Shown here in pieces: positions 1 to 64,000 of a stretch of DNA of 64,000 bases. Each line of letters opens with the position of its first letter. Within the stretch, counting starts at the first letter, position 1. The stretch is from a virus. The notes beneath the pieces are model-generated. The model was not told the origin of the DNA. It saw only the letters and a list, made by a program, of their open reading frames with translations, and searched no databases. The translations under genes were made by a program, and so were the position numbers. The stretch covers positions 1 to 64,000 of IMG/VR virus record IMGVR_UViG_3300047276_000181. One strand, given 5' to 3'.

Positions 1-77
1 GGCCTATCCTAGGAGTATTCCTGGTGTTGGTCTCGCCAGTATTTATTGTAGAACAAATGAATAAACTAAGAAAATGA
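1..77 (+). CDS. C-terminal end of a membrane protein (cut by window edge)
   Basis: An open frame runs from base 3 to a TGA at 75-77 and encodes a strongly hydrophobic stretch (VFLVLVSPVFIV) followed by a short basic tail, as expected for the last membrane segment of a small integral membrane protein. The stop overlaps the next start as ATGA, the coupling style seen through the rest of this arm. The N-terminus lies outside the window, so no function can be given. Confidence 0.55.
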   Translation, partial: PILGVFLVLVSPVFIVEQMNKLRK

Positions 78-421
78 AGATTAAGACAGGTAAGTATTAC
101 TCACAGTGGGGGTTTGGTGTATCATTCATCAACTACACTAGAGGTATGTGGTCAATCGTGTTGGACCTTGGTCCGTACTACATTGACTTCTACAATATGA
201 ACGGGAACGAAGGCGATAATCTTGAGGCGTTCAATGAGTTCTACAAGAACATCGACGAAGACTTTGGTCCTGCGCCCGACTGCGAAGGTTGCGGTAAGGA
301 GAGCGAGTCTTGGGATGACCTTTTGTATCACATAGACCAGCCCAACCGATGGGAACTATTATGCAAGAAATGCATAGACGAAAAAAAGAAAACCAATGAA
401 GAATCAGAGACTAATACTTGA
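74..421 (+). CDS. hypothetical protein with CxxC pairs (zinc-ribbon-like)
   Basis: 115 residues. The N-terminal half is rich in Trp, Tyr and Phe; the C-terminal half has two cysteine pairs (CEGCG and LCKKC) about 34 residues apart, spaced as in a zinc ribbon, then a charged Lys/Glu tail. The ATG overlaps the preceding stop (ATGA) and the gene overlaps the next by 26 bases, so it belongs to a tightly coupled early operon. The function is unknown; metal binding is inferred from the cysteines only. Confidence 0.75.
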   Translation: MKIKTGKYYSQWGFGVSFINYTRGMWSIVLDLGPYYIDFYNMNGNEGDNLEAFNEFYKNIDEDFGPAPDCEGCGKESESWDDLLYHIDQPNRWELLCKKCIDEKKKTNEESETNT

Positions 422-551
422 GCAGTACAGGAAGGCTCAGTACAATCGAAACGTTTGCCTGTACAGCCGTAGAGATACCGAGGCCAAGTATTGGGAGGGG
501 TATATCCACGCACTTAGTTTAATTCTAGAAACCCAACCCAAAGATGAGTGA
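396..551 (+). CDS. small hypothetical protein (51 aa)
   Basis: Begins at ATG 396 inside the end of the previous gene and stops with TGA 549-551, eight bases into the next gene. The product is a short helical protein rich in Arg, Tyr and Glu. It fills the space between two accepted genes with coding sequence in the operon's usual overlapping style, which is the main reason to accept it. No function is recognised. Confidence 0.6.
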   Translation: MKNQRLILEQYRKAQYNRNVCLYSRRDTEAKYWEGYIHALSLILETQPKDE

Positions 552-849
552 GGAAAATTCAGTCGAGTATAAACTCGTCAAGTTACTGATAGTATCACAG
601 GTCTACCTTGAGATGCTTGATGAACTGAAGAACACAAGGGTGTATCGACACAACCTAAAGCGTTCAATCAACAACGTAACCAAAGACGTAGAGGCGTTCC
701 TGTCCAATATGTATAAGCATATGCCTATGGACAACAGCGTAGAGGAAGCGTTCCTCGCAATACAGCGTGGCGTTGAGGTGTTGGCCGCCGCTGACGTAGA
801 TACACTATACAACATCGGATATAAACCTTTAAATACTGAATCAAAATGA
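544..849 (+). CDS. hypothetical helical protein
   Basis: 101 residues, predicted mostly helical (long runs of Leu, Glu, Lys and Val), with no cysteines or recognisable motif. It overlaps the preceding small gene by 8 bases and the MazG-like gene by 4 (ATGA). Its position in the nucleotide-metabolism and recombination operon suggests an early accessory role, but nothing in the sequence names it. Confidence 0.75.
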   Translation: MSEENSVEYKLVKLLIVSQVYLEMLDELKNTRVYRHNLKRSINNVTKDVEAFLSNMYKHMPMDNSVEEAFLAIQRGVEVLAAADVDTLYNIGYKPLNTESK

Positions 850-1145
850 ATCCACTAGAACTTGAAGAAAAGATTGTCGATTGGGCAATCAAACGAGGAA
901 TCACCGCACCTGAAAACGCACCCAAGCAGATGCTGAAGGTAGTAGAGGAGGTCGGAGAACTTGCGTCAGGAATCGCAAAGGGCAAGCAAGACGAAACGAT
1001 TGACGCAATCGGAGACGTGCTTGTCACTATCATAATTCTCGCCTATCAGTTGGAACTGAACCCCTGGGAATGCCTGGAGTCAGCGTACAACGAGATTGCA
1101 AATCGCAAGGGTCAGACGGTTAATGGTGTATTCATTAAGGAATGA
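846..1145 (+). CDS. MazG-like nucleoside triphosphate pyrophosphohydrolase
   Basis: 99 residues, the usual length of a single-domain phage MazG. The family's acidic metal-binding helices are visible: KVVEEVGELASGI (ExxE) followed about 20 residues later by DAIGDVLVTI (the downstream ExxD-type helix, here with Asp residues). Such enzymes hydrolyse (d)NTPs to monophosphates and pyrophosphate in the cytoplasm and may tune nucleotide pools or alarmones during infection. It is coupled by ATGA overlaps on both sides. The fold is fairly sure; the substrate is not. Confidence 0.85.
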   Translation: MNPLELEEKIVDWAIKRGITAPENAPKQMLKVVEEVGELASGIAKGKQDETIDAIGDVLVTIIILAYQLELNPWECLESAYNEIANRKGQTVNGVFIKE

Positions 1146-1360
1146 AGACGGCACTCGAACTGATTGAAGATAAACTCAACGACTCTGATGGCCGTGAGTT
1201 TTACCGGTGGATAGTAATCAACTTCCCTATGCTTCAGAAGCGCGACAAACTTATTCGAAAGAGTAATGAGCGTGTATTGACATATTCCGACAACCCTCAA
1301 CGTGACAGGGTGCAGAAGATGAGTAAGAAGGTAAAGGCTGAAGAGAAGAACAACCTGTAA
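1142..1360 (+). CDS. small basic hypothetical protein
   Basis: 72 residues, very rich in Lys, Arg and Glu, with a helical start (MKTALELIEDKL) like the small proteins near the right end of the window (MKTPMQELIDKL). It overlaps the MazG stop by 4 bases. It could be a nucleic-acid-associated accessory protein because of its charge, but there is no recognised domain. Confidence 0.65.
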   Translation: MKTALELIEDKLNDSDGREFYRWIVINFPMLQKRDKLIRKSNERVLTYSDNPQRDRVQKMSKKVKAEEKNNL

Positions 1361-1438
1361 CTGCGAAGGCAAGTGCGATAAGTAAGTATCTGATTTTTAG
1401 CATCTTATGTTAATTTAATGTTAAATGTACGAATAAAA

Positions 1439-1576
1439 ATGAAAGTACACCCATTTAAGTATCGTGGTTCGTTCCACGTGTTTCCATTCATCGAGATTCA
1501 TTACGATGGTTGGATGGACGAAACAGGCGTTTCAATCGGATGGCTCGACCGAGGCATCTTCTTTAATTTCAAATAA
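1439..1576 (+). CDS. small hypothetical protein (45 aa)
   Basis: ATG 1439 to TAA 1574-1576, preceded by an A/T-rich leader of about 78 bases after the previous gene. The product is aromatic and His rich (for example YRGSFHVFPFIE) with a soluble, beta-like pattern. It lies just before the promoter for the recombination genes. No function is recognised; accepted on start context and lack of any competing frame. Confidence 0.55.
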   Translation: MKVHPFKYRGSFHVFPFIEIHYDGWMDETGVSIGWLDRGIFFNFK

Positions 1577-1589
1577 ATCCCGATAAAAG

Positions 1590-1621
1590 TTTGCACTTCT
1601 GATAAAAAGTGTTTATTTTTG
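1590..1621 (+). promoter_or_regulatory. Bacteroidota-type promoter for the recombination/replication genes
   Basis: TTTG at 1590-1593, a 20-base spacer, then TATTTTTG at 1614-1621, matching the Bacteroides -33/-7 consensus (TTTG and TAnnTTTG). The ATG of the annealing-protein gene follows 24 bases after the box. Confidence 0.75.
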
Positions 1622-1644
1622 TCAAGTAATTCAATTCAAACATT

Positions 1645-2181
1645 ATGTCCAATTACAAATTCAAGACCACCAACATCAAGGGTAAGGATTACGTTGAAGT
1701 AAATCAGCGCGTCCTTTTCTTCCGCAAGGAGTCCAAGTACGAAGGGTGGACAATCGAGAACGAACTCGTCGCCATCGACAGCGAGACCTGTATCGTTAAG
1801 TCAACAATCAGAGATACCAATATGCGGGTCATTGCAAGCGCTCACGCTCAGGAGGACCGCACGTCGTCTATGATTAACAAGACGTCGTACGTTGAGAACT
1901 GTGAAACGTCAGCAGTTGGCCGCGCACTAGCGATGTTAGGAATCGGTATCGAGACATCAATCGCTTCGTCAAACGAGGTGGCTATGGCCATCGCCAAGCA
2001 GGATATGCCTGCATCCGAGACGAAAAATGTTTCAATACCTAACAACGATGTGTTTCAGTCAGCGATTGACTTTATGAAGAAGAACGGCACTCCGGCAGGA
2101 CTTGAGAAAATCTTAGCTAAGTACGGTGAGCAGTTCTCAGAAGGTCAGAAGACAGCATTGTCGAAGTTCGTTAAGAAGTAA
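1645..2181 (+). CDS. putative single-strand annealing protein (Erf/Sak-like)
   Basis: 178 residues. The central stretch with HAQEDRTSS, then NKTSYVENCETSAVGRALAML, resembles the signature of phage annealing proteins, in which a conserved 'E.AET.AIGRALA' helix follows a basic beta-sheet core; the last 40 residues look like a separate small helical domain. It would anneal complementary single strands made by the neighbouring RecE-like exonuclease (start overlapping at 2181), with an SSB-like gene next. That exonuclease-annealase-SSB order is the usual recombination module and supports the call. It has its own promoter at 1590. The fold is not proven from sequence alone. Confidence 0.6.
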   Translation: MSNYKFKTTNIKGKDYVEVNQRVLFFRKESKYEGWTIENELVAIDSETCIVKSTIRDTNMRVIASAHAQEDRTSSMINKTSYVENCETSAVGRALAMLGIGIETSIASSNEVAMAIAKQDMPASETKNVSIPNNDVFQSAIDFMKKNGTPAGLEKILAKYGEQFSEGQKTALSKFVKK

Positions 2182-2972
2182 TGGAAATCAAACTTCTTGA
2201 CGGCACAACGTGGCACAGGGATGACCTGCTCGCCGCGATGGTCGACGATGACTTCTACTATGGGTACTTGGGGAAGGCGGCGCTGTCTTCCTCATCCCTA
2301 AAGAAGATTAACGACTCTCCTCGTGAGTATGCTCGTTATCTTAAATATGGAGAGGATGGAGATGTTACCGCGCTGGTTGCAGGTAACTTGATTCACACTT
2401 TACTATTGGAGCCACACCTCGAAGACAACTTCGTCCCTGTGGAGTGCGCTTCAAAGTCCACCAACATTTGGAAGAATGCTGTGTCGGAATACGAGGGGAC
2501 CGGGAAGAAACTCTTACTTCGGAAGGACTATGACAACTGCTACTATGTTGTACAATCCCTTATGAAGAATGACTTCGTAAAGGAGGCGTTATCCGATGCC
2601 GACTACGAGCTTCCCGAGATTGGTCTACTACACGGACTTCCGTTCCGTGCCAAGGCTGATATTAAGAAGAAAGGCGTTCCGTACATCTTTGACCTTAAGA
2701 CGACATCAAACATTGATGACTTTTACTTCAGTGCTAAGAAATATGGATATGCAGCTCAGGCGTACATCTATTGTACGTTATTCAACGTGCCATACGAGAA
2801 CTTCAAGTTCATCGTGGTGGATAAGATAAAGAAAGACATCGGCGTTTTCTCCGTGTCGGAGGCTTTCTTTAATAGAGGTAAGCAGTTAGTTGAGACGGCG
2901 GCGAATGATTACATTCGTTTCTTCATCAACGGCGAAGACCTCGACCAATATGTGATTTACGGAGAACTTTAA
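2181..2972 (+). CDS. RecE/exonuclease VIII-like PD-(D/E)XK nuclease
   Basis: 263 residues. The nuclease core is seen in the second half: FRAKADI (the Asp ligand, about residue 158) followed by YIFDLKT (D-x-K, about residue 170), then a long helix with a Gln/Tyr motif (YAAQAYIY), as in exodeoxyribonuclease VIII-type and Cas4-like enzymes. The N-terminal part has the SSSSLKKINDSP motif typical of this family. It would resect double-stranded DNA 5' to 3' to give tails for the adjacent annealing protein. The start codon shares a base with the previous stop (TAATG). Confidence 0.8.
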   Translation: MEIKLLDGTTWHRDDLLAAMVDDDFYYGYLGKAALSSSSLKKINDSPREYARYLKYGEDGDVTALVAGNLIHTLLLEPHLEDNFVPVECASKSTNIWKNAVSEYEGTGKKLLLRKDYDNCYYVVQSLMKNDFVKEALSDADYELPEIGLLHGLPFRAKADIKKKGVPYIFDLKTTSNIDDFYFSAKKYGYAAQAYIYCTLFNVPYENFKFIVVDKIKKDIGVFSVSEAFFNRGKQLVETAANDYIRFFINGEDLDQYVIYGEL

Positions 2973-2984
2973 TTCAATTGTATT

Positions 2985-3272
2985 ATGCAAGAGAAAACAA
3001 AACCCAACTACTTCGGTAGTACCTGGTACAACGAGTACAAAGGCGAATTCAATGGTTACACCTTTTACTTGACCGCCGCTGAGCTTAAAGAAGCAGCAGC
3101 TAACATCAACCCAGACTCTGGTAAGGTTAAGATTCTTATCAAGCCAGGTCGTGACCCGAAGAAGCCTTACAGCGTAATCGAGACTCCTCAGGAGACTAAT
3201 ATGCGTAAAGCTAACGCCTCGTCTTCACAGAAGGCCGCTCCTGTTGCTAGCAACGACGACCTGCCGTTCTAA
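2985..3272 (+). CDS. single-stranded DNA-binding protein (SSB-like)
   Basis: 95 residues, short for an SSB. The N-terminal half reads as an alternating beta pattern (WYNEYKGEFNGYTFYLT, VKILIKPG) compatible with a reduced OB fold. A Ser/Ala-rich linker ends in the acidic-hydrophobic tip DDLPF, the hallmark by which SSBs recruit replication proteins. It follows the exonuclease by 12 bases. The tip is strong evidence; the OB fold is an inference. Confidence 0.7.
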   Translation: MQEKTKPNYFGSTWYNEYKGEFNGYTFYLTAAELKEAAANINPDSGKVKILIKPGRDPKKPYSVIETPQETNMRKANASSSQKAAPVASNDDLPF

Positions 3273-3274
3273 CA

Positions 3275-3676
3275 ATGGAGAAAGCAATCGCAGCGTTGCT
3301 GTGTTTTGAGTGGGGTCTTGGGCTGTTAAACGCCCAGCCCCGCTTCTTCACACACACCTCAAGAAAGGGAGGCGCAGTATCTACTCAGATAATCTTCGGT
3401 AAGATATCGGGTAAGAGCATCGAGCTAGACACGCTACCAAACCCAGAGCACTTCGAATTCTCTGTGATTGTAATCCCTGAGAAGAAAGGAAATAACGTTG
3501 TGTTGGTAAACAATAAGGGTCTGCTCGAGGTAATGCACGACAAGTGGTTCGTATTAGCGACCGACTTGGTAAAAGTAATCAGAGCAAAAACCGAAATGGA
3601 ATTCACCAATGCATCCAATTTATTTTCTAGAAATCGAGGTGTCGTACAAGAAGGGCAAGCAGAACCTCAAGCGTAA
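3275..3676 (+). CDS. hypothetical protein of the replication operon
   Basis: 133 residues with a mixed alpha/beta pattern and no cysteine pairs or nucleotide-binding loop. Two bases separate it from the SSB-like stop, and its last 68 bases overlap the next gene in another frame. The C-terminal residues, rich in Gln, Glu and Ala, look disordered. A DNA-replication accessory role is suggested by position only. Confidence 0.65.
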   Translation: MEKAIAALLCFEWGLGLLNAQPRFFTHTSRKGGAVSTQIIFGKISGKSIELDTLPNPEHFEFSVIVIPEKKGNNVVLVNNKGLLEVMHDKWFVLATDLVKVIRAKTEMEFTNASNLFSRNRGVVQEGQAEPQA

Positions 3677-3848
3677 GGAGTGGGCAGTATCTAAGTACGA
3701 CACGCCGTCAGGCATTATGATGTACGACGAGAAGACCGCCGATAGTTTGAGAGAACGAATCTTCGGAGCTGGTTACAAGGGAGATAAGTCGTTTATGATA
3801 ACCAAGGTTAATGAAAAAAAGATAGTCGGATATGCCGCGAATAAATAA
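3609..3848 (+). CDS. hypothetical small basic protein
   Basis: 79 residues, Lys rich with a beta-like pattern, beginning inside the previous gene (68-base overlap) and ending 17 bases into the next. The reading frame is uninterrupted through a region otherwise empty after 3676, so this gene is more likely real than not. No motif is recognised. Confidence 0.6.
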   Translation: MHPIYFLEIEVSYKKGKQNLKRKEWAVSKYDTPSGIMMYDEKTADSLRERIFGAGYKGDKSFMITKVNEKKIVGYAANK

Positions 3849-4047
3849 CCAAGACGAGGTTCTCGATATGCTAAGGACACTGACCGACGAGTTCGGTATG
3901 AGTCAGACGGCAGTCGCTAAGAACCTAAGATTAAGTAGGACCTCAGTCATTAACGTTATGAACGGTCGTACTGCCATCACACAAAACTTCATCGACAGGA
4001 TGAACAACTTCATTGATAAACTTAAAAACGAAATTCAGTATGAATGA
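3832..4047 (+). CDS. small helix-turn-helix (XRE-like) DNA-binding protein
   Basis: 71 residues consisting almost entirely of a lambda-repressor-like helix-turn-helix: FGMSQTAVAKNLRLSRTSV gives helices 2 and 3, followed by NVMNGRTAIT, the usual loop into helix 4. The length suits a Cro-like regulator with no sensor domain. It may control early transcription. It overlaps neighbours on both sides (17 and 8 bases). Confidence 0.75.
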   Translation: MPRINNQDEVLDMLRTLTDEFGMSQTAVAKNLRLSRTSVINVMNGRTAITQNFIDRMNNFIDKLKNEIQYE

Positions 4048-4465
4048 ATTCCTCTACTGGGACGACCCAGGCGATAGCCAAGAGACCGTTGATAGGCAAG
4101 AGAAGAAACATCTTGTCGCCGTCTACGGAACGCTGAAGGTCGGCAAGTCAAACAATATCTATCTGCGCGACTCAGTGTATATGGGTACTGCTAAAACAAA
4201 AGACCCGATGCGTCTATGCGTGATATCGCTTCCGTATATGATTCGTGGTTCACACGATGAAGGCAAGAACGTTATGCTAGATGTTTACTACGTAGACGAC
4301 ACCACACTCGCGGCCTTAGACAGACTCGAAGGCCATCCAATATACTACCGAAGAGAAAAGATTGCACTCACGCCTGACCAGTCAATGTTTAACAGCGACT
4401 TCGATGCTTGGGTGTATATGGTTGGTGAAGAATATGACAATAACAAATACTACGATGAGTTCTAA
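4040..4465 (+). CDS. gamma-glutamylcyclotransferase-like (AIG2/GGCT fold) protein
   Basis: 141 residues from ATG 4040. The substrate loop VYGTLKVGKSNN and the acidic motif LDRLEGHPIYYRR are the two signatures of the AIG2/GGCT fold, which releases 5-oxoproline from gamma-glutamyl amines; the Glu of LDRLEG is the expected catalytic acid. The size matches single-domain family members. In this genome it may act with the amidoligase (55633) and class II amidotransferase (58552), although they lie about 50 kb away. It overlaps the helix-turn-helix gene by 8 bases. Confidence 0.8.
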   Translation: MNEFLYWDDPGDSQETVDRQEKKHLVAVYGTLKVGKSNNIYLRDSVYMGTAKTKDPMRLCVISLPYMIRGSHDEGKNVMLDVYYVDDTTLAALDRLEGHPIYYRREKIALTPDQSMFNSDFDAWVYMVGEEYDNNKYYDEF

Positions 4466-4856
4466 AGACAAGATTATAGAGGAGGCAGACCGGGTAAAGA
4501 ACCTACTACTCAGAAAGAACGCCTCATACGGAGACAGCGCACTCAAACCTGCAAACGTCTTCGCCAAAGGTTCAGCAGTTGAGAATCTATGCTCACGTAT
4601 AGATGACAAACTGATGCGTATCAAGAATCGAGGCATCAATGTAGACACTACGGATACTATAGATGACTTGATTGGTTACCTAATTCTTTTAAACATAGCA
4701 CTCAAAGATGTTAAATCCGAATCTACTGAAGAGGCAGGTGACAATGTTCGCCAACATAACGGAAACCAAGACACCACACTCAGTGTCAGTGGAGCAAGTT
4801 ATTGGACGGACTCAAACACCAAACGAAAGTACATCTGGCCTGATATCGAAGATTAG
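4455..4856 (+). CDS. DUF1599-like / MazG-related nucleotide-associated protein
   Basis: 133 residues from ATG 4455. The motif run LLRKNASYGDSALKPA, then SRIDDKLMRIKN and TDTIDDLIGYLILLNIAL, matches the family annotated as DUF1599 or 'nucleotide modification associated domain', an all-alpha NTP pyrophosphatase-like fold with acidic helix pairs. The last 110 or so bases overlap the primase-helicase gene in another frame, so the final 38 residues are coded in doubly used DNA. Confidence 0.65.
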   Translation: MSSKDKIIEEADRVKNLLLRKNASYGDSALKPANVFAKGSAVENLCSRIDDKLMRIKNRGINVDTTDTIDDLIGYLILLNIALKDVKSESTEEAGDNVRQHNGNQDTTLSVSGASYWTDSNTKRKYIWPDIED

Positions 4857-6567
4857 GAGCGGAGAAAACGTTTCTGAGAACAAGAAGAGACTCCCCGTCA
4901 TTTTATGGTCGGGGATTTTTTCTGAGCGCTCCGATAGCGCAATCGAAGAACACTCCGGCCTAATCGTAATAGACTTCGACCACGTAGATGTAGAGAACGT
5001 AAAGGCGTCACTGGCCTACGATGAGTATACCTTTATATGCTATACGTCACCCAGTGGCAATGGCGTAAAGGCGGTAATACAAATCAGCAACCCAGAGCGT
5101 CACCGTGACCACTTCCGTGCCGCAGTCAAATACTACGAGAACCAGTACGGTCTATCAGTTGATACATCAGGTGTTAACGAGTCTCGTGCCTGCTACGAGT
5201 CATACGACCCCGATGTTCTCGTAAACCCGAACGCTAAGGTCTTCGGTCATATGTTGACCGAGCGTGCCGAAGCGCAGAAGGTGGAGGCACCTAAGGATGT
5301 AGTCACTGATTACGACAACCTGAATATCGCCGTACGTATGATTCGTAAGGCGGCAGACGGCGAGAAGCATTCGGTACTGCTACGTGCGGCTAGGCTGTGC
5401 GGTGGATACATTGAGATTGGCCGTATGGAGGAAGACGAGGTTCACCGCGTCCTACTTCGTGAGATTCAAAAGAAGAATATCGAGTCAGTCGAGAACGCCA
5501 AGCAGACCATTGACTATGGCATACAGGAGGGCCGTAAGATGCCCATCAAGGAACTGCTCGAGGAGAGAGACAAGGCCCAGCGAGAGATGAAAATCAACGA
5601 CGGTGATATGTCATTCATATCATCGGACGATGAGGACTTCCGTTGGATTAACGACTTCGCCGAGGGTAGAATCAAGATGGGTCTCGATACCGGTGTTCCA
5701 GCACTTGATGAGCACTTCAGATTCAAGAAGAACTTCTCAATCATCAATGGTCACTCAAACATTGGCAAGACTACGTTCGCAGCATACCTTCAGGTCGTGT
5801 CCGCTATGCGCCACGGATGGAAGTGGATGATGTATACGAGTGAGAACAAGACCGCGTCTCAGAAGATGAAACTGATGTCCTTCGCTATGGGGATGGCAGT
5901 TAATCAGATGAACTATCAGCAACGTAAGATGGCGTTCGAGTGGGTGAATAAACACTTCACGTTCATCGACAACAAGTCGGTGTACTCATACTCAGACATA
6001 TTATTGTTTGCCGAGAAACTGATGCGTAACCAGGAGCTTGATGGAATCTTTATTGACCCATATAACTCACTTCGTCGTGACATCGGAGCAGGAAGCAAGC
6101 TCGGCGTACACGAATACGATTACGAGGCTACGAGTGAGATGCTTACGTTCTCCAATGCCCATAACGTGGCATTGTGGTTGAACACTCACGCAGTAACTGA
6201 GGCTCAGCGTATGAAGGGTGACGATGGTCTACCCATCGCTCCGTTCGCAGAACAGACAGAGGGTGGCGGTAAGTTTGTGAACCGTGCTGATGACTTCTTC
6301 ACGTTCCACAGAAAAATCCAACACCCTGACCCGACGATGCGTAAGACGGTTGAGTTTCACGTTCGTAAGGTTCGCGAGACTGAGACTGGAGGTTCACCGA
6401 CCCCTCTCGACGGTCCGATACTATTTGAGATGAACTATAACGGCTCGGCCTTCTATCACGTAGGTTCAGGCTCTAAGATGTTCACTCCACTGCACGAAGC
6501 TCAGAACACCGTACAGCAATTGCAGACTACGGATTTCGAGGTTGGTAGTGTAGATGACGCATTCTAA
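4744..6567 (+). CDS. primase-helicase (BT4734/VirE-type N-terminus plus RecA-like helicase)
   Basis: 607 residues from ATG 4744, chosen because the family begins near 'MF.NI.ETK.P'; an upstream ATG at 4708 is possible. Residues 1-150 show the BT4734/VirE N-terminal pattern (LPVILWSGIFSER, HSGLIVIDFDHVD, CYTSPSGNGVKAVI), a primase-like fold with DFD as probable metal ligands. The C-terminal third carries a Walker A loop (GHSNIGKTT), a Walker B strand (LDGIFIDPYN) and a downstream NTHAVTE motif, as in DnaB/T7 gp4-like helicases. It would prime and unwind at the fork, the central replication enzyme visible here. No zinc finger is present. Confidence 0.8.
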   Translation: MFANITETKTPHSVSVEQVIGRTQTPNESTSGLISKIRSGENVSENKKRLPVILWSGIFSERSDSAIEEHSGLIVIDFDHVDVENVKASLAYDEYTFICYTSPSGNGVKAVIQISNPERHRDHFRAAVKYYENQYGLSVDTSGVNESRACYESYDPDVLVNPNAKVFGHMLTERAEAQKVEAPKDVVTDYDNLNIAVRMIRKAADGEKHSVLLRAARLCGGYIEIGRMEEDEVHRVLLREIQKKNIESVENAKQTIDYGIQEGRKMPIKELLEERDKAQREMKINDGDMSFISSDDEDFRWINDFAEGRIKMGLDTGVPALDEHFRFKKNFSIINGHSNIGKTTFAAYLQVVSAMRHGWKWMMYTSENKTASQKMKLMSFAMGMAVNQMNYQQRKMAFEWVNKHFTFIDNKSVYSYSDILLFAEKLMRNQELDGIFIDPYNSLRRDIGAGSKLGVHEYDYEATSEMLTFSNAHNVALWLNTHAVTEAQRMKGDDGLPIAPFAEQTEGGGKFVNRADDFFTFHRKIQHPDPTMRKTVEFHVRKVRETETGGSPTPLDGPILFEMNYNGSAFYHVGSGSKMFTPLHEAQNTVQQLQTTDFEVGSVDDAF

Positions 6568-6581
6568 TTATACATTTGAGA

Positions 6582-7025
6582 ATGCCACGCAAGAAAACAG
6601 GCGCAGTAAGGAGCAAGAAGAAGACTATTGACGGCATTACGTTCGCGTCAACGCTCGAATCGTATTGCTATACGTCTTTGAAATCCAACGGATTAGAATT
6701 CAAATACGAAGGCGAGTCGATAACTCTGATTCCCTCCTTCGCCCCTGTTGATGGATACTATAAGTCAGTGCTAAAAAAGAAGAATCTTGTACACGCAGGC
6801 TCTAGGAAACTACTTCCTATAACCTATAAACCTGATTTTGTTTCTCATAGCCAGAAGTTTTATATCGAAACTAAAGGCTTCGTACCATCACAGCACACCT
6901 TCACTATTAGGTGGAAGCTGTTCCTTAAGTGGCTAAACGATAACAATATGTCCGACTATAAGGTGTTCCTGGTGAAGAATCAGTCACAAGTAGATGAGGC
7001 AATAAAGATTATTACGAATGGATAA
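6582..7025 (+). CDS. PD-(D/E)XK endonuclease (DUF1064/resolvase-like)
   Basis: 147 residues from ATG 6582. The nuclease motif is clear: an early Glu in the TLESYCYTSLK helix, ITYKPDF (Asp), FYIETKGF (E-x-K), then a basic helix IRWKLFLKW. This is the arrangement of phage VRR/DUF1064-type endonucleases proposed to resolve branched DNA. It lies 14 bases after the primase-helicase and overlaps the next gene by 8. It may process replication or recombination intermediates before packaging. Confidence 0.7.
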   Translation: MPRKKTGAVRSKKKTIDGITFASTLESYCYTSLKSNGLEFKYEGESITLIPSFAPVDGYYKSVLKKKNLVHAGSRKLLPITYKPDFVSHSQKFYIETKGFVPSQHTFTIRWKLFLKWLNDNNMSDYKVFLVKNQSQVDEAIKIITNG

Positions 7026-7227
7026 TAAGAAGCTATCACAGATGTACTTCTTGTCCTGCGACAGAATCCAACAGGAGGCTACGATTCTATACGAAGCGTT
7101 GCACGACTATGCTGGTAACGCAGTAGAGAAGGAGGATTTCGTGAGACACCTCTGTTCGAACTTCACACTGAAGGTTCGCGCTGAGCTCGAAGGAATCAAG
7201 GCAGCCTGTAAGGAAGTAAACGAATGA
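7018..7227 (+). CDS. small hypothetical helical protein
   Basis: 69 residues, amphipathic helices with two Cys and two His residues too far apart for an obvious zinc site. It overlaps the nuclease genes on both sides (8 and 4 bases), so it is translated with them and might be a partner of one of them. No family is recognised. Confidence 0.65.
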   Translation: MDNKKLSQMYFLSCDRIQQEATILYEALHDYAGNAVEKEDFVRHLCSNFTLKVRAELEGIKAACKEVNE

Positions 7228-7709
7228 GGCTTTCAGGAAAGTATGGTGAGTCATTATGGGCTGACTATATGAAATCTAAAGGGTACTCAGTTAAGAATGC
7301 TCCTACGGGTGCTCCATTCTACGATTGGGATATAGAGGCCACAAAAGATGGCAGAGTAGTAACCTTTGAAGTCAAATATGACGAGAAGGCTTATTGGTGG
7401 GCCAAACGGAGAGGTAAGCCAAATGAACCTAATCTATACATTGAATTCCGAAATACGAACAAGGGTATGGATAGCGGAATACTTGCCTCTATAGCAGACT
7501 ATTATATCTACATAATGAAGGAAGACAATGACAGGGCATACGTATTCCGAAGGGAAGAACTATGCTCGTTATGTATGGCGTCAGAGTTTAAGGTCGTAGG
7601 TAACGCTTCAACCGGAGACGATAATGCCGAGGGTTGGATACCTCCATTGAGTGAGATATTAAAGCACGAAAATGTTTTTGTGAAGTCTATTTTGCTAAGC
7701 GAAGTTTAG
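7224..7709 (+). CDS. second PD-(D/E)XK nuclease-like protein
   Basis: 161 residues. GESLWADYMKSKGY gives the N-terminal Glu helix, and YDWDIEATKDGRVVTFEVKYD gives the D...E-x-K core, as in small resolvase or restriction-like nucleases. A tract of Trp/Lys/Arg (WWAKRRGKP) could bind DNA. It closes the replication operon, with a terminator 30 bases downstream. Whether it acts on phage intermediates or host DNA cannot be told. Confidence 0.65.
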   Translation: MRLSGKYGESLWADYMKSKGYSVKNAPTGAPFYDWDIEATKDGRVVTFEVKYDEKAYWWAKRRGKPNEPNLYIEFRNTNKGMDSGILASIADYYIYIMKEDNDRAYVFRREELCSLCMASEFKVVGNASTGDDNAEGWIPPLSEILKHENVFVKSILLSEV

Positions 7710-7738
7710 ATAAGCTAACATATATTCGCACTCCTTTT

Positions 7739-7763
7739 GGGTCACTTCGCGTGGCCCTTTTTT
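7739..7763 (+). terminator. rho-independent terminator
   Basis: Stem GGGTCAC/GTGGCCC (one G-U pair) with a 5-base loop, followed by six T residues. It separates the recombination/replication operon from the ribonucleotide reductase operon. Confidence 0.7.
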
Positions 7764-7786
7764 GTCTAACGTAAAAACCAGAGGCT

Positions 7787-8776
7787 ATGCTATTTGAAGA
7801 ACGCATCCCCTACAAACCATTCGAATATCCAATCTATTACACTGAGGGCTGGTTGAAGCAGGCTCAGGCTTTCTGGCTCCATACGGAGATATCAATGCAG
7901 AACGACGTGAAGGACTTTCGCGAGAATCTTAGTGATAGTGAACGCAACCTCGTGGGGAATATCCTGCTAGGATTCGCTCAGACAGAGACGGCAGTTGGCG
8001 ACTACTGGACAAGTATGGTGACGCGTTGGTTCCCCAAGCACGAGATTAAGCAGATGGCTATGATGTTTGGCTCACAGGAGACAATCCACGCCGCCGCTTA
8101 CAGCTACCTCAATGAGACACTCGGACTTGAGAACTTCGAGGCGTTCCTTCACGAGCCTGCGACCGCGGCACGTTTTGAGAACCTAGTAAACACTAAGGCT
8201 GGATACGACCACAATATGCTGGCAGTATGCCCGAAGTGCCGTGAGGATGTGGCTCGCTCGATTGCCGTGTTCTCTGCATTCGCTGAGGGTGTATCTCTGT
8301 ACTCATCGTTCGCTGTGCTATACTCATTCCAGATGCGTAACCTACTCAAGGGCATCGGTCAGCAGATGAAGTGGAGCGTGCGTGATGAATCGTTGCACTC
8401 TAAGATGGGATGTGCACTGTTCAATCACCTATGCGAGGAATACCCAACCATCCGCATTCAGGTTCGTAAGAGCGTAGAGGAGGCGGCTCGAGTAGCAGTT
8501 GAGATGGAGATTAACTTCATTGAGAAGATGTTCGAGATGGGAGACCTCGAGAACTTGAAGTCTGATGACCTTAAGGAATTCATCAAGAAAAGAGCCAACG
8601 AAAAGTTGCAGGAGCTAGGGTACGAAAGTATCTTTGAGTTCGATAACAAGAAGGCAGCAGAGCTGGACTGGTTTTATCACCTCACAGGTGGACTGACGCA
8701 CACTGACTTCTTCGCTATCCGCCCTACGGACTACTCGAAGGCTAACGAAGGTGAAGATTTTGAAGACATTTGGTAA
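7787..8776 (+). CDS. nrdB: ribonucleotide reductase class I small subunit (R2)
   Basis: 329 residues. By alignment to known R2 proteins the dimetal ligands are Glu67 (AQTETAV), Glu98 and His101 (QETIH), Glu167 (AFAEG), and Glu201 and His204 (RDESLH), with the radical Tyr at 105 (AAAYSY). The first ligand is Glu where E. coli has Asp84, and a CPKC pair sits in a short insertion near residues 148-151. It generates the radical passed to NrdA so that ribonucleotides are reduced to deoxyribonucleotides. The C-terminal tail EDFEDIW is the expected docking peptide. It is first in the operon after the terminator. Confidence 0.95.
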   Translation: MLFEERIPYKPFEYPIYYTEGWLKQAQAFWLHTEISMQNDVKDFRENLSDSERNLVGNILLGFAQTETAVGDYWTSMVTRWFPKHEIKQMAMMFGSQETIHAAAYSYLNETLGLENFEAFLHEPATAARFENLVNTKAGYDHNMLAVCPKCREDVARSIAVFSAFAEGVSLYSSFAVLYSFQMRNLLKGIGQQMKWSVRDESLHSKMGCALFNHLCEEYPTIRIQVRKSVEEAARVAVEMEINFIEKMFEMGDLENLKSDDLKEFIKKRANEKLQELGYESIFEFDNKKAAELDWFYHLTGGLTHTDFFAIRPTDYSKANEGEDFEDIW

Positions 8777-8786
8777 AACTAATTTT

Positions 8787-9095
8787 ATGAATAACAACAT
8801 AATTGCTGGCATCGTATTCCGCGAGGTCAAGGCAGAGTACGGCGTAACTGCCGCTCAAATCAAAAGCAAAACTCGTATGGCCCACATCCGCGAGGCAAGA
8901 CAAGTGTTCACTCAACTTATGCGTGAGCATTCGTCTATGACGCTAGAAGATATCGGTCTGATGGTAAATAGAGACCACTCAACCATATCTACTACGACTA
9001 AGGTTGTACAGGACCAGATTGACACGAACGCTGGATACAAAAAGCGCTACAATCGTATCAAGTCTAACATCAAATTTCAAATCGAAAATGTCTAA
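8787..9095 (+). CDS. stand-alone DnaA domain IV-like DNA-binding protein
   Basis: 102 residues from ATG 8787. From about residue 31, REARQVFTQLMREHSSMT followed by LEDIGLMVNRDHSTISTTT reproduces the helix-turn-helix and the DnaA signature loop (xxxRDHSTVxxA) of DnaA domain IV, which binds DnaA boxes. There is no AAA+ domain, so it cannot be an initiator by itself. It sits between nrdB and nrdA, overlapping nrdA by 8 bases. Possible roles are to direct replication, block host DnaA sites, or regulate the reductase genes; all are inference. Confidence 0.8.
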   Translation: MNNNIIAGIVFREVKAEYGVTAAQIKSKTRMAHIREARQVFTQLMREHSSMTLEDIGLMVNRDHSTISTTTKVVQDQIDTNAGYKKRYNRIKSNIKFQIENV

Positions 9096-10866
9096 GAATT
9101 TCGCGGAGCACCTCGGATGGGAGGTTGGAGTTGACTTCCCTGAGTGGGGCAATACCGAAGAGTACGTAAAGACGATATCCAGAGGTTACCTCATCAACGA
9201 TGAGAAGCCAAAGGATGCGTACCTGCGAGTCGCTAGAGCGGCCGCTAATCGTCTTAATCGTCCTGATTTGACGGACAAGTTCTATGAGTTCATCTGGAAC
9301 AACTGGCTCGGTCTGGCCACGCCCGTATTAGCTAATATGGGAACAGACCGTGGACTGCCTATCTCTTGTTTCGGTGTGGACGTTGGTGACAGCATCCACG
9401 ATATCGGAATGAAGAATCTCGAGACTATGTTGCTGGCGAAGCACGGAGGCGGCGTCGGTATCGGAGTGAATATGCTCCGTCCGGCAGGTTCTCCTATCTC
9501 CAACAGCAACGGAACAACCGACGGTGTGGTTCCCTTCTGTAAGATTTATGACTCGACAATCCTAGCAACGTCTCAGGGTAACGTTCGTCGCGGTGCGGCA
9601 TCAGTAAACCTGAACATCGAACACGGCGACTTCTGGGAGTGGATTGAGATTCGTGAACCTAAAGGTGACGTTAACCGTCAGTGTCTCAACCTGCACCAAT
9701 CAGTCATCGTATCGGATAAGTTTATGCGTAAGCTTGAAGAGGGTGACGATGAGGCTCGTAAGCGCTGGGCTAAGGTTCTACAGAAGCGTAAGGCTACAGG
9801 AGAGCCGTACATTATGTTCAGAGGCAACGTAAACAAGCAGAACCCGGAGATGTACAAGCATAACGGACTTAAAGTCTTTATGACCAACATCTGCTCTGAG
9901 ATTACGTTGTATACCGACGAGTCACACAGTTTCGTTTGCTGTTTGTCTTCACTCAACCTCGCTAAGTACGACGAGTGGAAGGACACAGACGTTGTATACT
10001 ACTCCACGTTGTTTCTAGATGGCGTGCTTGAGGAGTTCATTCAGAAAGCCAAGAATATGAAGGGCTTCGAAAATTCGGTTCGCTCCGCTGAAAAGGGACG
10101 GGCACTTGGCCTGGGCGTACTTGGATGGCACACCTACTTGCAGCAACGTGGAATCCCATTTGAGGGCCTACAGGCTCAGATTGAGACGCGTAGAATCTTC
10201 TCGCAGATTAAGCTGGAATCAGAACGTGCTAGCCGTGATATGGCTAAGATGTTCGGAGAGCCGCTTTGGTGCCGTGGATTCGGTATGCGTAACACGCACC
10301 TTCGTGCCATCGCTCCGACTGTATCAAATAGTAAGCTGAGCGGTAACGTAAGTGCTGGAATCGAGCCGTGGGCCGCTAACGTATTCACTGAGCAGTCGGC
10401 TAAGGGTACGTTCATCAGAAAGAACCCTACGCTTGAGCGTGTGCTTCGTCGAGTAGGAATCAACAACAAGGAGACTTGGGACCAGATTCTCGCCGACGGA
10501 GGTTCAGTTCAAGGTATAGCCGCACTGGACGAGTGGTTCTACCAGAAAGGTAAACTGGTTCACAAGAACGAGCTTGACCCTATGGTTGACCCTGTAGCAG
10601 TGAAGGACGTATATAAGACGTTCAAGGAGATAAATCAGTTGGATTTGATTAAGCAGGCGGGAATTCGTCAGCAGTACATCGACCAGTCTGTATCCCTGAA
10701 CCTTGCGTTCCCTACTGAGGCCACACCTAAGTGGATTAATCAAGTCCATATGGAGGCGTGGAATCAGGGCATCAAAACGCTGTACTATATGCGTACAGAG
10801 TCGGTGCTGAGGGGCGATATCGCTACGAGAGCTATGGACCCTGATTGTGTTAGTTGTGATGGCTAG
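9088..10866 (+). CDS. nrdA: ribonucleotide reductase class I large subunit (R1)
   Basis: 592 residues from ATG 9088. The active-site pieces are present: LPISCFGV (first redox Cys), GGGVGIG and RRGAASVNL, MTNICSEITL (the Asn-Cys-Glu radical site), and FVCCLSSLNL (second redox Cys). The tail CVSCDG supplies the C-terminal Cys pair that re-reduces the site. There is no N-terminal ATP-cone, so allosteric activity control by ATP/dATP is probably missing, as in many phage enzymes. It works with NrdB to supply dNTPs for phage DNA. It overlaps the DnaA-like gene by 8 bases. Confidence 0.95.
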   Translation: MSKNFAEHLGWEVGVDFPEWGNTEEYVKTISRGYLINDEKPKDAYLRVARAAANRLNRPDLTDKFYEFIWNNWLGLATPVLANMGTDRGLPISCFGVDVGDSIHDIGMKNLETMLLAKHGGGVGIGVNMLRPAGSPISNSNGTTDGVVPFCKIYDSTILATSQGNVRRGAASVNLNIEHGDFWEWIEIREPKGDVNRQCLNLHQSVIVSDKFMRKLEEGDDEARKRWAKVLQKRKATGEPYIMFRGNVNKQNPEMYKHNGLKVFMTNICSEITLYTDESHSFVCCLSSLNLAKYDEWKDTDVVYYSTLFLDGVLEEFIQKAKNMKGFENSVRSAEKGRALGLGVLGWHTYLQQRGIPFEGLQAQIETRRIFSQIKLESERASRDMAKMFGEPLWCRGFGMRNTHLRAIAPTVSNSKLSGNVSAGIEPWAANVFTEQSAKGTFIRKNPTLERVLRRVGINNKETWDQILADGGSVQGIAALDEWFYQKGKLVHKNELDPMVDPVAVKDVYKTFKEINQLDLIKQAGIRQQYIDQSVSLNLAFPTEATPKWINQVHMEAWNQGIKTLYYMRTESVLRGDIATRAMDPDCVSCDG

Positions 10867-10999
10867 TCCCTGTAGTAATTACGATAGAGACTTCGACTGG
10901 GAAAAGGAAGAGGAGGAGCTGAACAAGAGGATGAATATCATCGGACAGAACGGCAACACCGGCGAACATTACCCAGAGTTCGAAGACGAAGATAAATAG
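10859..10999 (+). CDS. small acidic protein (46 aa)
   Basis: ATG 10859 overlaps the nrdA stop by 8 bases and the frame runs to TAG 10997-10999. The product is dominated by Glu, Asp and Asn with one Cys. Translational overlap with nrdA argues that it is expressed; its role is unknown. It is too polar for a thioredoxin or glutaredoxin and lacks their CxxC. Confidence 0.55.
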   Translation: MASPCSNYDRDFDWEKEEEELNKRMNIIGQNGNTGEHYPEFEDEDK

Positions 11000-11145
11000 T
11001 GCCTTGTTTGTTTAAGATGCTTCTCGGATGTCTTCGGGAATGATGGGTATCCTCCCTTAATTGGGCAAATTGTCAACAAACCAAGGCTTCCTGATTCAAC
11101 AGGCAATAAGGATATCAAAGACTGACCACTCGGAAAGACGAGTAT
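11000..11145. other. intergenic leader of the tRNA pair
   Basis: 146 bases with no credible open frame. A small hairpin (ACTCG/CGAGT) stands just before the first tRNA and may be a processing signal. I found no TAnnTTTG promoter here, so the tRNAs are probably read through from the nrd operon. Confidence 0.4.
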
Positions 11146-11218
<73 letters not shown>

Positions 11219-11221
11219 CTT

Positions 11222-11295
11222 GCCCCCATAGCTCAATTGGATAGAGCAACGCACTTCTAATGCGTAGGTTACAGGTTCGATTCCTGTTGGGGGTA
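11222..11295 (+). tRNA. tRNA-Arg (UCU anticodon)
   Basis: 74 bases, three bases after the first tRNA. Acceptor GCCCCCA/TGGGGGT with a G-U first pair, D-arm GCTCAATTGGATAGAGC, anticodon stem ACGCA/TGCGT around CTTCTAA (anticodon TCT, reading AGA and AGG), T-loop TTCGATT, no encoded CCA. Together with the CAU tRNA it serves codons that are rare in many hosts. Confidence 0.9.
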
Positions 11296-11298
11296 CTA

Positions 11299-11329
11299 TT
11301 GCATATGTGGACTACGTTAATTACCTTTG
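11299..11329 (+). promoter_or_regulatory. Bacteroidota-type promoter before the zinc-finger gene
   Basis: TTG at 11299-11301, exactly 20 bases, then TACCTTTG at 11322-11329. The ATG at 11337 lies only 7 bases after the box, so the transcript should be nearly or fully leaderless. Confidence 0.7.
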
Positions 11330-11336
11330 TTTCACT

Positions 11337-11546
11337 ATGAAGAAATGCAACAAGTGTGGAGTAGAACACCGCAACGAGTTCTTCGCTTGGAAGAACAAGG
11401 AGGAAGGTATTCGTCACTCAACCTGCAAATTCTGCTATGCGGAGTTCTCTAGAGAATGGCGCAAGAAGCGGAAGAAGGAACTCGAAGACGAGGCAAGCTC
11501 ACCTACCTTTTGGGAGCGTGTGGTTAGCTTCATTACAGGTTCCTGA
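11337..11546 (+). CDS. small zinc-finger protein (HNH-associated type)
   Basis: 69 residues from ATG 11337. KKCNKCGVEHRNEFF and STCKFCYAEFSREW form a CxxC...CxxC zinc finger of the kind found at the N-terminus of phage HNH endonucleases ('CxxCGxxKxxxxF ... CKxCxxxY'), followed by a Lys/Arg helix. No HNH nuclease domain follows, so this may be a remnant of a homing endonuclease or a free-standing nucleic-acid-binding protein. Its own promoter and a terminator make it an independent unit at the border of the early and late regions. Confidence 0.75.
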   Translation: MKKCNKCGVEHRNEFFAWKNKEEGIRHSTCKFCYAEFSREWRKKRKKELEDEASSPTFWERVVSFITGS

Positions 11547-11593
11547 GCAGTTAGAGCGACACTCCACTGGCTTTACTGAACAATAACGGATAG

Positions 11594-11620
11594 GCCCCTC
11601 GTGTAGGGGCTCTTCGTGTT
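11594..11620 (+). terminator. probable terminator between converging units
   Basis: Stem GCCCC/GGGGC with a 7-base loop, followed by a T-rich stretch (TCTTCGTGTTTT). It lies between the zinc-finger gene and the first converging late gene. The T run is imperfect. Confidence 0.55.
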
Positions 11621-11625
11621 TTCTG

Positions 11626-11766
11626 TTAGCCCTGCCCACGGCTCGGCTTCTTGTATAGCTTAGAAGACTTGAGCACTGAGGTCTTGTTTTTAGCGTGCAC
11701 TCCTGGACGCTTCTTTTTGGGCTTGGCTTGGAATACCGTAGCAGTTTGAGCTTTTAGCTTTGCCAT
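11626..11766 (-). CDS. small very basic protein (46 aa)
   Basis: From ATG 11766 to TAA 11626. The product begins MAKLKAQTATVFQAKPKKKR and continues Lys/Arg rich to a Gly-Gln-Gly end. I recognise this as a type of tiny basic protein common among late genes of Bacteroidota phages; its role is unknown, possibly DNA binding in the capsid. The start overlaps the stop of the spanin-like gene by one base. It is the last gene of the late region. Confidence 0.7.
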   Translation of the reverse strand: MAKLKAQTATVFQAKPKKKRPGVHAKNKTSVLKSSKLYKKPSRGQG

Positions 11767-12188
11767 TATCGTGTGAATCTATAAAGGAACATCATAACAG
11801 TTAGCCCGAAAGCAAGTAGTGCGATAAGGTAATTCTTCACCTTATCCATACCAGTCTCCGGCATAACAATCTGAGGAGGACACTCAGCCTGAACGCTGAC
11901 CGGGACCTCTATCTCTTTTACTTGCGTCTTGACAATAAGTTTGTCCTGATACTTCGTGATAACAATACGGACCGTATCGTTCTCAATTACCGAAGAATCC
12001 GCGTCAGTTGGTACCGATACCGTATCAGTAAGATAAATCGGCGGAGTCACAATCGTATCCCATATCGTAACAACCGTGGGCTTCAAAATCGACGGGTCCT
12101 TGCGGACCGCTGTCTTTAGATGCCATCCTGCTGAGCATCCACTGAGCAAGAGGACTGATAGACAAATCAAACATAACTTATTGAACAT
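11766..12188 (-). CDS. lipoprotein with C-terminal membrane segment (unimolecular spanin-like)
   Basis: 140 residues from ATG 12188. The N-terminus is a lipoprotein signal (LICLSVLLLSGCSAG, lipobox LSGC). The middle is a Thr/Val-rich beta-like periplasmic part. The end is a transmembrane helix (YLIALLAFGLTVMMFLY) with a basic cap. An outer-membrane lipid anchor plus an inner-membrane helix in one chain is the architecture of u-spanins such as T1 gp11, which fuse the two membranes at lysis. Placement at the end of the late region fits. It could also be a structural lipoprotein. Confidence 0.6.
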   Translation of the reverse strand: MFNKLCLICLSVLLLSGCSAGWHLKTAVRKDPSILKPTVVTIWDTIVTPPIYLTDTVSVPTDADSSVIENDTVRIVITKYQDKLIVKTQVKEIEVPVSVQAECPPQIVMPETGMDKVKNYLIALLAFGLTVMMFLYRFTR

Positions 12189-12199
12189 AAGCAAATTTA

Positions 12200-15100
12200 C
12201 TACTTTTTAGCGCTCCGTAGTTTGTCGTACTCGTACTTAAACTTAGGGCTGAATCGGTAGCCAGACTCGTTGTAAATCTGCTTCCTAAGGTCAAGCAGTT
12301 CCTCCTCGTTCATATCTCCGTAAAGCAAGTAGACCTTCTTGGCTCTAGCCTCCTCGTCCTTAGAGTATATGATTTCGTTTACGTTCTGACCTGCCGCACG
12401 CTTCTTCGCTGACGTAAGGAACGAGTCTCTGTAGTACATAGCGTCTACCTTATCCTCCTTAGCTATGTCAGCGGATGTAGCCTTAGCCTTGTCAAGGATT
12501 GCCTTCTTCTCAGCTTCAGTCTGAGCGGCCTTATACTCTAAACCTAACTCCTGTGCGGCATCGCGAATCTTCATACGCTTGCTTCCAGACTCTTGGTCTA
12601 TCTTCATAAGCTCCTCCTTCTGGTTGTAAATCTTCCAGTCTGGGTTAGTCTCGCCCCATATTGACTTACTGATAGACAATCCATTCTTGCCTAAAGCATC
12701 CACGACCTTAGCAGCCGAAGCCTTGCTCTCCTGCGCCGACAACTCATTGTCGAGAGGGACAACTGATGTGATGAGGTCAAGCATACCATAGACCGCTCCA
12801 ACCATCAACGACGAACTCGGGCTTGTTATTACCTTCTCAGTTGCTGCCTTCAAGCGAGCTGGAGACAATCCGCTCTTCTCTCCGGTAACTAGTTCCTGAG
12901 TCTCACCGAACACCTTGCCGATTACCTTGTAGAATCGCTCAACGTTCGGGTCGTTTATACCTTCATCCATAGGTAGAACCTCGTTGAAGTCCATAGTTAC
13001 GGCACGCTTACGGAACGAGTCATAGTTGGTCTGGTACGTAATTGCGGCGCTAAGGAACGGTATGGATGACGTAATCTCTGAAAGAGACGCTCCAGTAGGC
13101 AGTGCATTGGTCACTCCCTTAATTGCGTATCCAATTAAGTCATCTGAAGGTAGATACTTATCTCCAAGTACCTGAGCCATAGCGTATCCATTTGCGATGT
13201 CCATCATAGCGAAGAATGGAACCATTTGCTGCGGCTTGGCAATCTTAATGTACGCCCTACGCTCCTTACCCTTCTCGTCTGTGTACTTGGTAGGCAAGAA
13301 GATGATGAAGTATCTGAGCTTAACGTCCTCAGGTATATCGTCTAAGTCGTCACCACCAACTAGTGCGTTCATCATAGCAAGAACAAACATACCAGCCTGA
13401 GCCTGAAGGAACTTGCTAGCGAACTTCTTCGGGTTGTTCTTTATGTAATCTGCTGAAACTCTGAAACCTTGGAACGCAGAGTTAATGTATGGCTTAACTA
13501 TCTCAAGACCTTTCGTTAGATTACCACCTTGAGCGAAGTCAATTATAGAGCGGGCGCGATTTACTGCTTGAGCCTTTATCAGTTCTAAATCATCACCTTT
13601 TGGCTCGCTTCCGTTCTTCTTTTTATATTCAGCTGCAGCTTCATCTCTAAACTTTTTGTAGACAGCGACACGGAATCCAACCTCGGAAAGCTCACCGATG
13701 CTAGACATCTTATCTACGAACTTGTCAATACTACTCTTATCTAACTTAAGGCTACCAGGGCGGCCATCAGTTGACAAGAAGTCCATACCGCCACCCATCT
13801 CCATATACTCCTGGAAGTATTTGTCGTCAGCCTTAAATGATTTGACTCCAGAGAAGAAGTCACGCATAAGGTTGTACGATGCAAGATAAATGTTTTGATT
13901 ATCGTATATATCGGTAAAGAACAAAATATGTCCGAAGTCACGAGGGAAGTTTCTTACGATAAACAGTGGGTTAGCTCTAGTAGCTAAAAGTTTAAGTAGT
14001 GCAGAACCAGATGCATAGCTAATCCACTTATTCAGATTAGGCCCTAAATCAAACAATCTGTTAGCTCCGTCCCACTCACGCTTTAAGTCAGTACGAAGCT
14101 GAAATTTAAATTGCTCTCCGTTCTGGTAGAAGTAGACAGTTTCAAAACCAACTGAAGCGCTTCCATCTGGGTCTTGTGGCTTAACCCACTCTTTGTTAGC
14201 CGGGTCTAGAGCAGCCTCAAATAACGCTTTATTTGCTCTGTTCTTGAGTATTCTAGATGACGCAGAAGCCGCATAAGCCGATAGCAAGAACTGAGAGTCC
14301 AAAATAATATCATCGTTACTGCCTTCGCGGATTCTTTTAACTTGGTCACCTGTAAGTCCATAGTCGCGAACAGCTACATCATTGTCACCAAAATCAAAGG
14401 CGTGATTCAAGAAAACTCTTGGTGAGTAATCGAAGTCTTTAATCTTATCGTAAAGCTCCTTGGTGATTAGGCCGTTCTTATATAGGTCATTTAGAATGTT
14501 TCTGAACTCGTTAAAGTATGCATCAGCTCTAGAGTTCAAAAGTTCGAAGTTTCCAATCTTCTCAGACATCTTCTGAAGTTCTATTTCTGCCACCTCTTTG
14601 TTTGCGGTAACTCCAGACTTGCGGTCCATAGTATGCATAGGACGCTGAGTCTCGTCAAGCATCTTTGTAAGCCTGTCAACTTCAGCACTAGCTTTCGAAA
14701 GTTCATCTCTGAGCTTGTTTTTCTTATCTACACTGATGTTGCTAGCCATATTGTCAACTCGGTACTGAGCGTATTCTAGCTCAATGTTAGCTGTTGCTAG
14801 CTCATCAACAATAGCTGCTCTTCTGTCGTCAAAAGACTTATCGATTTCGATTACACGACGGAGGAATATAATATCGTCAAGGTTGTCAATGTCTGACTTA
14901 TTGAGGCCAGAGTATATAGCCCTATGAGCCTTGTTTACGAAATACTTAGCGCGAGCACTAGCACCGGATTTGTTTACCAAGTAATCATAAGCTCCTGATA
15001 CTCTAGAATTCAGTATAGCTTTCTTGATGTTCGACTGCTTGTCAAATAGAGCAGTTCTGATATTATTCAGGTTAAATACTACTTTATACCAAGGCTTCTC

Positions 15101-18100
15101 CTTAACTCTCTCTTCGTACTGGCTTCTAACGTTAGCCATATTGAATTCAGACTCACGTGCTTCATTAGCTCTGTCAAGGATATCTGCATATAAAGTCTTA
15201 GCAAGTATATCACTGATACCCATTTTGTTTGCCAACTCAACGAAGTCTTCCTCGCTAATTGAAGGGACATATTTTCCGTCTATTACTTCAGCACCGCTCA
15301 ACAAATGTCTACGCAGTATGTCCATAAGTCCACGCTGCTGACGGAACATTCTACTGTTAGATATAAGCAGTTGAGAGTCAATCTTAGGCAGTCTGACTCT
15401 GAACATCTTCTGTAGTTGCAGAACTGCCGCATTGTATGTGTTAGGACTCCAGATATTTAATGCTATGTCAAACCCGTTATTAAACGTGGCAACGCCATCA
15501 TCAACATAAGTTTTCGCTCTAGATTCATCTGCTGGAACCGTATGGTCAGCAATTCGGAACATAAACTTAAACGTAGAACTGGTCTTGTTGATTCTGTTGA
15601 CGAACTTAAGTTCAGCTTCGAAATATCTACTTTCGTCCCTGTCGCCACGTTCCTTACGGCCCCTTACTTCGGTTACTACTGTTCCCTTCGGAGCAAAGAA
15701 TCCCCACTCGTTGCCCGAGCCGTATGCAATCTCTCTTATAGCTCTGTGAAGGAAATCAGCAGTTCTATAGGTGTTTACAAAGGATGTCTTTACTCCTTCT
15801 CTTCTGGCATCGAGGCGATTTCCGTTTTCTCCGGGCTTCCCAAGACCTGCCTGTTTTCTAACCACTGCGCTAGCAGGTTCAAGTCCTCCTGGGACAGTTC
15901 CATTGCTGGCGGCTTGAGTGTTACTCTGTAGTTCTGCTTCTTTTTCATTTGCTGTAAAAAATACGTTTGTCTCAACAAAGTTACGCTCAATGTACGAAAT
16001 CTCTTCGTTTTTGCCAAACTTTGACTTTATTTCGTTTTCTGCTTTCTCGAAGATAACCTCTCCTTCAGAAATAGGCTTACCCTCAAACTCACTAATGAAC
16101 TGGGTTCTAATGCCAAGTACATTTCCTCTGCTATCTCTAGAAATAGTAAACCCTTTAACATCCATAGCTGCAAGAGCCTTCTTCACTTCATCAAGTGTCT
16201 TAGACTCCTTGGTAGGCTTCTTGAGTCCAATCTCGATAATTGGTGCAGCCTTAGACGTTTTGATGTCACTAATCCTGCTAAAAAGAACTGCTTCTTGATT
16301 ATAGCGCTTACCAATCTCTACGACCTTAGCTTCAACAGAAGACACATCAGTTCCCTCCTCTACAGAGAACTCAACGTCAAATGATGGTTCAGTGTATACA
16401 TCGCCACTAGGAGAATAAAACTCACCTTCAGAGTCATTTACTCTAGCCACGACAACGCCACTGATGTTTCTAATGCTATCTAGTAGCTCCTTCTTTGCTT
16501 TGTCATAATCTTTCTTGTCGAACGTTTCAAAGTCCTTGAATGTAGTAACACCTGCTTGATAACGCTCAGTTTTAAGCTTAGCCGCTTCTTCCTCAAATGA
16601 GGATTTCTTTTTACCTACAACTCCAGTCCATTCGTTCTTATCCCATACGTCCTTCTCCAAGAACCATAGGAATGCCTGAAGGTCATCGGCCTGCCATCCA
16701 AGTTTATTAGCGGCCTTTCTCATAACCGACTCTGCGAAGAAGTAATCCCCTCCGAGTTCTCCTTTAGTATTGACAGTATGCTCGACGGAGCCTTCCTGAG
16801 AAGGATGTATTCTCCAGCGCTCAACGTTACCCTGATAAGTTATTCTTCTAAGGTATCTAGCTGCCCATACGTCAATCGTAGCTTCAGTAGAGCGTCCAGT
16901 TAGGTTACCAGCGAAGTTCTTAGTCTTTGGGCCCTGAGTCTGATTGAGCCAGTTACCGTAAAGGGCTTGTAATACTTTAGCGCTGTTAGCGTTGAACTTC
17001 TTTCCGTTGCTCTGAAGTGGAACTTCAGTGAACTTGTTAATCAACTTTCTACGAGCATCAATTACATCTGCATCAGTGTGCGACTTCTTTTTAAATCCAG
17101 ACGATTTAAGTGCCTCCTCATCGCTCATAGACTCGATACCACTAACGTAATCGTGGTATCTATTAAGTATATCATCGTACTTACCCAACGAGAATTGACG
17201 CATAGCATCGACTGACTGCCTGAAGTTTATGTCTACAGGAGTTCTTGCTGAAGTTGCGGCAAGCAGTTGACCGAATAACTCGATGTTAGCTCCAAACTTC
17301 TTCTGGAACCAATCTCTCATTTTCGAGTACCAGCCTATTCCATCACTAACCTCTTTGTTGCTTAGGTTTTCGTTTACGTCTTTTACTATCCTGTCTACTA
17401 GTACATCAGTTGCTGATTCACCAAAGAACTCCATTGCTCCAGACTCAAGACGGTAAGGCACTTGCTTAACTTCATAGTTGACGTACTTCTTTCCTCTTTT
17501 GTCTACAACCTCTTCGGCCTTAGTAACTTCTTGCTCTACGGCTTCGGGATACTTGTTATTTACATTGTTCGCGATAGCTCTGGCTGCCGCCATAACTTTA
17601 TCGTCTGAAGGCTTAGACAGTTTTTGAGCTCTAGCTGCTTCGAAGTCCATTTGACCAAGCTCTCCAGTTAGCTGAACGCCAGCACCCAACTCTTGGGCCA
17701 TCTGATTTAGTCCATCAAATAGTTGAGCAGTAGACGGCTGAGTCTTGATTCCAGCCATACCCAGAATGCTCTTAACTGATTCAACGAATTTAGTAGCAAG
17801 GCTTCTCTTGATGTTTATATCAATATCTCCAGCAGCCACCAAAGAGGCCAACTCAGTCAGAAACTCGTCATTGGTGTTATCAGTGACATCGTATCCGCCA
17901 AGGAACTTATCCATACGTGCTTGAAGCTGTGGGTCTCTCTTGACGGCTCTCTTGAGTTTATTAGCAAGACTGTTTACACCTTCAGCTCCCATTGTTCTTG
18001 GGATTATCTCGTGGATAGCTTCGTGGTATGCTGTATTCGAAAGCAAAGATGGAATGTATACGTGGACCTCATTAGGCTTACCATCTTTGTAAGATATATG

Positions 18101-20215
18101 AACACCACGCTCCAACTGACCAGTTTGCTCCTGCATACTTTCAGGAGTAGTGTGTGCGACAAAGTTTACGTCAACGTTTGACTTAGCAAATGAATCAATA
18201 ACGTTTTGAATACTTTGAATTCCAAGACCTACATTCTCCCTAGTTGTTTCATAAGAGGAGATTACCTCGTCAGAAAGATTAGACAAGAACGTATTCATAG
18301 AATCAATTGCCTCACTAACAGTTTTTTGATTCAGCTTGAATCTCTTAACTTTAAAGCCTAGATTTTCTGCGGCTTGAGTTACTTCTTGTGGCGCTTGAAC
18401 CACTCCACTTGCCGGAGCCGCTTGACTGCTTCCTCCTTCGACAGGTTGGGTTTGCTCAATGGTTTGCCCTTCGACGACAGGACTTGGTACTTGTTGTTTC
18501 GCTTTGCTATCATATTTCTGTTCGATTTTAGCCTTCTCGGCCATAGCATTCTTAATGTCGGTAACAGCCTGTGCCTTAGCTTCAGCGCTAGTAAGGCTGC
18601 CGTAATTCTTCATACCACTTGATATGGCCTGATTAAGCTTAACGGTCTGCTGTAGGTCCTCCTCTGAGAAGTTAGAGTAGAAAGACTCGGCATCTTTCTG
18701 CATCTTACGCTCTTTGGATATGTAGTCATTCAGTCTAGTCTTAAGCAGTTCCTTCTCTCCTTCAGATACTGAGGGGTCAGCAATGAGGGCGTTGATTTCA
18801 GATATCTTATTTCTGATTTCAATCCTGTCCTTGAATATAGGAGTCTGTAGAAGTGCCGATGGTCCGGTAGTAACCACACCGACAGAGCCACCCATAGCCG
18901 CGCCCACAAATGCTGACTCGGCGATGTTCATATAGTCTACCTTGTCTCCGGCTAAAACCTTTTGGAGAACCTCTTGCGTAGTAGCAACGATGGCCTCTTC
19001 CATACCTTCCTCGAGTGGTTGACGTGCCAACGCTGGAAGCTTTCCGAAGATTAAGTCTCCGAACTCCTTCTTAGACATACTGGCAACCGCATCAGCACTC
19101 TTAAACAGCCCCCTAACTGCTTTCAAGTCGGAAGCAAATATCTTCTCAGTGGCGTATTCAGCTAGACCTGAACCGACGGCATACAGTAGCTTTTCAGCTT
19201 GTGAATACCTGTTGTCGTCCATCACTTCAGTCCAAGCACTACCTGCTGCGGTAGCACCCAACGCCACAAGACCAACACCACCAGATAAAGCTCCAACACC
19301 AAGGTTGACCGTCTGGTCCAGCATATCAATACCGAGAAGACGGAAGTCTCCCTCAAGTGCCATACTCAATGCACCTCTCTCGATTTGCTCTGGAGTATAG
19401 CCTAGATTGAACTTCTCGGCATAGTTCTCTAATGATACTTTCTTCGACAAGCTCTTAGCCTCCTCTCCGAATGGACTATATCCAGATATAGCAAACTGAT
19501 TTACTCCACCGGGACCTGGAAGATTCTTTACGGTCATATCCAAGAATCCATTGATTCCAGAAACCATAGCGTCAAGACCTCTAGATACGAACGTGCTGTT
19601 CTCAGCTAATCGCTTCTGCTCCTCTCTGAATCGCTCCATTGAAGCCTTAACGTCAGAGTCTAGCAGCGAAGTGGCCGCAACATTAAACGAACCATCTTCG
19701 TTAAATATAGACTCCGGAGCCAAGTTGTCTACATCGAACTCTTTATATTTTACGTAAGTCTTCTCGAGCTCAGGTCTGATTTTCTCAAGGTCCTCTACGC
19801 TACTTATGTTAGACAGCTTAGATGCTATCTCAGAACTGATTTCACCTCGCTGAACTTCGGCATTCTCTCTCTTTATACCCTCGGATACGAGTTTACCTGT
19901 TGGTGTTGCAAATAAATCAACGGGTTTGCCAGTCTCCATTGCCTGCATACGAGCCTGCTGGAAGTCGCGCTCCCAGGAATCAGGCTTAGGCATAGAGCTC
20001 TTAGATACTGGTAACTCCGAAGAAGTAGGCTCTTGAGCCGAAGTGGACTGTGATTCCCCACCGTCCGTTCTTTTTTTTTTACCCGAGTAGAAGCTTGATG
20101 CAAACGCAATGTCTTCGTTAGAGAAGCCGTTGTCCTTCATAGCCTTAGATATCTGGTCTAAGGACTTTCCGCTGGCGTACGCCTTCTCTAAGATTGCCTT
20201 AAGTTCTTCGTTCAT
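12200..20215 (-). CDS. 2671-residue polyvalent (probably ejected) virion protein with metallopeptidase-like motif
   Basis: The largest gene in the window. Residues 1-50 form a short helical domain, followed by Pro/Ser-rich linker and an Ala/Gly-rich hydrophobic stretch (about 290-320). A zinc-peptidase-like helix AYHEAIHEI (HExxH) lies near residue 730. Later come several long alpha/beta modules and a helical region about 2080-2290 (LLATRANPLFIVRNFPRDFG ...) that I recognise as large polyvalent protein-associated domain 38. Such multi-domain chains are carried in virions and injected with the DNA, where they protect it or attack host factors. It follows two internal virion proteins, supporting that role. 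The individual activities are unproven. Confidence 0.75.
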   Translation of the reverse strand: MNEELKAILEKAYASGKSLDQISKAMKDNGFSNEDIAFASSFYSGKKKRTDGGESQSTSAQEPTSSELPVSKSSMPKPDSWERDFQQARMQAMETGKPVDLFATPTGKLVSEGIKRENAEVQRGEISSEIASKLSNISSVEDLEKIRPELEKTYVKYKEFDVDNLAPESIFNEDGSFNVAATSLLDSDVKASMERFREEQKRLAENSTFVSRGLDAMVSGINGFLDMTVKNLPGPGGVNQFAISGYSPFGEEAKSLSKKVSLENYAEKFNLGYTPEQIERGALSMALEGDFRLLGIDMLDQTVNLGVGALSGGVGLVALGATAAGSAWTEVMDDNRYSQAEKLLYAVGSGLAEYATEKIFASDLKAVRGLFKSADAVASMSKKEFGDLIFGKLPALARQPLEEGMEEAIVATTQEVLQKVLAGDKVDYMNIAESAFVGAAMGGSVGVVTTGPSALLQTPIFKDRIEIRNKISEINALIADPSVSEGEKELLKTRLNDYISKERKMQKDAESFYSNFSEEDLQQTVKLNQAISSGMKNYGSLTSAEAKAQAVTDIKNAMAEKAKIEQKYDSKAKQQVPSPVVEGQTIEQTQPVEGGSSQAAPASGVVQAPQEVTQAAENLGFKVKRFKLNQKTVSEAIDSMNTFLSNLSDEVISSYETTRENVGLGIQSIQNVIDSFAKSNVDVNFVAHTTPESMQEQTGQLERGVHISYKDGKPNEVHVYIPSLLSNTAYHEAIHEIIPRTMGAEGVNSLANKLKRAVKRDPQLQARMDKFLGGYDVTDNTNDEFLTELASLVAAGDIDINIKRSLATKFVESVKSILGMAGIKTQPSTAQLFDGLNQMAQELGAGVQLTGELGQMDFEAARAQKLSKPSDDKVMAAARAIANNVNNKYPEAVEQEVTKAEEVVDKRGKKYVNYEVKQVPYRLESGAMEFFGESATDVLVDRIVKDVNENLSNKEVSDGIGWYSKMRDWFQKKFGANIELFGQLLAATSARTPVDINFRQSVDAMRQFSLGKYDDILNRYHDYVSGIESMSDEEALKSSGFKKKSHTDADVIDARRKLINKFTEVPLQSNGKKFNANSAKVLQALYGNWLNQTQGPKTKNFAGNLTGRSTEATIDVWAARYLRRITYQGNVERWRIHPSQEGSVEHTVNTKGELGGDYFFAESVMRKAANKLGWQADDLQAFLWFLEKDVWDKNEWTGVVGKKKSSFEEEAAKLKTERYQAGVTTFKDFETFDKKDYDKAKKELLDSIRNISGVVVARVNDSEGEFYSPSGDVYTEPSFDVEFSVEEGTDVSSVEAKVVEIGKRYNQEAVLFSRISDIKTSKAAPIIEIGLKKPTKESKTLDEVKKALAAMDVKGFTISRDSRGNVLGIRTQFISEFEGKPISEGEVIFEKAENEIKSKFGKNEEISYIERNFVETNVFFTANEKEAELQSNTQAASNGTVPGGLEPASAVVRKQAGLGKPGENGNRLDARREGVKTSFVNTYRTADFLHRAIREIAYGSGNEWGFFAPKGTVVTEVRGRKERGDRDESRYFEAELKFVNRINKTSSTFKFMFRIADHTVPADESRAKTYVDDGVATFNNGFDIALNIWSPNTYNAAVLQLQKMFRVRLPKIDSQLLISNSRMFRQQRGLMDILRRHLLSGAEVIDGKYVPSISEEDFVELANKMGISDILAKTLYADILDRANEARESEFNMANVRSQYEERVKEKPWYKVVFNLNNIRTALFDKQSNIKKAILNSRVSGAYDYLVNKSGASARAKYFVNKAHRAIYSGLNKSDIDNLDDIIFLRRVIEIDKSFDDRRAAIVDELATANIELEYAQYRVDNMASNISVDKKNKLRDELSKASAEVDRLTKMLDETQRPMHTMDRKSGVTANKEVAEIELQKMSEKIGNFELLNSRADAYFNEFRNILNDLYKNGLITKELYDKIKDFDYSPRVFLNHAFDFGDNDVAVRDYGLTGDQVKRIREGSNDDIILDSQFLLSAYAASASSRILKNRANKALFEAALDPANKEWVKPQDPDGSASVGFETVYFYQNGEQFKFQLRTDLKREWDGANRLFDLGPNLNKWISYASGSALLKLLATRANPLFIVRNFPRDFGHILFFTDIYDNQNIYLASYNLMRDFFSGVKSFKADDKYFQEYMEMGGGMDFLSTDGRPGSLKLDKSSIDKFVDKMSSIGELSEVGFRVAVYKKFRDEAAAEYKKKNGSEPKGDDLELIKAQAVNRARSIIDFAQGGNLTKGLEIVKPYINSAFQGFRVSADYIKNNPKKFASKFLQAQAGMFVLAMMNALVGGDDLDDIPEDVKLRYFIIFLPTKYTDEKGKERRAYIKIAKPQQMVPFFAMMDIANGYAMAQVLGDKYLPSDDLIGYAIKGVTNALPTGASLSEITSSIPFLSAAITYQTNYDSFRKRAVTMDFNEVLPMDEGINDPNVERFYKVIGKVFGETQELVTGEKSGLSPARLKAATEKVITSPSSSLMVGAVYGMLDLITSVVPLDNELSAQESKASAAKVVDALGKNGLSISKSIWGETNPDWKIYNQKEELMKIDQESGSKRMKIRDAAQELGLEYKAAQTEAEKKAILDKAKATSADIAKEDKVDAMYYRDSFLTSAKKRAAGQNVNEIIYSKDEEARAKKVYLLYGDMNEEELLDLRKQIYNESGYRFSPKFKYEYDKLRSAKK

Positions 20216-20237
20216 AGCATAGTATATCTGCGATATG

Positions 20238-20245
20238 CAAATATA
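20238..20245 (-). promoter_or_regulatory. late -7 box (TATATTTG)
   Basis: TATATTTG on the minus strand, 22 bases before the start of the 2671-residue gene. No TTG is found 19-21 bases upstream. Confidence 0.55.
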
Positions 20246-20253
20246 CTAAACTA

Positions 20254-21603
20254 TTAAAGGTTAAGAGACGCGGCTAGAGCGTCGTAGTTCGGTAGAGATT
20301 GAGCCGATACAGCTCTCATATTGTCATACAAACCTCTAGATATCAACTCAGACTTCAATCCAGACATTTGAGACTTGGTTATCAGTCCGCCCGTAACCTC
20401 TTCCTTCTTTGCATTTTCCCATCCGGCGTCAATACCTCCTCCTGAAGTTTTGTACAGCTTATAGTTGACGATGTTGCCCTTGGAGTCCATCGTCACGTCG
20501 GTGATGTACAGGTCGTTAGAGTCGGTAAGTTTAATCGGATTGTTAGCCAGAGAGAATCCAGCACCGTATACCTTCTTGCCGCTCTGTCTCTGCGTCTGAA
20601 CACCAGTGCTAGCAGTTCTTAGTACACCGGAAGCCTCACGCTCGTCCTTAGTAAGTTTGCCTCCACCAGAAGGTGCACCCACTTGAGATGCTGGCTTCTG
20701 TGCCTTGATAGCGTCAGAATACTGCTTCTCAAAATCTTGAAGCGCGGCCTCCATAAAGGCGGGGTCGTTCTTCATAAGGTTGTCAATCTGTGCGGAATCA
20801 GAGAATCCGAGACGGTTCTTATCGAGTCCGTTAGACTGAGCGTACCAGCGCGTTGCAATCATACGCTTAACCTCTGGGTCAGACTCATAGCGCATCTTGA
20901 GTTGTGCGATACCCTTGTCTGCGGCAGCATTGGCGTTGTAGCTAACACCAGTGCCAGTATCAACACGTACACCGCTGAGGTTGTATATGTTCTTAGCATC
21001 CTGCTGAGCTACAGCTACCGGGTCTACGAACTTGATGTTCGGGTCTACCTTATCGAGTACGAATGAGTTGTATGGGTTCTGCTCCTGCTGAAAGTACACA
21101 GATTGAGATAATGGAACCATAGCGCCGTCAGGGTCCTTAACCATTACGGTGCCATTCTCCACCTTAGTCTCGATACGGCCAGTAGCAAACTGAGTGTACT
21201 TCTGCTTAGCCGAATCTGGAGTGTCAATGTATCCAACACCCTTAGATGCGTTCATCTTGTTAATCTCCTCAGTCGCCGTTGCGGACACGCCGAGACCTAT
21301 ACCGAATGCTTGGTTGAACTGATTACGAGCAGCCTCCATCTTAGCCTTGGATGCCTGTGAGCCGCTCGTCTCGAATTCGATTGCTGACTCTTTCCACGCG
21401 TTGTACGCAGCCTGAGTCACGTCCTTGTGTACACCGAGCAGTTTGTATTGATTCTCAGCGAACTTCTGGTCGATGCCCATAGCAGACGTGAGCTTCTCGC
21501 GCTTCTCGGCTTCTTCCTTTCTTTTCTGAGCGGCCTGTGCCTCCATAGCAGCACCCTGTGCCGCCCACTCTGGAACTTTAAATACTGTGGTGCTTAGAGC
21601 CAT
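20254..21603 (-). CDS. internal virion protein candidate (449 aa)
   Basis: The N-terminal 100 residues are a long Ala/Lys/Glu helix (AAQGAAMEAQAAQKRKEEAE); the rest is mixed, with no enzyme motif. It lies between a Gly/Ala-rich hydrophobic protein and the giant polyvalent protein, the place taken by internal core or ejection proteins in short-tailed phages. The stop-start junction with the upstream gene shares a base at 21603. The function is inferred from position. Confidence 0.6.
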   Translation of the reverse strand: MALSTTVFKVPEWAAQGAAMEAQAAQKRKEEAEKREKLTSAMGIDQKFAENQYKLLGVHKDVTQAAYNAWKESAIEFETSGSQASKAKMEAARNQFNQAFGIGLGVSATATEEINKMNASKGVGYIDTPDSAKQKYTQFATGRIETKVENGTVMVKDPDGAMVPLSQSVYFQQEQNPYNSFVLDKVDPNIKFVDPVAVAQQDAKNIYNLSGVRVDTGTGVSYNANAAADKGIAQLKMRYESDPEVKRMIATRWYAQSNGLDKNRLGFSDSAQIDNLMKNDPAFMEAALQDFEKQYSDAIKAQKPASQVGAPSGGGKLTKDEREASGVLRTASTGVQTQRQSGKKVYGAGFSLANNPIKLTDSNDLYITDVTMDSKGNIVNYKLYKTSGGGIDAGWENAKKEEVTGGLITKSQMSGLKSELISRGLYDNMRAVSAQSLPNYDALAASLNL

Positions 21604-22496
21604 TACTTCTCGAACTTCTTAATTAAACTCTTCACGTATGCGTGTAGTTTCTCTTTGTCTCCATTTGATGTGAACTTCTTGATGTTCTCCATCTGCTTCG
21701 GGTTGAAGATGTATTCTCCACCAGTCATCTCGCCAATCTTAGCACCATCCTTCATAATGTCGATGGGATTCTTTTCGTGCGAGAATTTGCCAGGTGTCTT
21801 CTTGACTGATGCGCCACCCTTAGCAACTCTAGGCCTTACGTCGCCCGGCATACCAATCTTTACTCCTTGTGGTGTGACTGCGCGCTGAGTAGCCATAGAT
21901 GGAAGTTCTATCTTACCACCATTCTCTTTCTTTCCTACACTACCAGCGAGTGCCATACCGGCTCCTCCAATGGCACCGATTCCACCAGCGATGTTCTGTA
22001 CCGCGGCCTCCTTAGCGGCCTGAGCGAATCCAAGCTCCTGCTGGTAGCGTCCTTCCTTGCGTCCCATCGTTGCCTCCTGAGCGCCTGCCAACTGAGACAG
22101 TGCCGCGGTCTGACGCTGCTGTTGCATATCGGCCAAGCTCTGCTGTTGTTGAGCTGCACCTTCAGTTAGTGCACCAAGTCCACCGAGAAGCGCACGACCG
22201 CCTGCCGCACCGAGAGCCTGAGTACCTCCAGAAAGAGCACGATTGACGTTCTCCATTTGGCGATTCATAATGTTCTGGTCGTAAGACTCTTTGTATGCCT
22301 TGTAGTATTCAGACGGAGTATCGAGTGAAGGAGCCGAAGCCTTTACACGCTCAAGCTCTTTGTTAGCCTTCTTATTGGCGGCGATACCGTAGGCCAGTTG
22401 ACCGATTCCAGCGGCTGCTTGTAAGCCAGCACCAATTGCTGCGGTTGGACCTATTCCTCCTCCAGCGTATTTCTTGTATGACTTCTTGGACTTCAT
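21603..22496 (-). CDS. internal virion protein candidate, Gly/Ala rich
   Basis: 297 residues. The N-terminus holds a Gly/Ala hydrophobic segment (GIGPTAAIGAGLQAAAGIG), a Gln-rich helical middle (AAQQQQSLADMQQQRQ), a second hydrophobic Gly/Ala segment (GGIGAIGGAGMALAGSVG) and a basic end. Such membrane-insertable Gly/Ala stretches occur in ejected proteins that help form a DNA channel. It follows the stem protein and has a TATCTTTG box just upstream. Confidence 0.6.
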   Translation of the reverse strand: MKSKKSYKKYAGGGIGPTAAIGAGLQAAAGIGQLAYGIAANKKANKELERVKASAPSLDTPSEYYKAYKESYDQNIMNRQMENVNRALSGGTQALGAAGGRALLGGLGALTEGAAQQQQSLADMQQQRQTAALSQLAGAQEATMGRKEGRYQQELGFAQAAKEAAVQNIAGGIGAIGGAGMALAGSVGKKENGGKIELPSMATQRAVTPQGVKIGMPGDVRPRVAKGGASVKKTPGKFSHEKNPIDIMKDGAKIGEMTGGEYIFNPKQMENIKKFTSNGDKEKLHAYVKSLIKKFEK

Positions 22497-22500
22497 AATA

Positions 22501-22508
22501 CAAAGATA
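22501..22508 (-). promoter_or_regulatory. late -7 box (TATCTTTG)
   Basis: TATCTTTG on the minus strand, four bases before the start codon at 22496. No upstream TTG at the normal distance. Confidence 0.5.
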
Positions 22509-22512
22509 CCTA

Positions 22513-25500
22513 TTAGTTAACTAATTCATTGTGAAGCATAGAACGATTAAAGTAAGCGTTAAATGCGTAAGTTTCAGTTGGGGTCGTTAAGTTGCTTGTG
22601 AAAGTAAACACAGCGTACGGACCTCTTATCTTGTCTCCATCTACCTGACTATTAGATACTGCAGCAATTAAACTATTCGCAGTAATCGTTGAGGTTCCAG
22701 AGACGAATATCTTGTTTCTATCTACGATGCTAGATATAGATAAATCAGTTGAGTTAAACAATCCTCCAGATGCAATCTTGACTGATGAGCCAAGAGAGAA
22801 CGGCATATTGTATACATCATTGAAGAACTCAATGTAGAACCCACCAGTGGCTGAAGTTACAGTCTTGACCTTACCTAACGGAGTAATGTTAGATGTAGAC
22901 ACTGTAGCAGTTGGTACCGAAGAGTAGTACATACCTTCGCGCTTGTCCATAGAATCTATAGTCACAGTTGACTGCTCTCTGGTTTCCGCAGAGAAACTCC
23001 AAGGTGAGTTGCCTTCCACACTAATCGCTTCGTACACCTTAACCATAGAGTTATTCTGAGAAGATACGACCTTAATGATTGAGCCACCGTTAACGCCATA
23101 GAAGGTGTTTCTTGCGGCATCATTAGAGTGCTTCCACATAACACCGTCCTTGAAGGTGAACAAGATATTATCAATATGCGCTGAAGACTCTGGCATATAT
23201 GAATATCTGGTACTCCATAAGTTGGAACCAATCTCTAATGCGATAGTGTCGTCCTCAAACGAACCAGAACCAAATCTCTTCTGAATAGAGAGTATGTATT
23301 CATCGTGTCTGGGGTCCAAAGAGCCTACAAGTTTAAAGTTTGACTCGCCAAGCTGAACGGCCTTAGAGAATTTCTCTTTCGTGTATGAGTCCATACCGTG
23401 CTCACTCACTACATCAAGTCCATCGCCTCCGATTCTAATAACCTTTCCAGAGCGTATATCAGCGTAGAACGTTCTACCCAAGAAAGTAACAACTGACTCT
23501 GGGTTCGTTCCCACACCGTAATCTCCAGCGTAGAAGCTTTGCGTTCCTATGAAATTTGTAGAAACAGTTACACCTGCGCCACCGCTGATGTATTCGATTA
23601 GGTTTCTGTTTATTGGAGCAATCGAAGCCTTTCGTTCCTGCAATATGATGATGGAGTCTCCATTGTCTACCACGTACTGAATGGAACCATAAACCGACGC
23701 CAGGTCTATAAAGTTAGCCTGACCGAGGTTGAATGATGATAGTGACAATACTTGAGAGTCTAAAACGTAAGGCTCAGAATAAGTAATTGTAGACTTGCGA
23801 TAAATTCTACCAGCGGTAGGGGCGGGAGCGTTTGGTCTTCCTACACTGATAAAATTAGAATCCTTAAAGTCACTTATTGAGTTATCCTCCACAAACATAT
23901 TCTCGTATGTGGTGGTCATCAATGGTGTGCTGCTGTAAACAGTTACAACATTCATCTGACGAAGCCTGTAGTAGGCATCCCCATTGAATGTCTCTATTAC
24001 TGCCTCATTTAAGTTATCTATGCTAGCCAGGTAGTAGCTACCATCTGGTGGTGTAACGGTTGATATTCCGCCAACCTCGTTTGCGTTAGTAACGGAGAAC
24101 GACAGGTTTGAGCCTACTCTTTTAATCTTGTCTACTCTTACTTCATACGACGTGAGAACGCCAAGAATAGTCGCGCTAATGACTAAAGCATCTCCAGAGC
24201 GAATGTCAAGAGATGTCGTGGCGACCCCTCCCGATATAGATATATTCGTAAGACTTGAAGTCCAGGTGTAGGAGTAGTCTCTAGCGCCCTTGTGTTTGTA
24301 GCTACCGGATGCATTAACGACATCATAAACTTCAGATATCTCCCTGTATATATTTACATCAGACTGCTTTATCGGTCTGTATATCTCAATTACGGTATTC
24401 TTATTCCACAGGTCGGTATCGGCGATAACTTCAGCCTTAGTGAATCCAATAGCGTCAAGATTATTCTTAAGCTTCAGGAACCAACCAGTCTTTCTGTCGT
24501 CGGATAGTCCAGCTATGCCTCCGATTGGCGTATCAGATGTGCTGTAGTATTCATAACCTACAACATCAAACTCGTGTGAAACATAGTTATTAACGCCTCC
24601 CGGGAGTGTTCCGGTTTCATACTTTATAATTCTAACCTTGTCTCCATCTCCGAAAACATACTGAACGTTAGAATCCTTGAAGTCTATGTAAGAGTATGGC
24701 TTACCCTCAAGCGTGCTCATAGACACGTATATAATGTCATCAGTGCTGAGCGCAAAGGCTTCAGCCACACTGTATTGAAGGCAGTAATTGTAAGATGAGA
24801 ACGGGGCGTAAACTAATTGCCACTTCTTTGCCCAGCTCGGCGGATTATGCTTCACACGGAACTGCATAGATACAGGGCCGCGCTCTCCAGATGCACGCTC
24901 TGAGTACCAAGTAACTTCCTTAGAGCCAATCTCGTTTACCGCGCCACTCCTGTTGAATGCGTCGTAATAGACGATGCCAAACTTATGCTCCTGGCCAGCC
25001 TTAAATGTAGTATTGGCTGACACATAGTATTGTCTTGAGTTGTAGTTCTTGTAGGCTCTAAATCCAACGAATTGAGTGGAATACGTTGTATTTAACAGCG
25101 TTGGGTCGAGCGAGAAGGATATGTATTGAGTCGAATCAACAGGAACGCCAGTAAACGTTTCAGTCGCTGATACGGTCTCTAAACTTACAGACTTGACCTT
25201 AACCAAGAACGAAATCTGAGTGCTACCATAGTTTATTGAATCAAGAGAAATGTTGACTACAGCTGTTCCCTTGAAGTTGTGAGTGGTAGACGAAGACGGA
25301 AGGTCTGCCCAAGCGTCCGTAATAGTTATAGGATAGTCACCTATGATGTTGTTAACGAAATAAGAGTACACATCAGGACTTCCAGATGTAAGGTCGCTGT
25401 ATGCCGGCAGATTGAACTGCTTTGCGATATCAATGTATATCGGACCAAGATTTAGGTCGTTAGTTGCCTCAACGTCAGTTAGGTCGATAGTTCCAGCAGT

Positions 25501-26760
25501 TCCAGGCAACACACTTATATCGCCGTAGACTTGGAAATCTAGAATCACACTGCTATCGTATGAGGTTGAGTTAACGGTGTCACCTACAACAAATCCAAAC
25601 TTTGAAGTGACTACACTGCCTGATGGGTTGTAGTAAACCGTTGAGGCTGATGTTGGATTCACGCTTAGGTATACAGATTGCCCGTCAGCGTTGTTTATTT
25701 CGCTTATAGATACTGAAGTGTCTACATTATCATAGAACTCAGTGTATCCACCATATAGGAGTCTATTGCCGGCGATTGCTTGGGTGTTTGCTTTCTGTGG
25801 CACGTTGTCATACATCTTGTTTTGCTCAAGAGCTGATATGTATGAACGAAGTTTACTATTGGTGAACGTTATTGTCTCAGAGGTTAGTGCTCTGTTGTTG
25901 TTTATCTCCTCAGCGACGAAGAATCCAGATATACTTGCGGACTTCGCTAGTAGTCTAATCTTAGATACGTCTCCCTTGCTATGCTTTACCGTTACGTTGA
26001 TAGCATTGAAAATGTTCTTAGCTGATTCAGTAACGAAGCCATCAAGCAGCTGATATACACTTATACCTATCTCACTGTACGGAGACAGGGCTGAAACTTC
26101 ACCATCCTCATATACGTATTGATATGCGAACTGAAAGAACTCGTCATAGACAAAATTGTCTTGATTTGCTACGGTCGCAAAGGCAACAGTTGGAGGAGCC
26201 AGTGGTGGTTGTTTCAATGCAGCGATTGACAAGATTTTCTCGTCATCCGTGTAATTGTATGCGCCTACTGATTTGTATGGATATCCGCTACCAGACAGTG
26301 CCTTAGTTACGTTAATCTTCTTGGGGTCAGTATTTCCATCAGTGAAGTACAGGAGCGTATCACCGTTCTCCTTCACGATGCAGTCAGCCTTAACGAATGC
26401 ATCCTCCGTGAATCCCAACACAGAGTCTCTATATATCAACTTCGCCTTGTTAGTTAGCGTAGTGTAGTAGTATATACTGTGAGCTCCAGTTGAGTTGTAT
26501 ACGAAGAATATCAGTTCACTCTTCTCTTTGGCTACCGTTGAGCCAACAACTACATTCTTGATTCCCGAACCTGTAACTAGTTCAGAACCCGTCTCAAAAG
26601 CAACCGCTTCATTACCCCAGGCATTCTTTAGAACGCCAGCGTCACCCTCGGCATCATTAGATATGTGCACATTAAGTGCGTCTACCATCTCTACCGAACG
26701 GACCAACAAGAAATCATCGTCCTTGTTTAAGTAACGAGGTGTTATTTTGTCTACGGGCAT
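22513..26760 (-). CDS. large tail stem / stabilisation protein
   Basis: 1415 residues, almost entirely beta-rich with many Asn, Ser, Thr and Tyr residues, no cysteine clusters and no signal peptide. The opening (KITPRYLNKDDDFLLVRS... DALNVHISNDAEGDAG) resembles the big structural proteins that follow the connector genes in Cellulophaga podoviruses and crAss-like phages, where they build the tail stem or hub. The gene lies 5 bases after the connector gene at 26766, consistent with co-translation. The role is by position and resemblance. Confidence 0.65.
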   Translation of the reverse strand: MPVDKITPRYLNKDDDFLLVRSVEMVDALNVHISNDAEGDAGVLKNAWGNEAVAFETGSELVTGSGIKNVVVGSTVAKEKSELIFFVYNSTGAHSIYYYTTLTNKAKLIYRDSVLGFTEDAFVKADCIVKENGDTLLYFTDGNTDPKKINVTKALSGSGYPYKSVGAYNYTDDEKILSIAALKQPPLAPPTVAFATVANQDNFVYDEFFQFAYQYVYEDGEVSALSPYSEIGISVYQLLDGFVTESAKNIFNAINVTVKHSKGDVSKIRLLAKSASISGFFVAEEINNNRALTSETITFTNSKLRSYISALEQNKMYDNVPQKANTQAIAGNRLLYGGYTEFYDNVDTSVSISEINNADGQSVYLSVNPTSASTVYYNPSGSVVTSKFGFVVGDTVNSTSYDSSVILDFQVYGDISVLPGTAGTIDLTDVEATNDLNLGPIYIDIAKQFNLPAYSDLTSGSPDVYSYFVNNIIGDYPITITDAWADLPSSSTTHNFKGTAVVNISLDSINYGSTQISFLVKVKSVSLETVSATETFTGVPVDSTQYISFSLDPTLLNTTYSTQFVGFRAYKNYNSRQYYVSANTTFKAGQEHKFGIVYYDAFNRSGAVNEIGSKEVTWYSERASGERGPVSMQFRVKHNPPSWAKKWQLVYAPFSSYNYCLQYSVAEAFALSTDDIIYVSMSTLEGKPYSYIDFKDSNVQYVFGDGDKVRIIKYETGTLPGGVNNYVSHEFDVVGYEYYSTSDTPIGGIAGLSDDRKTGWFLKLKNNLDAIGFTKAEVIADTDLWNKNTVIEIYRPIKQSDVNIYREISEVYDVVNASGSYKHKGARDYSYTWTSSLTNISISGGVATTSLDIRSGDALVISATILGVLTSYEVRVDKIKRVGSNLSFSVTNANEVGGISTVTPPDGSYYLASIDNLNEAVIETFNGDAYYRLRQMNVVTVYSSTPLMTTTYENMFVEDNSISDFKDSNFISVGRPNAPAPTAGRIYRKSTITYSEPYVLDSQVLSLSSFNLGQANFIDLASVYGSIQYVVDNGDSIIILQERKASIAPINRNLIEYISGGAGVTVSTNFIGTQSFYAGDYGVGTNPESVVTFLGRTFYADIRSGKVIRIGGDGLDVVSEHGMDSYTKEKFSKAVQLGESNFKLVGSLDPRHDEYILSIQKRFGSGSFEDDTIALEIGSNLWSTRYSYMPESSAHIDNILFTFKDGVMWKHSNDAARNTFYGVNGGSIIKVVSSQNNSMVKVYEAISVEGNSPWSFSAETREQSTVTIDSMDKREGMYYSSVPTATVSTSNITPLGKVKTVTSATGGFYIEFFNDVYNMPFSLGSSVKIASGGLFNSTDLSISSIVDRNKIFVSGTSTITANSLIAAVSNSQVDGDKIRGPYAVFTFTSNLTTPTETYAFNAYFNRSMLHNELVN

Positions 26761-26765
26761 ATGCC

Positions 26766-27578
26766 TTAGTATTTAGGTGACTGCTTGAAGTTCTTGCGGA
26801 TAGTCTTAAGTGCCTCGTCTTTATTGAAGCTCTTCAGTCTAGCATTAGCAAGTCTTCTTTCGTTGTAGTATTCCTGTCTAGCTCTGGCTTTCTCGCCAAG
26901 AGGGACCGTGTTTTTGCGCTCTATCAGACGGTAGTAGATATATGAGCGCAGGGCAGGCTCTGCATAGATGTGCACTGATGGGTTAGAGCTACGAGCTTCG
27001 TCAGCTACGTATTCAATTACCACATAGTCAATGTTAGAACCAACAGCGAGCTCAATGCGATTCTGCTCGTGGTTCATACGGTACTCACCGTTGTAGTGAC
27101 CTCCACCAAGTCCGTAAACAGCTCCGTACGAGTTGTCGTACAAGAAGTTTCTGAAGATGTATTGGTCGTATCCCTTTACGGATTGAGTCAGTTCAATCTG
27201 ACCCTTAGCGTCGATTCTGTCGTACACGCCGTCCCCGTCTGAGTCGATGGGATTACCTGCGGCATCCTTGAGGTACTCCTGTGAGTAGTTAATATTCTTA
27301 TTGTGTCCGAAGATGTAGACGAGTCCATCAGTTCCGACATAGCCAATCTTAACTAAGTCAACGAAGTCATCAGGCAGGTCAACAGTTCTGAGTGACTGAT
27401 TAACTGGAAGCTTGATACTCTTAACGATTTTAAGCATATCAAACCCAAATTCGCGCAAGCCACGTAAGGCAAGGTTGCGAACCAGCGTATCAGTAGCGTC
27501 AGATGCAAAGTCGTCCTGAGCTACACCCAAGATGAAGTCATTGACTACCTCGTCGATTGTAATTAGATTCCTAGACAT
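26766..27578 (-). CDS. connector / ring protein (tail tubular protein A-like)
   Basis: 270 residues. The N-terminal helical part (LITIDEVVNDFILGVAQDD, LVRNLALRGLREFGFDML) followed by LPVNQSLRTVDLPDDFVDLVKIGY is the pattern of adaptor or ring proteins below the portal in short-tailed and crAss-like phages. The C-terminal part is helical and basic. It is flanked by a second connector-like gene and the stem protein, with spacing of a few bases. Confidence 0.65.
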   Translation of the reverse strand: MSRNLITIDEVVNDFILGVAQDDFASDATDTLVRNLALRGLREFGFDMLKIVKSIKLPVNQSLRTVDLPDDFVDLVKIGYVGTDGLVYIFGHNKNINYSQEYLKDAAGNPIDSDGDGVYDRIDAKGQIELTQSVKGYDQYIFRNFLYDNSYGAVYGLGGGHYNGEYRMNHEQNRIELAVGSNIDYVVIEYVADEARSSNPSVHIYAEPALRSYIYYRLIERKNTVPLGEKARARQEYYNERRLANARLKSFNKDEALKTIRKNFKQSPKY

Positions 27579-27580
27579 CC

Positions 27581-28312
27581 TTACTGCTTAGTTTGTTCAG
27601 ACGACGCATACGAGAAGATGTCGCTGTCTTTAATATTTACACCAATCATCTTAGCCAACTCCATAACAAGCTGAGGAGTATAGTGCTCCGGAAGTTCAAA
27701 GTCAACACTCGTCGTTACGTCGTATACCTCCTTGTTTGCTACCGTTGTATATCCAAACTTTGGTAGAGACACAACTCTGGCTTTCGTTATTGGGTCGATT
27801 CCAGATGGTTGTTTGTAATACTTAAGCTTAATCTTCTTTACGCTGGTGGGATACACGGTGATACTGTCCGAAACCACAGCGATAGGGTTATTCTCAGTCG
27901 GACGAGACAGCGTACTTCTGAAGATGTATTCAGCCTTAAGCTCGTCGTATACGAGGTCAATAGGAATAGACGTTGTCTGACCCAGGATAAACGTACCGAA
28001 CGTCTTAGCGGAGATGATTCTAGCCAAATCAGCGGGCTTAGCGAACGTACCGTCAGCCTGAGAGATAGTGGACTCCTTAGAGAAGAACGCTAGGTCCTCC
28101 CTTAACTGCTTGCTTAGGGCCATATCTCTATGCCCGTCAAGACCTCTGCTCTTGGAAGTAGACGACAGCATATTCTTAGAGAACAAGCTATTGAATACAT
28201 TCTGCTGAGCCAGCGCAGCAAATGCGTTGAAGGTTGACGGTGTGACGAATCCGCGCTCGTCTTTGTTCGCCAAATCCTTCAAAGTAGAATATACTGTATA
28301 GACGCTAGCCAT
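27581..28312 (-). CDS. head-tail connector / ring protein
   Basis: 243 residues. The opening TVYSTLKDLANKDERGFVTPSTFNAFAALAQQNVFNSLF matches the general form 'xxVYxxxxxLxNKxxxGxxTPxxFNxxAxxAQxxxFxxL' that I know from neck proteins of Bacteroidota phages. A beta-rich middle follows, then a C-terminal helix of the LPEHYTPQLVMELAKMIGV type. It is first in the neck/stem operon, just after a terminator and a TATATTTG box. Confidence 0.65.
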   Translation of the reverse strand: MASVYTVYSTLKDLANKDERGFVTPSTFNAFAALAQQNVFNSLFSKNMLSSTSKSRGLDGHRDMALSKQLREDLAFFSKESTISQADGTFAKPADLARIISAKTFGTFILGQTTSIPIDLVYDELKAEYIFRSTLSRPTENNPIAVVSDSITVYPTSVKKIKLKYYKQPSGIDPITKARVVSLPKFGYTTVANKEVYDVTTSVDFELPEHYTPQLVMELAKMIGVNIKDSDIFSYASSEQTKQ

Positions 28313-28330
28313 TATAGGTTACTTTATGTG

Positions 28331-28338
28331 CAAATATA
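28331..28338 (-). promoter_or_regulatory. late -7 box (TATATTTG) of the neck/stem operon
   Basis: TATATTTGCAC on the minus strand immediately after a strong terminator and 18 bases before the start codon at 28312, so it must restart transcription. No TTG at 19-21 bases upstream. Confidence 0.65.
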
Positions 28339-28343
28339 CCAAT

Positions 28344-28369
28344 AAAAAAGGGGCCACTCTCGTAGCCCC
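28344..28369 (-). terminator. rho-independent terminator after the 28391 gene
   Basis: Minus-strand stem GGGGCTAC/GTGGCCCC (8 pairs) closed by a GAGA tetraloop and followed by six T residues. It ends the head operon. Confidence 0.85.
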
Positions 28370-28390
28370 TCTGTTAGTCAAGCAGTTAGG

Positions 28391-29230
28391 TTATGCTAAG
28401 TGCTCGAGTCTGTTTACCAGTTCATCGTAGATGGGTGCGCCCTTCTCCGTCATACAGTAACGGCTCAGTACATCAATCGGCTCCTGACCTGCAGGCGATG
28501 CGATGATGAGTCGGTTGGTGTCGTACCAGTAGATGCCGTCGGGCCGCTCACGAAGAATCTGGAAGTCAACCGCCTGCTTAACCGCAGAGCGAATCTTGAC
28601 GATAGGATTGTCGAACATCTCGATAAATGCCTTCGGGTTAGCCTTAGCCTCCACGAGAAGCTCACGGCGAATCTCCTGGTTCTTCTGCTCGATATTGATG
28701 CCGAGGTACATAGCGACAGATAGCAGTTCGTCGATTGCCTTGTCACGAACCAATGAGATGGCATCGTGGAGCAAGAACTCTCTATCCAAATCCTCCTCGG
28801 CCTTACGTGAAGAGTCTACCTCAAAGAATACATTACCACCGTTCTTCTTGTTGTCGGGGTGAGCGTCGAGGTAATCTTGCAGGTTCGGCTTGTTTGCGGC
28901 AACTGCTAGGTATCCATCACGGAACACGATGTGCTCACGCATAGCGTTAACCGACTGCTCGTCAGTATAGATTGAAGGCTCGTTAGCGCAATAGCGAATT
29001 GCCCTTACAGTGTCCTTCTCAGCGTCGTAGATGGTAATGTTGTTTTGGTTCAGTTTGAACCAGATGCCTCCTCCAGAGATTACGGAGTAGACCTTTTGTT
29101 TTCTGCCCTCTTTCTGCTTCTCAATCTGACGCTTGGGTCTGAATGAAGCTGCCACGGGTGCAGGTGTGGATACGTGGGTTTCGGGTGCGTCAAGGATAGC
29201 TTCCTCTCGGCGGATTGCTGGACGTGCCAT
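28391..29230 (-). CDS. conserved head-region protein of unknown function
   Basis: 279 residues. A Pro-rich basic N-terminus leads to SVISGGGIWFKLNQNNITIYDAEKDTVR, a beta-rich domain, then helices (LDREFLLHDAISLVRDKAIDELLSVAMYLGI) and a winged-helix-like end (DGIYWYDTNRLIIASPAGQEPIDVLSRYC). I have a memory of similar proteins next to capsid genes in marine phages but no name for them. It is bounded by terminators on both sides, so it is its own transcription unit or low-level read-through from the capsid gene. Confidence 0.7.
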   Translation of the reverse strand: MARPAIRREEAILDAPETHVSTPAPVAASFRPKRQIEKQKEGRKQKVYSVISGGGIWFKLNQNNITIYDAEKDTVRAIRYCANEPSIYTDEQSVNAMREHIVFRDGYLAVAANKPNLQDYLDAHPDNKKNGGNVFFEVDSSRKAEEDLDREFLLHDAISLVRDKAIDELLSVAMYLGINIEQKNQEIRRELLVEAKANPKAFIEMFDNPIVKIRSAVKQAVDFQILRERPDGIYWYDTNRLIIASPAGQEPIDVLSRYCMTEKGAPIYDELVNRLEHLA

Positions 29231-29259
29231 AATGAATAGAATTAACGATTAAAAATAGA

Positions 29260-29287
29260 AAGGGCTAGGGGGGCCCGAAGACCCCCC
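29260..29287 (-). terminator. terminator after the major capsid gene (UUCG loop)
   Basis: Minus-strand stem GGGGGGTC/GGCCCCCC with a TTCG tetraloop, an exceptionally stable hairpin, followed by a T-rich stretch. It should set the 3' end of the abundant capsid message. Confidence 0.8.
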
Positions 29288-29304
29288 GTCCCTTAACCTA
29301 ATGA

Positions 29305-30645
29305 TTAGGCCTTCTTGAGGAGCACGTGGCGGTTAGCGCCGCGCGTTACAAGAGCGATTTCAGACAGGTAGTTGAACTGAACCAAGTCCTTGGTATCGTT
29401 CGAAGCACCCATAAATGAACCGGTCAACCAGTGGTGCATCTCACGGCTAACACCGTTCGTTGCCTTGTAGTTGATTTCCAGTGACGGATTGCGGTCGCCC
29501 GACTTCGGGTCAACTACAGTAGCCATCGGGATAGCAACACCAGCGAAGTTAGCACCAGCCAACAAGGTGGGGTCGTTCAGAAGCTTCCAATCGTGCTTGT
29601 GGAAGGTGTAACCACCACGGCCGAATGATTTGAATCCGAGTTGGATAGCCATATCAGCGCTGTTGTTGAAAGCACCGAACTGGGTAGCAACACCAGAGGT
29701 CAATGAACCAGAGTTACCCTTGGCAACCAGGTCGTCGAGCAACAGGTCTTGCGTGCGGTCAACGTACAGAGCGTACTCGGGAGAAGCACCCTGCTTGTCA
29801 AGCTCCTTGATGATGAGGTCAAGGTCAGACAACTCAGTGATGTAACCGTTGGTAACCAAGCCACGGTCCTCGATGGCAGCGAAGTAACCTTCAGAGCCTT
29901 CTACAGATACGTTAGCGGTGTTGGTAACCTTCTGGCCCAGCAACATCATCATCTCACGCTTGTCGAGGAAGCGCTGACGCGTGTCGGCCTCACCCTTCAT
30001 AAACCAACGGTAGTCACCATTGCCAAGGTCAATCCAGCCGAGGTTCGTAGCTTGTGAGCCAGTCACCTTGAAGATTTCCTTAACAATCATATACGGGTTG
30101 GTGCGCTGAACAACGTTCGACTCGAGGTACTCGCTCGGTTGGTCAGTGCCTTGTCCGTACAGGTTACCGATAATCGGGAACTCGTAAGTGCCAGCAGCGA
30201 TAACGGTAAGGTTAGCGTCCTCGAGGTTAGCTACCGTGAATGAGGTAGTACCCGTGATGGCCGTAACGATAGCACGCTCCTTGCCGCTCAACAGAACTAC
30301 GTCGTTAACGCGAACAACGGGAGCCTGAGCACCGAAGGCAATAACCATAGTCTTGCCAGCGGTCGTGTCAGCAGCCAGAACGACTTTCTGAGTTTGGTGG
30401 AGGCGAACCTCTTCCCACCACTGAACTTTATCAGCAGTTCCAGCGCTCTTAACAGCACCTACCATCTGCAGGAAGCCAGTGATACCCTGAGCACCGAAAG
30501 CCTTAACGAGGGCGTCGCGGTTGTCGGGCTTGTTAACCTCGTTGAAGTAGTCACCCAAAGCGACGTACTTGGCGGGGTCGAGACGCTTGATAGCGTTTGC
30601 ACCAGAGAAGAAAGTTCCCTGAGTTGCGGAAGTCATATTTGCCAT
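29305..30645 (-). CDS. major capsid protein
   Basis: 446 residues, following a scaffold-like gene by 27 bases, the normal head-gene order. The chain has the mixed alpha/beta make-up of a HK97-fold shell protein: an N-terminal arm, a long helix region (RQRFLDKREMMMLLGQKV), the segment LIIKELDKQGASPEYALYVDRTQDLLLDDL, and a beta-rich insertion (residues about 90-150, Val/Ala/Thr rich). Codons are strongly biased to one synonym per residue, as expected of a very highly expressed gene. There is no obvious cleavage prohead-protease site. Confidence 0.85.
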   Translation of the reverse strand: MANMTSATQGTFFSGANAIKRLDPAKYVALGDYFNEVNKPDNRDALVKAFGAQGITGFLQMVGAVKSAGTADKVQWWEEVRLHQTQKVVLAADTTAGKTMVIAFGAQAPVVRVNDVVLLSGKERAIVTAITGTTSFTVANLEDANLTVIAAGTYEFPIIGNLYGQGTDQPSEYLESNVVQRTNPYMIVKEIFKVTGSQATNLGWIDLGNGDYRWFMKGEADTRQRFLDKREMMMLLGQKVTNTANVSVEGSEGYFAAIEDRGLVTNGYITELSDLDLIIKELDKQGASPEYALYVDRTQDLLLDDLVAKGNSGSLTSGVATQFGAFNNSADMAIQLGFKSFGRGGYTFHKHDWKLLNDPTLLAGANFAGVAIPMATVVDPKSGDRNPSLEINYKATNGVSREMHHWLTGSFMGASNDTKDLVQFNYLSEIALVTRGANRHVLLKKA

Positions 30646-30672
30646 TTTCTTTTAGTTTTTAGGCGTTAGACG

Positions 30673-31866
30673 TTAAAATCGGAATCTCATCATCGAGTCA
30701 GACTCTCCGATGATTTGGCGAAGCTGCTCCTCTATATTGTTGCCCGGTTGTACGTTGCCTACGTTAGGTGTGTTCACCTTCACGTTCGCTGCGGTCTCTA
30801 CAACCTTTCTCTGTCCGTCGCTCATACCTTGCTGATAAACTGCTTTGACAATTTCGTCTATGTTATCAACTACGGTGCGATGCATACTGAACAGTTCGTG
30901 GTTCCATTTACCGTTGCGGTCAACGTACTGGTCGAAGTAACTCTCCAGATTAGCGTTTTTGCTTTTGATTGTCTCGCGGTACTTGTCGTTGATTCCGAAC
31001 GTGAACAACTTCTCTCCAGGGAGTTCGAAGTCAATTCCATCCAGAGCGTCAACTTCTTGTTCCATCTCTGACAACCATTGCTCGTCAACAAACGACTCAG
31101 CCTGAGGTTCCTCCTGAGCAGTCCTTTCGACTGGCTTCAAGTATGAGCTTCTGAGTGAATCAATCTGCTTTCTAGCGTTACCCGCGTCAATCTTAAGCTG
31201 AAGGCTCGCCATCTTCTGCTCCTTCTCGTCCATAAATTCGGAATCAGTCTTGTACTTCGCCGATACAAGCATATCAACCTCCTCACTAGACAAGTCGGGG
31301 TAATCGTTCTGCATCTGGAGCTTAATCACTGATAGGTCATCCATTTCGGACGGATTCAGTGATTGGTACAGGAACCAGTCCTGCGGGTCGCGCCCAGTCT
31401 CTTGAACGAATTTCAGAATCGGCTCTAGCCGTTCATCAATCGACGCTGGTGTATTGATACGGGATAGAATGTCCTCGAGGCCAAGTCCCAACTGCTCCTG
31501 CAGGTAGTCATTGACAAACGATTGGACTTCCTCCTCCGTTGGTTCGTCGGTGGACGACTCTACATCGTCCGTGTCTTGCTGGCGGTACACGTATCTATTA
31601 TCGTCAGACTCATCAGTTGAGTTGTCCTCAGATACTGGCTCACTGGGTGTCTCAACAGTTGGCTCCTCGATTTGTGCTGTCTCGTCAGCTAAAGAACTTT
31701 CGCTAGCTTCTTCAGTGGTAGCGTCACTGTTTTGTATTGCGTCAGGTGAATCAACAATCTGCGGATTTACTGACTGATTATCTTGAAAGTCTTCTCCGGG
31801 CTGGTCCACAATGTTGAGTCCCATATCCCTTACGAGGTCTTCCAAGTTGGAAATTCCGTCTGCCAT
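30673..31866 (-). CDS. head scaffolding protein
   Basis: 397 residues, strongly acidic. The first 130 residues are a low-complexity Glu/Asp/Ser tract; the rest is helical coiled-coil-like with EEVQSFVNDYLQEQLGLGL and a C-terminal amphipathic helix ending in an Arg-rich tip (LRQIIGESDSMMRFRF), the kind of end that binds capsid protein. Upstream of and close to the capsid gene. A TAATTTTG box lies 25 bases before the start. Confidence 0.75.
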   Translation of the reverse strand: MADGISNLEDLVRDMGLNIVDQPGEDFQDNQSVNPQIVDSPDAIQNSDATTEEASESSLADETAQIEEPTVETPSEPVSEDNSTDESDDNRYVYRQQDTDDVESSTDEPTEEEVQSFVNDYLQEQLGLGLEDILSRINTPASIDERLEPILKFVQETGRDPQDWFLYQSLNPSEMDDLSVIKLQMQNDYPDLSSEEVDMLVSAKYKTDSEFMDEKEQKMASLQLKIDAGNARKQIDSLRSSYLKPVERTAQEEPQAESFVDEQWLSEMEQEVDALDGIDFELPGEKLFTFGINDKYRETIKSKNANLESYFDQYVDRNGKWNHELFSMHRTVVDNIDEIVKAVYQQGMSDGQRKVVETAANVKVNTPNVGNVQPGNNIEEQLRQIIGESDSMMRFRF

Positions 31867-31890
31867 AATGAGTTGAATTAAAGTTCTTTA

Positions 31891-31898
31891 CAAAATTA
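31891..31898 (-). promoter_or_regulatory. late -7 box (TAATTTTG) of the scaffold-capsid operon
   Basis: TAATTTTG on the minus strand, 24 bases before the scaffold start. No TTG at 19-21 bases upstream. It is divergent from the moron promoter at 31922. Confidence 0.5.
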
Positions 31899-31921
31899 TC
31901 AAGTCTTGTTCTCACCAAAGT

Positions 31922-31952
31922 TTGCAGAATTGAAAACTATTTCGTATATTTG
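31922..31952 (+). promoter_or_regulatory. host-type promoter of the moron gene
   Basis: TTTG ending at 31924, a 20-base spacer, TATATTTG at 31945-31952, then the ATG 24 bases later. It is a complete promoter facing against the surrounding late genes. Confidence 0.75.
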
Positions 31953-31975
31953 AATCAAATAACAAACTAATTCTT

Positions 31976-32290
31976 ATGAAAACATCAATTGCATCACTGT
32001 TATTAGTCCTGTCTCTAGGGCTGTTCGCACAAGAGCCTCCTAAGTTCTTAGACGGGTTCAACTACACAAAGGAAGTAGGGACATCATCTGAAGGAGAGCT
32101 GTTTGACTTCTTCGAGGTTCGTGAAGATAACTTCAAGGAACTAAAGCGAGTAGTCAATAAGCTAGGCAAGCACAAGAAGGTATGGGTAGATAGCTCAGGA
32201 CTTCTAATCACGCACCGAGAAGTAGACGGATGGGTGGTTATGACATTCAGTGGTTTCGGATTCAAACGAATCAGTGTATTCCAAGAATGA
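31976..32290 (+). CDS. secreted moron-like protein
   Basis: 104 residues. The first 18 form a Sec signal peptide (KTSIASLLLVLSLGLFAQ, likely cleaved after Ala or Gln), leaving a basic, aromatic soluble domain of about 85 residues. It stands alone on the plus strand in the middle of the minus-strand late region, between a full host-type promoter and a strong terminator, so it can be expressed independently of the lytic programme. That is the definition of a moron; superinfection exclusion or host surface change are plausible roles but are inference. Confidence 0.75.
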   Translation: MKTSIASLLLVLSLGLFAQEPPKFLDGFNYTKEVGTSSEGELFDFFEVREDNFKELKRVVNKLGKHKKVWVDSSGLLITHREVDGWVVMTFSGFGFKRISVFQE

Positions 32291-32294
32291 AGAA

Positions 32295-32316
32295 GGGGGC
32301 CTGAGCCCCCTTTTTT
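32295..32316 (+). terminator. terminator of the moron unit
   Basis: Perfect stem GGGGGC/GCCCCC with a 4-base loop (CTGA) and six T residues. Confidence 0.85.
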
Positions 32317-32797
32317 ATTTCCTTCTAGGAATCATTCCTCCGTTCTTGAGTTTGATGCCTCGCTTACGTGCGTCAGACATCGTGTACTCTCCAACTTCTC
32401 TAGATATCTTAGCGGCTCTATCCTCAGCGCTGGCTCCAGCGGCAGGCATCTCTGCTTTAGACTCAAAGGTTCCAACACCACTAGTTCTGCGCTTAACTGC
32501 TGCCTCTGCGCTAGCACCGGGTCCGGCTACTCCCATAGTTCTCGTCTGAGCAGATGATGTGGGGATGCCACGTCCCGTAGCATTCTCTTCGATTCTACGA
32601 GCACGCTCTGTCTCTCCCATAGCCTCAGCTGATGCTGCTCTATTGTAAACACCTTGAGCTCTAAGGGTCTGAGCTTTCTCTTCGCGTTCCTTGCGAGTCT
32701 TCTCTCTATTGAGTTCGTAAGCTGACTTCTTGTCTTTAGCTTGTCCTTTACCTTTAGGACCGATAGGTCCACCCTGGGCGTATTTTCTAGCTTTCAT
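32315..32797 (-). CDS. Gly/Ala/Arg-rich late protein
   Basis: 160 residues from ATG 32797. The N-terminus YAQGGPIGPKGKGQAKDKK is Gly/Lys rich, the middle is a long charged helix (ELNREKTRKEREEKAQTLR), and the rest is Ala/Ser/Arg rich, low complexity. The composition suggests a minor virion or DNA-associated protein. A TATATTTG box lies 18 bases before the start. The function is unknown. Confidence 0.6.
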   Translation of the reverse strand: MKARKYAQGGPIGPKGKGQAKDKKSAYELNREKTRKEREEKAQTLRAQGVYNRAASAEAMGETERARRIEENATGRGIPTSSAQTRTMGVAGPGASAEAAVKRRTSGVGTFESKAEMPAAGASAEDRAAKISREVGEYTMSDARKRGIKLKNGGMIPRRK

Positions 32798-32814
32798 AAT
32801 TGTGAAACTTTGTA

Positions 32815-32822
32815 CAAATATA
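32815..32822 (-). promoter_or_regulatory. late -7 box (TATATTTG)
   Basis: Minus-strand TATATTTG, 17 bases before ATG 32797, directly after the HNH gene stop. No -33 TTG at the usual distance. Confidence 0.55.
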
Positions 32823-32834
32823 GAAATCAATCAG

Positions 32835-33371
32835 TTACCATTTGACCTTGTCAGCCACAGCGTTACACATTTGAATAAACTCTTCCTGAGAGTATTGTTG
32901 CTTACACATATTTACCATCTTGTGCACCCATTGTACATTACCTTCTTCATATCCAATAGATGAATCTATTCTATCAAGTGACGCCGTGTTATTATTAGAG
33001 TCCATAGCATCTATATCCCATCCAGTTAGAGAACACTTAAAGTCTTGATTAATCAAAAGGTCAGCCAAGTATTCATAATCAAGCGACCAGGACAAATCTC
33101 TTAGTAATGCGCTAGCTTCGTATTTCTTAGCAAACGATAGCCTAAGCACTCCTTTAACCCATCCCTTATGTGCGTTATTTTCTGGTATTGAGTTAGAGCA
33201 AGACTTACACAATTTGTTTTCGTTGAACGATAAGACTGCGTAATTCCTTCTTAGATATGATTGTTCAACACCACAAGATGGACAAGGTTTATACCACCTT
33301 CCATCATTGCCTTTGTATACCGAATCTGGTACGTTCAACAAATAAGGCATAGGAACGGTACGAGAGCCCAT
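32835..33371 (-). CDS. HNH homing endonuclease with zinc finger
   Basis: 178 residues. An N-terminal zinc finger (PCPSCG ... LCKSC) precedes a linker and the HNH nuclease: CSLTGWDID, then ASLDRIDSSIGYEEGNVQWVH and MVNMCK, the classic 'LDRID...GY..GNVQWVH..VN.MK' motif of phage homing enzymes. It cuts DNA in the cytoplasm to spread its own gene. Its first 37 bases overlap the end of the upstream gene, whose expected C-terminus has been replaced, so this is probably a recent insertion. Codon use is more A/T rich than in its neighbours. Confidence 0.9.
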   Translation of the reverse strand: MGSRTVPMPYLLNVPDSVYKGNDGRWYKPCPSCGVEQSYLRRNYAVLSFNENKLCKSCSNSIPENNAHKGWVKGVLRLSFAKKYEASALLRDLSWSLDYEYLADLLINQDFKCSLTGWDIDAMDSNNNTASLDRIDSSIGYEEGNVQWVHKMVNMCKQQYSQEEFIQMCNAVADKVKW

Positions 33372-33649
33372 TTATATTTATTAGCCCACCACGCTGCGCT
33401 CATCTTACCCTTAGCGATATTCTTAGCGTGACGTGCCTTGAAGCTTGCACGCTTCTTAGCTCTAGCGGGTGATGGATTGCTTTCAGTTACCGTATCGGCA
33501 CCCTTCTCTCCGAATCTAATCAGTTTGGTTTTGTTACCCTCCTTAGCTAACACGATATGCGACTTCTTAGGATGCGACGGAGTAGCCTTCGGCTTGTTTA
33601 CTCCAGCGAGACCATTCTTCTTTATTAGGTTCTTGATTCTATTATCCAT
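33335..33649 (-). CDS. small basic phage protein with C-terminus altered by HNH insertion
   Basis: 104 residues from ATG 33649. The Lys/Arg-rich body (KKRASFKARHAKNIAKGKMSAAWWANKYKW) is of a type I know from many Bacteroidota phages, normally ending at or just after the Lys-Trp. Here it runs on for ten extra residues (ALVPFLCLIC) into the HNH gene. A helical basic nucleic-acid-binding role is possible. It overlaps the spanin-like gene by one base. Confidence 0.7.
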   Translation of the reverse strand: MDNRIKNLIKKNGLAGVNKPKATPSHPKKSHIVLAKEGNKTKLIRFGEKGADTVTESNPSPARAKKRASFKARHAKNIAKGKMSAAWWANKYKWALVPFLCLIC

Positions 33650-34017
33650 CACTTGAAGTTTACATAGAATAGAGCAGTCGAGAATATCACAAAGTAAGTA
33701 GACATAAAAATGTCCTGCCGAGTCATTCTTTTGAATGTGGGCTTGACTTTGAGTTGTCGATTGAGTTCACCAATGATTGAATCTTGCTTAGCCATATCTT
33801 GGCGAGCTTGATGTAACTGATAATATTTGAACTTGTAAGCTTCATCGTATGCCTTTATTGTTGAATCCATAGCCAGGAATCGCTTGTTCATAGCGACCGC
33901 CTGCGTTAATTTCATTACGACAACAGTGTCGTTATTTTCTACTCGTTGTATCGGGTACGCCGATTGCGAGTACATTGAAAGGCTGCACAGTAGCAGACTT
34001 AATAGTAACAATCTCAT
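33649..34017 (-). CDS. signal-peptide, coiled-coil, C-terminal TM protein (spanin-like)
   Basis: 122 residues. A signal peptide (LLLLSLLLCSLSMYSQS) is followed by a helical periplasmic part with heptad-like spacing, and a hydrophobic C-terminal helix (IFMSTYFVIFSTALFYV). It overlaps the next upstream gene by 86 bases, the nested arrangement typical of Rz/Rz1 pairs. It probably acts in outer-membrane disruption, but there is no lipobox Cys at the cleavage site. Confidence 0.55.
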   Translation of the reverse strand: MRLLLLSLLLCSLSMYSQSAYPIQRVENNDTVVVMKLTQAVAMNKRFLAMDSTIKAYDEAYKFKYYQLHQARQDMAKQDSIIGELNRQLKVKPTFKRMTRQDIFMSTYFVIFSTALFYVNFK

Positions 34018-34273
34018 CCTCCATCACTTTTACTTGTTCCACCAGCATTTCCTTCTCCTCAGCCAAAACCTCGATGGTCTGCTTCATCTCCGTAATCCTT
34101 TCCGATACAGCTTGGTCAGCCATCGCCGATACTTGGCTCGCTTGTTGCATCGTCTGCTTAGACTTCTCAATGATTAAGTCAACAGGGTCTGGAGTGACTT
34201 CGGGCTCATTTTGCTTGGCAATCAAAGCGCCGACAGCAATACCGGCTGCGAGGAGTAGGATAGTACGTGTCAT
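33932..34273 (-). CDS. inner-membrane coiled-coil protein (i-spanin-like)
   Basis: 113 residues: an N-terminal anchor (TILLLAAGIAVGALIA) and then about 80 residues of helical coiled coil (ITEMKQTIEVLAEEKEMLVEQVKVMEDEIV). That is the build of Rz-type i-spanins. It is embedded in a lysis-type cluster (holin, TM/coiled-coil proteins) and nested with the 33649 gene. Confidence 0.6.
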   Translation of the reverse strand: MTRTILLLAAGIAVGALIAKQNEPEVTPDPVDLIIEKSKQTMQQASQVSAMADQAVSERITEMKQTIEVLAEEKEMLVEQVKVMEDEIVTIKSATVQPFNVLAIGVPDTTSRK

Positions 34274-34521
34274 CTTGTTTGAAGAAGCATTTCGTTTTTA
34301 GCGCTAGTGTAGGCGAGGGCAGAGTCAAGTCTACGGATGTGCTCGGTGTACTTATCCACCTTCACTTCCAGTTCGTTTACACGAGTCTGACATCTGTCGT
34401 CTACCTTAGTGTTCATCATCTTTTGGTCTACGTAAAGATAGCCTATGGCGACAAGGCCAATGAAAGCAATCGCTGCGACAGGGTTCTTTTGGAACTGGTC
34501 AAAAGAGACGGGCATTTTCAT
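34270..34521 (-). CDS. small TM plus coiled-coil protein of the lysis cluster
   Basis: 83 residues with a single transmembrane helix (VAAIAFIGLVAIGYLYV) and a C-terminal charged helix. It overlaps neighbours by 4 bases on each side. It might be a spanin component or an accessory of the holin; the sequence does not decide. Confidence 0.6.
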   Translation of the reverse strand: MKMPVSFDQFQKNPVAAIAFIGLVAIGYLYVDQKMMNTKVDDRCQTRVNELEVKVDKYTEHIRRLDSALAYTSAKNEMLLQTR

Positions 34522-34772
34522 TTCTTCGCAAACTTCTCAAGTCCAGCAATACCGAAAGAACCGAGCGTAATAATTACGAATGAGTTGTATGTAAACTCAT
34601 TGATGACAAGGTCTTTACCCATAAATCCAGATACAACGTCGGCAATCATAACGATTACCATCACTGCGAATGACATAAAGCCGATAACGGTCTTCTCGTT
34701 GTAGTCATTGCTGTCCTTAAAGATGGCGGTAAAGCCCATAATCTTGTCTCTTACGTAGGTGAATAATTTCAT
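34518..34772 (-). CDS. holin
   Basis: 84 residues with two hydrophobic helices (TVIGFMSFAVMVIVMIADVV and SFVIITLGSFGIAGL) separated by a short polar turn, and a charged C-terminus ending in Lys-Lys. Length, topology and the Asp-Val-Val-Ser-Gly motif resemble class II-type holins of Bacteroidota phages. It is first in a four-gene membrane/coiled-coil cluster, with a TACTTTTG box about 30 bases upstream. It would form membrane lesions that trigger lysis. Confidence 0.75.
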   Translation of the reverse strand: MKLFTYVRDKIMGFTAIFKDSNDYNEKTVIGFMSFAVMVIVMIADVVSGFMGKDLVINEFTYNSFVIITLGSFGIAGLEKFAKK

Positions 34773-34801
34773 CGCTTAAGTAAATGGGTTTCAACTGGTT
34801 A

Positions 34802-34809
34802 CAAAAGTA
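34802..34809 (-). promoter_or_regulatory. late -7 box (TACTTTTG) of the lysis cluster
   Basis: Minus-strand TACTTTTG just after a terminator and about 30 bases before the holin start, so it probably starts the lysis message. No TTG at the -33 distance. Confidence 0.5.
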
Positions 34810-34812
34810 AGT

Positions 34813-34839
34813 CAAAAAGAAAAGCCCCACGAGGGGGCT
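34813..34839 (-). terminator. terminator upstream of the lysis cluster
   Basis: Minus-strand stem AGCCCC/GGGGCT with a 5-base loop, then a T-rich run (TTTTCTTTTTG). It ends the unit containing the 34866 gene. Confidence 0.75.
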
Positions 34840-34865
34840 CAACTTGCTTCACGTAGTAGGCTGTG

Positions 34866-35144
34866 TTACTTCACAACCTTCAGTTCCGGGGTAGCCTCTT
34901 GCTCTTGAACGGTGAACTCACCAGTCTCAAGGTTGAGGGTTCCGTGTCCGTGCTCTTCGGCAAGTTCGTTCATCAGAGACTGAATCTCTTCACCGCTCTT
35001 GCGAAGTTCAGCTACGAGAGACTCTTGGCGTGCGGCGAGGTCTTTCTCGCTTACGTAGAGGGCTCCGAGCTCCATTTGAATTTGCTGCTGTTTGGCACGA
35101 ATCTCACGTGCACTGTTTAATTGGGCTTCAGAAATCTGTGCCAT
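34866..35144 (-). CDS. coiled-coil late protein
   Basis: 92 residues, almost wholly helical with long Gln/Glu/Leu heptads (LNSAREIRAKQQQIQMELGAL, SLMNELAEEHG), then a flexible Glu/Thr tail. No enzyme motif. It lies between fibre-side genes and the lysis cluster, so it could be a minor structural protein or a chaperone for assembly. Function unknown. Confidence 0.65.
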   Translation of the reverse strand: MAQISEAQLNSAREIRAKQQQIQMELGALYVSEKDLAARQESLVAELRKSGEEIQSLMNELAEEHGHGTLNLETGEFTVQEQEATPELKVVK

Positions 35145-35173
35145 AGTGAATTAAAATTTGAGTTAGTAATTGA

Positions 35174-35536
35174 TTAGCAGTCTACAGCGTCTTCGTAACC
35201 AGCTTGGGCCTTGAGGTGGTCGTAGGCTTGTACGAGGATGTCAGCAGCCTCAGCTTCAAGACTAGGCTCAAAGGTAAGGAAGGTGCGGTAGATAGGTTCA
35301 GCGTGAGCTTCACGAGTAGCTTCAGATGCGTAGGTAGCTACTTCAAAGCCACAGTGTACTTTCTTTACCCAAGACTCAGTAGGAGGAACCATAACGGGCT
35401 CTCCGTTCTCGTCTACTTCGGGTTCAGCATATACGTATGTCTTCTGGTCAGAAGACTCGTAGTTCATACGGGTAATCTTGTGGTAGGCATCGGTAAAGGT
35501 CATACCGAATTTTTCTACAGTTGCGGTTACAGCCAT
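35174..35536 (-). CDS. late protein, paralogue of the 35571 gene
   Basis: 120 residues. It shares with the neighbour upstream the start pattern VEKFGMTFTDAYHKITRMNY and the end pattern of a helix (ILVQAYDHLK) followed by a short acidic tail ending in AVDC (AVDA in the paralogue). The middle differs and here contains an acidic insert. The pair probably arose by tandem duplication; a fibre- or virion-associated role is likely from position. A TATATTTG box is about 20 bases upstream. Confidence 0.65.
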   Translation of the reverse strand: MAVTATVEKFGMTFTDAYHKITRMNYESSDQKTYVYAEPEVDENGEPVMVPPTESWVKKVHCGFEVATYASEATREAHAEPIYRTFLTFEPSLEAEAADILVQAYDHLKAQAGYEDAVDC

Positions 35537-35555
35537 TGTGTTCTAATTAGAGTTA

Positions 35556-35563
35556 CAAATATA
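35556..35563 (-). promoter_or_regulatory. late -7 box (TATATTTG)
   Basis: Minus-strand TATATTTG, 19 bases before the start at 35536. No -33 TTG at 19-21 bases. Confidence 0.55.
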
Positions 35564-35570
35564 CAAAACA

Positions 35571-35888
35571 TTAAGCGTCAACAGCACCATCAAACTTAGG
35601 AAGGGTCTTTAGGTAGTCATAGCAAGACTCAATAAGGCTATCTCCAGTGGGGAATACCTCGTGGTAAGTCTCAGAATGAAGAGTATCAGTAGACGTGACT
35701 GACGGATATGTTACTGCATCAAATTTAATCTTCAATGCTTTATTCATAACCTTTTGCGGCGGTACGTTAGGGTCTTCAGACATAACCCACTCCTCAACAA
35801 AAGAGTTTGAGTATTCTACGTTAAGAATCTTGGTGTACGCGTTTTCAAACGTAACACCGAATTTTTCAAAGTTGCTTATTAGTGCCAT
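35571..35888 (-). CDS. late protein, paralogue of the 35174 gene
   Basis: 105 residues, opening FEKFGVTFENAYTKILNVEYS and closing with a helix (LIESCYDYLKTL) and AVDA. It is the same architecture as the gene just downstream, without the acidic insert. The ATG is 4 bases from a TAAATTTG box, so its message may be leaderless. It directly follows the S74-type fibre gene. Confidence 0.65.
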   Translation of the reverse strand: MALISNFEKFGVTFENAYTKILNVEYSNSFVEEWVMSEDPNVPPQKVMNKALKIKFDAVTYPSVTSTDTLHSETYHEVFPTGDSLIESCYDYLKTLPKFDGAVDA

Positions 35889-35892
35889 AGTG

Positions 35893-35900
35893 CAAATTTA
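35893..35900 (-). promoter_or_regulatory. late -7 box (TAAATTTG) abutting a start codon
   Basis: Minus-strand TAAATTTGCACTATG: the box ends 4 bases before the ATG at 35888. No -33 TTG. Confidence 0.45.
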
Positions 35901-38900
35901 TTATTTATTTTCTAGTGCTTCAATACGTGCAGTTAACGAATCAATCATTTCTTGTTGCTCCTTTACCGCCTTCATAAGTAATCCTATGAGAGCCGCTGGT
36001 TTTACAGCATAGCCTTTTTCTTCGCTACCGCTAACACCCTCAGGAAGAACAGCAAGAACATCTTGAGCTATTACGCCAGCTTCACGAACCTCAGAACCTT
36101 TCTTCCAGTAAGTGTATCCACTGATAGACTTTACTTTGTCTACAGCGTTATCTATTTCAACAATTGCTGACTTAGACCTTCTGTCAGAGTAATCTGAGAA
36201 TCCAAATGTTAAGAAAGAACCTCTGTTTACAGTCTTCCATTCTCTTGGTTCACCTCCGATGCCCCAGTTGTCTCCCCAGGGGTCTACGTCAAAGAGAAGG
36301 TAAGACATATAGTCTCCAAAGATTACTCTTTGAGCAGACCAGATGGTAACCATCTCACGAACAGAGTATTTGTATCTAACATCAAATACGCCATCGCCAC
36401 CGTTGTGGTGAATTCGGTAATCGTTTACGCTAACTCCTTTAATGTACAGGTTGTTTCCTGTGGTGTATACTTTACCGTTGTTTACATCGGTAGCAGTCAT
36501 TGCCATTGATGCAGAGTAAGCCAAGTTTGCGGTATTTGCAAAACCAGCGTACGTGTCTGCGTGACCAGTGTCTCCATTGTAACCGTAGAGTCTCCAGTAA
36601 GAGCCAGTCCAGTAAGTCTGTACAGAATAGTCAGAATTGTCATCTCTTCTGTACAAACGAGTTACGCCTCTTGTGTTTCTTGAGTCACTGTTTAACGAAG
36701 AATTGTTTGCTGTGGTTACCTGAGCAGCGTTAGACACATTACCCAATCCAACCTGAGATGGAGAGTGAGTGTGTGATGATGCTGCATAGTCTCCAGATGG
36801 CTGCTTTGAGTTAAGTTGCTCTTGAAGTCCTTCAATGTTGTCTATTGCGTGGAAGTGAACTTCAGAAGCATAAGCTCCAGCAGGTTGTGCCCAAGAACTA
36901 AAGTTGCTTGAGTCAAGAACTGTTCTCCATCCTGTCCAAGTTCCGTTGTTTCTACCTCTGACTGCTATTTGACCAGAACGATAGTCTCCAGCTATTTGAT
37001 GCTGCCAAGAAGTGCTGTATCTCTGTGAATAAAGAGCGCCATCTGTTGCGTTTCCAGAAAAGTTTGATACACCAGCCGTGTAGTATGTAATACCATTGCT
37101 ATCAATAGTGTCAGCGTTAGTTCCAGCATTACTACCAGTATTTCTAAATCCTACACCGTCAATATTATCGGCAGTTCCAGCACTTGCAGCATAGTTTACA
37201 GACTGGCTTCCAATATTTCCAGTTGTTATTAAACCAAGTACCGAAATAAAGTTTGCAGGAGTATAGTATCTAATGTATCCATCTTGAGATGCATATATTC
37301 TAGATATTCCAGTAGTACCATTATCTCCAGATGTAGTGTTTATCCACCCAGCCTGAATGTATCCGTTACCATCAGTACGTACAACTTTGTTAGCTTCGTT
37401 ATTTCTACCTCCGTGAACAGCAAGTCCGCCAACAGTATTAGAGTTGCCTCCATTTGCAGGTGCCGAGCCAGCAGTAGCCGCATAGCTTACAGATTGGGAA
37501 CCAATGTTCTGGCTACTAATTGCGTACGCCCAGGACTGGAATGTTCCACTACCCTGATAACTCCTAAACCATAGATTGTTATCGTAATAGCTCATAGCAA
37601 TTTGGAAACCGTGGTAGTTGCCTTGGTTGCTATGTCTTACGTTGATTGAGTTATACCAAGTCTGAGATGGCCAGTTAGAACCACCACCATCATTTTCATA
37701 AAAACCGCTATCTCTCCAATCATTAGCATTAGAATGACTGCTTATCTTACTTGCTCCGCCACCATATACAATTCTAGAAGAGTCTATTCCGTCAATAAGC
37801 TCAGAGTCGGCAGCCTTACCAGATGTGGTTAGGTATGAACCTGCGGCCTGCTTACCGTCTAGCGCTGCTTGCAATCCAGTTACGTTGGCAATGGTATGGG
37901 TGTGGCTAGCTGCAGCGTAAGAGCCTGCAGCTTGTTTGCCGTCAAGTGCTGATTGGAGACCTGTTACGTTGGCAATAGTGTGTGTGTGCGAAGCAGCAGC
38001 ATAGCTTCCCGCTCTCTGGAAGTAATCGTGTAACCAGCCATATGTATTAGTCCACAAGTTTCCTGAAGTGTCCATTAACATTCTTCTGTTGCTAGCAGAG
38101 CTGCCACCGTATGTCCACACAAAAGGGTATGCACCTATTCCGCTATATGCTTCTGAAGCTCCGTCTGTTCTCCAGGTAATCTGGTAAGTATTACCGTAAA
38201 ACTTAACAGGATTATTATCGGCAGTTGCTCTAAACCAATCGTCAGCTGTATAATCAGCACCTAAATTAGTAGCTGTAGTAGCAGTTGCTGCATTACCGCT
38301 AATATTTGTTACACTCTTAAGGTATCCAGCACTAGCGTGATTTCCCCATCCATAAGCGGTATCCCAGTTTACATCTTTCCTTGTATCACCGATGTAAAAT
38401 GCGCCTGCGCTCAAATCTCCATCTCTAGCAGCTCCTGATTCATATTTTCTTACTCTAATGCCACGATATCTTCCGTTAGCAACATTTGAATCTTGCTGAC
38501 CAAAAAATGCCCAAGTTCCATTATCAGAACCATCGGTGCCAAGGCTTAATCTAAATGATTGAGTCCAATCGTGACCATTGCCCCAAATAAATTGACCACT
38601 TGAACGTATATACCAAGTTGTGCTTGAGCCATAATCAGCAATTACACGATATGCACCGTTTGTGTAATCATTTAGATGTGATGCTGTAATCCAGCTTCCG
38701 TAGTTACCTAGGTCATTTGTAAATGAAGATAGCGCCGTTGGTCTTCCAGTTATTGTTGTCCAAGCGTGCGTATGCGATGCGGCAGCATAGCTTCCCGCAG
38801 CCTGCTTACCAGCAAGTAGCGTGTTTATCTCGGTTTCAGTGTAGTACCTGTCATCGTGCGTGTGAGCAGACGGGGTAAACGTAGACGGCTTGCTAGTAAT

Positions 38901-39056
38901 AGAATCCCAAGATGCAGCTCCACCAAAGGTGCTTACCTCGTTACCAGCCGCATCAGTTTCCACAAGACGACCGTCCGTAGCAATCTTATACTTAGACTCG
39001 TAAGTTCCGTCTTCTTTTTGAAACTGCCAGATACCTCTGCTAATACGAAATGCCAT
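35901..39056 (-). CDS. tail fibre/spike with S74-type intramolecular chaperone
   Basis: 1051 residues. The N-terminus is a short adhesin-like head (GIWQFQKEDGTYESKYKIATDG). It is followed by many tandem modules with ASHTHTIANVTGLQSALDGK and GNHASAGY-type repeats typical of trimeric fibres. The last 95 residues carry SDYSDRRSKSAIVEI, YTYWKKG and AGVIAQDV, and end in a coiled coil: the peptidase S74 chaperone that trimerises the shaft and then cleaves itself off. It would bind the host surface. Repeat-rich fibre genes recombine readily, and parts match the next gene. Confidence 0.85.
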   Translation of the reverse strand: MAFRISRGIWQFQKEDGTYESKYKIATDGRLVETDAAGNEVSTFGGAASWDSITSKPSTFTPSAHTHDDRYYTETEINTLLAGKQAAGSYAAASHTHAWTTITGRPTALSSFTNDLGNYGSWITASHLNDYTNGAYRVIADYGSSTTWYIRSSGQFIWGNGHDWTQSFRLSLGTDGSDNGTWAFFGQQDSNVANGRYRGIRVRKYESGAARDGDLSAGAFYIGDTRKDVNWDTAYGWGNHASAGYLKSVTNISGNAATATTATNLGADYTADDWFRATADNNPVKFYGNTYQITWRTDGASEAYSGIGAYPFVWTYGGSSASNRRMLMDTSGNLWTNTYGWLHDYFQRAGSYAAASHTHTIANVTGLQSALDGKQAAGSYAAASHTHTIANVTGLQAALDGKQAAGSYLTTSGKAADSELIDGIDSSRIVYGGGASKISSHSNANDWRDSGFYENDGGGSNWPSQTWYNSINVRHSNQGNYHGFQIAMSYYDNNLWFRSYQGSGTFQSWAYAISSQNIGSQSVSYAATAGSAPANGGNSNTVGGLAVHGGRNNEANKVVRTDGNGYIQAGWINTTSGDNGTTGISRIYASQDGYIRYYTPANFISVLGLITTGNIGSQSVNYAASAGTADNIDGVGFRNTGSNAGTNADTIDSNGITYYTAGVSNFSGNATDGALYSQRYSTSWQHQIAGDYRSGQIAVRGRNNGTWTGWRTVLDSSNFSSWAQPAGAYASEVHFHAIDNIEGLQEQLNSKQPSGDYAASSHTHSPSQVGLGNVSNAAQVTTANNSSLNSDSRNTRGVTRLYRRDDNSDYSVQTYWTGSYWRLYGYNGDTGHADTYAGFANTANLAYSASMAMTATDVNNGKVYTTGNNLYIKGVSVNDYRIHHNGGDGVFDVRYKYSVREMVTIWSAQRVIFGDYMSYLLFDVDPWGDNWGIGGEPREWKTVNRGSFLTFGFSDYSDRRSKSAIVEIDNAVDKVKSISGYTYWKKGSEVREAGVIAQDVLAVLPEGVSGSEEKGYAVKPAALIGLLMKAVKEQQEMIDSLTARIEALENK

Positions 39057-39066
39057 ATCTTAATGA

Positions 39067-42000
39067 TTAAATGTTTACCCAAGTTTTTACTATGAAGCTG
39101 TCTCCAGAGCCACTCTCTAGAGCCTTACCAATTACGCAGTCAAACAACTGATGTTCAACCACGTAGCTTCTGTCTACGCCTACTGCGTGTCCAATGGTTT
39201 CTGATGTTACAAGATATTGACCTTCAGTAACATCGCCAGTGCAGAGAACAGGTTCAGCACCCTGTACAAGCGGAGAGCTGTTTCCTTTTACTGCAACACC
39301 CATTCTCATATGGTCAGCAAATTTACTGCACGGAACCATCTTACCATTTTGCCAAGACATAACGGTTCCAGTCTCCTGCTCTGATATTTCTTTATCAGCA
39401 AGGTTGCTTTCGTGTAGACCAGCAGAATCTAAAGTCTGACAGTATATAATATCCCAACGGTTTGATTCAGCACCAAGACTTTGGAGTCTATCTGTATTTG
39501 GTAAAACGTTTCCTCCGTTAAACCAAGCATTACCATTAGAGGCATCAAGCTCAAAGCGAGTAATACCAGTAGAGCCAACGAACTGCCATCCCTGACCAGC
39601 TGCGGCAGCTGCAATAAACTGAAGCGTATTTGAAGTAAGGTTGTTACTAGATTCAGTTACGATGTTTCTACCAATTCTCCAGTTGGTGTCTGCTAGACCA
39701 CTAAATAGTAAGCTGATGCCAGTGTTTAGAGAAGTGTTTCCAGTAAGTGCGCCACCAGTAAGAGCAAGAGCTCCGATTTCAGCAATGCTCCAAGAGACGT
39801 TAGCTGAACCGTTTACAGACTTGCCAGTATTACCAATCGTAAGAGTGCGAGCCGTACCCCAGTTTGCTGTAGTGATGTTAGCAGAACCATTAAAAGAAGT
39901 TCCGTTGATAGTTCTAGCTGTTTGCAGTGTGGTAGCCGTACCAGCATTACCCGTAGTAGTTGTAGCCGTAGTTGCGGTCGTAGCTGAGCCAGCACTAGTT
40001 GCGTATGATACAGACTGAGCTCCAATGTTGTCTGAGTCTATTACTGTTTTCCATCCAGTCCATCCAGCATTATTGTAAACTCCAAGTCTATAGCGCATTG
40101 AAGAGCCACCATATGTTGGGCTGTACGGGAAATAGAGTTCAGCAGTTCCTCCGTCGTTTAAACCACTATATGTTGCAATTCTTACAACTGAACCGTATTC
40201 AGGATATCCTTGAGATGCACTAACAAATGATGTTTGGATTCCTCTAGAGAAACTTCTACCATTTGTTGATGCCGTAAATATATAATCATCAAGCGCCGAC
40301 AATAAAGGAGAACTTCCAGCTGTGGTTGCAGATGTTGCCGTAGTAGCTGAAGTTGCGCTTGTAGCCGTAGCTGCGTTACCACTAACGCTAATAGGCCAAG
40401 TACCCGTAGGAGTTCCGCCAAGAGTTATGTTTCCAGACGTAGTTACTGTTCCAGAAAGAGTAAGTCCACCATAGCCTCCAGTTCCAGCAACAGATGTTAC
40501 CGTACCAGTGTTGCTAGTGAATCCACTAGGGTTAGTTGCTGCGTATGCCCCAATCTCTGCGAGAGACCAGCTAACGTTGGCACTACCATTAAAAGTCTTT
40601 CCAGTGTTGCCAATGGTCAAAGTTCTGGCCGTGGCAAGCGTAGTAGCTGTAGTGGCATTTCCCGAAAGAGCTCCGCTAAACGTAGGCGCAGTTACAGTGC
40701 CTGGGAATGAAGTGTTTCCAGAGCCATCAAGAAGCGTAGCCGTTCTAAGGAGGGTTGAGAATACGCCAGTGTATTGGCGGACGTGAATAGGCTCAGTACC
40801 ATCGTCAGCCGTAGCTATCTCAAGGTATCCAGCGTTAGATGCTGTAGCACCAACCAAGATTCTAGCTTGGTCGTTGTCACCCATATTACCACGTACAAGC
40901 TCAGCAGACGTAGTTCCAGTTACTGTTCTTACAACTCCAGCAGATGTTCCCGTAATGTTAGACGAAGACGTGATGTATCCGCTAGGGTTGCTTGCTAGGT
41001 AGTAAGATGATGCGGCAAGACCTCCAAGCTTGTTAGAGTCTACGGCAGTATCAGATACACCTAAATACAAGCCAGCGTGGTCACCCCAGCCGTATGCCGT
41101 ATCCCAGTTAGACTTATTGTATCCTGATGCGGTTAGTGTTCCAGTAATAGTAAGGTTGCTTGAACTATCAAGCGTCATAGCTACAGTTCCGCCAGTTCCT
41201 GCATTGTTTTGAGAATCACTATGTACTCCACCCCTAAACCAAGAAAATCTACCGTCACTCCTAAAGTATGTAGTGCTTGACTGAACACCAATACCATAAC
41301 CTGTAGCCCATAGATTTATCATCTGACGAGTAGATGAACCAAAGCTCAAGTTACCAGTCATAGTATCTCCAGTCTTAGAGACCTTACCGCCAATAGTTGT
41401 AGATATTGTGCTTGCAAAGTTGGGGTCGTCACCAAGTGCAGCAGCAAGTTCATTGAGCGTGTCTAGCGTAGCAGGAGCAGAGTCTATAAGATTAGATACT
41501 GCGGTCTGTACAAACGCAGTAGTTGCGATTTGCGTGGTATTCGTACCTGCGGTGGCAGTGGGAGCGGTAGGAACCCCAGTAAGTGCAGGAGATGCAAGCG
41601 GAGCGTACCCAGCAGAGGCGTGGTTGCCCCAGCCGTAGGCAGTGTTCCAGTTAGCTGAGTTATTTGCAAAATCCTGAGATGTCCAAACGGTAGCCCAAGC
41701 GCTCCAAGCTGAGCCATTATCATTCATACCTCTGACCCTAAGTCCTCCAGCGGTATTTAGTCTTTCGTGGGCTAGTTGAAATCCAAAAGTGGCTCCATCT
41801 TTATTGCTTCCAACGACAAGCATTGTTCCGTAAGGAAACCCAGGTGAGTTTGTTGAGCCAGTATTGGTATTGTATAAATTATAAAATCCGCTTCTTGATA
41901 TATTATCAAAATTCTGAGCTCCATTTAAAAGTATTGCGTCACTCTTAAAGCCAGCATCAAATAGTATTTCGCCAGTAGCTGTATCTGCAGCATCGCTACG

Positions 42001-43239
42001 TAAAAATGATGAGCTATCAAGACCATCTAATAAGTTTGAATCCGCAGCCTTCGCTGTTGCTCCAAGTGCGCCAATTTCAGCCAAAGACCAGCTTACGTTA
42101 GCAGAGCCATTGAAGGTTTTACCAGTAGCTCCAATAGTAAGCGTTCTAGCGGTCTGTAAAACAGTTGCGCTACCTGCGTTGCCAGTAATAGTTGATATAG
42201 TCCAGCTTCTGTTCGCACTGAGGTCAAATGCCGTTCCGTTTATGGTCAACGTTCTTGCGTTGGTTACAGGAGTATATCCCAACGCCGTGGTCACCATAGA
42301 CGAGTTGATGCTCGTTAAATAGTTAGGAGTCCAGTTCTCCCATCTGTTGCTATTATATCGAAGGAGTTGTCCTGTAGTCGCAGATGACTGATAAACATCG
42401 TGGAGCTCACCCAAGTGATAACCAGGGTTAACACGAACTGCGAGAGTTCCATTAACTGCACTTGATACAACAAATGCAATAGGTATGTTTAGATTAGGAG
42501 CTGCAGGTTGCGTTTCCGTTAGACCTCCAGGTGCCGCTGGGTCACAGTACAAAACAGCTCCATCGGAGAATGAAGTTGTATTCAGGCCTCTTACCTTACC
42601 GAAAGAAGTTACGTGGCCAAAGCTTCCGTTTGTGATAGCTGTAGTAGCAATACCTAAAATGTATCTCTCTTCTACGGAGCCATCGGCAATCATAGGTGCA
42701 ACTAGGATATGCCCAGAGTTTCCATCTGTACCAACAGCCATAACAACCGTTCCGTTGGTAATGGTAGAACCAGTAGAGTTCTTTACGTACCAGTGTTGCT
42801 CTTGACCAAGCTGAAGTGATGCTCCGCTTGCCAGCTGAAGGTTTGCCGTATCTTCGGCGGTGTTCCAAGAGAACATACCAGTAACAGGCGTAGGCGTAGC
42901 GGCAGTATCAAGAGTAACGTAATCTGACTTAACGCCACCAACGTCAATAGTGTTAGTGGTTACGTTGCCTCTCGTAGTAACGGTGGCTAACGTGTCTGTC
43001 TCAACAGTTGATACGGTCCAGCTTCTGTTAGCACTCAGGTCGTACGTGGTGCCGTTAATCGTGAGCGTTCTCGTCGTGGGCACCGGAGTGTATCCCAATG
43101 CGGTCGTAATCATAGACGAGTTGATGCTCGATAGGTAGTCGGTTCCTGCTACAGCTGCTACGATTACACCATTTGCGTCGGTCTTCAAAATAGAAGACGT
43201 AACGAGGAGGTCTACGCTACTTAAATACTTGATTGCCAT
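39067..43239 (-). CDS. large tail fibre protein with tandem repeats
   Basis: 1390 residues. At least four copies of a module like RTLTIGNTGKTFNGSANVSW and several GYTP / ANRSWT modules occur along the chain, interspersed with Ala/Thr/Gly-rich linkers (SATTATTATTTTGNAGTAT). The C-terminus has no S74 chaperone but ends in a compact domain (MGVAVKGNSSPLVQGAEPV ... FIVKTWVNI). It shares NWNTAYGWGNHASAGY with the downstream fibre, suggesting exchange between them. Its promoter-like TATTTTTG box is preceded by a terminator. Confidence 0.8.
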   Translation of the reverse strand: MAIKYLSSVDLLVTSSILKTDANGVIVAAVAGTDYLSSINSSMITTALGYTPVPTTRTLTINGTTYDLSANRSWTVSTVETDTLATVTTRGNVTTNTIDVGGVKSDYVTLDTAATPTPVTGMFSWNTAEDTANLQLASGASLQLGQEQHWYVKNSTGSTITNGTVVMAVGTDGNSGHILVAPMIADGSVEERYILGIATTAITNGSFGHVTSFGKVRGLNTTSFSDGAVLYCDPAAPGGLTETQPAAPNLNIPIAFVVSSAVNGTLAVRVNPGYHLGELHDVYQSSATTGQLLRYNSNRWENWTPNYLTSINSSMVTTALGYTPVTNARTLTINGTAFDLSANRSWTISTITGNAGSATVLQTARTLTIGATGKTFNGSANVSWSLAEIGALGATAKAADSNLLDGLDSSSFLRSDAADTATGEILFDAGFKSDAILLNGAQNFDNISRSGFYNLYNTNTGSTNSPGFPYGTMLVVGSNKDGATFGFQLAHERLNTAGGLRVRGMNDNGSAWSAWATVWTSQDFANNSANWNTAYGWGNHASAGYAPLASPALTGVPTAPTATAGTNTTQIATTAFVQTAVSNLIDSAPATLDTLNELAAALGDDPNFASTISTTIGGKVSKTGDTMTGNLSFGSSTRQMINLWATGYGIGVQSSTTYFRSDGRFSWFRGGVHSDSQNNAGTGGTVAMTLDSSSNLTITGTLTASGYNKSNWDTAYGWGDHAGLYLGVSDTAVDSNKLGGLAASSYYLASNPSGYITSSSNITGTSAGVVRTVTGTTSAELVRGNMGDNDQARILVGATASNAGYLEIATADDGTEPIHVRQYTGVFSTLLRTATLLDGSGNTSFPGTVTAPTFSGALSGNATTATTLATARTLTIGNTGKTFNGSANVSWSLAEIGAYAATNPSGFTSNTGTVTSVAGTGGYGGLTLSGTVTTSGNITLGGTPTGTWPISVSGNAATATSATSATTATSATTAGSSPLLSALDDYIFTASTNGRSFSRGIQTSFVSASQGYPEYGSVVRIATYSGLNDGGTAELYFPYSPTYGGSSMRYRLGVYNNAGWTGWKTVIDSDNIGAQSVSYATSAGSATTATTATTTTGNAGTATTLQTARTINGTSFNGSANITTANWGTARTLTIGNTGKSVNGSANVSWSIAEIGALALTGGALTGNTSLNTGISLLFSGLADTNWRIGRNIVTESSNNLTSNTLQFIAAAAAGQGWQFVGSTGITRFELDASNGNAWFNGGNVLPNTDRLQSLGAESNRWDIIYCQTLDSAGLHESNLADKEISEQETGTVMSWQNGKMVPCSKFADHMRMGVAVKGNSSPLVQGAEPVLCTGDVTEGQYLVTSETIGHAVGVDRSYVVEHQLFDCVIGKALESGSGDSFIVKTWVNI

Positions 43240-43255
43240 TCTGCGCTATTTTACA

Positions 43256-43263
43256 CAAAAATA
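43256..43263 (-). promoter_or_regulatory. late -7 box (TATTTTTG)
   Basis: Minus-strand TATTTTTG, 16 bases before the fibre start at 43239, directly after a terminator. No -33 TTG. Confidence 0.55.
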
Positions 43264-43300
43264 CAAAAAGAAAAAGGGTCAGCCGTTAAGCCAACCCTTT
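43264..43300 (-). terminator. terminator after the 43320 fibre gene
   Basis: Minus-strand stem AAAGGGT/ACCCTTT with a structured loop, followed by a T-rich run (TTTTCTTTTTG). Confidence 0.7.
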
Positions 43301-43319
43301 CGTCATTAGACATTAACAC

Positions 43320-44804
43320 TTAAAGTATTTTCTGAATCACAACACGGTATGCGTTGAGCGTAGGAGCTACAGCAAACGTAAGTGTTACCACGTTGGTGCT
43401 GGTTCTTACAGTGTCAACAAATACGGTTTCGTAAGTTGCGTTATCGTATACCTGAACCACAACGTCTCTTGTTCCGAGGTTGTGAGTCACTGCGTAGACA
43501 GTGTTGGTGGCGTCACCCACACTAGCTGCGAAGCCAGTTGTAGCAAGAGATGCGTCAATTGCGGCCTTAACACCGGCGGGGTGAACCGCAAGAGTCGTAG
43601 ATGTGCCAGTTACCGTCTCAGCGCTCGTAGCGAGCTCAACGATACCCTTGTTAGACTCCGTAGCGTCCTCACCGCTGATGGTGATATTAGAGCCAACACC
43701 AGAGGTATTGATGCCCTCTCCTGCCAAGATTGACAGCCCTCCAGATGCAGGACTAGCAGAGCCAGTCTCGGTAGCGACAACCAAGAGGTCGATTAGGTCA
43801 GACGCTACTTGCTTCTTAACTACACCTCCATCACTGAAAAGTACAGTGGAGCTGTCAGAGATAGCAAGGTCAGCAATGCTACCGATATGGAATGCTTGGT
43901 CTACAGTAGAGAAGTAGTCGCTAGCCTCGTTCCATATGAACGATACGTTGGCGGAAGTACCACGCTCAACCTCAAAGCCTGCGTTCTGCGAAGGAGTTCC
44001 AGTCTCGTCACGGTTCAACAAGATGATGTTGTCACCAATCTCAACCGTGTTAGAGTTTACATAGGTAATAGTTCCAGTTACGGTGAGGTTACCACCGATG
44101 GTTACCGTAGTACCATCATCAGTGATGGTCGTATTCTTGAGCTGCGTACCGTCCCACTTGAGCACCGTGTCAGCAACAAGAGCAGCGTAGTTGGCGAGCT
44201 CAATTGCGTTAGCTCCAACAGTAATACCACTGTTAGCGGTAGCTGCGACATTAAGAGTCGTGTTTCCGCCGAGCTGAGGAGAGCCACCGCCAGTCAAACC
44301 ATCTCCAGCTATAATCTGAATGCTGTTGTTGGTGAGTGAGGAATTAGGGATTGCGTTAAGGTCAAGCGTGGTTCCGTTGATGCGTACACCCGTAGCAGAG
44401 TCTACAGTCAACCAAGCCGAAGAGCTAGCCGAATCGTCCCAGAAGAAGATGCGGTCTGCATTCGGGTCAGTCAAGCTTTCAAGACCGAGGTGGTCAAGCT
44501 CAATGCTGTCTGCGTTTACTTGGATACCAGTTCCAGCTCCAACGTTAAGGGTTACAGCGCCAGAAGAACCGCCACCGGTTAGACCGGCACCAGCGATTAC
44601 AGACTGGATGTCTCCGGACATATCAACCCACGCACTTCCGTTGTAGAAATACATCGTAGATGATGCCGTGTCGTAGTAGATTTGACCTGCTACGGGCGAT
44701 GCCGGGGCAACAGCAAGGTTCTGAATCCGCGCGTTGCTAAGTTGCTTCTGCTGGAGGTCAATTCCAGCGGTTGCTAAAATCTGAGATAGATATTTTACAG
44801 CCAT
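43320..44804 (-). CDS. fibre/baseplate protein
   Basis: 494 residues, beta-rich with the fibre-like modules NNSIQIIAGDGLTGGGSPQLGGNTTLNV and GAGLTGGGSSGAVTLNVGAGTG. The C-terminal 85 residues (TVYAVTHNLGTRDVVVQVYD ... YRVVIQKIL) form a small beta domain that is also present as the body of the next gene upstream. It is probably a fibre attachment or shaft protein. Confidence 0.75.
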   Translation of the reverse strand: MAVKYLSQILATAGIDLQQKQLSNARIQNLAVAPASPVAGQIYYDTASSTMYFYNGSAWVDMSGDIQSVIAGAGLTGGGSSGAVTLNVGAGTGIQVNADSIELDHLGLESLTDPNADRIFFWDDSASSSAWLTVDSATGVRINGTTLDLNAIPNSSLTNNSIQIIAGDGLTGGGSPQLGGNTTLNVAATANSGITVGANAIELANYAALVADTVLKWDGTQLKNTTITDDGTTVTIGGNLTVTGTITYVNSNTVEIGDNIILLNRDETGTPSQNAGFEVERGTSANVSFIWNEASDYFSTVDQAFHIGSIADLAISDSSTVLFSDGGVVKKQVASDLIDLLVVATETGSASPASGGLSILAGEGINTSGVGSNITISGEDATESNKGIVELATSAETVTGTSTTLAVHPAGVKAAIDASLATTGFAASVGDATNTVYAVTHNLGTRDVVVQVYDNATYETVFVDTVRTSTNVVTLTFAVAPTLNAYRVVIQKIL

Positions 44805-44810
44805 TGTTTC

Positions 44811-45104
44811 TTAGTTAAAGTATGCCTTACCGCTAAATGCAGCGGCAAAAGTTAGTTGTACAGAGTTATTGTCTATGTATTCAACCTCGCCGATTACAAC
44901 AGTATCAGCAGAGTCAACTACTGTTATAGCCGGTTTTTTACCGAGATTGTGTGTTATTGTCCATACAGCCTCTGGGTCGAGCTGGATATGTTCGTAGAAA
45001 GCGTCGCCGCCACCGCCTGTAACACCAGTTACAGTTAGTGATGCTACGGGCTTAGCTACTAAAAGTATAGAGCTCGTTTCGTTATTTATACTTATGTTAC
45101 TCAT
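44811..45104 (-). CDS. small fibre-associated protein, paralogue of the fibre C-terminal domain
   Basis: 97 residues. VWTITHNLGKKPAITVVDSA and the following beta pattern to KAYFN match the C-terminal domain of the adjacent 43320 fibre (YAVTHNLGTRDVVVQVYD). A duplicated domain or a trimming/adaptor subunit is likely. It overlaps the next gene by 4 bases. Confidence 0.65.
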   Translation of the reverse strand: MSNISINNETSSILLVAKPVASLTVTGVTGGGGDAFYEHIQLDPEAVWTITHNLGKKPAITVVDSADTVVIGEVEYIDNNSVQLTFAAAFSGKAYFN

Positions 45105-45460
45105 AACGTAACGTCCTCATTTACTTTAAATATACCGTATAGCCAAGTCTTGACTGAACCTGCGTTAGTGCTCTGAAGGTCATACACGTATATACCTCCA
45201 TCTATTGCAGCCATAGTGTTTGGGGTTGCCTCGACAACTAACAAGCCAGAAGAATTTCCATCGTAGGAAAACTCAGTGTCTTCAATTATGGCCTGTGATG
45301 ACGTATCTGTCTCTCTTACATCCAGCTTCCATTCATAACCTGTAAGGTCCATTGACTCATTGTTTGTGTCCCTGAAAGTTATTTCAAGGCGAAATGAATC
45401 ACCCTTTCGGCAGGTGATGTCTACTCTCTGTGCGGTATCTAGGTTAATCTGGGATGCCAT
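45101..45460 (-). CDS. fibre-associated beta-rich protein
   Basis: 119 residues with a repetitive beta pattern (FRLEITFRDTNNESMDLTGYEWKLDVRE, GIYVYDLQS) like the N-terminal domains of BppU-type or fibre adaptor proteins. The ATG is 4 bases from a TATATTTG box (TATATTTGCACTATG), so the message could be leaderless. It begins the fibre gene group just after the portal gene. Confidence 0.65.
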   Translation of the reverse strand: MASQINLDTAQRVDITCRKGDSFRLEITFRDTNNESMDLTGYEWKLDVRETDTSSQAIIEDTEFSYDGNSSGLLVVEATPNTMAAIDGGIYVYDLQSTNAGSVKTWLYGIFKVNEDVTL

Positions 45461-45464
45461 AGTG

Positions 45465-45472
45465 CAAATATA
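45465..45472 (-). promoter_or_regulatory. late -7 box (TATATTTG) abutting a start codon
   Basis: Minus-strand TATATTTGCACTATG; the ATG at 45460 is 4 bases from the box. No -33 TTG at the expected place. Confidence 0.55.
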
Positions 45473-45477
45473 CCAAC

Positions 45478-47913
45478 TTATTGATTGCCAAGAATTTGCG
45501 TCAGGAGGTCATTCTCCTCGTCGGTAAGCTCGCCTCGCTCTCCCTTTCTCTGAGAGATTAGCTTGGATTGTTCGACCGCCTGCTTCTTCACGCGCTCATC
45601 CTTAGCCTGCTCGCGCTTGCTTTCGATGCCCATACGGAAGTCTCTATCCTCCTGATTCACGACCATACGTGCCTCAGCCTCAGCCTTTGCTAGCTCAATC
45701 TTCAACTGATACTCTCTCTCGAGTAGTTGCATCTTAATCTGAGCCTCGGCCTGTAGTCTCTGCAATTCGAGCTGAGCCTTAACCTCTTCCGTCTGAGCCT
45801 CAGCCTGTGCGCTAGCCTGAGCCGTCTGCTGGTTCATCTGGGCCTGCATCTGACTGTTCTGGGCTGCGATGTCCTGCTTCATCTTGATACGCTTCTTACG
45901 GCGTACTATAAGCAGCTGCTCGGCTTGGTCTACGTCCTTAAGGCGGCGGATTGCCATAGCATCCTCGAGGTCAATCTCTCCTTGAGCGATGGACTGCTGA
46001 ATGTTAGCCTCCAAGTATGCCTTGTCGGTGTCCGACATCTCAGGAACCACACGCACACCGAAGTTGTACATAGGTAGGTCCTTGAACGATGCCAGCACGT
46101 CCATATTGGACTTACCGATAGCGTTCTCGTACACGCGGTAGATTACCGACTGTGGAGGCATAATCTGCACACACTTGACGATGTATTCGACTACCTTCTT
46201 GTAGAGCATCATAGATGCGTGAGTGATATCGTACGTTGCGTTGTTAGAAGCCTCGATGGCCTGCTGACGTACACCTACCAGAGCGTCACCCTTAGGCGTT
46301 GATGCGTCAACGACCTCGTTGATTCCCGTAGCGTCGCGAATCATACGCAGGTAGTGATTGTACGTATTTACGTACGCCTCGATGTTGCGGATGGCGTTAC
46401 CAATCTCACGAATCGGCGGGTTCTGGAATCCTCCCTCGGGGTTCTTAGAGCGGTAGTAGAAGATACCGGTCTGCTCGTAGATGTCCTGAATCTCCAGAGG
46501 CTGAAGCTCTCCACCCTGTCCGAGCTGCACGTTCTCCAATCCCTCGATGTCAATGATGAGTCCGTCAGGCTTAGCCTTTGCGATGGACTGCTGAATCTTC
46601 AGGTGAGTGATTTGCAGTTGGTCTGCGAAGCCTACGATACCACTAACCATCGACTTAGGAATCATCCGACGCATATTCACAGCCACTGCGCTGTACGAAA
46701 GGCGTGTTCTGGTGATGTCGTGGATGTTTCTCGGCTGGTTGTTCTTCATACCGTAGCCGTAAATCTTATTCGTACCTACAATGTAGCTACCTCCGTAGAG
46801 TGTAACGAATGACATACGGATGGGCTTGCGGTCGAATACGGACTCCTTGGGCGGCTGATATACCATACCCTTGTAGTAGAATCCTACGTTACCGAAGCGA
46901 GACTCCTTAGACTCGTAGAACACATCATCAACTGACAGGAACTCGAAGTCCATAACCTCAACGATGTACTCGTCGTAACCGAAGATGGTGCGCTGAAGGT
47001 TTCTATCGTAGTAAGAGTGCGACAGCTTGTTGGGGTCGTTGGCGTACTTGTTCTGCACGTTCGTAGCCATCTGGCGGTACTCCTCCTCAGTGAACTCGTC
47101 ACCAGCAAGGCGGCGTAGCTCAGAGATGGTGATACGCTTGATGTGTCCTGCGTACGTGAGGTCGTTCATCAGCGGGTCCTCGGTGTACGAGTGAATGAAG
47201 TATGCCGGGTCTACGTACTTTGTAACTAGTCCATAGTTGGGGTCATAGTCATTTTTAGTAACGCCCATACCTACACTCACGAGGTCCGTTACGGCACGGC
47301 GGTGTACGGTGTGGTTGTATTCGTTCCACTCAAGCGTGAGGTTCGCGGCAATCTGTGCTGCAATCTCAGCGTTGGTCTTAATGTTAGACTCAAGGAAAAT
47401 CTCGGCCTCCTCTGGGGTGTCGGGAATCTTCTCAATATCAGCGCCGACCTCGAGACCTGCCATTTTAGCCTGCTGGAGCATATCCTTGTTCTCAACGTTG
47501 AACTTAAGTTCTGCCTTCTTGCGCTCCTTCTCTGTGATACTCAGCGGGTCGATTGCCTCAACGTTGGGGTATGGGTTCTTGGATAGAATCTTGTTGACGA
47601 CAATCTTAACGAACTTGGGGATGATGGGTACAGGTGACCAGTCGATGTTGAGCAGTGAACCGTCGCCATTGTTGGGGTCAAGCGAGTTAAGTATCTGCTT
47701 GTAAATCTTAGTGTCCTGAGTTCCGTTCGCGTAGTCACGGTAGCGCTCAAACTCGTCGAGTCGCTTGCGGAATATACTTCCGTGGTCGTCAGTGTGACCC
47801 CACTGCGACTCAATAGCCTTCGCGTACTTCATCCCGTAGGACTTTGAAGCCTTCGCATCAGGTGAAGCTAGAGGGTCAGGGAAGTTGCCCTGCTTGTTGT
47901 ACTTACTATCCAT
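45478..47913 (-). CDS. portal protein
   Basis: 811 residues, large for a portal but similar to those of Cellulophaga podoviruses and crAss-like phages. The N-terminal half holds the wing/clip region (VPIIPKFVKIVVNKILSKNPY, HRRAVTDLVSVGMGVTKNDYD, VDPAYFIHSYTEDP). The last 170 residues are a long Gln/Ala/Glu coiled coil (QMQAQMNQQTAQASAQAEAQ), as in barrel-bearing portals. It forms the dodecameric DNA gate and terminase dock. It lies 54 bases after terminase with a TATATTTG box between. Confidence 0.85.
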   Translation of the reverse strand: MDSKYNKQGNFPDPLASPDAKASKSYGMKYAKAIESQWGHTDDHGSIFRKRLDEFERYRDYANGTQDTKIYKQILNSLDPNNGDGSLLNIDWSPVPIIPKFVKIVVNKILSKNPYPNVEAIDPLSITEKERKKAELKFNVENKDMLQQAKMAGLEVGADIEKIPDTPEEAEIFLESNIKTNAEIAAQIAANLTLEWNEYNHTVHRRAVTDLVSVGMGVTKNDYDPNYGLVTKYVDPAYFIHSYTEDPLMNDLTYAGHIKRITISELRRLAGDEFTEEEYRQMATNVQNKYANDPNKLSHSYYDRNLQRTIFGYDEYIVEVMDFEFLSVDDVFYESKESRFGNVGFYYKGMVYQPPKESVFDRKPIRMSFVTLYGGSYIVGTNKIYGYGMKNNQPRNIHDITRTRLSYSAVAVNMRRMIPKSMVSGIVGFADQLQITHLKIQQSIAKAKPDGLIIDIEGLENVQLGQGGELQPLEIQDIYEQTGIFYYRSKNPEGGFQNPPIREIGNAIRNIEAYVNTYNHYLRMIRDATGINEVVDASTPKGDALVGVRQQAIEASNNATYDITHASMMLYKKVVEYIVKCVQIMPPQSVIYRVYENAIGKSNMDVLASFKDLPMYNFGVRVVPEMSDTDKAYLEANIQQSIAQGEIDLEDAMAIRRLKDVDQAEQLLIVRRKKRIKMKQDIAAQNSQMQAQMNQQTAQASAQAEAQTEEVKAQLELQRLQAEAQIKMQLLEREYQLKIELAKAEAEARMVVNQEDRDFRMGIESKREQAKDERVKKQAVEQSKLISQRKGERGELTDEENDLLTQILGNQ

Positions 47914-47940
47914 ACCTATTCTTTATCCCCAGTTTATGTG

Positions 47941-47948
47941 CAAATATA
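47941..47948 (-). promoter_or_regulatory. late -7 box (TATATTTG) before the portal gene
   Basis: Minus-strand TATATTTGCACATAAA, 27 bases before the portal start. No TTG 19-21 bases upstream. Confidence 0.6.
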
Positions 47949-47967
47949 CCCAATAATACATTGTGGG

Positions 47968-50094
47968 TTAGCGAGTTATCTCCTTGAACCTCCTGAGGAA
48001 CACTTTATTGGACATATCAGCCTTCTTAGCCTCCTGTTTTACACGCTGTGCGGCGAGCAGTGCGAGACCTGAACTGATGGTCAAGTCAAACTTCGTTCTG
48101 TCGTCTATCCTATATCCAATCCAATCCTCCAGAGTTCTATCGAAGTACATCCTACCGTAATTACCGGTCTCAGCGTGCATACCAACGTGTTCGTGCACGT
48201 ATGCCTCGATGGCCTGTGCGTGCGCCTGTATCACATCCTGAGAGTTTGAAGGTATACCCTTGGTCTTAACGTTGGAGCTAGAGCCCGGAGGTCTTAGGTG
48301 CTCGGGTCTGTCCATAATGTACCCATCGTAGCCCCTAGACTCAAAGTAACGCACTATCCCGTACTTGTTGTTCTCTATGAGCAGCGGATATCCGTAGAAC
48401 ACGGCGGCCATCAGCACGTCCTCGTAGAATATCCTAGCGAGCGGTGGACGGTTGGCGTACTCAGCCACGAACATATTGCTCGGATAGCTCATATTGAACT
48501 TGTTGTAAAGGTGGCACGCACCCTTAGAGCCCCTACCGTCCATCGTATTATCAAGGTCATAGGAGTCGACACCGCCTGTACCAAGGAAGTCATTGGCTGG
48601 GTATACCTTACCGAATTCTTGCTTTCGTTTATTTCGAATATCATCGGGCGGCAGCCACGATACTAACCAGCGTCCGTTAGCGTCAGGCACCCAAAGCACC
48701 TCGCTGTCTTGTTTGCCGTCCTTCCACACAAAGTTTCCCTTGATGATTGGGCTCGGATACATCTCTCTGTTGTGCTGCAACTGCTCGTATATCTTACCGA
48801 CGTTGAAGTGCGATGACTTCGTTGAGTCGCGGAACGCTTCCTCCTCACTCCAAGGGAACTGACGTATCACCTCGTTTAGTTCGTACGGGTCGTGCATCAG
48901 TGCCTTGCGCTCGTTCGATAGATAAGTCTTCGCTCCGATGCTGATGATGTCACCATCCATAGTTAGCGTAGGCTCCTCAGGGTCATCCATTATGGGTAGT
49001 CCGTAGATATCAAAGAATCCTTCCAGGGCCTCGTATGCTGGTATAAATATCTTGTACAGTCCAGACTTCGTCCGTCCGTTCTCGTTACGCTTGGTGGGGT
49101 CTGAGTCGTAATACAATTTCTTGTAATTTGCGCCCCCCTTATCGAGCGGGTTAACAGTTGACCCGACCATAGCCTTACCTACAATCTTCTTACCTACCAG
49201 TAGACACGTTCTGTGGATACGCCACACCTCGTTAATGTCAAGCGGATTCTCCCACTTACCGGCCTCGTCGAGGTACAGATAGTGAAGCTTCTCACCGTCA
49301 TAGGCGTTGGCGACTGAGTTCTTCCAGTTGACCACCGTATCTAAAGCCTCCGTCTGTCCGCTAACTTTGTTAGTCTTTGTGATTCTCTTTGCAGGCTCAC
49401 GGAACGCCAGCTCGACACGTGGGTTTGTGGTACCATCCTGTATCGGCTTGAAGAAGAACGGATAGCTACGGAACATCGGTAGGAGCTTCTTCATAAAGAT
49501 GTTCTCCTGTGCGTCCTTACCGGTCTTGGACATAATGCCCAGTACCTTGTTAGACACCTGAGTGCCCTCGTCGGCCAGTGCCGCACCACAGATATTTGTG
49601 TATCCAGAGCGTCGACACTTGGTATATATCTGTCCTACGCAGCGTGGGTCCTGCTTGCAGGCCTCGAAGTGGATGTATAGCTTACGCTGGAAGTCTAGAT
49701 AGCTCGCATATCCGATATCCATCTGGCTCCATTGCAGTAGCATATAGTGGTGGCCGGTGATGTATGTTGGCACACCGTTATTGTAGAACCATATACCATC
49801 GCGTCTGCGGGAGAACTCCTGCTCGATGTACTGTGAATACTTAGCGCGGAACTCTTTCGGTTGCTCCAGCCACTCATCCATAGAGCGCACACGCAGGAGG
49901 TCTTGAGGCACTGGTAATCTCTTCCAGAACTGCTCAGCTTTCGGCTTGTCGTGGAATAGTATATCCTTCTTAGCTGGGACCTTAGGTAACTGAATGAAGA
50001 CATCGGATAGCTCAATGACCTCGCCTTCCGTCCCGTTTGGGCAGATGTTTACAACGAAGTCCTTGTATCCGTCTATCTTCTTCAGTCCAGCCAT
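47968..50094 (-). CDS. terL: terminase large subunit
   Basis: 708 residues. A degenerate Walker A region (KCRRSGYTNI) lies near residue 160; the Walker B with catalytic acids (LHYLYLDEAGKW) is near 273. The C-terminal nuclease begins at GGVDSYDLD (about 508) with further acidic residues downstream. It cuts and pumps concatemeric DNA into proheads through the portal. The replaced Walker A lysine pattern (RRSGYT) is like the terminases of crAss-like phages. The gene overlaps the small upstream gene by one base. Confidence 0.85.
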   Translation of the reverse strand: MAGLKKIDGYKDFVVNICPNGTEGEVIELSDVFIQLPKVPAKKDILFHDKPKAEQFWKRLPVPQDLLRVRSMDEWLEQPKEFRAKYSQYIEQEFSRRRDGIWFYNNGVPTYITGHHYMLLQWSQMDIGYASYLDFQRKLYIHFEACKQDPRCVGQIYTKCRRSGYTNICGAALADEGTQVSNKVLGIMSKTGKDAQENIFMKKLLPMFRSYPFFFKPIQDGTTNPRVELAFREPAKRITKTNKVSGQTEALDTVVNWKNSVANAYDGEKLHYLYLDEAGKWENPLDINEVWRIHRTCLLVGKKIVGKAMVGSTVNPLDKGGANYKKLYYDSDPTKRNENGRTKSGLYKIFIPAYEALEGFFDIYGLPIMDDPEEPTLTMDGDIISIGAKTYLSNERKALMHDPYELNEVIRQFPWSEEEAFRDSTKSSHFNVGKIYEQLQHNREMYPSPIIKGNFVWKDGKQDSEVLWVPDANGRWLVSWLPPDDIRNKRKQEFGKVYPANDFLGTGGVDSYDLDNTMDGRGSKGACHLYNKFNMSYPSNMFVAEYANRPPLARIFYEDVLMAAVFYGYPLLIENNKYGIVRYFESRGYDGYIMDRPEHLRPPGSSSNVKTKGIPSNSQDVIQAHAQAIEAYVHEHVGMHAETGNYGRMYFDRTLEDWIGYRIDDRTKFDLTISSGLALLAAQRVKQEAKKADMSNKVFLRRFKEITR

Positions 50095-50390
50095 TATCGT
50101 CTAAATTTCTCAGCGAAACCACCGGAGAAGTCCGACTGCTCGCCCATACTACCGCTCTCGGACAGATTCTTAATCATATCCTCCAGACGTTGTCTTTCTT
50201 GCAACAGTTCACGCGCATCCACGGCCGTCTGTTTGATGGACTGTAGCTCCGCCTTGCGTGCCGAACCGTTGATTTCGGGGTCGACGGGCTTCTTAATCTC
50301 CTCAATCATATTGTTGATGGCTACCTCCATAGAGTCCATCAGTCGCTGTGCAGCGTCAATCGTGGTAAATTCAGACTTCCTCCTTGACAT
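50094..50390 (-). CDS. small helical protein, candidate terminase small subunit
   Basis: 98 residues, helical and coiled-coil-like (AAQRLMDSMEVAINNMIEEIKK, LLQERQRLEDMIKNL) with a basic start and a disordered end. It is adjacent to and overlaps terL by one base, where the small subunit usually lies, but no helix-turn-helix DNA-binding motif is visible. The identity is an inference from position. Confidence 0.45.
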   Translation of the reverse strand: MSRRKSEFTTIDAAQRLMDSMEVAINNMIEEIKKPVDPEINGSARKAELQSIKQTAVDARELLQERQRLEDMIKNLSESGSMGEQSDFSGGFAEKFRR

Positions 50391-50946
50391 ACAATAGGTC
50401 GTTAGGTGTCATTCTCCATAGTTTCTCACCGTTCACTTCCATCGTATAGTCAGATTCCTTGCTGAAGCCCACCCTATCACCGGCCTTGACTCCCATCTCG
50501 GTAAGCTCGGGGGTATCGAAGCGGACGACGCCCTCCATCTTTACCTCCTTCTTGGTTGAGATAATCAGTCCAGACTCCGACTTAGGCTCCTCGCCGTACT
50601 CTGGGATGAGGAACACCCATCCGGGTAGCACCTTAACCTCTCCGTCGGTACCCTTGTAGGCGTACGCCTGTGAGCCGTAGCCTCCCTCAGGGTCGAACTT
50701 GACGCGGTATAGCTCCTTGTCTATCTCAGCACGCTTGTCGAGCACCACGTGGTGGTGGAAGTATAGCGTATCGCCCTCGTTAGCCCCGGTAGGGAACTTA
50801 ACTGGTGTAGCAACAATCTCCGCCTCGCTGATTCGGTTGGCGAACTCGTCGAATCTTGAGTCAAGGAATATCTCCGTGTCACCGAACTTAATGGTGTCCT
50901 TGAACTTCTTGGGCATCCTTACGATGAACTCGTGCAGAACTCTCAT
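50371..50946 (-). CDS. GroES-like co-chaperonin (two tandem halves)
   Basis: 191 residues. Both halves show the GroES barrel: the first has TPVKFPTGANEGDTLYFHHHVV, the second LTEMGVKAGDRVGFSKESDY, each ending in a 'GExL' strand (KELYRVK; GEKLWRMTPNDLLYVKE). The mobile loop region seems modified. Phages such as T4 and RB49 carry their own GroES-like proteins to fold large capsid proteins with host GroEL. The duplication within one chain is unusual relative to Cpn10. Confidence 0.65.
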   Translation of the reverse strand: MRVLHEFIVRMPKKFKDTIKFGDTEIFLDSRFDEFANRISEAEIVATPVKFPTGANEGDTLYFHHHVVLDKRAEIDKELYRVKFDPEGGYGSQAYAYKGTDGEVKVLPGWVFLIPEYGEEPKSESGLIISTKKEVKMEGVVRFDTPELTEMGVKAGDRVGFSKESDYTMEVNGEKLWRMTPNDLLYVKEEV

Positions 50947-51176
50947 TAGAACTTACAGTCGTTTTCAATTACTACGGGCATACCCACCACTTCCTTCCAG
51001 GCGGACGTTCCCTCCTGGTTCTGGATGTAGATGGTATAGTCCTTACGGCCGTACTTCATAAATGTACGCTCGTCCAGCTCGATTGCCACGATGACTCCGT
51101 CATTGCCGGCGGGGTTGCCTACGACATACGCCAAGGCATCCTTCGGGTTTTGCCCGATGATAATCTTTCTAATCAT
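50946..51176 (-). CDS. small hypothetical beta-rich protein
   Basis: 76 residues with a simple beta-sheet pattern (KIIIGQNPKDALAYVVG, DGVIVAIELDERTF, YTIYIQNQ). It overlaps the GroES-like gene by one base, so the two are co-translated. No family is recognised. Confidence 0.6.
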   Translation of the reverse strand: MIRKIIIGQNPKDALAYVVGNPAGNDGVIVAIELDERTFMKYGRKDYTIYIQNQEGTSAWKEVVGMPVVIENDCKF

Positions 51177-51180
51177 TGTT

Positions 51181-51504
51181 TTACTCTTTGTCGGGGTCTC
51201 CTCCGGCTCTGCGAATCCAGTAATCCACCTTGCTGGTGTCGTTACGCTCCTGATGCTGATATCCAGAGATGATTAGCCCTACGACTTCATCTAACTCCTC
51301 CTCGTCAGCTACATTGACGGAGAAGGCGATATCCATCGTGGGGTCATCGTCCTCATCAAGTTGGTCGTAATCAACGCTACCTATGGCGGCTACTACAAAT
51401 CCAGTCTCCTCGAGGCCATATTTGATAATCAAGGTGTTCATCTCGTACACGAGGTCGGAGAACTCCTTGTACATCTCCTCTTGGTTTTCCTTAGATAGAC
51501 CCAT
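51181..51504 (-). CDS. hypothetical protein, first gene of a late sub-operon
   Basis: 107 residues from ATG 51504, acidic with an alpha/beta pattern (GFVVAAIGSVDYDQLDEDDDP). It starts opposite the winged-helix gene across a 51-base divergent region that holds three 12-bp repeats, so the two may be regulated together. Function unknown. Confidence 0.6.
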   Translation of the reverse strand: MGLSKENQEEMYKEFSDLVYEMNTLIIKYGLEETGFVVAAIGSVDYDQLDEDDDPTMDIAFSVNVADEEELDEVVGLIISGYQHQERNDTSKVDYWIRRAGGDPDKE

Positions 51505-51507
51505 TGT

Positions 51508-51543
51508 TATGAATTTTTGTATGAAATTTGTTACGAATTTACG
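51508..51543. promoter_or_regulatory. three 12-bp direct repeats in a divergent intergenic region (operator-like)
   Basis: TATGAATTTTTG, TATGAAATTTGT and TACGAATTTACG follow each other without a gap, between the divergent starts at 51504 and 51556. A 12-base period near one helical turn and the consensus TAYGAAWTT suit a side-by-side operator. The adjacent winged-helix protein is the obvious candidate to bind it. Confidence 0.55.
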
Positions 51544-51555
51544 AAACAATATAAT

Positions 51556-51996
51556 ATGAGACCTGGAGCCAATACGCGTAGGATGCGTGAGTACGCAATC
51601 TTACCCGCCAAGAACATACTCCGCAACTATCTGAAGTACCTAAGACACGTGCAGGTGGACATATGTACGCAGTATGAGCTCACACCGTCTCAGTTTCAGT
51701 TCCTACTGTTCATCTACGACCTGGAGTTCTTCACTCTGGTGTACGCACGCACGCACTTCGCCCCGATATCGGACAATAAGATGCGACTAATCTACACGAA
51801 GCCCCTGATGAATAAGGGACTGATTGACGTATACATCAGCAGACAGTCCGTCACTGAGGAGGATAAGCAGTTGTTTATGCTCGATAAGGGTATAGGTTAC
51901 GGTGCGAGGCTTGCGCTATCCCAGAAGGGTAGGCTGCTCGTGCAGAAGATTTACCGTAAGCTCGAGGGTAAGGAGGCTATCAATGCTCCCGAATAA
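51556..51996 (+). CDS. winged helix-turn-helix (MarR-like) regulator
   Basis: 146 residues from ATG 51556. LTPSQFQFLLFIYDLEFFTL, then a recognition-helix region, RLIYTKPLMNKGLIDVYI and a wing, then ARLALSQKGRLLVQKIYRKLEG, follow the MarR/winged-helix pattern with flanking dimer helices. It is the only plus-strand gene in this part of the late region, transcribed away from the 51504 gene across three direct repeats. It could control the early/late switch by binding those repeats. It overlaps the converging small gene by 17 bases at its end. Confidence 0.7.
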   Translation: MRPGANTRRMREYAILPAKNILRNYLKYLRHVQVDICTQYELTPSQFQFLLFIYDLEFFTLVYARTHFAPISDNKMRLIYTKPLMNKGLIDVYISRQSVTEEDKQLFMLDKGIGYGARLALSQKGRLLVQKIYRKLEGKEAINAPE

Positions 51997-52159
51997 CCTT
52001 GAACGGCATCTCCATCGCTGCGTTGGTGTGCGGTACGAACTCACCGGTGTGCGCCATCAGGTAGTAACGTCCACCTTTGCTCATCCAGTGGTATCCCTTC
52101 GGTGCCCTTACCATCACCTCGTTGGGTCTCTTTAGGTCAGTCCTTCTCTTAGCCTTCAT
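51980..52159 (-). CDS. small basic hypothetical protein (59 aa)
   Basis: ATG 52159 to TGA 51980, product basic with several aromatic residues (KGYHWMSKGGRYYLMAHTG). Its end runs 17 bases into the converging winged-helix gene. It begins inside the next gene upstream, in the overlapping style of this region. No function is recognised. Confidence 0.5.
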   Translation of the reverse strand: MKAKRRTDLKRPNEVMVRAPKGYHWMSKGGRYYLMAHTGEFVPHTNAAMEMPFKVIREH

Positions 52160-52271
52160 TGGATAGACGATTTACTATCTCAAGGTTAGATACACCAGTC
52201 AACGCACGCTTTGCACTGACTCTCTTCACTCCACGAGTGTTCGCCACTCTCTTCTTCGCTGACTTAGCCAT
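52149..52271 (-). CDS. tiny basic protein (40 aa)
   Basis: ATG 52271 to TAA 52149, MAKSAKKRVANTRGVKRVSA and onwards: Lys/Arg rich at the start, then more hydrophobic. It overlaps both neighbours by a few bases. Tiny basic proteins of this type recur among late genes of Bacteroidota phages; nucleic-acid binding is a guess. Confidence 0.5.
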   Translation of the reverse strand: MAKSAKKRVANTRGVKRVSAKRALTGVSNLEIVNRLSNEG

Positions 52272-52443
52272 TCCAGTTGATGTAGTGGGTGATAATCTTG
52301 ATATCTCTCGACTTCAGGAACTTTCCCTGTGGGATTTCCTTCCCGTTGAAGTAATCGTTGTAGTGCTCACGTACCACGGCGTTCCACTCCTGCTCGTATG
52401 GGTTGTAGTGGAATACCCAGTCGTTAAATGCTTCGTTCTTCAT
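52264..52443 (-). CDS. small hypothetical protein (59 aa)
   Basis: ATG 52443 to TAA 52264, rich in Trp, Tyr, Asn and His (NEAFNDWVFHYNPYEQEWN). It is coupled to neighbours by overlaps of 4 and 8 bases. No recognisable domain. Confidence 0.5.
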   Translation of the reverse strand: MKNEAFNDWVFHYNPYEQEWNAVVREHYNDYFNGKEIPQGKFLKSRDIKIITHYINWNG

Positions 52444-52670
52444 TTCTTGCTTCTATTGCGACGTGCCATAATCATACGTGCCTCGTCGTGGTCGTAATCC
52501 TTACCGTCTCCGTTACCGTACGTGCCGGCGTCTCTATTCTTCTTATTTAGGAACGCACGGTACTTCCTCCGCTCCTCTGTGGAGTGGTATTCCGTATCGT
52601 ACGCCTTCTTCTTCTCCCGAGCCTTCGGGTTGTTGGCGTAGAACTCTGCTGAACGGCTACGAGCTTTCAT
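52440..52670 (-). CDS. small Lys/Arg-rich late protein
   Basis: 76 residues, opening MKARSRSAEFYANNPKAREKK, then a charged helical run and an Arg-rich end. I recognise the opening as a widespread family in tailed phages whose role is unknown. It overlaps the next gene by one base. Confidence 0.65.
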   Translation of the reverse strand: MKARSRSAEFYANNPKAREKKKAYDTEYHSTEERRKYRAFLNKKNRDAGTYGNGDGKDYDHDEARMIMARRNRSKK

Positions 52671-53125
52671 TATCCGAGGAATTCAATCTTGTACTTGGTG
52701 GAGGCTATGAGTTGAATGATTGTATCAATCTGATTCTGCAGGTAGCTATCGTCGATAGCTTCACGTGCCGACTCAAGCTCCTCGTGCAATCCCATAAAGT
52801 ATTTAATCAGTTGAGCTTTGCTAGAGTAGCTATCAACTGCTGGGATAGAGTATGCGGGTATAACACCGTAGCATCCCTGGAATGATTCGACCAGTCCATC
52901 CACCAGCTCCTCGATTTCTTCATAGTACGTACCGAGGGCCATATGCTCAGAGAATGACTTGGTCTGCAGGTGGAAGATGTGAGTCTGTATCTGACTACCG
53001 AAGAGCATAGATGCAATCTTAGACATAGCATCGGTCTCCATACCCTTCTCCATCTTCTCCATCTTAGGAGTCTCCTTGCTCATACGGGCCTTAATTGCGG
53101 CCTTAAGGATTCTTTCGTTTTTCAC
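52670..53125 (-). CDS. DUF5856-like four-helix protein
   Basis: 151 residues. The stretch QIQTHIFHLQTKSFSEHMALGTYYEEIEELVDGLVESFQG and the closing QNQIDTIIQLIASTKYKIEFLG match a family annotated DUF5856. Its helices with His/Glu spacing recall ferritin/Dps-like bundles, but the metal ligands are not complete enough to claim iron binding. It is conserved among Bacteroidota phages in late gene clusters. It overlaps its neighbours on both sides. Confidence 0.65.
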   Translation of the reverse strand: MKNERILKAAIKARMSKETPKMEKMEKGMETDAMSKIASMLFGSQIQTHIFHLQTKSFSEHMALGTYYEEIEELVDGLVESFQGCYGVIPAYSIPAVDSYSSKAQLIKYFMGLHEELESAREAIDDSYLQNQIDTIIQLIASTKYKIEFLG

Positions 53126-53240
53126 GTTTCTTTTTGTTTATGACTTTTGACATATCAAATTTAACCAACTTCGGCCTGTTGTCAGGACGTGGTTCAGGCT
53201 TAGCGCCTGTGTTATCAGTTGGTCTCTTGACTGCTATCAC
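53103..53240 (-). CDS. small basic protein with GTG start (45 aa)
   Basis: GTG 53240 overlaps the previous stop as GTGA; the frame ends at TAA 53103. The product ends in a Lys/Arg-dense tail (KVINKKKREKRKNP). It overlaps the DUF5856 gene by 23 bases. Accepted on coupling and on filling the gap; function unknown. Confidence 0.5.
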   Translation of the reverse strand: MIAVKRPTDNTGAKPEPRPDNRPKLVKFDMSKVINKKKREKRKNP

Positions 53241-53698
53241 GGCTTCCAGTGTCTGTATGCGGTCTTACCGTGGTGCTTGTACGCCTCGAGAATCTCCTTG
53301 CGGTTGCCCTTGGCGGAGTAGCTCACGTGTACCCAGTCAGGATTCTCCTTGGTACCAAACTCCCATATCATCTGGTCGAACACGAGGTTCTCTCTGATGT
53401 AGTGGAAAAGCAGTGCATTCCCGTTCTTCACTGACTTGAGGCTAAGGTCAGCCGCCTCACCCTTACAGTGCTGCGACGTGGTGGACCCACCGATGGCCTT
53501 ATTCAGTGCGTTGCCTCTGAGTCCTGAGTTAATCTTAATCGGCTTACCGATTCCCTCACGCAGGGGTTGCAGTACCTTCTCGGCGAGCAGTTGCAGTGCA
53601 GCGAGCTGCTTCTCGTCTGGGTCGTTCTTGATTCCAAGCTTAGTTGCCGTGGGGCTATCAGTGAGCTCCTTGAGCGTAAAGTTCTCTGTCAGTTGCAT
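53237..53698 (-). CDS. M15 family peptidase (endolysin-type)
   Basis: 153 residues from ATG 53698 (a GTG 21 bases earlier is too close to the promoter box). FTLKELTDSPTA and NSGLRG precede the zinc motif SQHCKGEAADL (His77, Asp84) and the final ligand in DWVHVSY (His124): the full SxHxxGxAxD...H set of M15 D-Ala-D-Ala or L-Ala-D-Glu peptidases. It would cleave peptide cross-links of host peptidoglycan at lysis. It is the first gene of the late region, beside the -7 box at 53719. No signal peptide, so it needs the holin. Confidence 0.85.
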   Translation of the reverse strand: MQLTENFTLKELTDSPTATKLGIKNDPDEKQLAALQLLAEKVLQPLREGIGKPIKINSGLRGNALNKAIGGSTTSQHCKGEAADLSLKSVKNGNALLFHYIRENLVFDQMIWEFGTKENPDWVHVSYSAKGNRKEILEAYKHHGKTAYRHWKP

Positions 53699-53718
53699 AA
53701 CTATCTGTGTTGTAGACA

Positions 53719-53726
53719 CAAAGATA
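53719..53726 (-). promoter_or_regulatory. late -7 box (TATCTTTG) at the head of the late region
   Basis: Minus-strand TATCTTTG, 20 bases before ATG 53698; no TTG at the -33 distance. It would start the long leftward late transcript. Confidence 0.6.
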
Positions 53727-53775
53727 CTATTATATGTGTTTCCGATATCTTACCGGTACTATGTATCGCATACTA

Positions 53776-53806
53776 TTGATTATGTCATTTTTTTGCCGTA
53801 ACTTTG
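53776..53806 (+). promoter_or_regulatory. strong host-type promoter into the noncoding region
   Basis: TTG at 53776-53778, 20 bases, TAACTTTG at 53799-53806. It faces right, into about 1.8 kb without genes. The sequence ATTGATTATGTCAT around the TTG is repeated at 60322, where another TAACTTCG box lies at exactly the same distance. Confidence 0.75.
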
Positions 53807-54630
53807 CCAGCAAGTGCACTAGCACGTATACATACAAACAGTGCACGTGAACGACCGTTAGTCGGAAATACGGTAGCGATGCAAGGGCGAAGAGCCAACA
53901 GCGTCACTCGCCCGCGCAAACATAGGTCGCAAGACATAAACGGACTGCGTATCACGGGTGGCGTGTGCTTAGACGAATCCAAGCAGTCATTCCTCCCATT
54001 CTCTACTATTTTAACTGCTATTTTCCCTACCGTGTACGGTTCCGGGGCCTCCATTTGTTTTTGTGATGAGTTGTATACTCCGTGGGGAGAATTATACAAG
54101 AGAGCCGCTGCGACCACGAACCCGAAACGTAATCCCGAACCCAACCCCCTCGTTATCAGCGCGTTACGTTCGAACTTTTTAGCGTTTCCTGTTGGGGTGG
54201 GTGAGTAAGTAGTATGCCTACTTTGCGTCGCTATTCGGTTGTTTTCCCATATCGATTCGGTTCGTTCGCTGTCAGAAAACTAGGCGAAAACGTGTCACCG
54301 ATTCCGTGCTTTTTTTCGGTGGTGGATTTGGTCGTAGACCTGCATCAATCCCCCCTACGTTTTACCCTATAATTCGTCCCCTATTTATTACGCCAATCTT
54401 GGTACGTTAGGTACGCATAATTGTGTACTCTTATTCGTATGCTATTTAGTATACTATAGTAGACGGGGTTTCCTGTGGTTTACTAATAAGAAAACCCCTA
54501 GATTTTATGTAGGCTATTTATTAAACGAAAAAAGTATGCTTTGTGCCGTATTCCGTACATATTGGCGTCAGTTAAGTCGCTGTCTTGTAGGCTGTTAGGT
54601 GCTGAAATACGTGCATACGATTTCTTAAAT
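53807..54630 (+). other. noncoding region, first part: probable transcribed leader RNA with hairpins
   Basis: Open frames here are short or of implausible composition (Arg/Ser/Pro, no hydrophobic core), so I see no genes. It contains stable hairpins: TTGTATA/TATACAA around CTCC/GGAG (54070-54101), CACCGA/TCGGTG (54296-54322), and GGGGTTT/AAACCCC (54465-54498). With the promoter at 53776, at least part is likely transcribed. The use is unknown. Confidence 0.45.
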
Positions 54631-54634
54631 GGTG

Positions 54635-54825
54635 CTGATTATCAAGGAGTTACGTTAACTAGTTGTATTTCAGTACGTTGTAACTTGCTGAGTTTTAGGT
54701 AGTTAGTAACTATCTGATTTTCAGCGGATTACTAACTCGTTGATTATCAGGTACTTTTATTTAGAACGATTCTAAATTTCACCTCGACTAAAACTTTTTT
54801 TTGTGCGCTGATTATCAAGCAGTTA
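54635..54825. repeat. array of five 18-bp repeats in alternating orientation (iteron- or att-like)
   Basis: CTGATTATCAAGGAGTTA at 54635-54652 and CTGATTATCAAGCAGTTA at 54808-54825 differ by one base. TAACTCGTTGATTATCAG at 54733-54750 is the same motif inverted. Degenerate copies lie at 54681-54698 (inverted) and 54714-54731 (direct), each 13 of 18 matches. The alternation (+, -, +, -, +) suggests paired protein-binding sites: an origin, or recombinase arms. No integrase is visible in this window. Confidence 0.55.
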
Positions 54826-54880
54826 GCCCTATATATTCCTTATAGGCGAGCGGGGAGTCCAAACTTTTTTGGGGTTAGAG

Positions 54881-54911
54881 TTTGCAGATTTGTAAAGTCG
54901 CCGTATGTTTG
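54881..54911 (+). promoter_or_regulatory. host-type promoter of the candidate large structured RNA
   Basis: TTTG at 54881-54884, a 19-base spacer, TATGTTTG at 54904-54911, placed exactly where the sequence changes from A/T-rich to GC-rich and hairpin-rich. Confidence 0.65.
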
Positions 54912-54915
54912 TGGT

Positions 54916-55583
54916 GTCGAAAGGCCAACGGGCCCCCCACCACGACGAATTGAAATAACAACCGAAACGCGAACTCAGAGTCGGAGACAAGAGCAGAGCG
55001 CGGTAGGCAGGAAAGTCCCAAGTGACGATAGGCGGAGAGATGCTAGCGAAAGCGCCTCCCAAAAATCGGAAACCCACCTTGTGAACCCTGTACGATTCAG
55101 TCAGTAGGCCGCGGCCTACGGGCTGTCGGGCGTTAGGGAGCGGAGTAGCAGGTCAGGTCTGATTGAGTAGGCGATGTAATCCAAGTGAGTAGCGTAAGTA
55201 GGCTAGCACATTCCGACCGAAAGTAGCGAGGGCAGGTAGACGAGACGAGCGAAGCCAAGTATGGCGGCCGTAAGAAACCGAGCACGAACCTAACTAGACC
55301 GAGCGCCGCGGCGCTTAGGTCTTGAGCAGTTCGGATGAGGCCAATGAACACCGCACGAACACCAAAGCAAATCAAGTCAAAACAAGCCGAGAACAACGAC
55401 AGCGAAAGACAGCGTATGCGGTGCGTAAACAGCGCCGCCAAAGGATAGCAGTCGTGGAGGAACTAACAGCGTATGCGGTAGATGTTGCGAGCAACAACGC
55501 CGCCAAAAATGTTCACCTGTTCAAGGCAAACTACTGCCGCTTGGAGTGCCGCAAGGCATAGGGTTCGAGTCCCTACGGCAGTC
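54916..55583 (+). ncRNA. candidate large structured noncoding RNA (about 670 nt) ending in a tRNA-like element
   Basis: Starts just after the promoter at 54881 and has no credible coding frame. Hairpins include GGCC/GGCC near the 5' end, AGGCG/CGCCT with a GCGAAAGC loop, and perfect palindromes GTAGGCCGCGGCCTAC (55104-55119) and AGCGCCGCGGCGCT (55302-55315), the latter inside an outer AGACC/GGTCT stem. Twin hairpins at 55418-55438 (GCGGTGC/GCGCCGC) and 55475-55503 both follow a copy of ACAGCGTATGCGG. The 3' end is a tRNA-like acceptor and T-arm. Size, GC content and a tRNA-like end near tRNAs recall the phage-borne giant RNAs GOLLD and ROOL, but I cannot confirm membership; it may be a new family. 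Confidence 0.55.
55533..55583 (+). ncRNA. tRNA-like 3' element (acceptor stem, hairpin, T-arm)
   Basis: ACTGCCG (55533-55539) pairs with CGGCAGT (55576-55582); directly inside is a canonical T-arm TAGGG/CCCTA with loop TTCGAGT, and before it a TGCC/GGCA hairpin with a GCAA loop. D-arm and anticodon arm are missing (19 bases where about 42 or more are expected). The hairpin resembles the long variable arm of a class II tRNA (Leu/Ser-like), so it could be the 3' half of such a tRNA or a genuine tRNA mimic. Confidence 0.6.
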
Positions 55584-55632
55584 AAATTTTAACCCAATTC
55601 TATTAACCAAAACCCCTTAATTCGTTTCAGTT

Positions 55633-57126
55633 ATGAAAGTCACCAACATCGTATCAGGCCGCAAGATTGAATACTACCGCTCATACTACAACGAGCAGTT
55701 CGACTTCTACTTCGGAATCAACAACGATTACTTCGTGTACAAGTACCTCGCTAGCGACGGAACCACGCAACGCACTCGCTTCCCAAAAGCGCTCAACCAC
55801 GAGCAGTACGGAATCGACTTATTGCTTCGCTGTCACGAGTCAATGTTTATCACAATCGGTGCGCTCCGCGCTGAAGCCGGCGTTTACTACCGCCGTGCCG
55901 ACGGACAGCGCAACCCGAACCGCATCGAGGGTTTCCCTCACCTTGAACTCAGCGACGCTACGTTTGAGGCTGTGCCTATGAACGAGCGCAACGCCGACTT
56001 TGTTTGCGTTGTTATCGACGGCCAATTGTACACCACCGACCTGTGTGCGTCCTCCAATTACCCCACCTCAGAGTACCCACTATTCGGTGCAAACTTCGCC
56101 GCTCAGGAGATACGACTGCACGACCAATACCGCCACGAGTACATCAACCAAATCCGTCGTAGCGACAGCGAGTTGGTTATTGGTGAATGGGGCGGTCGCA
56201 CCGCAATCTTCGAGAACGCCGAAATCGGTCGTCGCCACGGAGACGCACCCAACCTGTCAGGCTACCACGGCCCTGCGCGAACTATGGACATCCTCAACGA
56301 CGAGAGCGTTGATTGGTTCGTAGGCATCGAGGTTGAGAAAGAAGACCAAGAGGCACGCAACCGCTGTGCTTGGGCTAACTGCGACCTCGGCAACGGATGG
56401 ATTGTAGAGCGTGACGGCTCACTCGATAGCCGCACAGGTTTCGAGGCCGTGTCACCTGTACTCGACCTGCTCAACACCAAGTCGCTGTTCGACGAGTTCG
56501 ACCGCCTCGATTGGATGCTGAACTCGACATACTCACGCCGTTGCGGTGGTCACATCACCATCAGCCGTCGCGGCCTGTCGACCGACCAATTGGTTGAGAA
56601 ACTGATGCCGTTCGTACCGATGCTGTTCAGCCTGTACGAGGGTCGCCTCAACAACGGCTACAGCGGTGTGCAGAGCAAGGACGAAATCGAGCGCGGTTCA
56701 CGCCGTGCCATTCACCGCAAGAGCAACGGCGCTGTCGAGATTCGTATCTTCAGCGCAGTGCCTAGCGTTCAGGGCTTGCAGTTCCGCATCAAGTTGGTGC
56801 AGTGGATTGCCAAGCACATCGACAAAGGCACGTTCACCACGTTCGCCGAGGTTGCCGACGCAATGTTCACCGACAAAAAGTTGAACAAGTTGCTTCGCAC
56901 GCAGTACAGCGCCGAGAAACTTGCACGCAAGCAAGCCTTGGCCTACGTATTCGGCGGATGCATCGAGGGTCAGTCAGCCACTGACTTCCTCAAGAACGCT
57001 AAGGATTACGACCGCACGATTGAGCGCCTACAGCGCGCATACTCAAGCGTGTCTTCGTTCGTACGCCGTGAGGTTGAGGGTCGCTTCTCAACGCACACCA
57101 TCCGCAAGGCTATCGGCCAAGCGTAA
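55633..57126 (+). CDS. amidoligase-family protein (GCS/ATP-grasp-like COOH-NH2 ligase)
   Basis: 497 residues. The C-terminal half carries the Amidoligase_2 motifs: WFVGIEVEKED (about residue 227), ERDGSLD then TGFEAVSPVLD (about 259-275), and CGGHITISR (about 305), the acid and His ligands of a glutamate-cysteine-ligase-like fold. The N-terminal 200 residues are a separate domain with no recognised name. Such enzymes form amide or peptide bonds with ATP, modifying peptides, proteins or surface polymers. It is first in an accessory operon with a class II amidotransferase 1.4 kb downstream. Arginine is almost always CGC here, unlike the CGT-rich left arm. Confidence 0.75.
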   Translation: MKVTNIVSGRKIEYYRSYYNEQFDFYFGINNDYFVYKYLASDGTTQRTRFPKALNHEQYGIDLLLRCHESMFITIGALRAEAGVYYRRADGQRNPNRIEGFPHLELSDATFEAVPMNERNADFVCVVIDGQLYTTDLCASSNYPTSEYPLFGANFAAQEIRLHDQYRHEYINQIRRSDSELVIGEWGGRTAIFENAEIGRRHGDAPNLSGYHGPARTMDILNDESVDWFVGIEVEKEDQEARNRCAWANCDLGNGWIVERDGSLDSRTGFEAVSPVLDLLNTKSLFDEFDRLDWMLNSTYSRRCGGHITISRRGLSTDQLVEKLMPFVPMLFSLYEGRLNNGYSGVQSKDEIERGSRRAIHRKSNGAVEIRIFSAVPSVQGLQFRIKLVQWIAKHIDKGTFTTFAEVADAMFTDKKLNKLLRTQYSAEKLARKQALAYVFGGCIEGQSATDFLKNAKDYDRTIERLQRAYSSVSSFVRREVEGRFSTHTIRKAIGQA

Positions 57127-57208
57127 AATGTACCCTCCGTACAAGGGTGTGGTTAAAACGACAGGTCGCGGTACGGCGCGGCCTTTCTTTCCACTATCAC
57201 AAAACAAG

Positions 57209-57409
57209 ATGAAACACGAACTCAAGCAAATGATGCGAGCCTACGAGAACTACTTAAGTAGTGTGTCTAGGTTCATCGAAGCCACCGACGAAACCGAGCG
57301 CTACAAACTGATTGCGTTCGATATAATCGAGCGGCAGTCCCTCGAACTCGAGGAGAACTTAAATGCGGCGGACGAGGTGCTGACGCAGTACATAAACGAG
57401 CAAGGTTAA
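57209..57409 (+). CDS. small acidic helical protein
   Basis: 66 residues from ATG 57209: HELKQMMRAYENYLSSVSRF and a Glu-rich continuation, two helices with no motif. An upstream in-frame ATG at 57128 would add residues of unlikely composition, so the later start is preferred. Expressed with the accessory operon; function unknown. Confidence 0.6.
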   Translation: MKHELKQMMRAYENYLSSVSRFIEATDETERYKLIAFDIIERQSLELEENLNAADEVLTQYINEQG

Positions 57410-57471
57410 CTGACGATGGCTTGAGTAGCCGAAACGCCGCGAGGCGTCTTAACCATAAAAAAAACTTCAAG

Positions 57472-57864
57472 ATGAACTCTTACAAATTCACCATTACAAT
57501 CACCAACTCCGAAGATTTTATTATCCAAGCGGAGGACTACGATAAGGCCAAGGAAATAGCATACGAAAAGGCTTACAGCCGAAAAACTATCAAAAACCTT
57601 TGCGACCCCACAGGCGTAGACGTAGAGGTAACTTCAACCGAAGACACAAAACAAGAAGACCTACTCCGCGTATGGACATACTTCGACGGAGACAACTCAG
57701 ATATGACTGACTTCGTTCGCGAATGGGAGACGCTACTAGGTACAATCGTAACCGCAGACGTAAACTTCGACAACGATGAAGGCTCTTGGTACTGCGAGGC
57801 GTTCGTAACGCAAGCGCAAATCGACGAGTTCAATATGGACGAGGATTGGTTCACTATTCAGTAA
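57472..57864 (+). CDS. hypothetical protein (130 aa), acidic
   Basis: From ATG 57472. Begins with a compact alpha/beta domain (YKFTITITNSEDFIIQAEDY DKAKE-type ferredoxin-like strand-helix pattern), then an acidic Asp/Trp/Glu-rich half (DDEGSWYCEAFV, NMDEDWFTIQ). A hairpin ACGCC-GCGA-GGCGT lies 22 bases upstream (57434-57449) and could act as a leader structure. No family is recognised. Confidence 0.65.
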   Translation: MNSYKFTITITNSEDFIIQAEDYDKAKEIAYEKAYSRKTIKNLCDPTGVDVEVTSTEDTKQEDLLRVWTYFDGDNSDMTDFVREWETLLGTIVTADVNFDNDEGSWYCEAFVTQAQIDEFNMDEDWFTIQ

Positions 57865-57883
57865 ACAAAAAAACTACAATAAG

Positions 57884-58006
57884 ATGTACGAACTTTCAAT
57901 TAACACCAACGCAAGCGAGGCACTAATCATAGCCGTCGCAGTTTCTTTAGCCGTCGTTATCGTGTCGGCGCTCTTGTCTAATCTACAATTCAATCAAAAT
58001 GTTTAA
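57884..58006 (+). CDS. single-membrane-segment peptide (40 aa)
   Basis: ATG 57884 to TAA 58004-58006. A polar N-terminus (MYELSINTNASEA) is followed by one clear transmembrane helix (LIIAVAVSLAVVIVSALLS) and a short polar end. It overlaps the next gene by 8 bases. Such peptides in phage accessory operons often act at the inner membrane, but the role here is unknown. Confidence 0.6.
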   Translation: MYELSINTNASEALIIAVAVSLAVVIVSALLSNLQFNQNV

Positions 58007-58157
58007 GGAAATCTTCAAACCTGCACCAACGCTCTACAAGGTCTACGCCTACTACGGAGGCGAGTACAAAGACCGCGTCGCTTTATTCCTCACCTATGAC
58101 GAGGCAGTGAACTTCGCAATCGGAGCCGAACACTACGAAATACTGAAGGTAAAATGA
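57999..58157 (+). CDS. small hypothetical protein (52 aa)
   Basis: ATG 57999 to TGA 58155-58157, aromatic-rich (YKVYAYYGGEYKDRVALFLTY). It overlaps the membrane peptide and the next gene (ATGA), so it is translated as part of the coupled series. No function is recognised. Confidence 0.6.
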   Translation: MFKEIFKPAPTLYKVYAYYGGEYKDRVALFLTYDEAVNFAIGAEHYEILKVK

Positions 58158-58354
58158 GTCAGGTAGACCTAATCATTCAGTACGAGAACGGAGAACTAGA
58201 CGACCAACAGGTTGTCTTCCTGTTCGCGGACCTAATCGCGACAGGTCAGGCTTGGGCATTACAAGGCTCATACGGACGCACCGCTCGAAAACTAATCGAG
58301 GCGGGTTGGATTGATAGCAAAGGAAATGTTTCACTTAATGTATTTGAACTATGA
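58154..58354 (+). CDS. DUF7417-like phage protein
   Basis: 66 residues: IIQYENGELDDQQVVFLFADLIATGQAWALQGSYGRTARKLIEAGWI matches the very common phage family with 'YE.GEL..EE...LFQ.LI.TG..W.LQG.YGR.A..LI..G'. It is widespread in phages of many hosts, and its function is unknown to me. Coupled by ATGA to the previous gene. Confidence 0.75.
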   Translation: MSQVDLIIQYENGELDDQQVVFLFADLIATGQAWALQGSYGRTARKLIEAGWIDSKGNVSLNVFEL

Positions 58355-58539
58355 ACGACGACAAAAAATTCTTTCGCGGCGGTATGTACGCATCCGCAAC
58401 TATGATTGTAATCGGAGCCACGGCACGAATCAGTCAGGGTCACCCAAGTGAGTCCACAGGGATTCTATTAGTGGGGGGCATCCTAATCTTCCTCGTATCC
58501 GCATTCGGATACATCGTTAACTACAGCAACAACCAATAA
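58351..58539 (+). CDS. small membrane protein with two TM segments
   Basis: 62 residues with two hydrophobic helices (GGMYASATMIVIGATARI, then GILLVGGILIFLVSAFGYIV) and short charged ends. Overlaps the previous gene by 4 bases. It could be a membrane-active early protein; there is no holin-specific motif, and a full holin exists elsewhere. Confidence 0.65.
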   Translation: MNDDKKFFRGGMYASATMIVIGATARISQGHPSESTGILLVGGILIFLVSAFGYIVNYSNNQ

Positions 58540-58551
58540 TTTATTTCAGTT

Positions 58552-59334
58552 ATGTGTATCGCAATCGTAAACCAACCGAACTCTTTTCTCACCAAGAAAC
58601 AACTCAAGAATGCTTGGGATAACAACAACCACGGCGCAGGCATCGCCTATGTCGACAACGGCAAGGTAATGACCTACCACGAGGGTTACAACTTCGAGGA
58701 CTTCTTCGAGGAGTACGAGTTCATACGTGAACTCACCGACACCCCAATCCTGATTCACTTCCGCATCGCAACGCACGGCAAGGGAAAGGATATGCTCCAT
58801 CCGCACAGCGTTACCGAGGGTCGTGTGTCACTGATTCACAACGGCGTAATCTCGGGGCTAGGTGACCACAAGGTCAGCGACACCCGTGAGTTCGCTCAGA
58901 TTCTAGCAAAGTTCTACCCCGACAACGTTGACTTCATCGACCACGCCGGTATCCGCGCTATGGCTCTGACGATTCTAGGCAAGTCGAACAAGGTAGCGTT
59001 CCTTGATTGGCGCGGAGAGGTTCGTATCCTCAACGACCAACTAGGTCACTACGATGCCGACGGCAATTGGTTCAGCAACGACTCTTACAAACGCGTGAAC
59101 GACTACGTTTGGGCGGGCAGTAAGAAAGTGTACAAGACAGGTGCGGCCGCCAAGGCGGTATCACAGCCCACGTTTTGGGACAGTGAGCGCAAGGTTGCAA
59201 TACCTAAGGCACCTAAGTACACGGATTACCTCGATGACTTCGATGACGAGCCGTCGTACAAGTGGAACGCAAGTCAGCACGAACTTCGTAGCGAATACCT
59301 ACGAGGCACGTTAGACGAAGACGGAATTTGGTAG
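58552..59334 (+). CDS. class II glutamine amidotransferase (Ntn hydrolase)
   Basis: 260 residues. MCIAIV places the nucleophile Cys directly after Met, so removal of Met frees the catalytic N-terminal Cys. Downstream are ILIHFRIATHG (Arg of the glutamine site, about residue 69), LLHPHSVT and SLIHNGVIS (oxyanion Asn-Gly, about 96), and SDTREFAQIL (about 108), the usual class II order. It releases ammonia from glutamine, or acts as an amidohydrolase on a related amide. It is likely partnered with the amidoligase at 55633; the C-terminal third is unrelated to synthetase domains. No propeptide is present. Confidence 0.85.
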   Translation: MCIAIVNQPNSFLTKKQLKNAWDNNNHGAGIAYVDNGKVMTYHEGYNFEDFFEEYEFIRELTDTPILIHFRIATHGKGKDMLHPHSVTEGRVSLIHNGVISGLGDHKVSDTREFAQILAKFYPDNVDFIDHAGIRAMALTILGKSNKVAFLDWRGEVRILNDQLGHYDADGNWFSNDSYKRVNDYVWAGSKKVYKTGAAAKAVSQPTFWDSERKVAIPKAPKYTDYLDDFDDEPSYKWNASQHELRSEYLRGTLDEDGIW

Positions 59335-59337
59335 GCT

Positions 59338-59886
59338 ATGTTGTACAAGTTTAACAGGCACGACCTAACGTTCCGACCTGTGGTTACCTTGAGAGGTGTC
59401 GCGACCGCTTCGGTGGTTGCGGCATCCCTCTTGGGCATCGCAGTCAATACAATCAGCAACGTAGACGAAATAATCTACGAGGACATACTGCACATCAACG
59501 TAACCGAGAGAGCCTTTACTGAGGCACGCCTCGTTGAGAAGATTCAGCAGTTAAACATTCGATTCCCGCACATCGCATTGGCTCAGGCTAAACTCGAGAG
59601 CGGAGGATATAAGTCGACGATATTCCAAGAGAACAACAACCTCTACGGAATGAAGGAGGCACGCGTTCGTATCAATGTTGCGACAGGTACGAGCCGTGGA
59701 CACGCGACCTACTCACATTGGGAGGACAGCGTGACTGATTATGCCTTTTGGTGTGCGACCTACGCATCGCAGTGCAAGACGGAGGAGCAGTTCTATGCTC
59801 TACTTGCTCGGTATGCTGAGGACGTGTGCTACGAGGCGAAACTTCGCGAGGTCATCGAGCGCGACGGCCTGCGCGATTTTTTTTAG
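59338..59886 (+). CDS. membrane-anchored glucosaminidase (lysozyme-like)
   Basis: 182 residues. A Lys/Arg-capped hydrophobic helix (GVATASVVAASLLGIAVNTI) near residues 20-40 could anchor the enzyme or act as a signal-arrest sequence. The rest is a GH73-type N-acetylglucosaminidase: IALAQAKLESGGY carries the catalytic Glu (about residue 87), NNNLYGMKEAR and SHWEDSVTDYAFW the family's later motifs. It would cut glycan strands of peptidoglycan. Three bases after the amidotransferase gene, so the same operon. Confidence 0.8.
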   Translation: MLYKFNRHDLTFRPVVTLRGVATASVVAASLLGIAVNTISNVDEIIYEDILHINVTERAFTEARLVEKIQQLNIRFPHIALAQAKLESGGYKSTIFQENNNLYGMKEARVRINVATGTSRGHATYSHWEDSVTDYAFWCATYASQCKTEEQFYALLARYAEDVCYEAKLREVIERDGLRDFF

Positions 59887-59939
59887 CGTCCACTATCACG
59901 GGGCGCATCCGAGACCGAAAATTTTTAATCTACCAAACA

Positions 59940-60119
59940 ATGAAATCAGTTATCATAACAACCAATGTCTTCGTAACCTCTAAGTTGGGATTCGAGACAC
60001 CCGCACTACTCACGTCAATCAAAACTGACAAGAGATGCCTCGGCAATCAACGTGCAGAAATTGTCGACTCGTTCGGCAGAAAACGTAACACCCCAATCCG
60101 TAACATCCGATTCGTATGA
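59940..60119 (+). CDS. small basic protein (59 aa)
   Basis: ATG 59940 to TGA 60117-60119. The N-terminus SVIITTNVFVTSKLG is beta-like, the rest is Lys/Arg/Asn rich. It overlaps the next gene by 4 bases (ATGA). No function is recognised. Confidence 0.55.
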   Translation: MKSVIITTNVFVTSKLGFETPALLTSIKTDKRCLGNQRAEIVDSFGRKRNTPIRNIRFV

Positions 60120-60316
60120 CCTACAACCAAGATATGATTCTATTCCTACAGCACCGCATTCAGGCGATGGAGAAGGAAATGACTACGCTACGTGAGCAGT
60201 TAGACAAGGCAAACGAACGTTGCGAATACCTTGACGCTGAGAAAGAACATCTTCTGAATCAGTTACTTGACAAGCCGTATTTGCGACTACGCAGTGAGTT
60301 ACCAACAGGACTTTAG
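60116..60316 (+). CDS. small coiled-coil protein
   Basis: 66 residues dominated by a single amphipathic helix (FLQHRIQAMEKEMTTLREQL), rich in Glu, Gln, Leu and Lys, predicted to form a coiled coil. No domain beyond that. Coupled to the previous gene by ATGA. Confidence 0.65.
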   Translation: MTYNQDMILFLQHRIQAMEKEMTTLREQLDKANERCEYLDAEKEHLLNQLLDKPYLRLRSELPTGL

Positions 60317-60322
60317 TAACCA

Positions 60323-60353
60323 TTGATTATGTCATCGGTGAGCGCTAACTTCG
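60323..60353 (+). promoter_or_regulatory. second copy of the ATTGATTATGTCAT promoter
   Basis: TTG at 60323-60325, 20 bases, TAACTTCG at 60346-60353. The flanking ATTGATTATGTCAT and TAACTTyGCC are the same as in the 53776 promoter, although the spacers differ, which suggests duplication or a shared regulator. Confidence 0.6.
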
Positions 60354-60388
60354 CCTCATCGGAGAAGCCGATAACGCAAACAATAGAT

Positions 60389-60423
60389 GGCGGTGCGGGG
60401 GCTTTAAGGGCCCCCCTCCCGCC
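60389..60423 (+). ncRNA. hairpin of a possible small RNA
   Basis: GGGGGC/GCCCCC with a 7-base loop inside GGCGG/CCGCC, 36 bases after the promoter at 60323 and in a gene-free gap of 191 bases. There is no T-run after the stem, so it is not a standard terminator. A short noncoding transcript from 60359 is possible. Confidence 0.35.
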
Positions 60424-60507
60424 TACCTAACGACTCAAGACGACGAAACGGTCGTATACAAGCGCAATCGGGGCGCACTATATCCTAAACGCAAAGCATT
60501 TTAACTG

Positions 60508-60645
60508 ATGAAAAATAACGATAAGGAAACGCGTGAGTCGTTCGTACGAATCGCAATGGCTCGCATCAAGTCCGACTATCCATTCTACCCACAGCGTATC
60601 GCAGTAGCCGCAAGTATGTATCGTCGATGGCTAGACAAGAAATAA
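60508..60645 (+). CDS. small basic hypothetical protein (45 aa)
   Basis: ATG 60508 to TAA 60643-60645; Arg- and Tyr-rich helical product (SFVRIAMARIKSDYPFYPQR). One base separates it from the next gene. It lies downstream of the hairpin and promoter at 60323. Function unknown. Confidence 0.55.
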   Translation: MKNNDKETRESFVRIAMARIKSDYPFYPQRIAVAASMYRRWLDKK

Positions 60646-60646
60646 G

Positions 60647-60904
60647 ATGAGTAAGTACACCAACCGATACGGAGACGAGTTCACGTTTGAGAAAAACGAG
60701 AACGGGAATGTTGACTGGAAGGGGAACTTCAAGTACACACGATTCGGATGGGACAACGATGACAACATCATATTCGTTGACCCAAGCGGAGGACCATTCA
60801 TACCTGTCGGCACAAAGATGTCGCTGTATGGACTTGATGGAATCGCATCAGGATTCGTTGACCACGACGACTATTGGGAGATATTGATTGAGGATAATGT
60901 GTAA
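60647..60904 (+). CDS. hypothetical soluble protein
   Basis: 85 residues, beta-rich with many Asp/Gly/Tyr residues (YGDEFTFEKNENGNVDWKG, FVDPSGGPFIPVG). Its last bases contain the upstream part of the GIY-YIG promoter. No family is recognised. Confidence 0.6.
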   Translation: MSKYTNRYGDEFTFEKNENGNVDWKGNFKYTRFGWDNDDNIIFVDPSGGPFIPVGTKMSLYGLDGIASGFVDHDDYWEILIEDNV

Positions 60905-60919
60905 TATGTTGTATATTTG
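60888..60919 (+). promoter_or_regulatory. host-type promoter of the GIY-YIG gene
   Basis: TTG at 60888-60890, 21 bases, TATATTTG at 60912-60919; the ATG at 60924 is 4 bases after the box, so the message is likely leaderless. Confidence 0.6.
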
Positions 60920-60923
60920 TGTA

Positions 60924-61649
60924 ATGAAAGAGAACTTAATATACGGCCTGCGTGACCCACGCAATGATGTTTATAGATACATAGGTAAGACAACAGTCGG
61001 TGTTGGCCGTCCGCTTAGCCACCTAGTAAAGTCCCACAATGTGTTCGTTAACAATTGGGTTGACGAGCTGAGTCTTATTGGTTTTCATCCTCACGTTGAC
61101 GTGATTGAAAGAGACATAGAGCTTGAAAACCTATCAACAAGAGAATCATATTGGATAGCATACTACTCAGACCTTCACGGTGAATTGTTCAATGGAGGCG
61201 ACAACGTATACGAGTCTATAGTTGAGCCTTCAATCCTTTCGTGCGATGACATTGCCAAGACTTATCGTTCATTGCTAAACGTGGGCGAGATATACAAGAA
61301 GGTAAAAGTACAATATAGCCTATCTGATGAAGAGATAGCTTCTTTACTAAATGTCTCAAGAGGTACTGTTTATCTTATCAGGCGGGGCGGTATGAAGACA
61401 ACATTAGAAACAATAGCAAGGCTTTGCTTCTTCGCTAGTAAAACTATGGATGATTTTGCTACATTTTACATTAGTAAAACCAATGAATTTAAAGGAGCAA
61501 TCCCAGACACTAAGGAGGAATTTATTACAGAGTGTCTTAGCAACGAAGAATTTCTAAGAACTTGGGCCAACAAATACTTCAGTGCTGATTGTCAAGTCAA
61601 CAAGTTGAAGTATAATAAGAGAGCACCACGCAAGAGGAAAGCGCTATGA
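60924..61649 (+). CDS. GIY-YIG homing endonuclease
   Basis: 241 residues from ATG 60924, chosen since earlier starts lie before the promoter box. LIYGLRDPRNDVYRYIGKT is the GIY-YIG core (here IYG...RYIG), followed by the conserved Arg helix and the catalytic Glu within ENLSTRESYWIAYY. The C-terminal part contains a helix-turn-helix-like segment (SLSDEEIASLLNVSRGTVYLI) for site recognition. A mobile nuclease that cuts its target to copy itself; an independent promoter and A/T-rich codons fit recent arrival. Confidence 0.9.
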   Translation: MKENLIYGLRDPRNDVYRYIGKTTVGVGRPLSHLVKSHNVFVNNWVDELSLIGFHPHVDVIERDIELENLSTRESYWIAYYSDLHGELFNGGDNVYESIVEPSILSCDDIAKTYRSLLNVGEIYKKVKVQYSLSDEEIASLLNVSRGTVYLIRRGGMKTTLETIARLCFFASKTMDDFATFYISKTNEFKGAIPDTKEEFITECLSNEEFLRTWANKYFSADCQVNKLKYNKRAPRKRKAL

Positions 61650-61798
61650 AACAAGACGCAATTCACAAGAGAGGCAAGCAGTTCTGCTTACACTGCCAAA
61701 AGGATACGATGCATACGCCAAAACTCGGACTCGTTATGCAGAACAAGCGTCTATGTGAAGAGTGTCATAGGTCTAACTATTTCAACACTGAAGAATGA
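61646..61798 (+). CDS. small zinc-ribbon-like protein (50 aa)
   Basis: ATG 61646 to TGA 61796-61798; CLHC and CEEC pairs about 25 residues apart form a likely zinc ribbon. Coupled by ATGA on both sides. No function is recognised. Confidence 0.6.
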   Translation: MKQDAIHKRGKQFCLHCQKDTMHTPKLGLVMQNKRLCEECHRSNYFNTEE

Positions 61799-62109
61799 AA
61801 CGACTAACAAGAGAACAAAAGAAAGAGAAGGCAATCGTTGACATCGTCAATAAGATGTTTGAGATTGCTGGACACGACGTAACCTACGACGACATCGTAG
61901 GCGTAGACGAGTGGTGGCAGAAGTACACTATGACTGTTGCTCAGGGCGATGAACTTGAGGAGTGGGGCAAGCAGTACCTTATGCGAGAACTTAAGTTGCG
62001 TGCAGCGTACGCAGAGAAGGAGATGATGTGGTTCAGTGTAATGTGGGGGCTGAAGTATTCAGACTTTGACGAACACATTAAATCAAAAATTAAAACCAAC
62101 GAGAAATGA
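61795..62109 (+). CDS. hypothetical helical protein, first with the TNEK end
   Basis: 104 residues, mostly helical (REQKKEKAIVDIVNKMFEI, LKLRAAYAEKEMMWFSVMW). It ends in KIKTNEK followed by TGA, the first of eight junctions with the ACCAACGAGAAATGA cassette. Type seen in Bacteroidota phages; function unknown. Confidence 0.65.
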   Translation: MKRLTREQKKEKAIVDIVNKMFEIAGHDVTYDDIVGVDEWWQKYTMTVAQGDELEEWGKQYLMRELKLRAAYAEKEMMWFSVMWGLKYSDFDEHIKSKIKTNEK

Positions 62110-62303
62110 AAGGAGCCTTTATATGTCCATATTGTAAGACCAGAAACGCTTGTGATTGTAAATCTTGCAAAGAATACATTCAAGAAGGTGAGTTTGTAAT
62201 AACTTTTTCAGAAGATGGGGAATATATGCTGTGCGGCAAATGCAATAGACCATTTTCATTTGACCAAGCAACTGATGAAGAATACAAAACAAACGAGAAA
62301 TGA
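62106..62303 (+). CDS. small zinc-ribbon protein
   Basis: 65 residues with CPYC, CDCKSC and CGKC cysteine groups, enough for one or two zinc sites, and a disordered end KTNEK. Coupled through the repeated start cassette on both sides. It could be a nucleic-acid or protein-binding adaptor. Confidence 0.65.
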   Translation: MKGAFICPYCKTRNACDCKSCKEYIQEGEFVITFSEDGEYMLCGKCNRPFSFDQATDEEYKTNEK

Positions 62304-62425
62304 AAACCGAGTATCCGCCTGCGGTTAAGTGGTGGAAAATAAATAAAGATAGAAATGAAAAACAACTTATTTGTAATCCTATTGACAGCATTGTTTATCA
62401 CGCTCAAACTGACCTCCGTTATTGA
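62300..62425 (+). CDS. possible small protein overlapping the next gene (41 aa)
   Basis: Its ATG is the one supplied by the start cassette at 62289-62303, and the frame runs to TGA 62423-62425. The first half (TEYPPAVKWWKINKDRNEK) is plausible; the second half overlaps the membrane protein gene by 71 bases and may be fortuitous. It could be a decaying cassette gene. Confidence 0.35.
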   Translation: MKTEYPPAVKWWKINKDRNEKQLICNPIDSIVYHAQTDLRY

Positions 62426-62528
62426 TTGGTCTTGGTTTTGGGTATTCTCTCCTGCGCCAATTAGTTTTGGTATTGGATTCGTTCGTGGAATGGTAAAGGC
62501 TATAGTTAATCACACCAACGAGAAATGA
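62355..62528 (+). CDS. small membrane protein (Fragile-X-F-like type)
   Basis: 57 residues from ATG 62355: one long hydrophobic helix (LFVILLTALFITLKLTSVI), DWSWFWVFSPAPISFG and a second weak helix, ending HTNEK. The order 'hydrophobic helix, LT.VIDWSWWWV.SP' is familiar from small phage membrane proteins annotated as transmembrane Fragile-X-F. Coupled by the cassette at its 3' end. Confidence 0.65.
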   Translation: MKNNLFVILLTALFITLKLTSVIDWSWFWVFSPAPISFGIGFVRGMVKAIVNHTNEK

Positions 62529-62734
62529 AAACACCAATGCAAGAGTTGATTGATAAACTCAACAATGTAAAGCCAACAGAGTTCTGTTCTATTGAAACAA
62601 TCAAAAGATGGGCAGAGTCACTACTTGAGAAAGAGAAGGAGCAGATGATTGATTGGTATGCTACGGGGCAGGCAGATACAGTAAATATGTATGAGCAACA
62701 CCTCAAAAAACCTTCTAACACCAAAGAGAAATGA
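62525..62734 (+). CDS. cassette family small protein A
   Basis: 69 residues. MKTPMQELIDKLNNV at the start and a Lys/Glu helix later; ends NTKEK. It is clearly related to the next gene (MKTPVQELIDKLEYL) and shares its 'LEKEK' segment. Such tandem families are typical of Bacteroidota phage accessory regions; function unknown. Confidence 0.65.
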   Translation: MKTPMQELIDKLNNVKPTEFCSIETIKRWAESLLEKEKEQMIDWYATGQADTVNMYEQHLKKPSNTKEK

Positions 62735-62979
62735 AAACACCAGTGCAAGAGTTGATTGATAAGTTGGAGTATTTACAGCGTACAAATCCTAACAAGCTTT
62801 TTATAGAACAAGGAATCCATCACGGTCTAGAAGCAGCAATAAAAGAGGCAAAATCAATGCTTGAGAAAGAGAAGAATATGATTGAAGATGTGTATGTTGT
62901 CGGTTATTCAGATGGAGATAATGGTTTTTATTTTAACGATGATTACTACAACAAAACCTTTAACACCAACGAGAAATGA
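62731..62979 (+). CDS. cassette family small protein B
   Basis: 82 residues: the MKTPVQELIDKL opening, an ALEAAIKEAK-like helix with LEKEK, VGYSDGDNGFY, then DDYYNKTFNTNEK. It is a paralogue of protein A with an added segment and of the next gene, with which it shares the YYN-TFNTNE end. Function unknown. Confidence 0.65.
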   Translation: MKTPVQELIDKLEYLQRTNPNKLFIEQGIHHGLEAAIKEAKSMLEKEKNMIEDVYVVGYSDGDNGFYFNDDYYNKTFNTNEK

Positions 62980-63227
62980 AACAGACAGCAGTAAGGTGGC
63001 TTGAGAATGTGCTAATCTGGGACCCTATTTCAGAAGAAGAATTTGAGCATAATATGAATTGCTGGGAGCAAGCCAAAGAAATGGAGAAGGAGCAGATGTT
63101 AAAAACATTTGCTGAATCAAGAGTCATTTCCGTTGAATGTGCAGTTTGGAATTGCGAAGGTGACAGAAGAAAATGGGAATCATTTGAACAATACTACAAC
63201 GAAACCTTTAACACCAACGAGCAATGA
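62976..63227 (+). CDS. cassette family small protein C
   Basis: 83 residues, opening KQTAVRWLENVLIWDPISEEEF with the helix EQAKEMEKEQMLKTF, ending EQYYNETFNTNEQ. The end is shared with protein B. The cassette here has the variant ACCAACGAGCAATGA. Confidence 0.65.
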   Translation: MKQTAVRWLENVLIWDPISEEEFEHNMNCWEQAKEMEKEQMLKTFAESRVISVECAVWNCEGDRRKWESFEQYYNETFNTNEQ

Positions 63228-63427
63228 CACCAAAAGAAAAAGCACAAGAGTTGGTAAGCGAAATGCTATCTGTCAAAATGCTATTTATGCGATATGAACA
63301 CGCTAAGCAATTCGCATTGATTGCAACGGATGAGATGTTGAGTCTTGGCGCAATGGTTGGTAGTGATTTGTCAGACTCATTTTACATCTATTGGGAAGAA
63401 GTAAAACAAGAGATTAAAAACCTTTAA
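63224..63427 (+). CDS. cassette family small helical protein
   Basis: 67 residues, opening TPKEKAQELVSEMLSVKMLF and ending YWEEVKQEIKNL. I know the pattern 'MTPKEKA.EL......YW.EVK.EI..L' from Bacteroidota phages. Unlike its neighbours it stops before the cassette, which here lies in the gap as a pure leader for the next gene. Confidence 0.65.
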   Translation: MTPKEKAQELVSEMLSVKMLFMRYEHAKQFALIATDEMLSLGAMVGSDLSDSFYIYWEEVKQEIKNL

Positions 63428-63439
63428 CACCAACGAGAA

Positions 63440-63580
63440 ATGAAAAGGATACTTGAAATTATAGAAATAGGAATGTCTCAAAGTTTAATACATCGGGAGG
63501 ATGAACCAACTGATGAACTCATTGACACATTTGAATTGATGCTTGAATTAAACGAAATGCTTAAAACCAACGAGAAATGA
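63440..63580 (+). CDS. small acidic protein (46 aa)
   Basis: ATG 63440 supplied by the cassette at 63429; TGA 63578-63580 by the next one. A helical acidic product (LIDTFELMLELNEMLKTNEK). Real by its place in the cassette series; function unknown. Confidence 0.6.
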   Translation: MKRILEIIEIGMSQSLIHREDEPTDELIDTFELMLELNEMLKTNEK

Positions 63581-63810
63581 ACGAGGTTGACATCTTCATT
63601 AATCGTATGAAGCGTATTGGTATTGAGCTTGAGCTGATGGGTAACGTCCCTTGGATATACCTACGTAGCGTCAATGGTAACAAAATAGACCGCATAGACT
63701 GGTCTTCCGACTGGGGATATGTCATCGCTTGGCTACCAGTATATGACAAGAAGCCAATCCTTGACGAAGACATCAAGAGAACATTTGAAGTAATCCGTAA
63801 GTACAAATGA
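63577..63810 (+). CDS. hypothetical protein, last complete gene of the series
   Basis: 77 residues: a helix (VDIFINRMKRIGIELE), aromatic beta stretch (PWIYLRSVNGNKIDRIDW) and a helical end. Its start is the eighth cassette. Coupled to the partial gene that follows by ATGA. Function unknown. Confidence 0.6.
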   Translation: MNEVDIFINRMKRIGIELELMGNVPWIYLRSVNGNKIDRIDWSSDWGYVIAWLPVYDKKPILDEDIKRTFEVIRKYK

Positions 63811-64000
63811 GAACAGAAGAAGAACAATGGGACGTTGCAAAGAAGTTGGTATACGATAAGATTCGTCGTGCGTTTCACTCTAACAGCTATTTCCTAAACA
63901 AACAGCAGTGCGAGAAGGTCGCTGACTTTATCGTAGAGTTGTCAAAAAATGAACCTCAACTCGGAGAATATCCGAATAACCAAACAAAATCTGACAATGG
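63807..64000 (+). CDS. N-terminal part of a helical protein (cut by window edge)
   Basis: ATG 63807 overlaps the previous stop; the frame stays open to the window end (64 codons). The visible part is helical and charged (EEQWDVAKKLVYDKIRRAF). The end lies outside the window. Confidence 0.6.
   Translation, partial: MRTEEEQWDVAKKLVYDKIRRAFHSNSYFLNKQQCEKVADFIVELSKNEPQLGEYPNNQTKSDN

Follow-up and report, generated by a model that had tools for sequence, protein, structure and literature searches.

We know of only a few giant phage RNAs, and of none with an assigned function. A different kind of long non-coding RNA, MALAT1, is cut at a minihelix consisting of an acceptor stem and a T-arm, and such a minihelix suffices for RNase P. 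The phage RNAs GOLLD and ROOL form RNA-only particles in which separate chains are joined by kissing loops, and GOLLD, the linker of which sometimes carries tRNAs, has been found bound to ribosomes in pull-downs (PMC12286853). Phage hammerhead ribozymes, in turn, have been proposed to process long transcripts (PMC3088659). Here, we describe a phage locus that recalls each of these systems: a large structured RNA with a conserved pair of complementary loops and a tRNA-like 3′ end, which is exchanged for a predicted hammerhead in a related phage.

The DNA analysed, hereafter the window, is a 64-kb part of an IMG/VR virus record of 67,255 bases. Its terminase shares 41% identity with the terminase of the Flavobacterium elemo podoviruses and 47% with that of MW202828, and these identities together with the promoter type point to a phage of Bacteroidota; we present it as a virus of aquatic bacteria. 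The RNA separates a leftward structural arm, which includes terminase and portal, from a rightward arm, and no other non-coding gap in the window is as large as the one that contains it (1,424 bases). The replication genes (primase/helicase, ribonucleotide reductase) are located on the same strand, at the opposite end of the window. An earlier note, made from the sequence of this stretch, had likened the RNA to large phage RNAs known near tRNAs, a location that does not apply here: the only two tRNA genes found in the window by ARAGORN are 44 kb away. The features of the locus, all on the plus strand, are as follows.

54881–54911, plus strand: Bacteroidota-type promoter (TTTG at 54881–54884, 19 nt, TATGTTTG at 54904–54911)
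54911–54946, plus strand: 5′ leader hairpin GUGGUG...CACCAC with GUCGAAAG, from sequence comparison
55012–55235, plus strand: central structured domain with 61 consensus pairs, 26 of them with compensatory changes, on which the covariance model R1 is based
55098–55125, plus strand: putative kissing hairpin 1, loop GCCGCGGC at 55108–55115, GCCACGGC in all relatives
55266–55277, plus strand: stretch invariant in the alignment, GGCCGTAAGAAA
55297–55321, plus strand: putative kissing hairpin 2, loop GCCGCGGC at 55305–55312, GCCGUGGC in all relatives
55409–55438, plus strand: hairpin GCGGUGC/GCGCCGC preceded by ACAGCGUAU
55466–55503, plus strand: ACAGCGUAU and hairpin GCGG/CCGC around a variable hairpin, conserved in all groups
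55533–55582, plus strand: tRNA-like minihelix with acceptor ACUGCCG/CGGCAGU, hairpin UGCC-GCAA-GGCA and T-arm UAGGG-UUCGAGU-CCCUA
55633–57126, plus strand: amidoligase-like protein gene, outside the RNA, probably on the same primary transcript

Several other elements have been seen around the promoter and elsewhere in the window. Four copies of a partly palindromic repeat of the TGATTATCA type (roughly TTGATTNTCAGNNNGTTA) are found at 54635–54825 and nowhere else in the window; such repeats also precede the RNA in relatives and may be an operator or replication iterons. A palindrome resembling Fur/PerR-type operators (TTATTTAGAACGATTCTAAATTT, 54757–54779) lies upstream of the RNA promoter and is kept in several homologues. 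A second strong promoter match, TTTG-N20-TATATTTG, is present inside the leftward structural arm (31921–31952, plus strand), just ahead of a plus-strand reading frame beginning ATGAAAACATCAATTGC.

Homologues of the RNA were sought with three kinds of query: the protein encoded next to it, the terminase, and words conserved in the RNA itself. They were found in about 14 IMG/VR phage contigs (L002–L005, L007, L009, L011–L013, L091, L093 and L098–L101), most of them at the same divergent intergenic site, and they fall into four sequence groups, with identity down to about 68–75% over the alignable part. The GenBank phage collection gave no DNA match to this RNA or to the RNAs of two other phages, L221 and L064, that are described below, and R1 had no match in 295 genomes of the Flavobacterium-centred class under strict filters, in a search run with no positive control. 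A pattern scan of genome contigs, with a pattern that proved too loose, returned matches of a chance type, no homologous RNA being found by blastn among those checked; a looser pattern over the viral loci added no further true member. A weak R1 match in the L234 contig (11.8 bits, E 0.03) was taken as chance. Within the limited range of open-access literature searched, no description of this RNA was found.

The host-type promoter proposed in the earlier note stands. The pattern TTTG-N17-20-TANNTTTG occurs four times in 64 kb against 0.74 times expected from shuffles, and the promoter is recognisable in all homologues. The GUCGAAAG part of the leader that follows is common to the leaders of L002 and of L042/L221, which carry another RNA (see below). 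In L002, L221 and L235, the leader hairpin is followed by boxA-like words, which hint that a long untranslated transcript may be subject to antitermination as in rRNA operons; the window has no clear boxA. As had also been noted, the region is GC-rich relative to its upstream flank (55% in 55001–55500 vs 40% in 54501–55000) and holds no credible protein gene: each forward frame of every homologue contains at least seven stops, in addition to indels, and no reading frame is conserved. An ATG-started frame seen in L002 was considered as a small protein and rejected, since L003 has a stop within it and indels disrupt it in other homologues. Codon-level protein conservation, which the earlier note had named as evidence against an RNA, was looked for in the homologues, and coding is excluded. 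The stretch 54911–55582 is strongly supported as the gene of a structured non-coding RNA with a conserved Bacteroidota-type promoter in front.

The earlier note had left open whether this is GOLLD, ROOL or a new family. A search with all 4227 Rfam families gave none at its gathering score over 54881–55583, and the GOLLD and ROOL covariance models each gave no match at E ≤ 10 in the window or at E ≤ 5 in L012. The sole noteworthy match at E ≤ 10 is at the tRNA-like end, with mascRNA-menRNA (RF01684; 30.9 bits, E 5.6e-4, gathering score 42.5); the other three are far under their cut-offs, with E above 1. The body of the RNA matches neither GOLLD, ROOL, RNase P, tmRNA, tRNA nor any other Rfam family, which settles the question in favour of a new one; judged by these searches, the window RNA would be an uncatalogued family within the kind of large ornate phage RNAs.

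Evidence for the fold comes from comparison. In the central domain, 94.6% of cells pair over the 61 consensus pairs of seven distinct sequences, and changes on both sides with pairing kept occur at 26 pairs (60 cells), against 16.2 and 20.5 in shuffles, none of 500 being as high. When the partners are slid by 1–3 columns, at most 5 pairs and 10 cells have double changes. Both controls have limits, since a structure drawn from the alignment itself tends to outdo slid partners, and kinship among the sequences can raise their counts above those of shuffles. Because the effect is large despite these caveats, we take a true RNA structure to be the only reasonable reading of the central domain, and the compensatory changes that the earlier note had asked for are thus provided by the homologues. 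Folding of nine sequences at full length gave double changes at 41 of 130 pairs. The folding energy of the single sequence is unremarkable (z -0.32) and was discarded as evidence, so that the structure is proven by comparison only and the hairpins alone prove nothing. Of the GNRA-type loops listed earlier, the GCAA tetraloop is not conserved. The two hairpins each said to be preceded by ACAGCGTATGCGG do exist, with exactly two copies of this word in the window (55409 and 55466); its last four bases belong to the hairpin as its 5′ strand. L011/L012 keep the second copy only.

Two apical loops appear to be linked at a distance. All column pairs of the nine-sequence alignment were examined without preselection of palindromes, and the only strictly complementary run of at least 6 nt in all nine sequences is one of 8 nt between the apical loops of hairpins 55098–55125 and 55297–55321, the cores of which read CCACGG and CCGUGG in all of the relatives aligned. 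Those eight relatives agree completely at 299 columns, and the window departs from them at only two of these, 55111 and 55309, which are the facing bases of the loop pair (A-U to G-C), which makes one double change in all for the loop–loop covariation. This co-change and the conserved complementarity argue for a kissing interaction between the two loops. The palindromes pointed out earlier, 55104–55119 and 55302–55315, are exact in the window, but palindromy is absent from the relatives, which keep only the loop-to-loop pairing; it is therefore an accident of the window genome, and the palindromes were rejected as self-dimer sites. The idea of self-complementary loops survives in an altered form: the complementarity is real, and what is conserved is two different loops matching each other.

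The canonical acceptor/T-arm that had been recognised at the 3′ end is likewise conserved. In the minihelix at 55533–55582, a 7-bp acceptor and a short joiner are followed by a hairpin of 4–5 bp, which stands where a tRNA would have its D and anticodon arms, and then by a 5-bp T-arm whose loop is UUCRANU. It is the sole such element in the window, and none turned up in a strict scan of both strands of the 1.24 Mb of viral loci after a single mononucleotide shuffle. Among six elements compared (window, L011, L012, L042, L221 and L235), 39 of 42 acceptor cells and all 30 T-stem cells are paired, a single position showing as many as four types of pair, and the middle hairpin is re-paired from UGCC/GGCA in the window to UGCAC/GUGCA in L007 and UGCGC/GCGCA in L099. 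ARAGORN and the Rfam tRNA model detect no tRNA with D and anticodon arms here, and no CCA is encoded. By its shape, the element is probably cut by host RNase P at 55532/55533. Further stand-alone minihelices are found between or after phage genes (L221:5589–5629; L235:2833–2880 and 4827–4870), which suggests that minihelices are general transcript-cutting signals in these phages. A hexaloop AAUYGG/AAAYGG recurs in the minihelices of L011/L012 and L220/L221 and in other hairpins of these RNAs.

Other large RNAs occupy the equivalent locus in related phages. L042/L220 and L221 have an RNA of about 750–800 nt (L220:3170–3990, corresponding to the minus strand of L042; L221:3170–3980). Its leader (GUCGAAAG-GACAAACG) is related to that of the window RNA, its minihelix is of the same kind, and the gene downstream is homologous; two of its predicted hairpin loops, CCUAUGG and CCAUAGG, are complementary. 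Blastn did not link the L042 RNA to that of the window. A third non-coding stretch, of about 550 nt, is located at L064:2130–2700 (minus strand; L254 is identical), and has the complementary hexaloops GAUGUC/GACAUC, a kind of pair present in 2% of shuffles. R1 has no match in L042, L221 or L064, and so gives no support for common descent of those bodies with the window type. The 3′ end of the L064 RNA, equivalent to the site of the minihelix in relatives, is a predicted type III hammerhead, which at 35.7 bits (E 7.4e-6) falls short of the Rfam gathering score of 48.5, with intact fold and the conserved core CUGAUGA and GAAA within three stems; known from this one distinct sequence, it would cleave itself after ...AGTATGTC. 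Two further relatives, L018 and L020 (terminase 74%), have neither a minihelix nor an R1 match at L018:6000–7100 and L020:6000–6930, where only a leader hairpin, a boxA-like word and a short hairpin are seen, so that the site can apparently do without the large RNA.

The reading that we favour, and hold to be somewhat better than an even bet, is that of a free-standing large structural RNA, released by RNase P (by self-cleavage in L064) and folding or multimerising through loop kissing. Transcription would start just after 54911, making the RNA the first transcript of the rightward arm, and the product of about 600–615 nt would fold into the covarying central domain. Hairpins 55098–55125 and 55297–55321 would clasp, either within one molecule or between copies, the latter giving oligomers and perhaps a role in particles like those of GOLLD and ROOL. 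The minihelix would act as a decoy pre-tRNA, a cut before 55533 freeing the RNA from the downstream mRNA, and in L064 the hammerhead would take its place as the release device.

The strongest competitor, in our view unlikely, is that the RNA is a giant 5′ untranslated region or riboswitch of the amidoligase-like gene and the minihelix an element of mRNA processing or stability. This gene family, which has no significant Pfam or PHROGs match (best Pfam Amidoligase_2, E 0.034, in one homologue), does track the RNA locus: it comes immediately after the RNA in four cases (window, L002, L003 and L009), and in L012 and L042/L221 the RNA is followed by homologues of the gene. However, small unrelated reading frames come first in L007/L093, L091 and L011/L012, and an unrelated gene follows the L064 RNA; such variable genes fit an independent RNA and argue against gene-specific regulation. 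Moreover, either 3′ device, minihelix or hammerhead, stands between the RNA and the gene and would set the two apart rather than couple them.

Somewhat less likely still is that the minihelix itself does the work, by mimicking a tRNA and binding or sequestering a host factor (RNase P, EF-Tu, CCA-adding enzyme or ribosome), and that the large RNA serves as its carrier. In favour of this are the strong conservation of the minihelix with its UUCRANU T-loop and the parallel of GOLLD, which binds ribosomes in pull-downs and in some cases has tRNAs in its linker (PMC12286853). The lack of an encoded CCA bears on both readings: it counts against release by RNase P, as the minihelix could serve another tRNA-binding protein, and it also counts against a mimic of tRNA. 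The presence of a hammerhead instead in L064, and of minihelices after protein genes in L221 and L235, better fits a processing signal.

A trans-acting regulatory RNA, of an antisense or protein-sponge type, with the two ACAGCRUAUGCGG hairpins as protein sites, seems improbable: the two copies share flanks (ACAGCGUAU before and CAAA after the hairpin), but L011/L012 are without the first, and conservation is mostly in the central fold and loops rather than in these repeats. We strongly disfavour a phage attachment site, even though attP sites often carry a tRNA 3′ half, as the 67-kb record has no phage integrase (PF00589), both acceptor strands change together, which is not required of an att core, and the body covaries as a folded RNA.

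Returning to the free-standing RNA, a wider proposal can be made, tentatively and with more doubt than conviction: that one locus of related Bacteroidota phages hosts a guild of large RNAs with non-alignable bodies (the window, L042/L221 and L064 types), each having apical loops that complement one another and an interchangeable device for release at the 3′ end (a hammerhead, or a tRNA mimic for host RNase P to cut), and that these assemble into RNA-only particles during infection, as a further nanocage-like class beside GOLLD and ROOL. The new family has a testable anatomy, with a mapped 3′ release device, a co-changed loop pair and a ribozyme swap in relatives, and the idea that such RNAs need to be cut free and then clasp becomes directly testable in vitro.

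Among known systems, tmRNA also has a tRNA-like acceptor and T-arm within a larger RNA, but in the window RNA the acceptor strands are adjacent at the 3′ end, there is no tag reading frame, and neither ARAGORN nor the Rfam tmRNA model detects a tmRNA. Phage hammerhead ribozymes (RF00008; PMC3088659) have a likely counterpart in the predicted type III hammerhead at the end of the L064 RNA, yet this one terminates a large non-coding RNA at the minihelix site of its relatives, and the window RNA has none. With GOLLD and ROOL, its nearest analogues, the window RNA shares the 600–800 nt size class, a phage-encoded and non-coding nature, covarying structure and conserved complementary loops; it differs in matching neither by sequence nor by covariance model, in having a minihelix end instead of a location near full tRNA genes, and in its probable Bacteroidota hosts. 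Finally, mascRNA of MALAT1 and menRNA (RF01684) likewise close a long non-coding RNA at its 3′ end with a tRNA-like acceptor and T-arm around a shortened middle. Theirs is the animal nucleus and not a bacterial virus, and the likeness, at a score under the gathering cut-off, is one of shape only, probably through convergence. The phage RNA would be a bacterial counterpart of the MALAT1/mascRNA strategy, a long non-coding RNA ending in a tRNA mimic.
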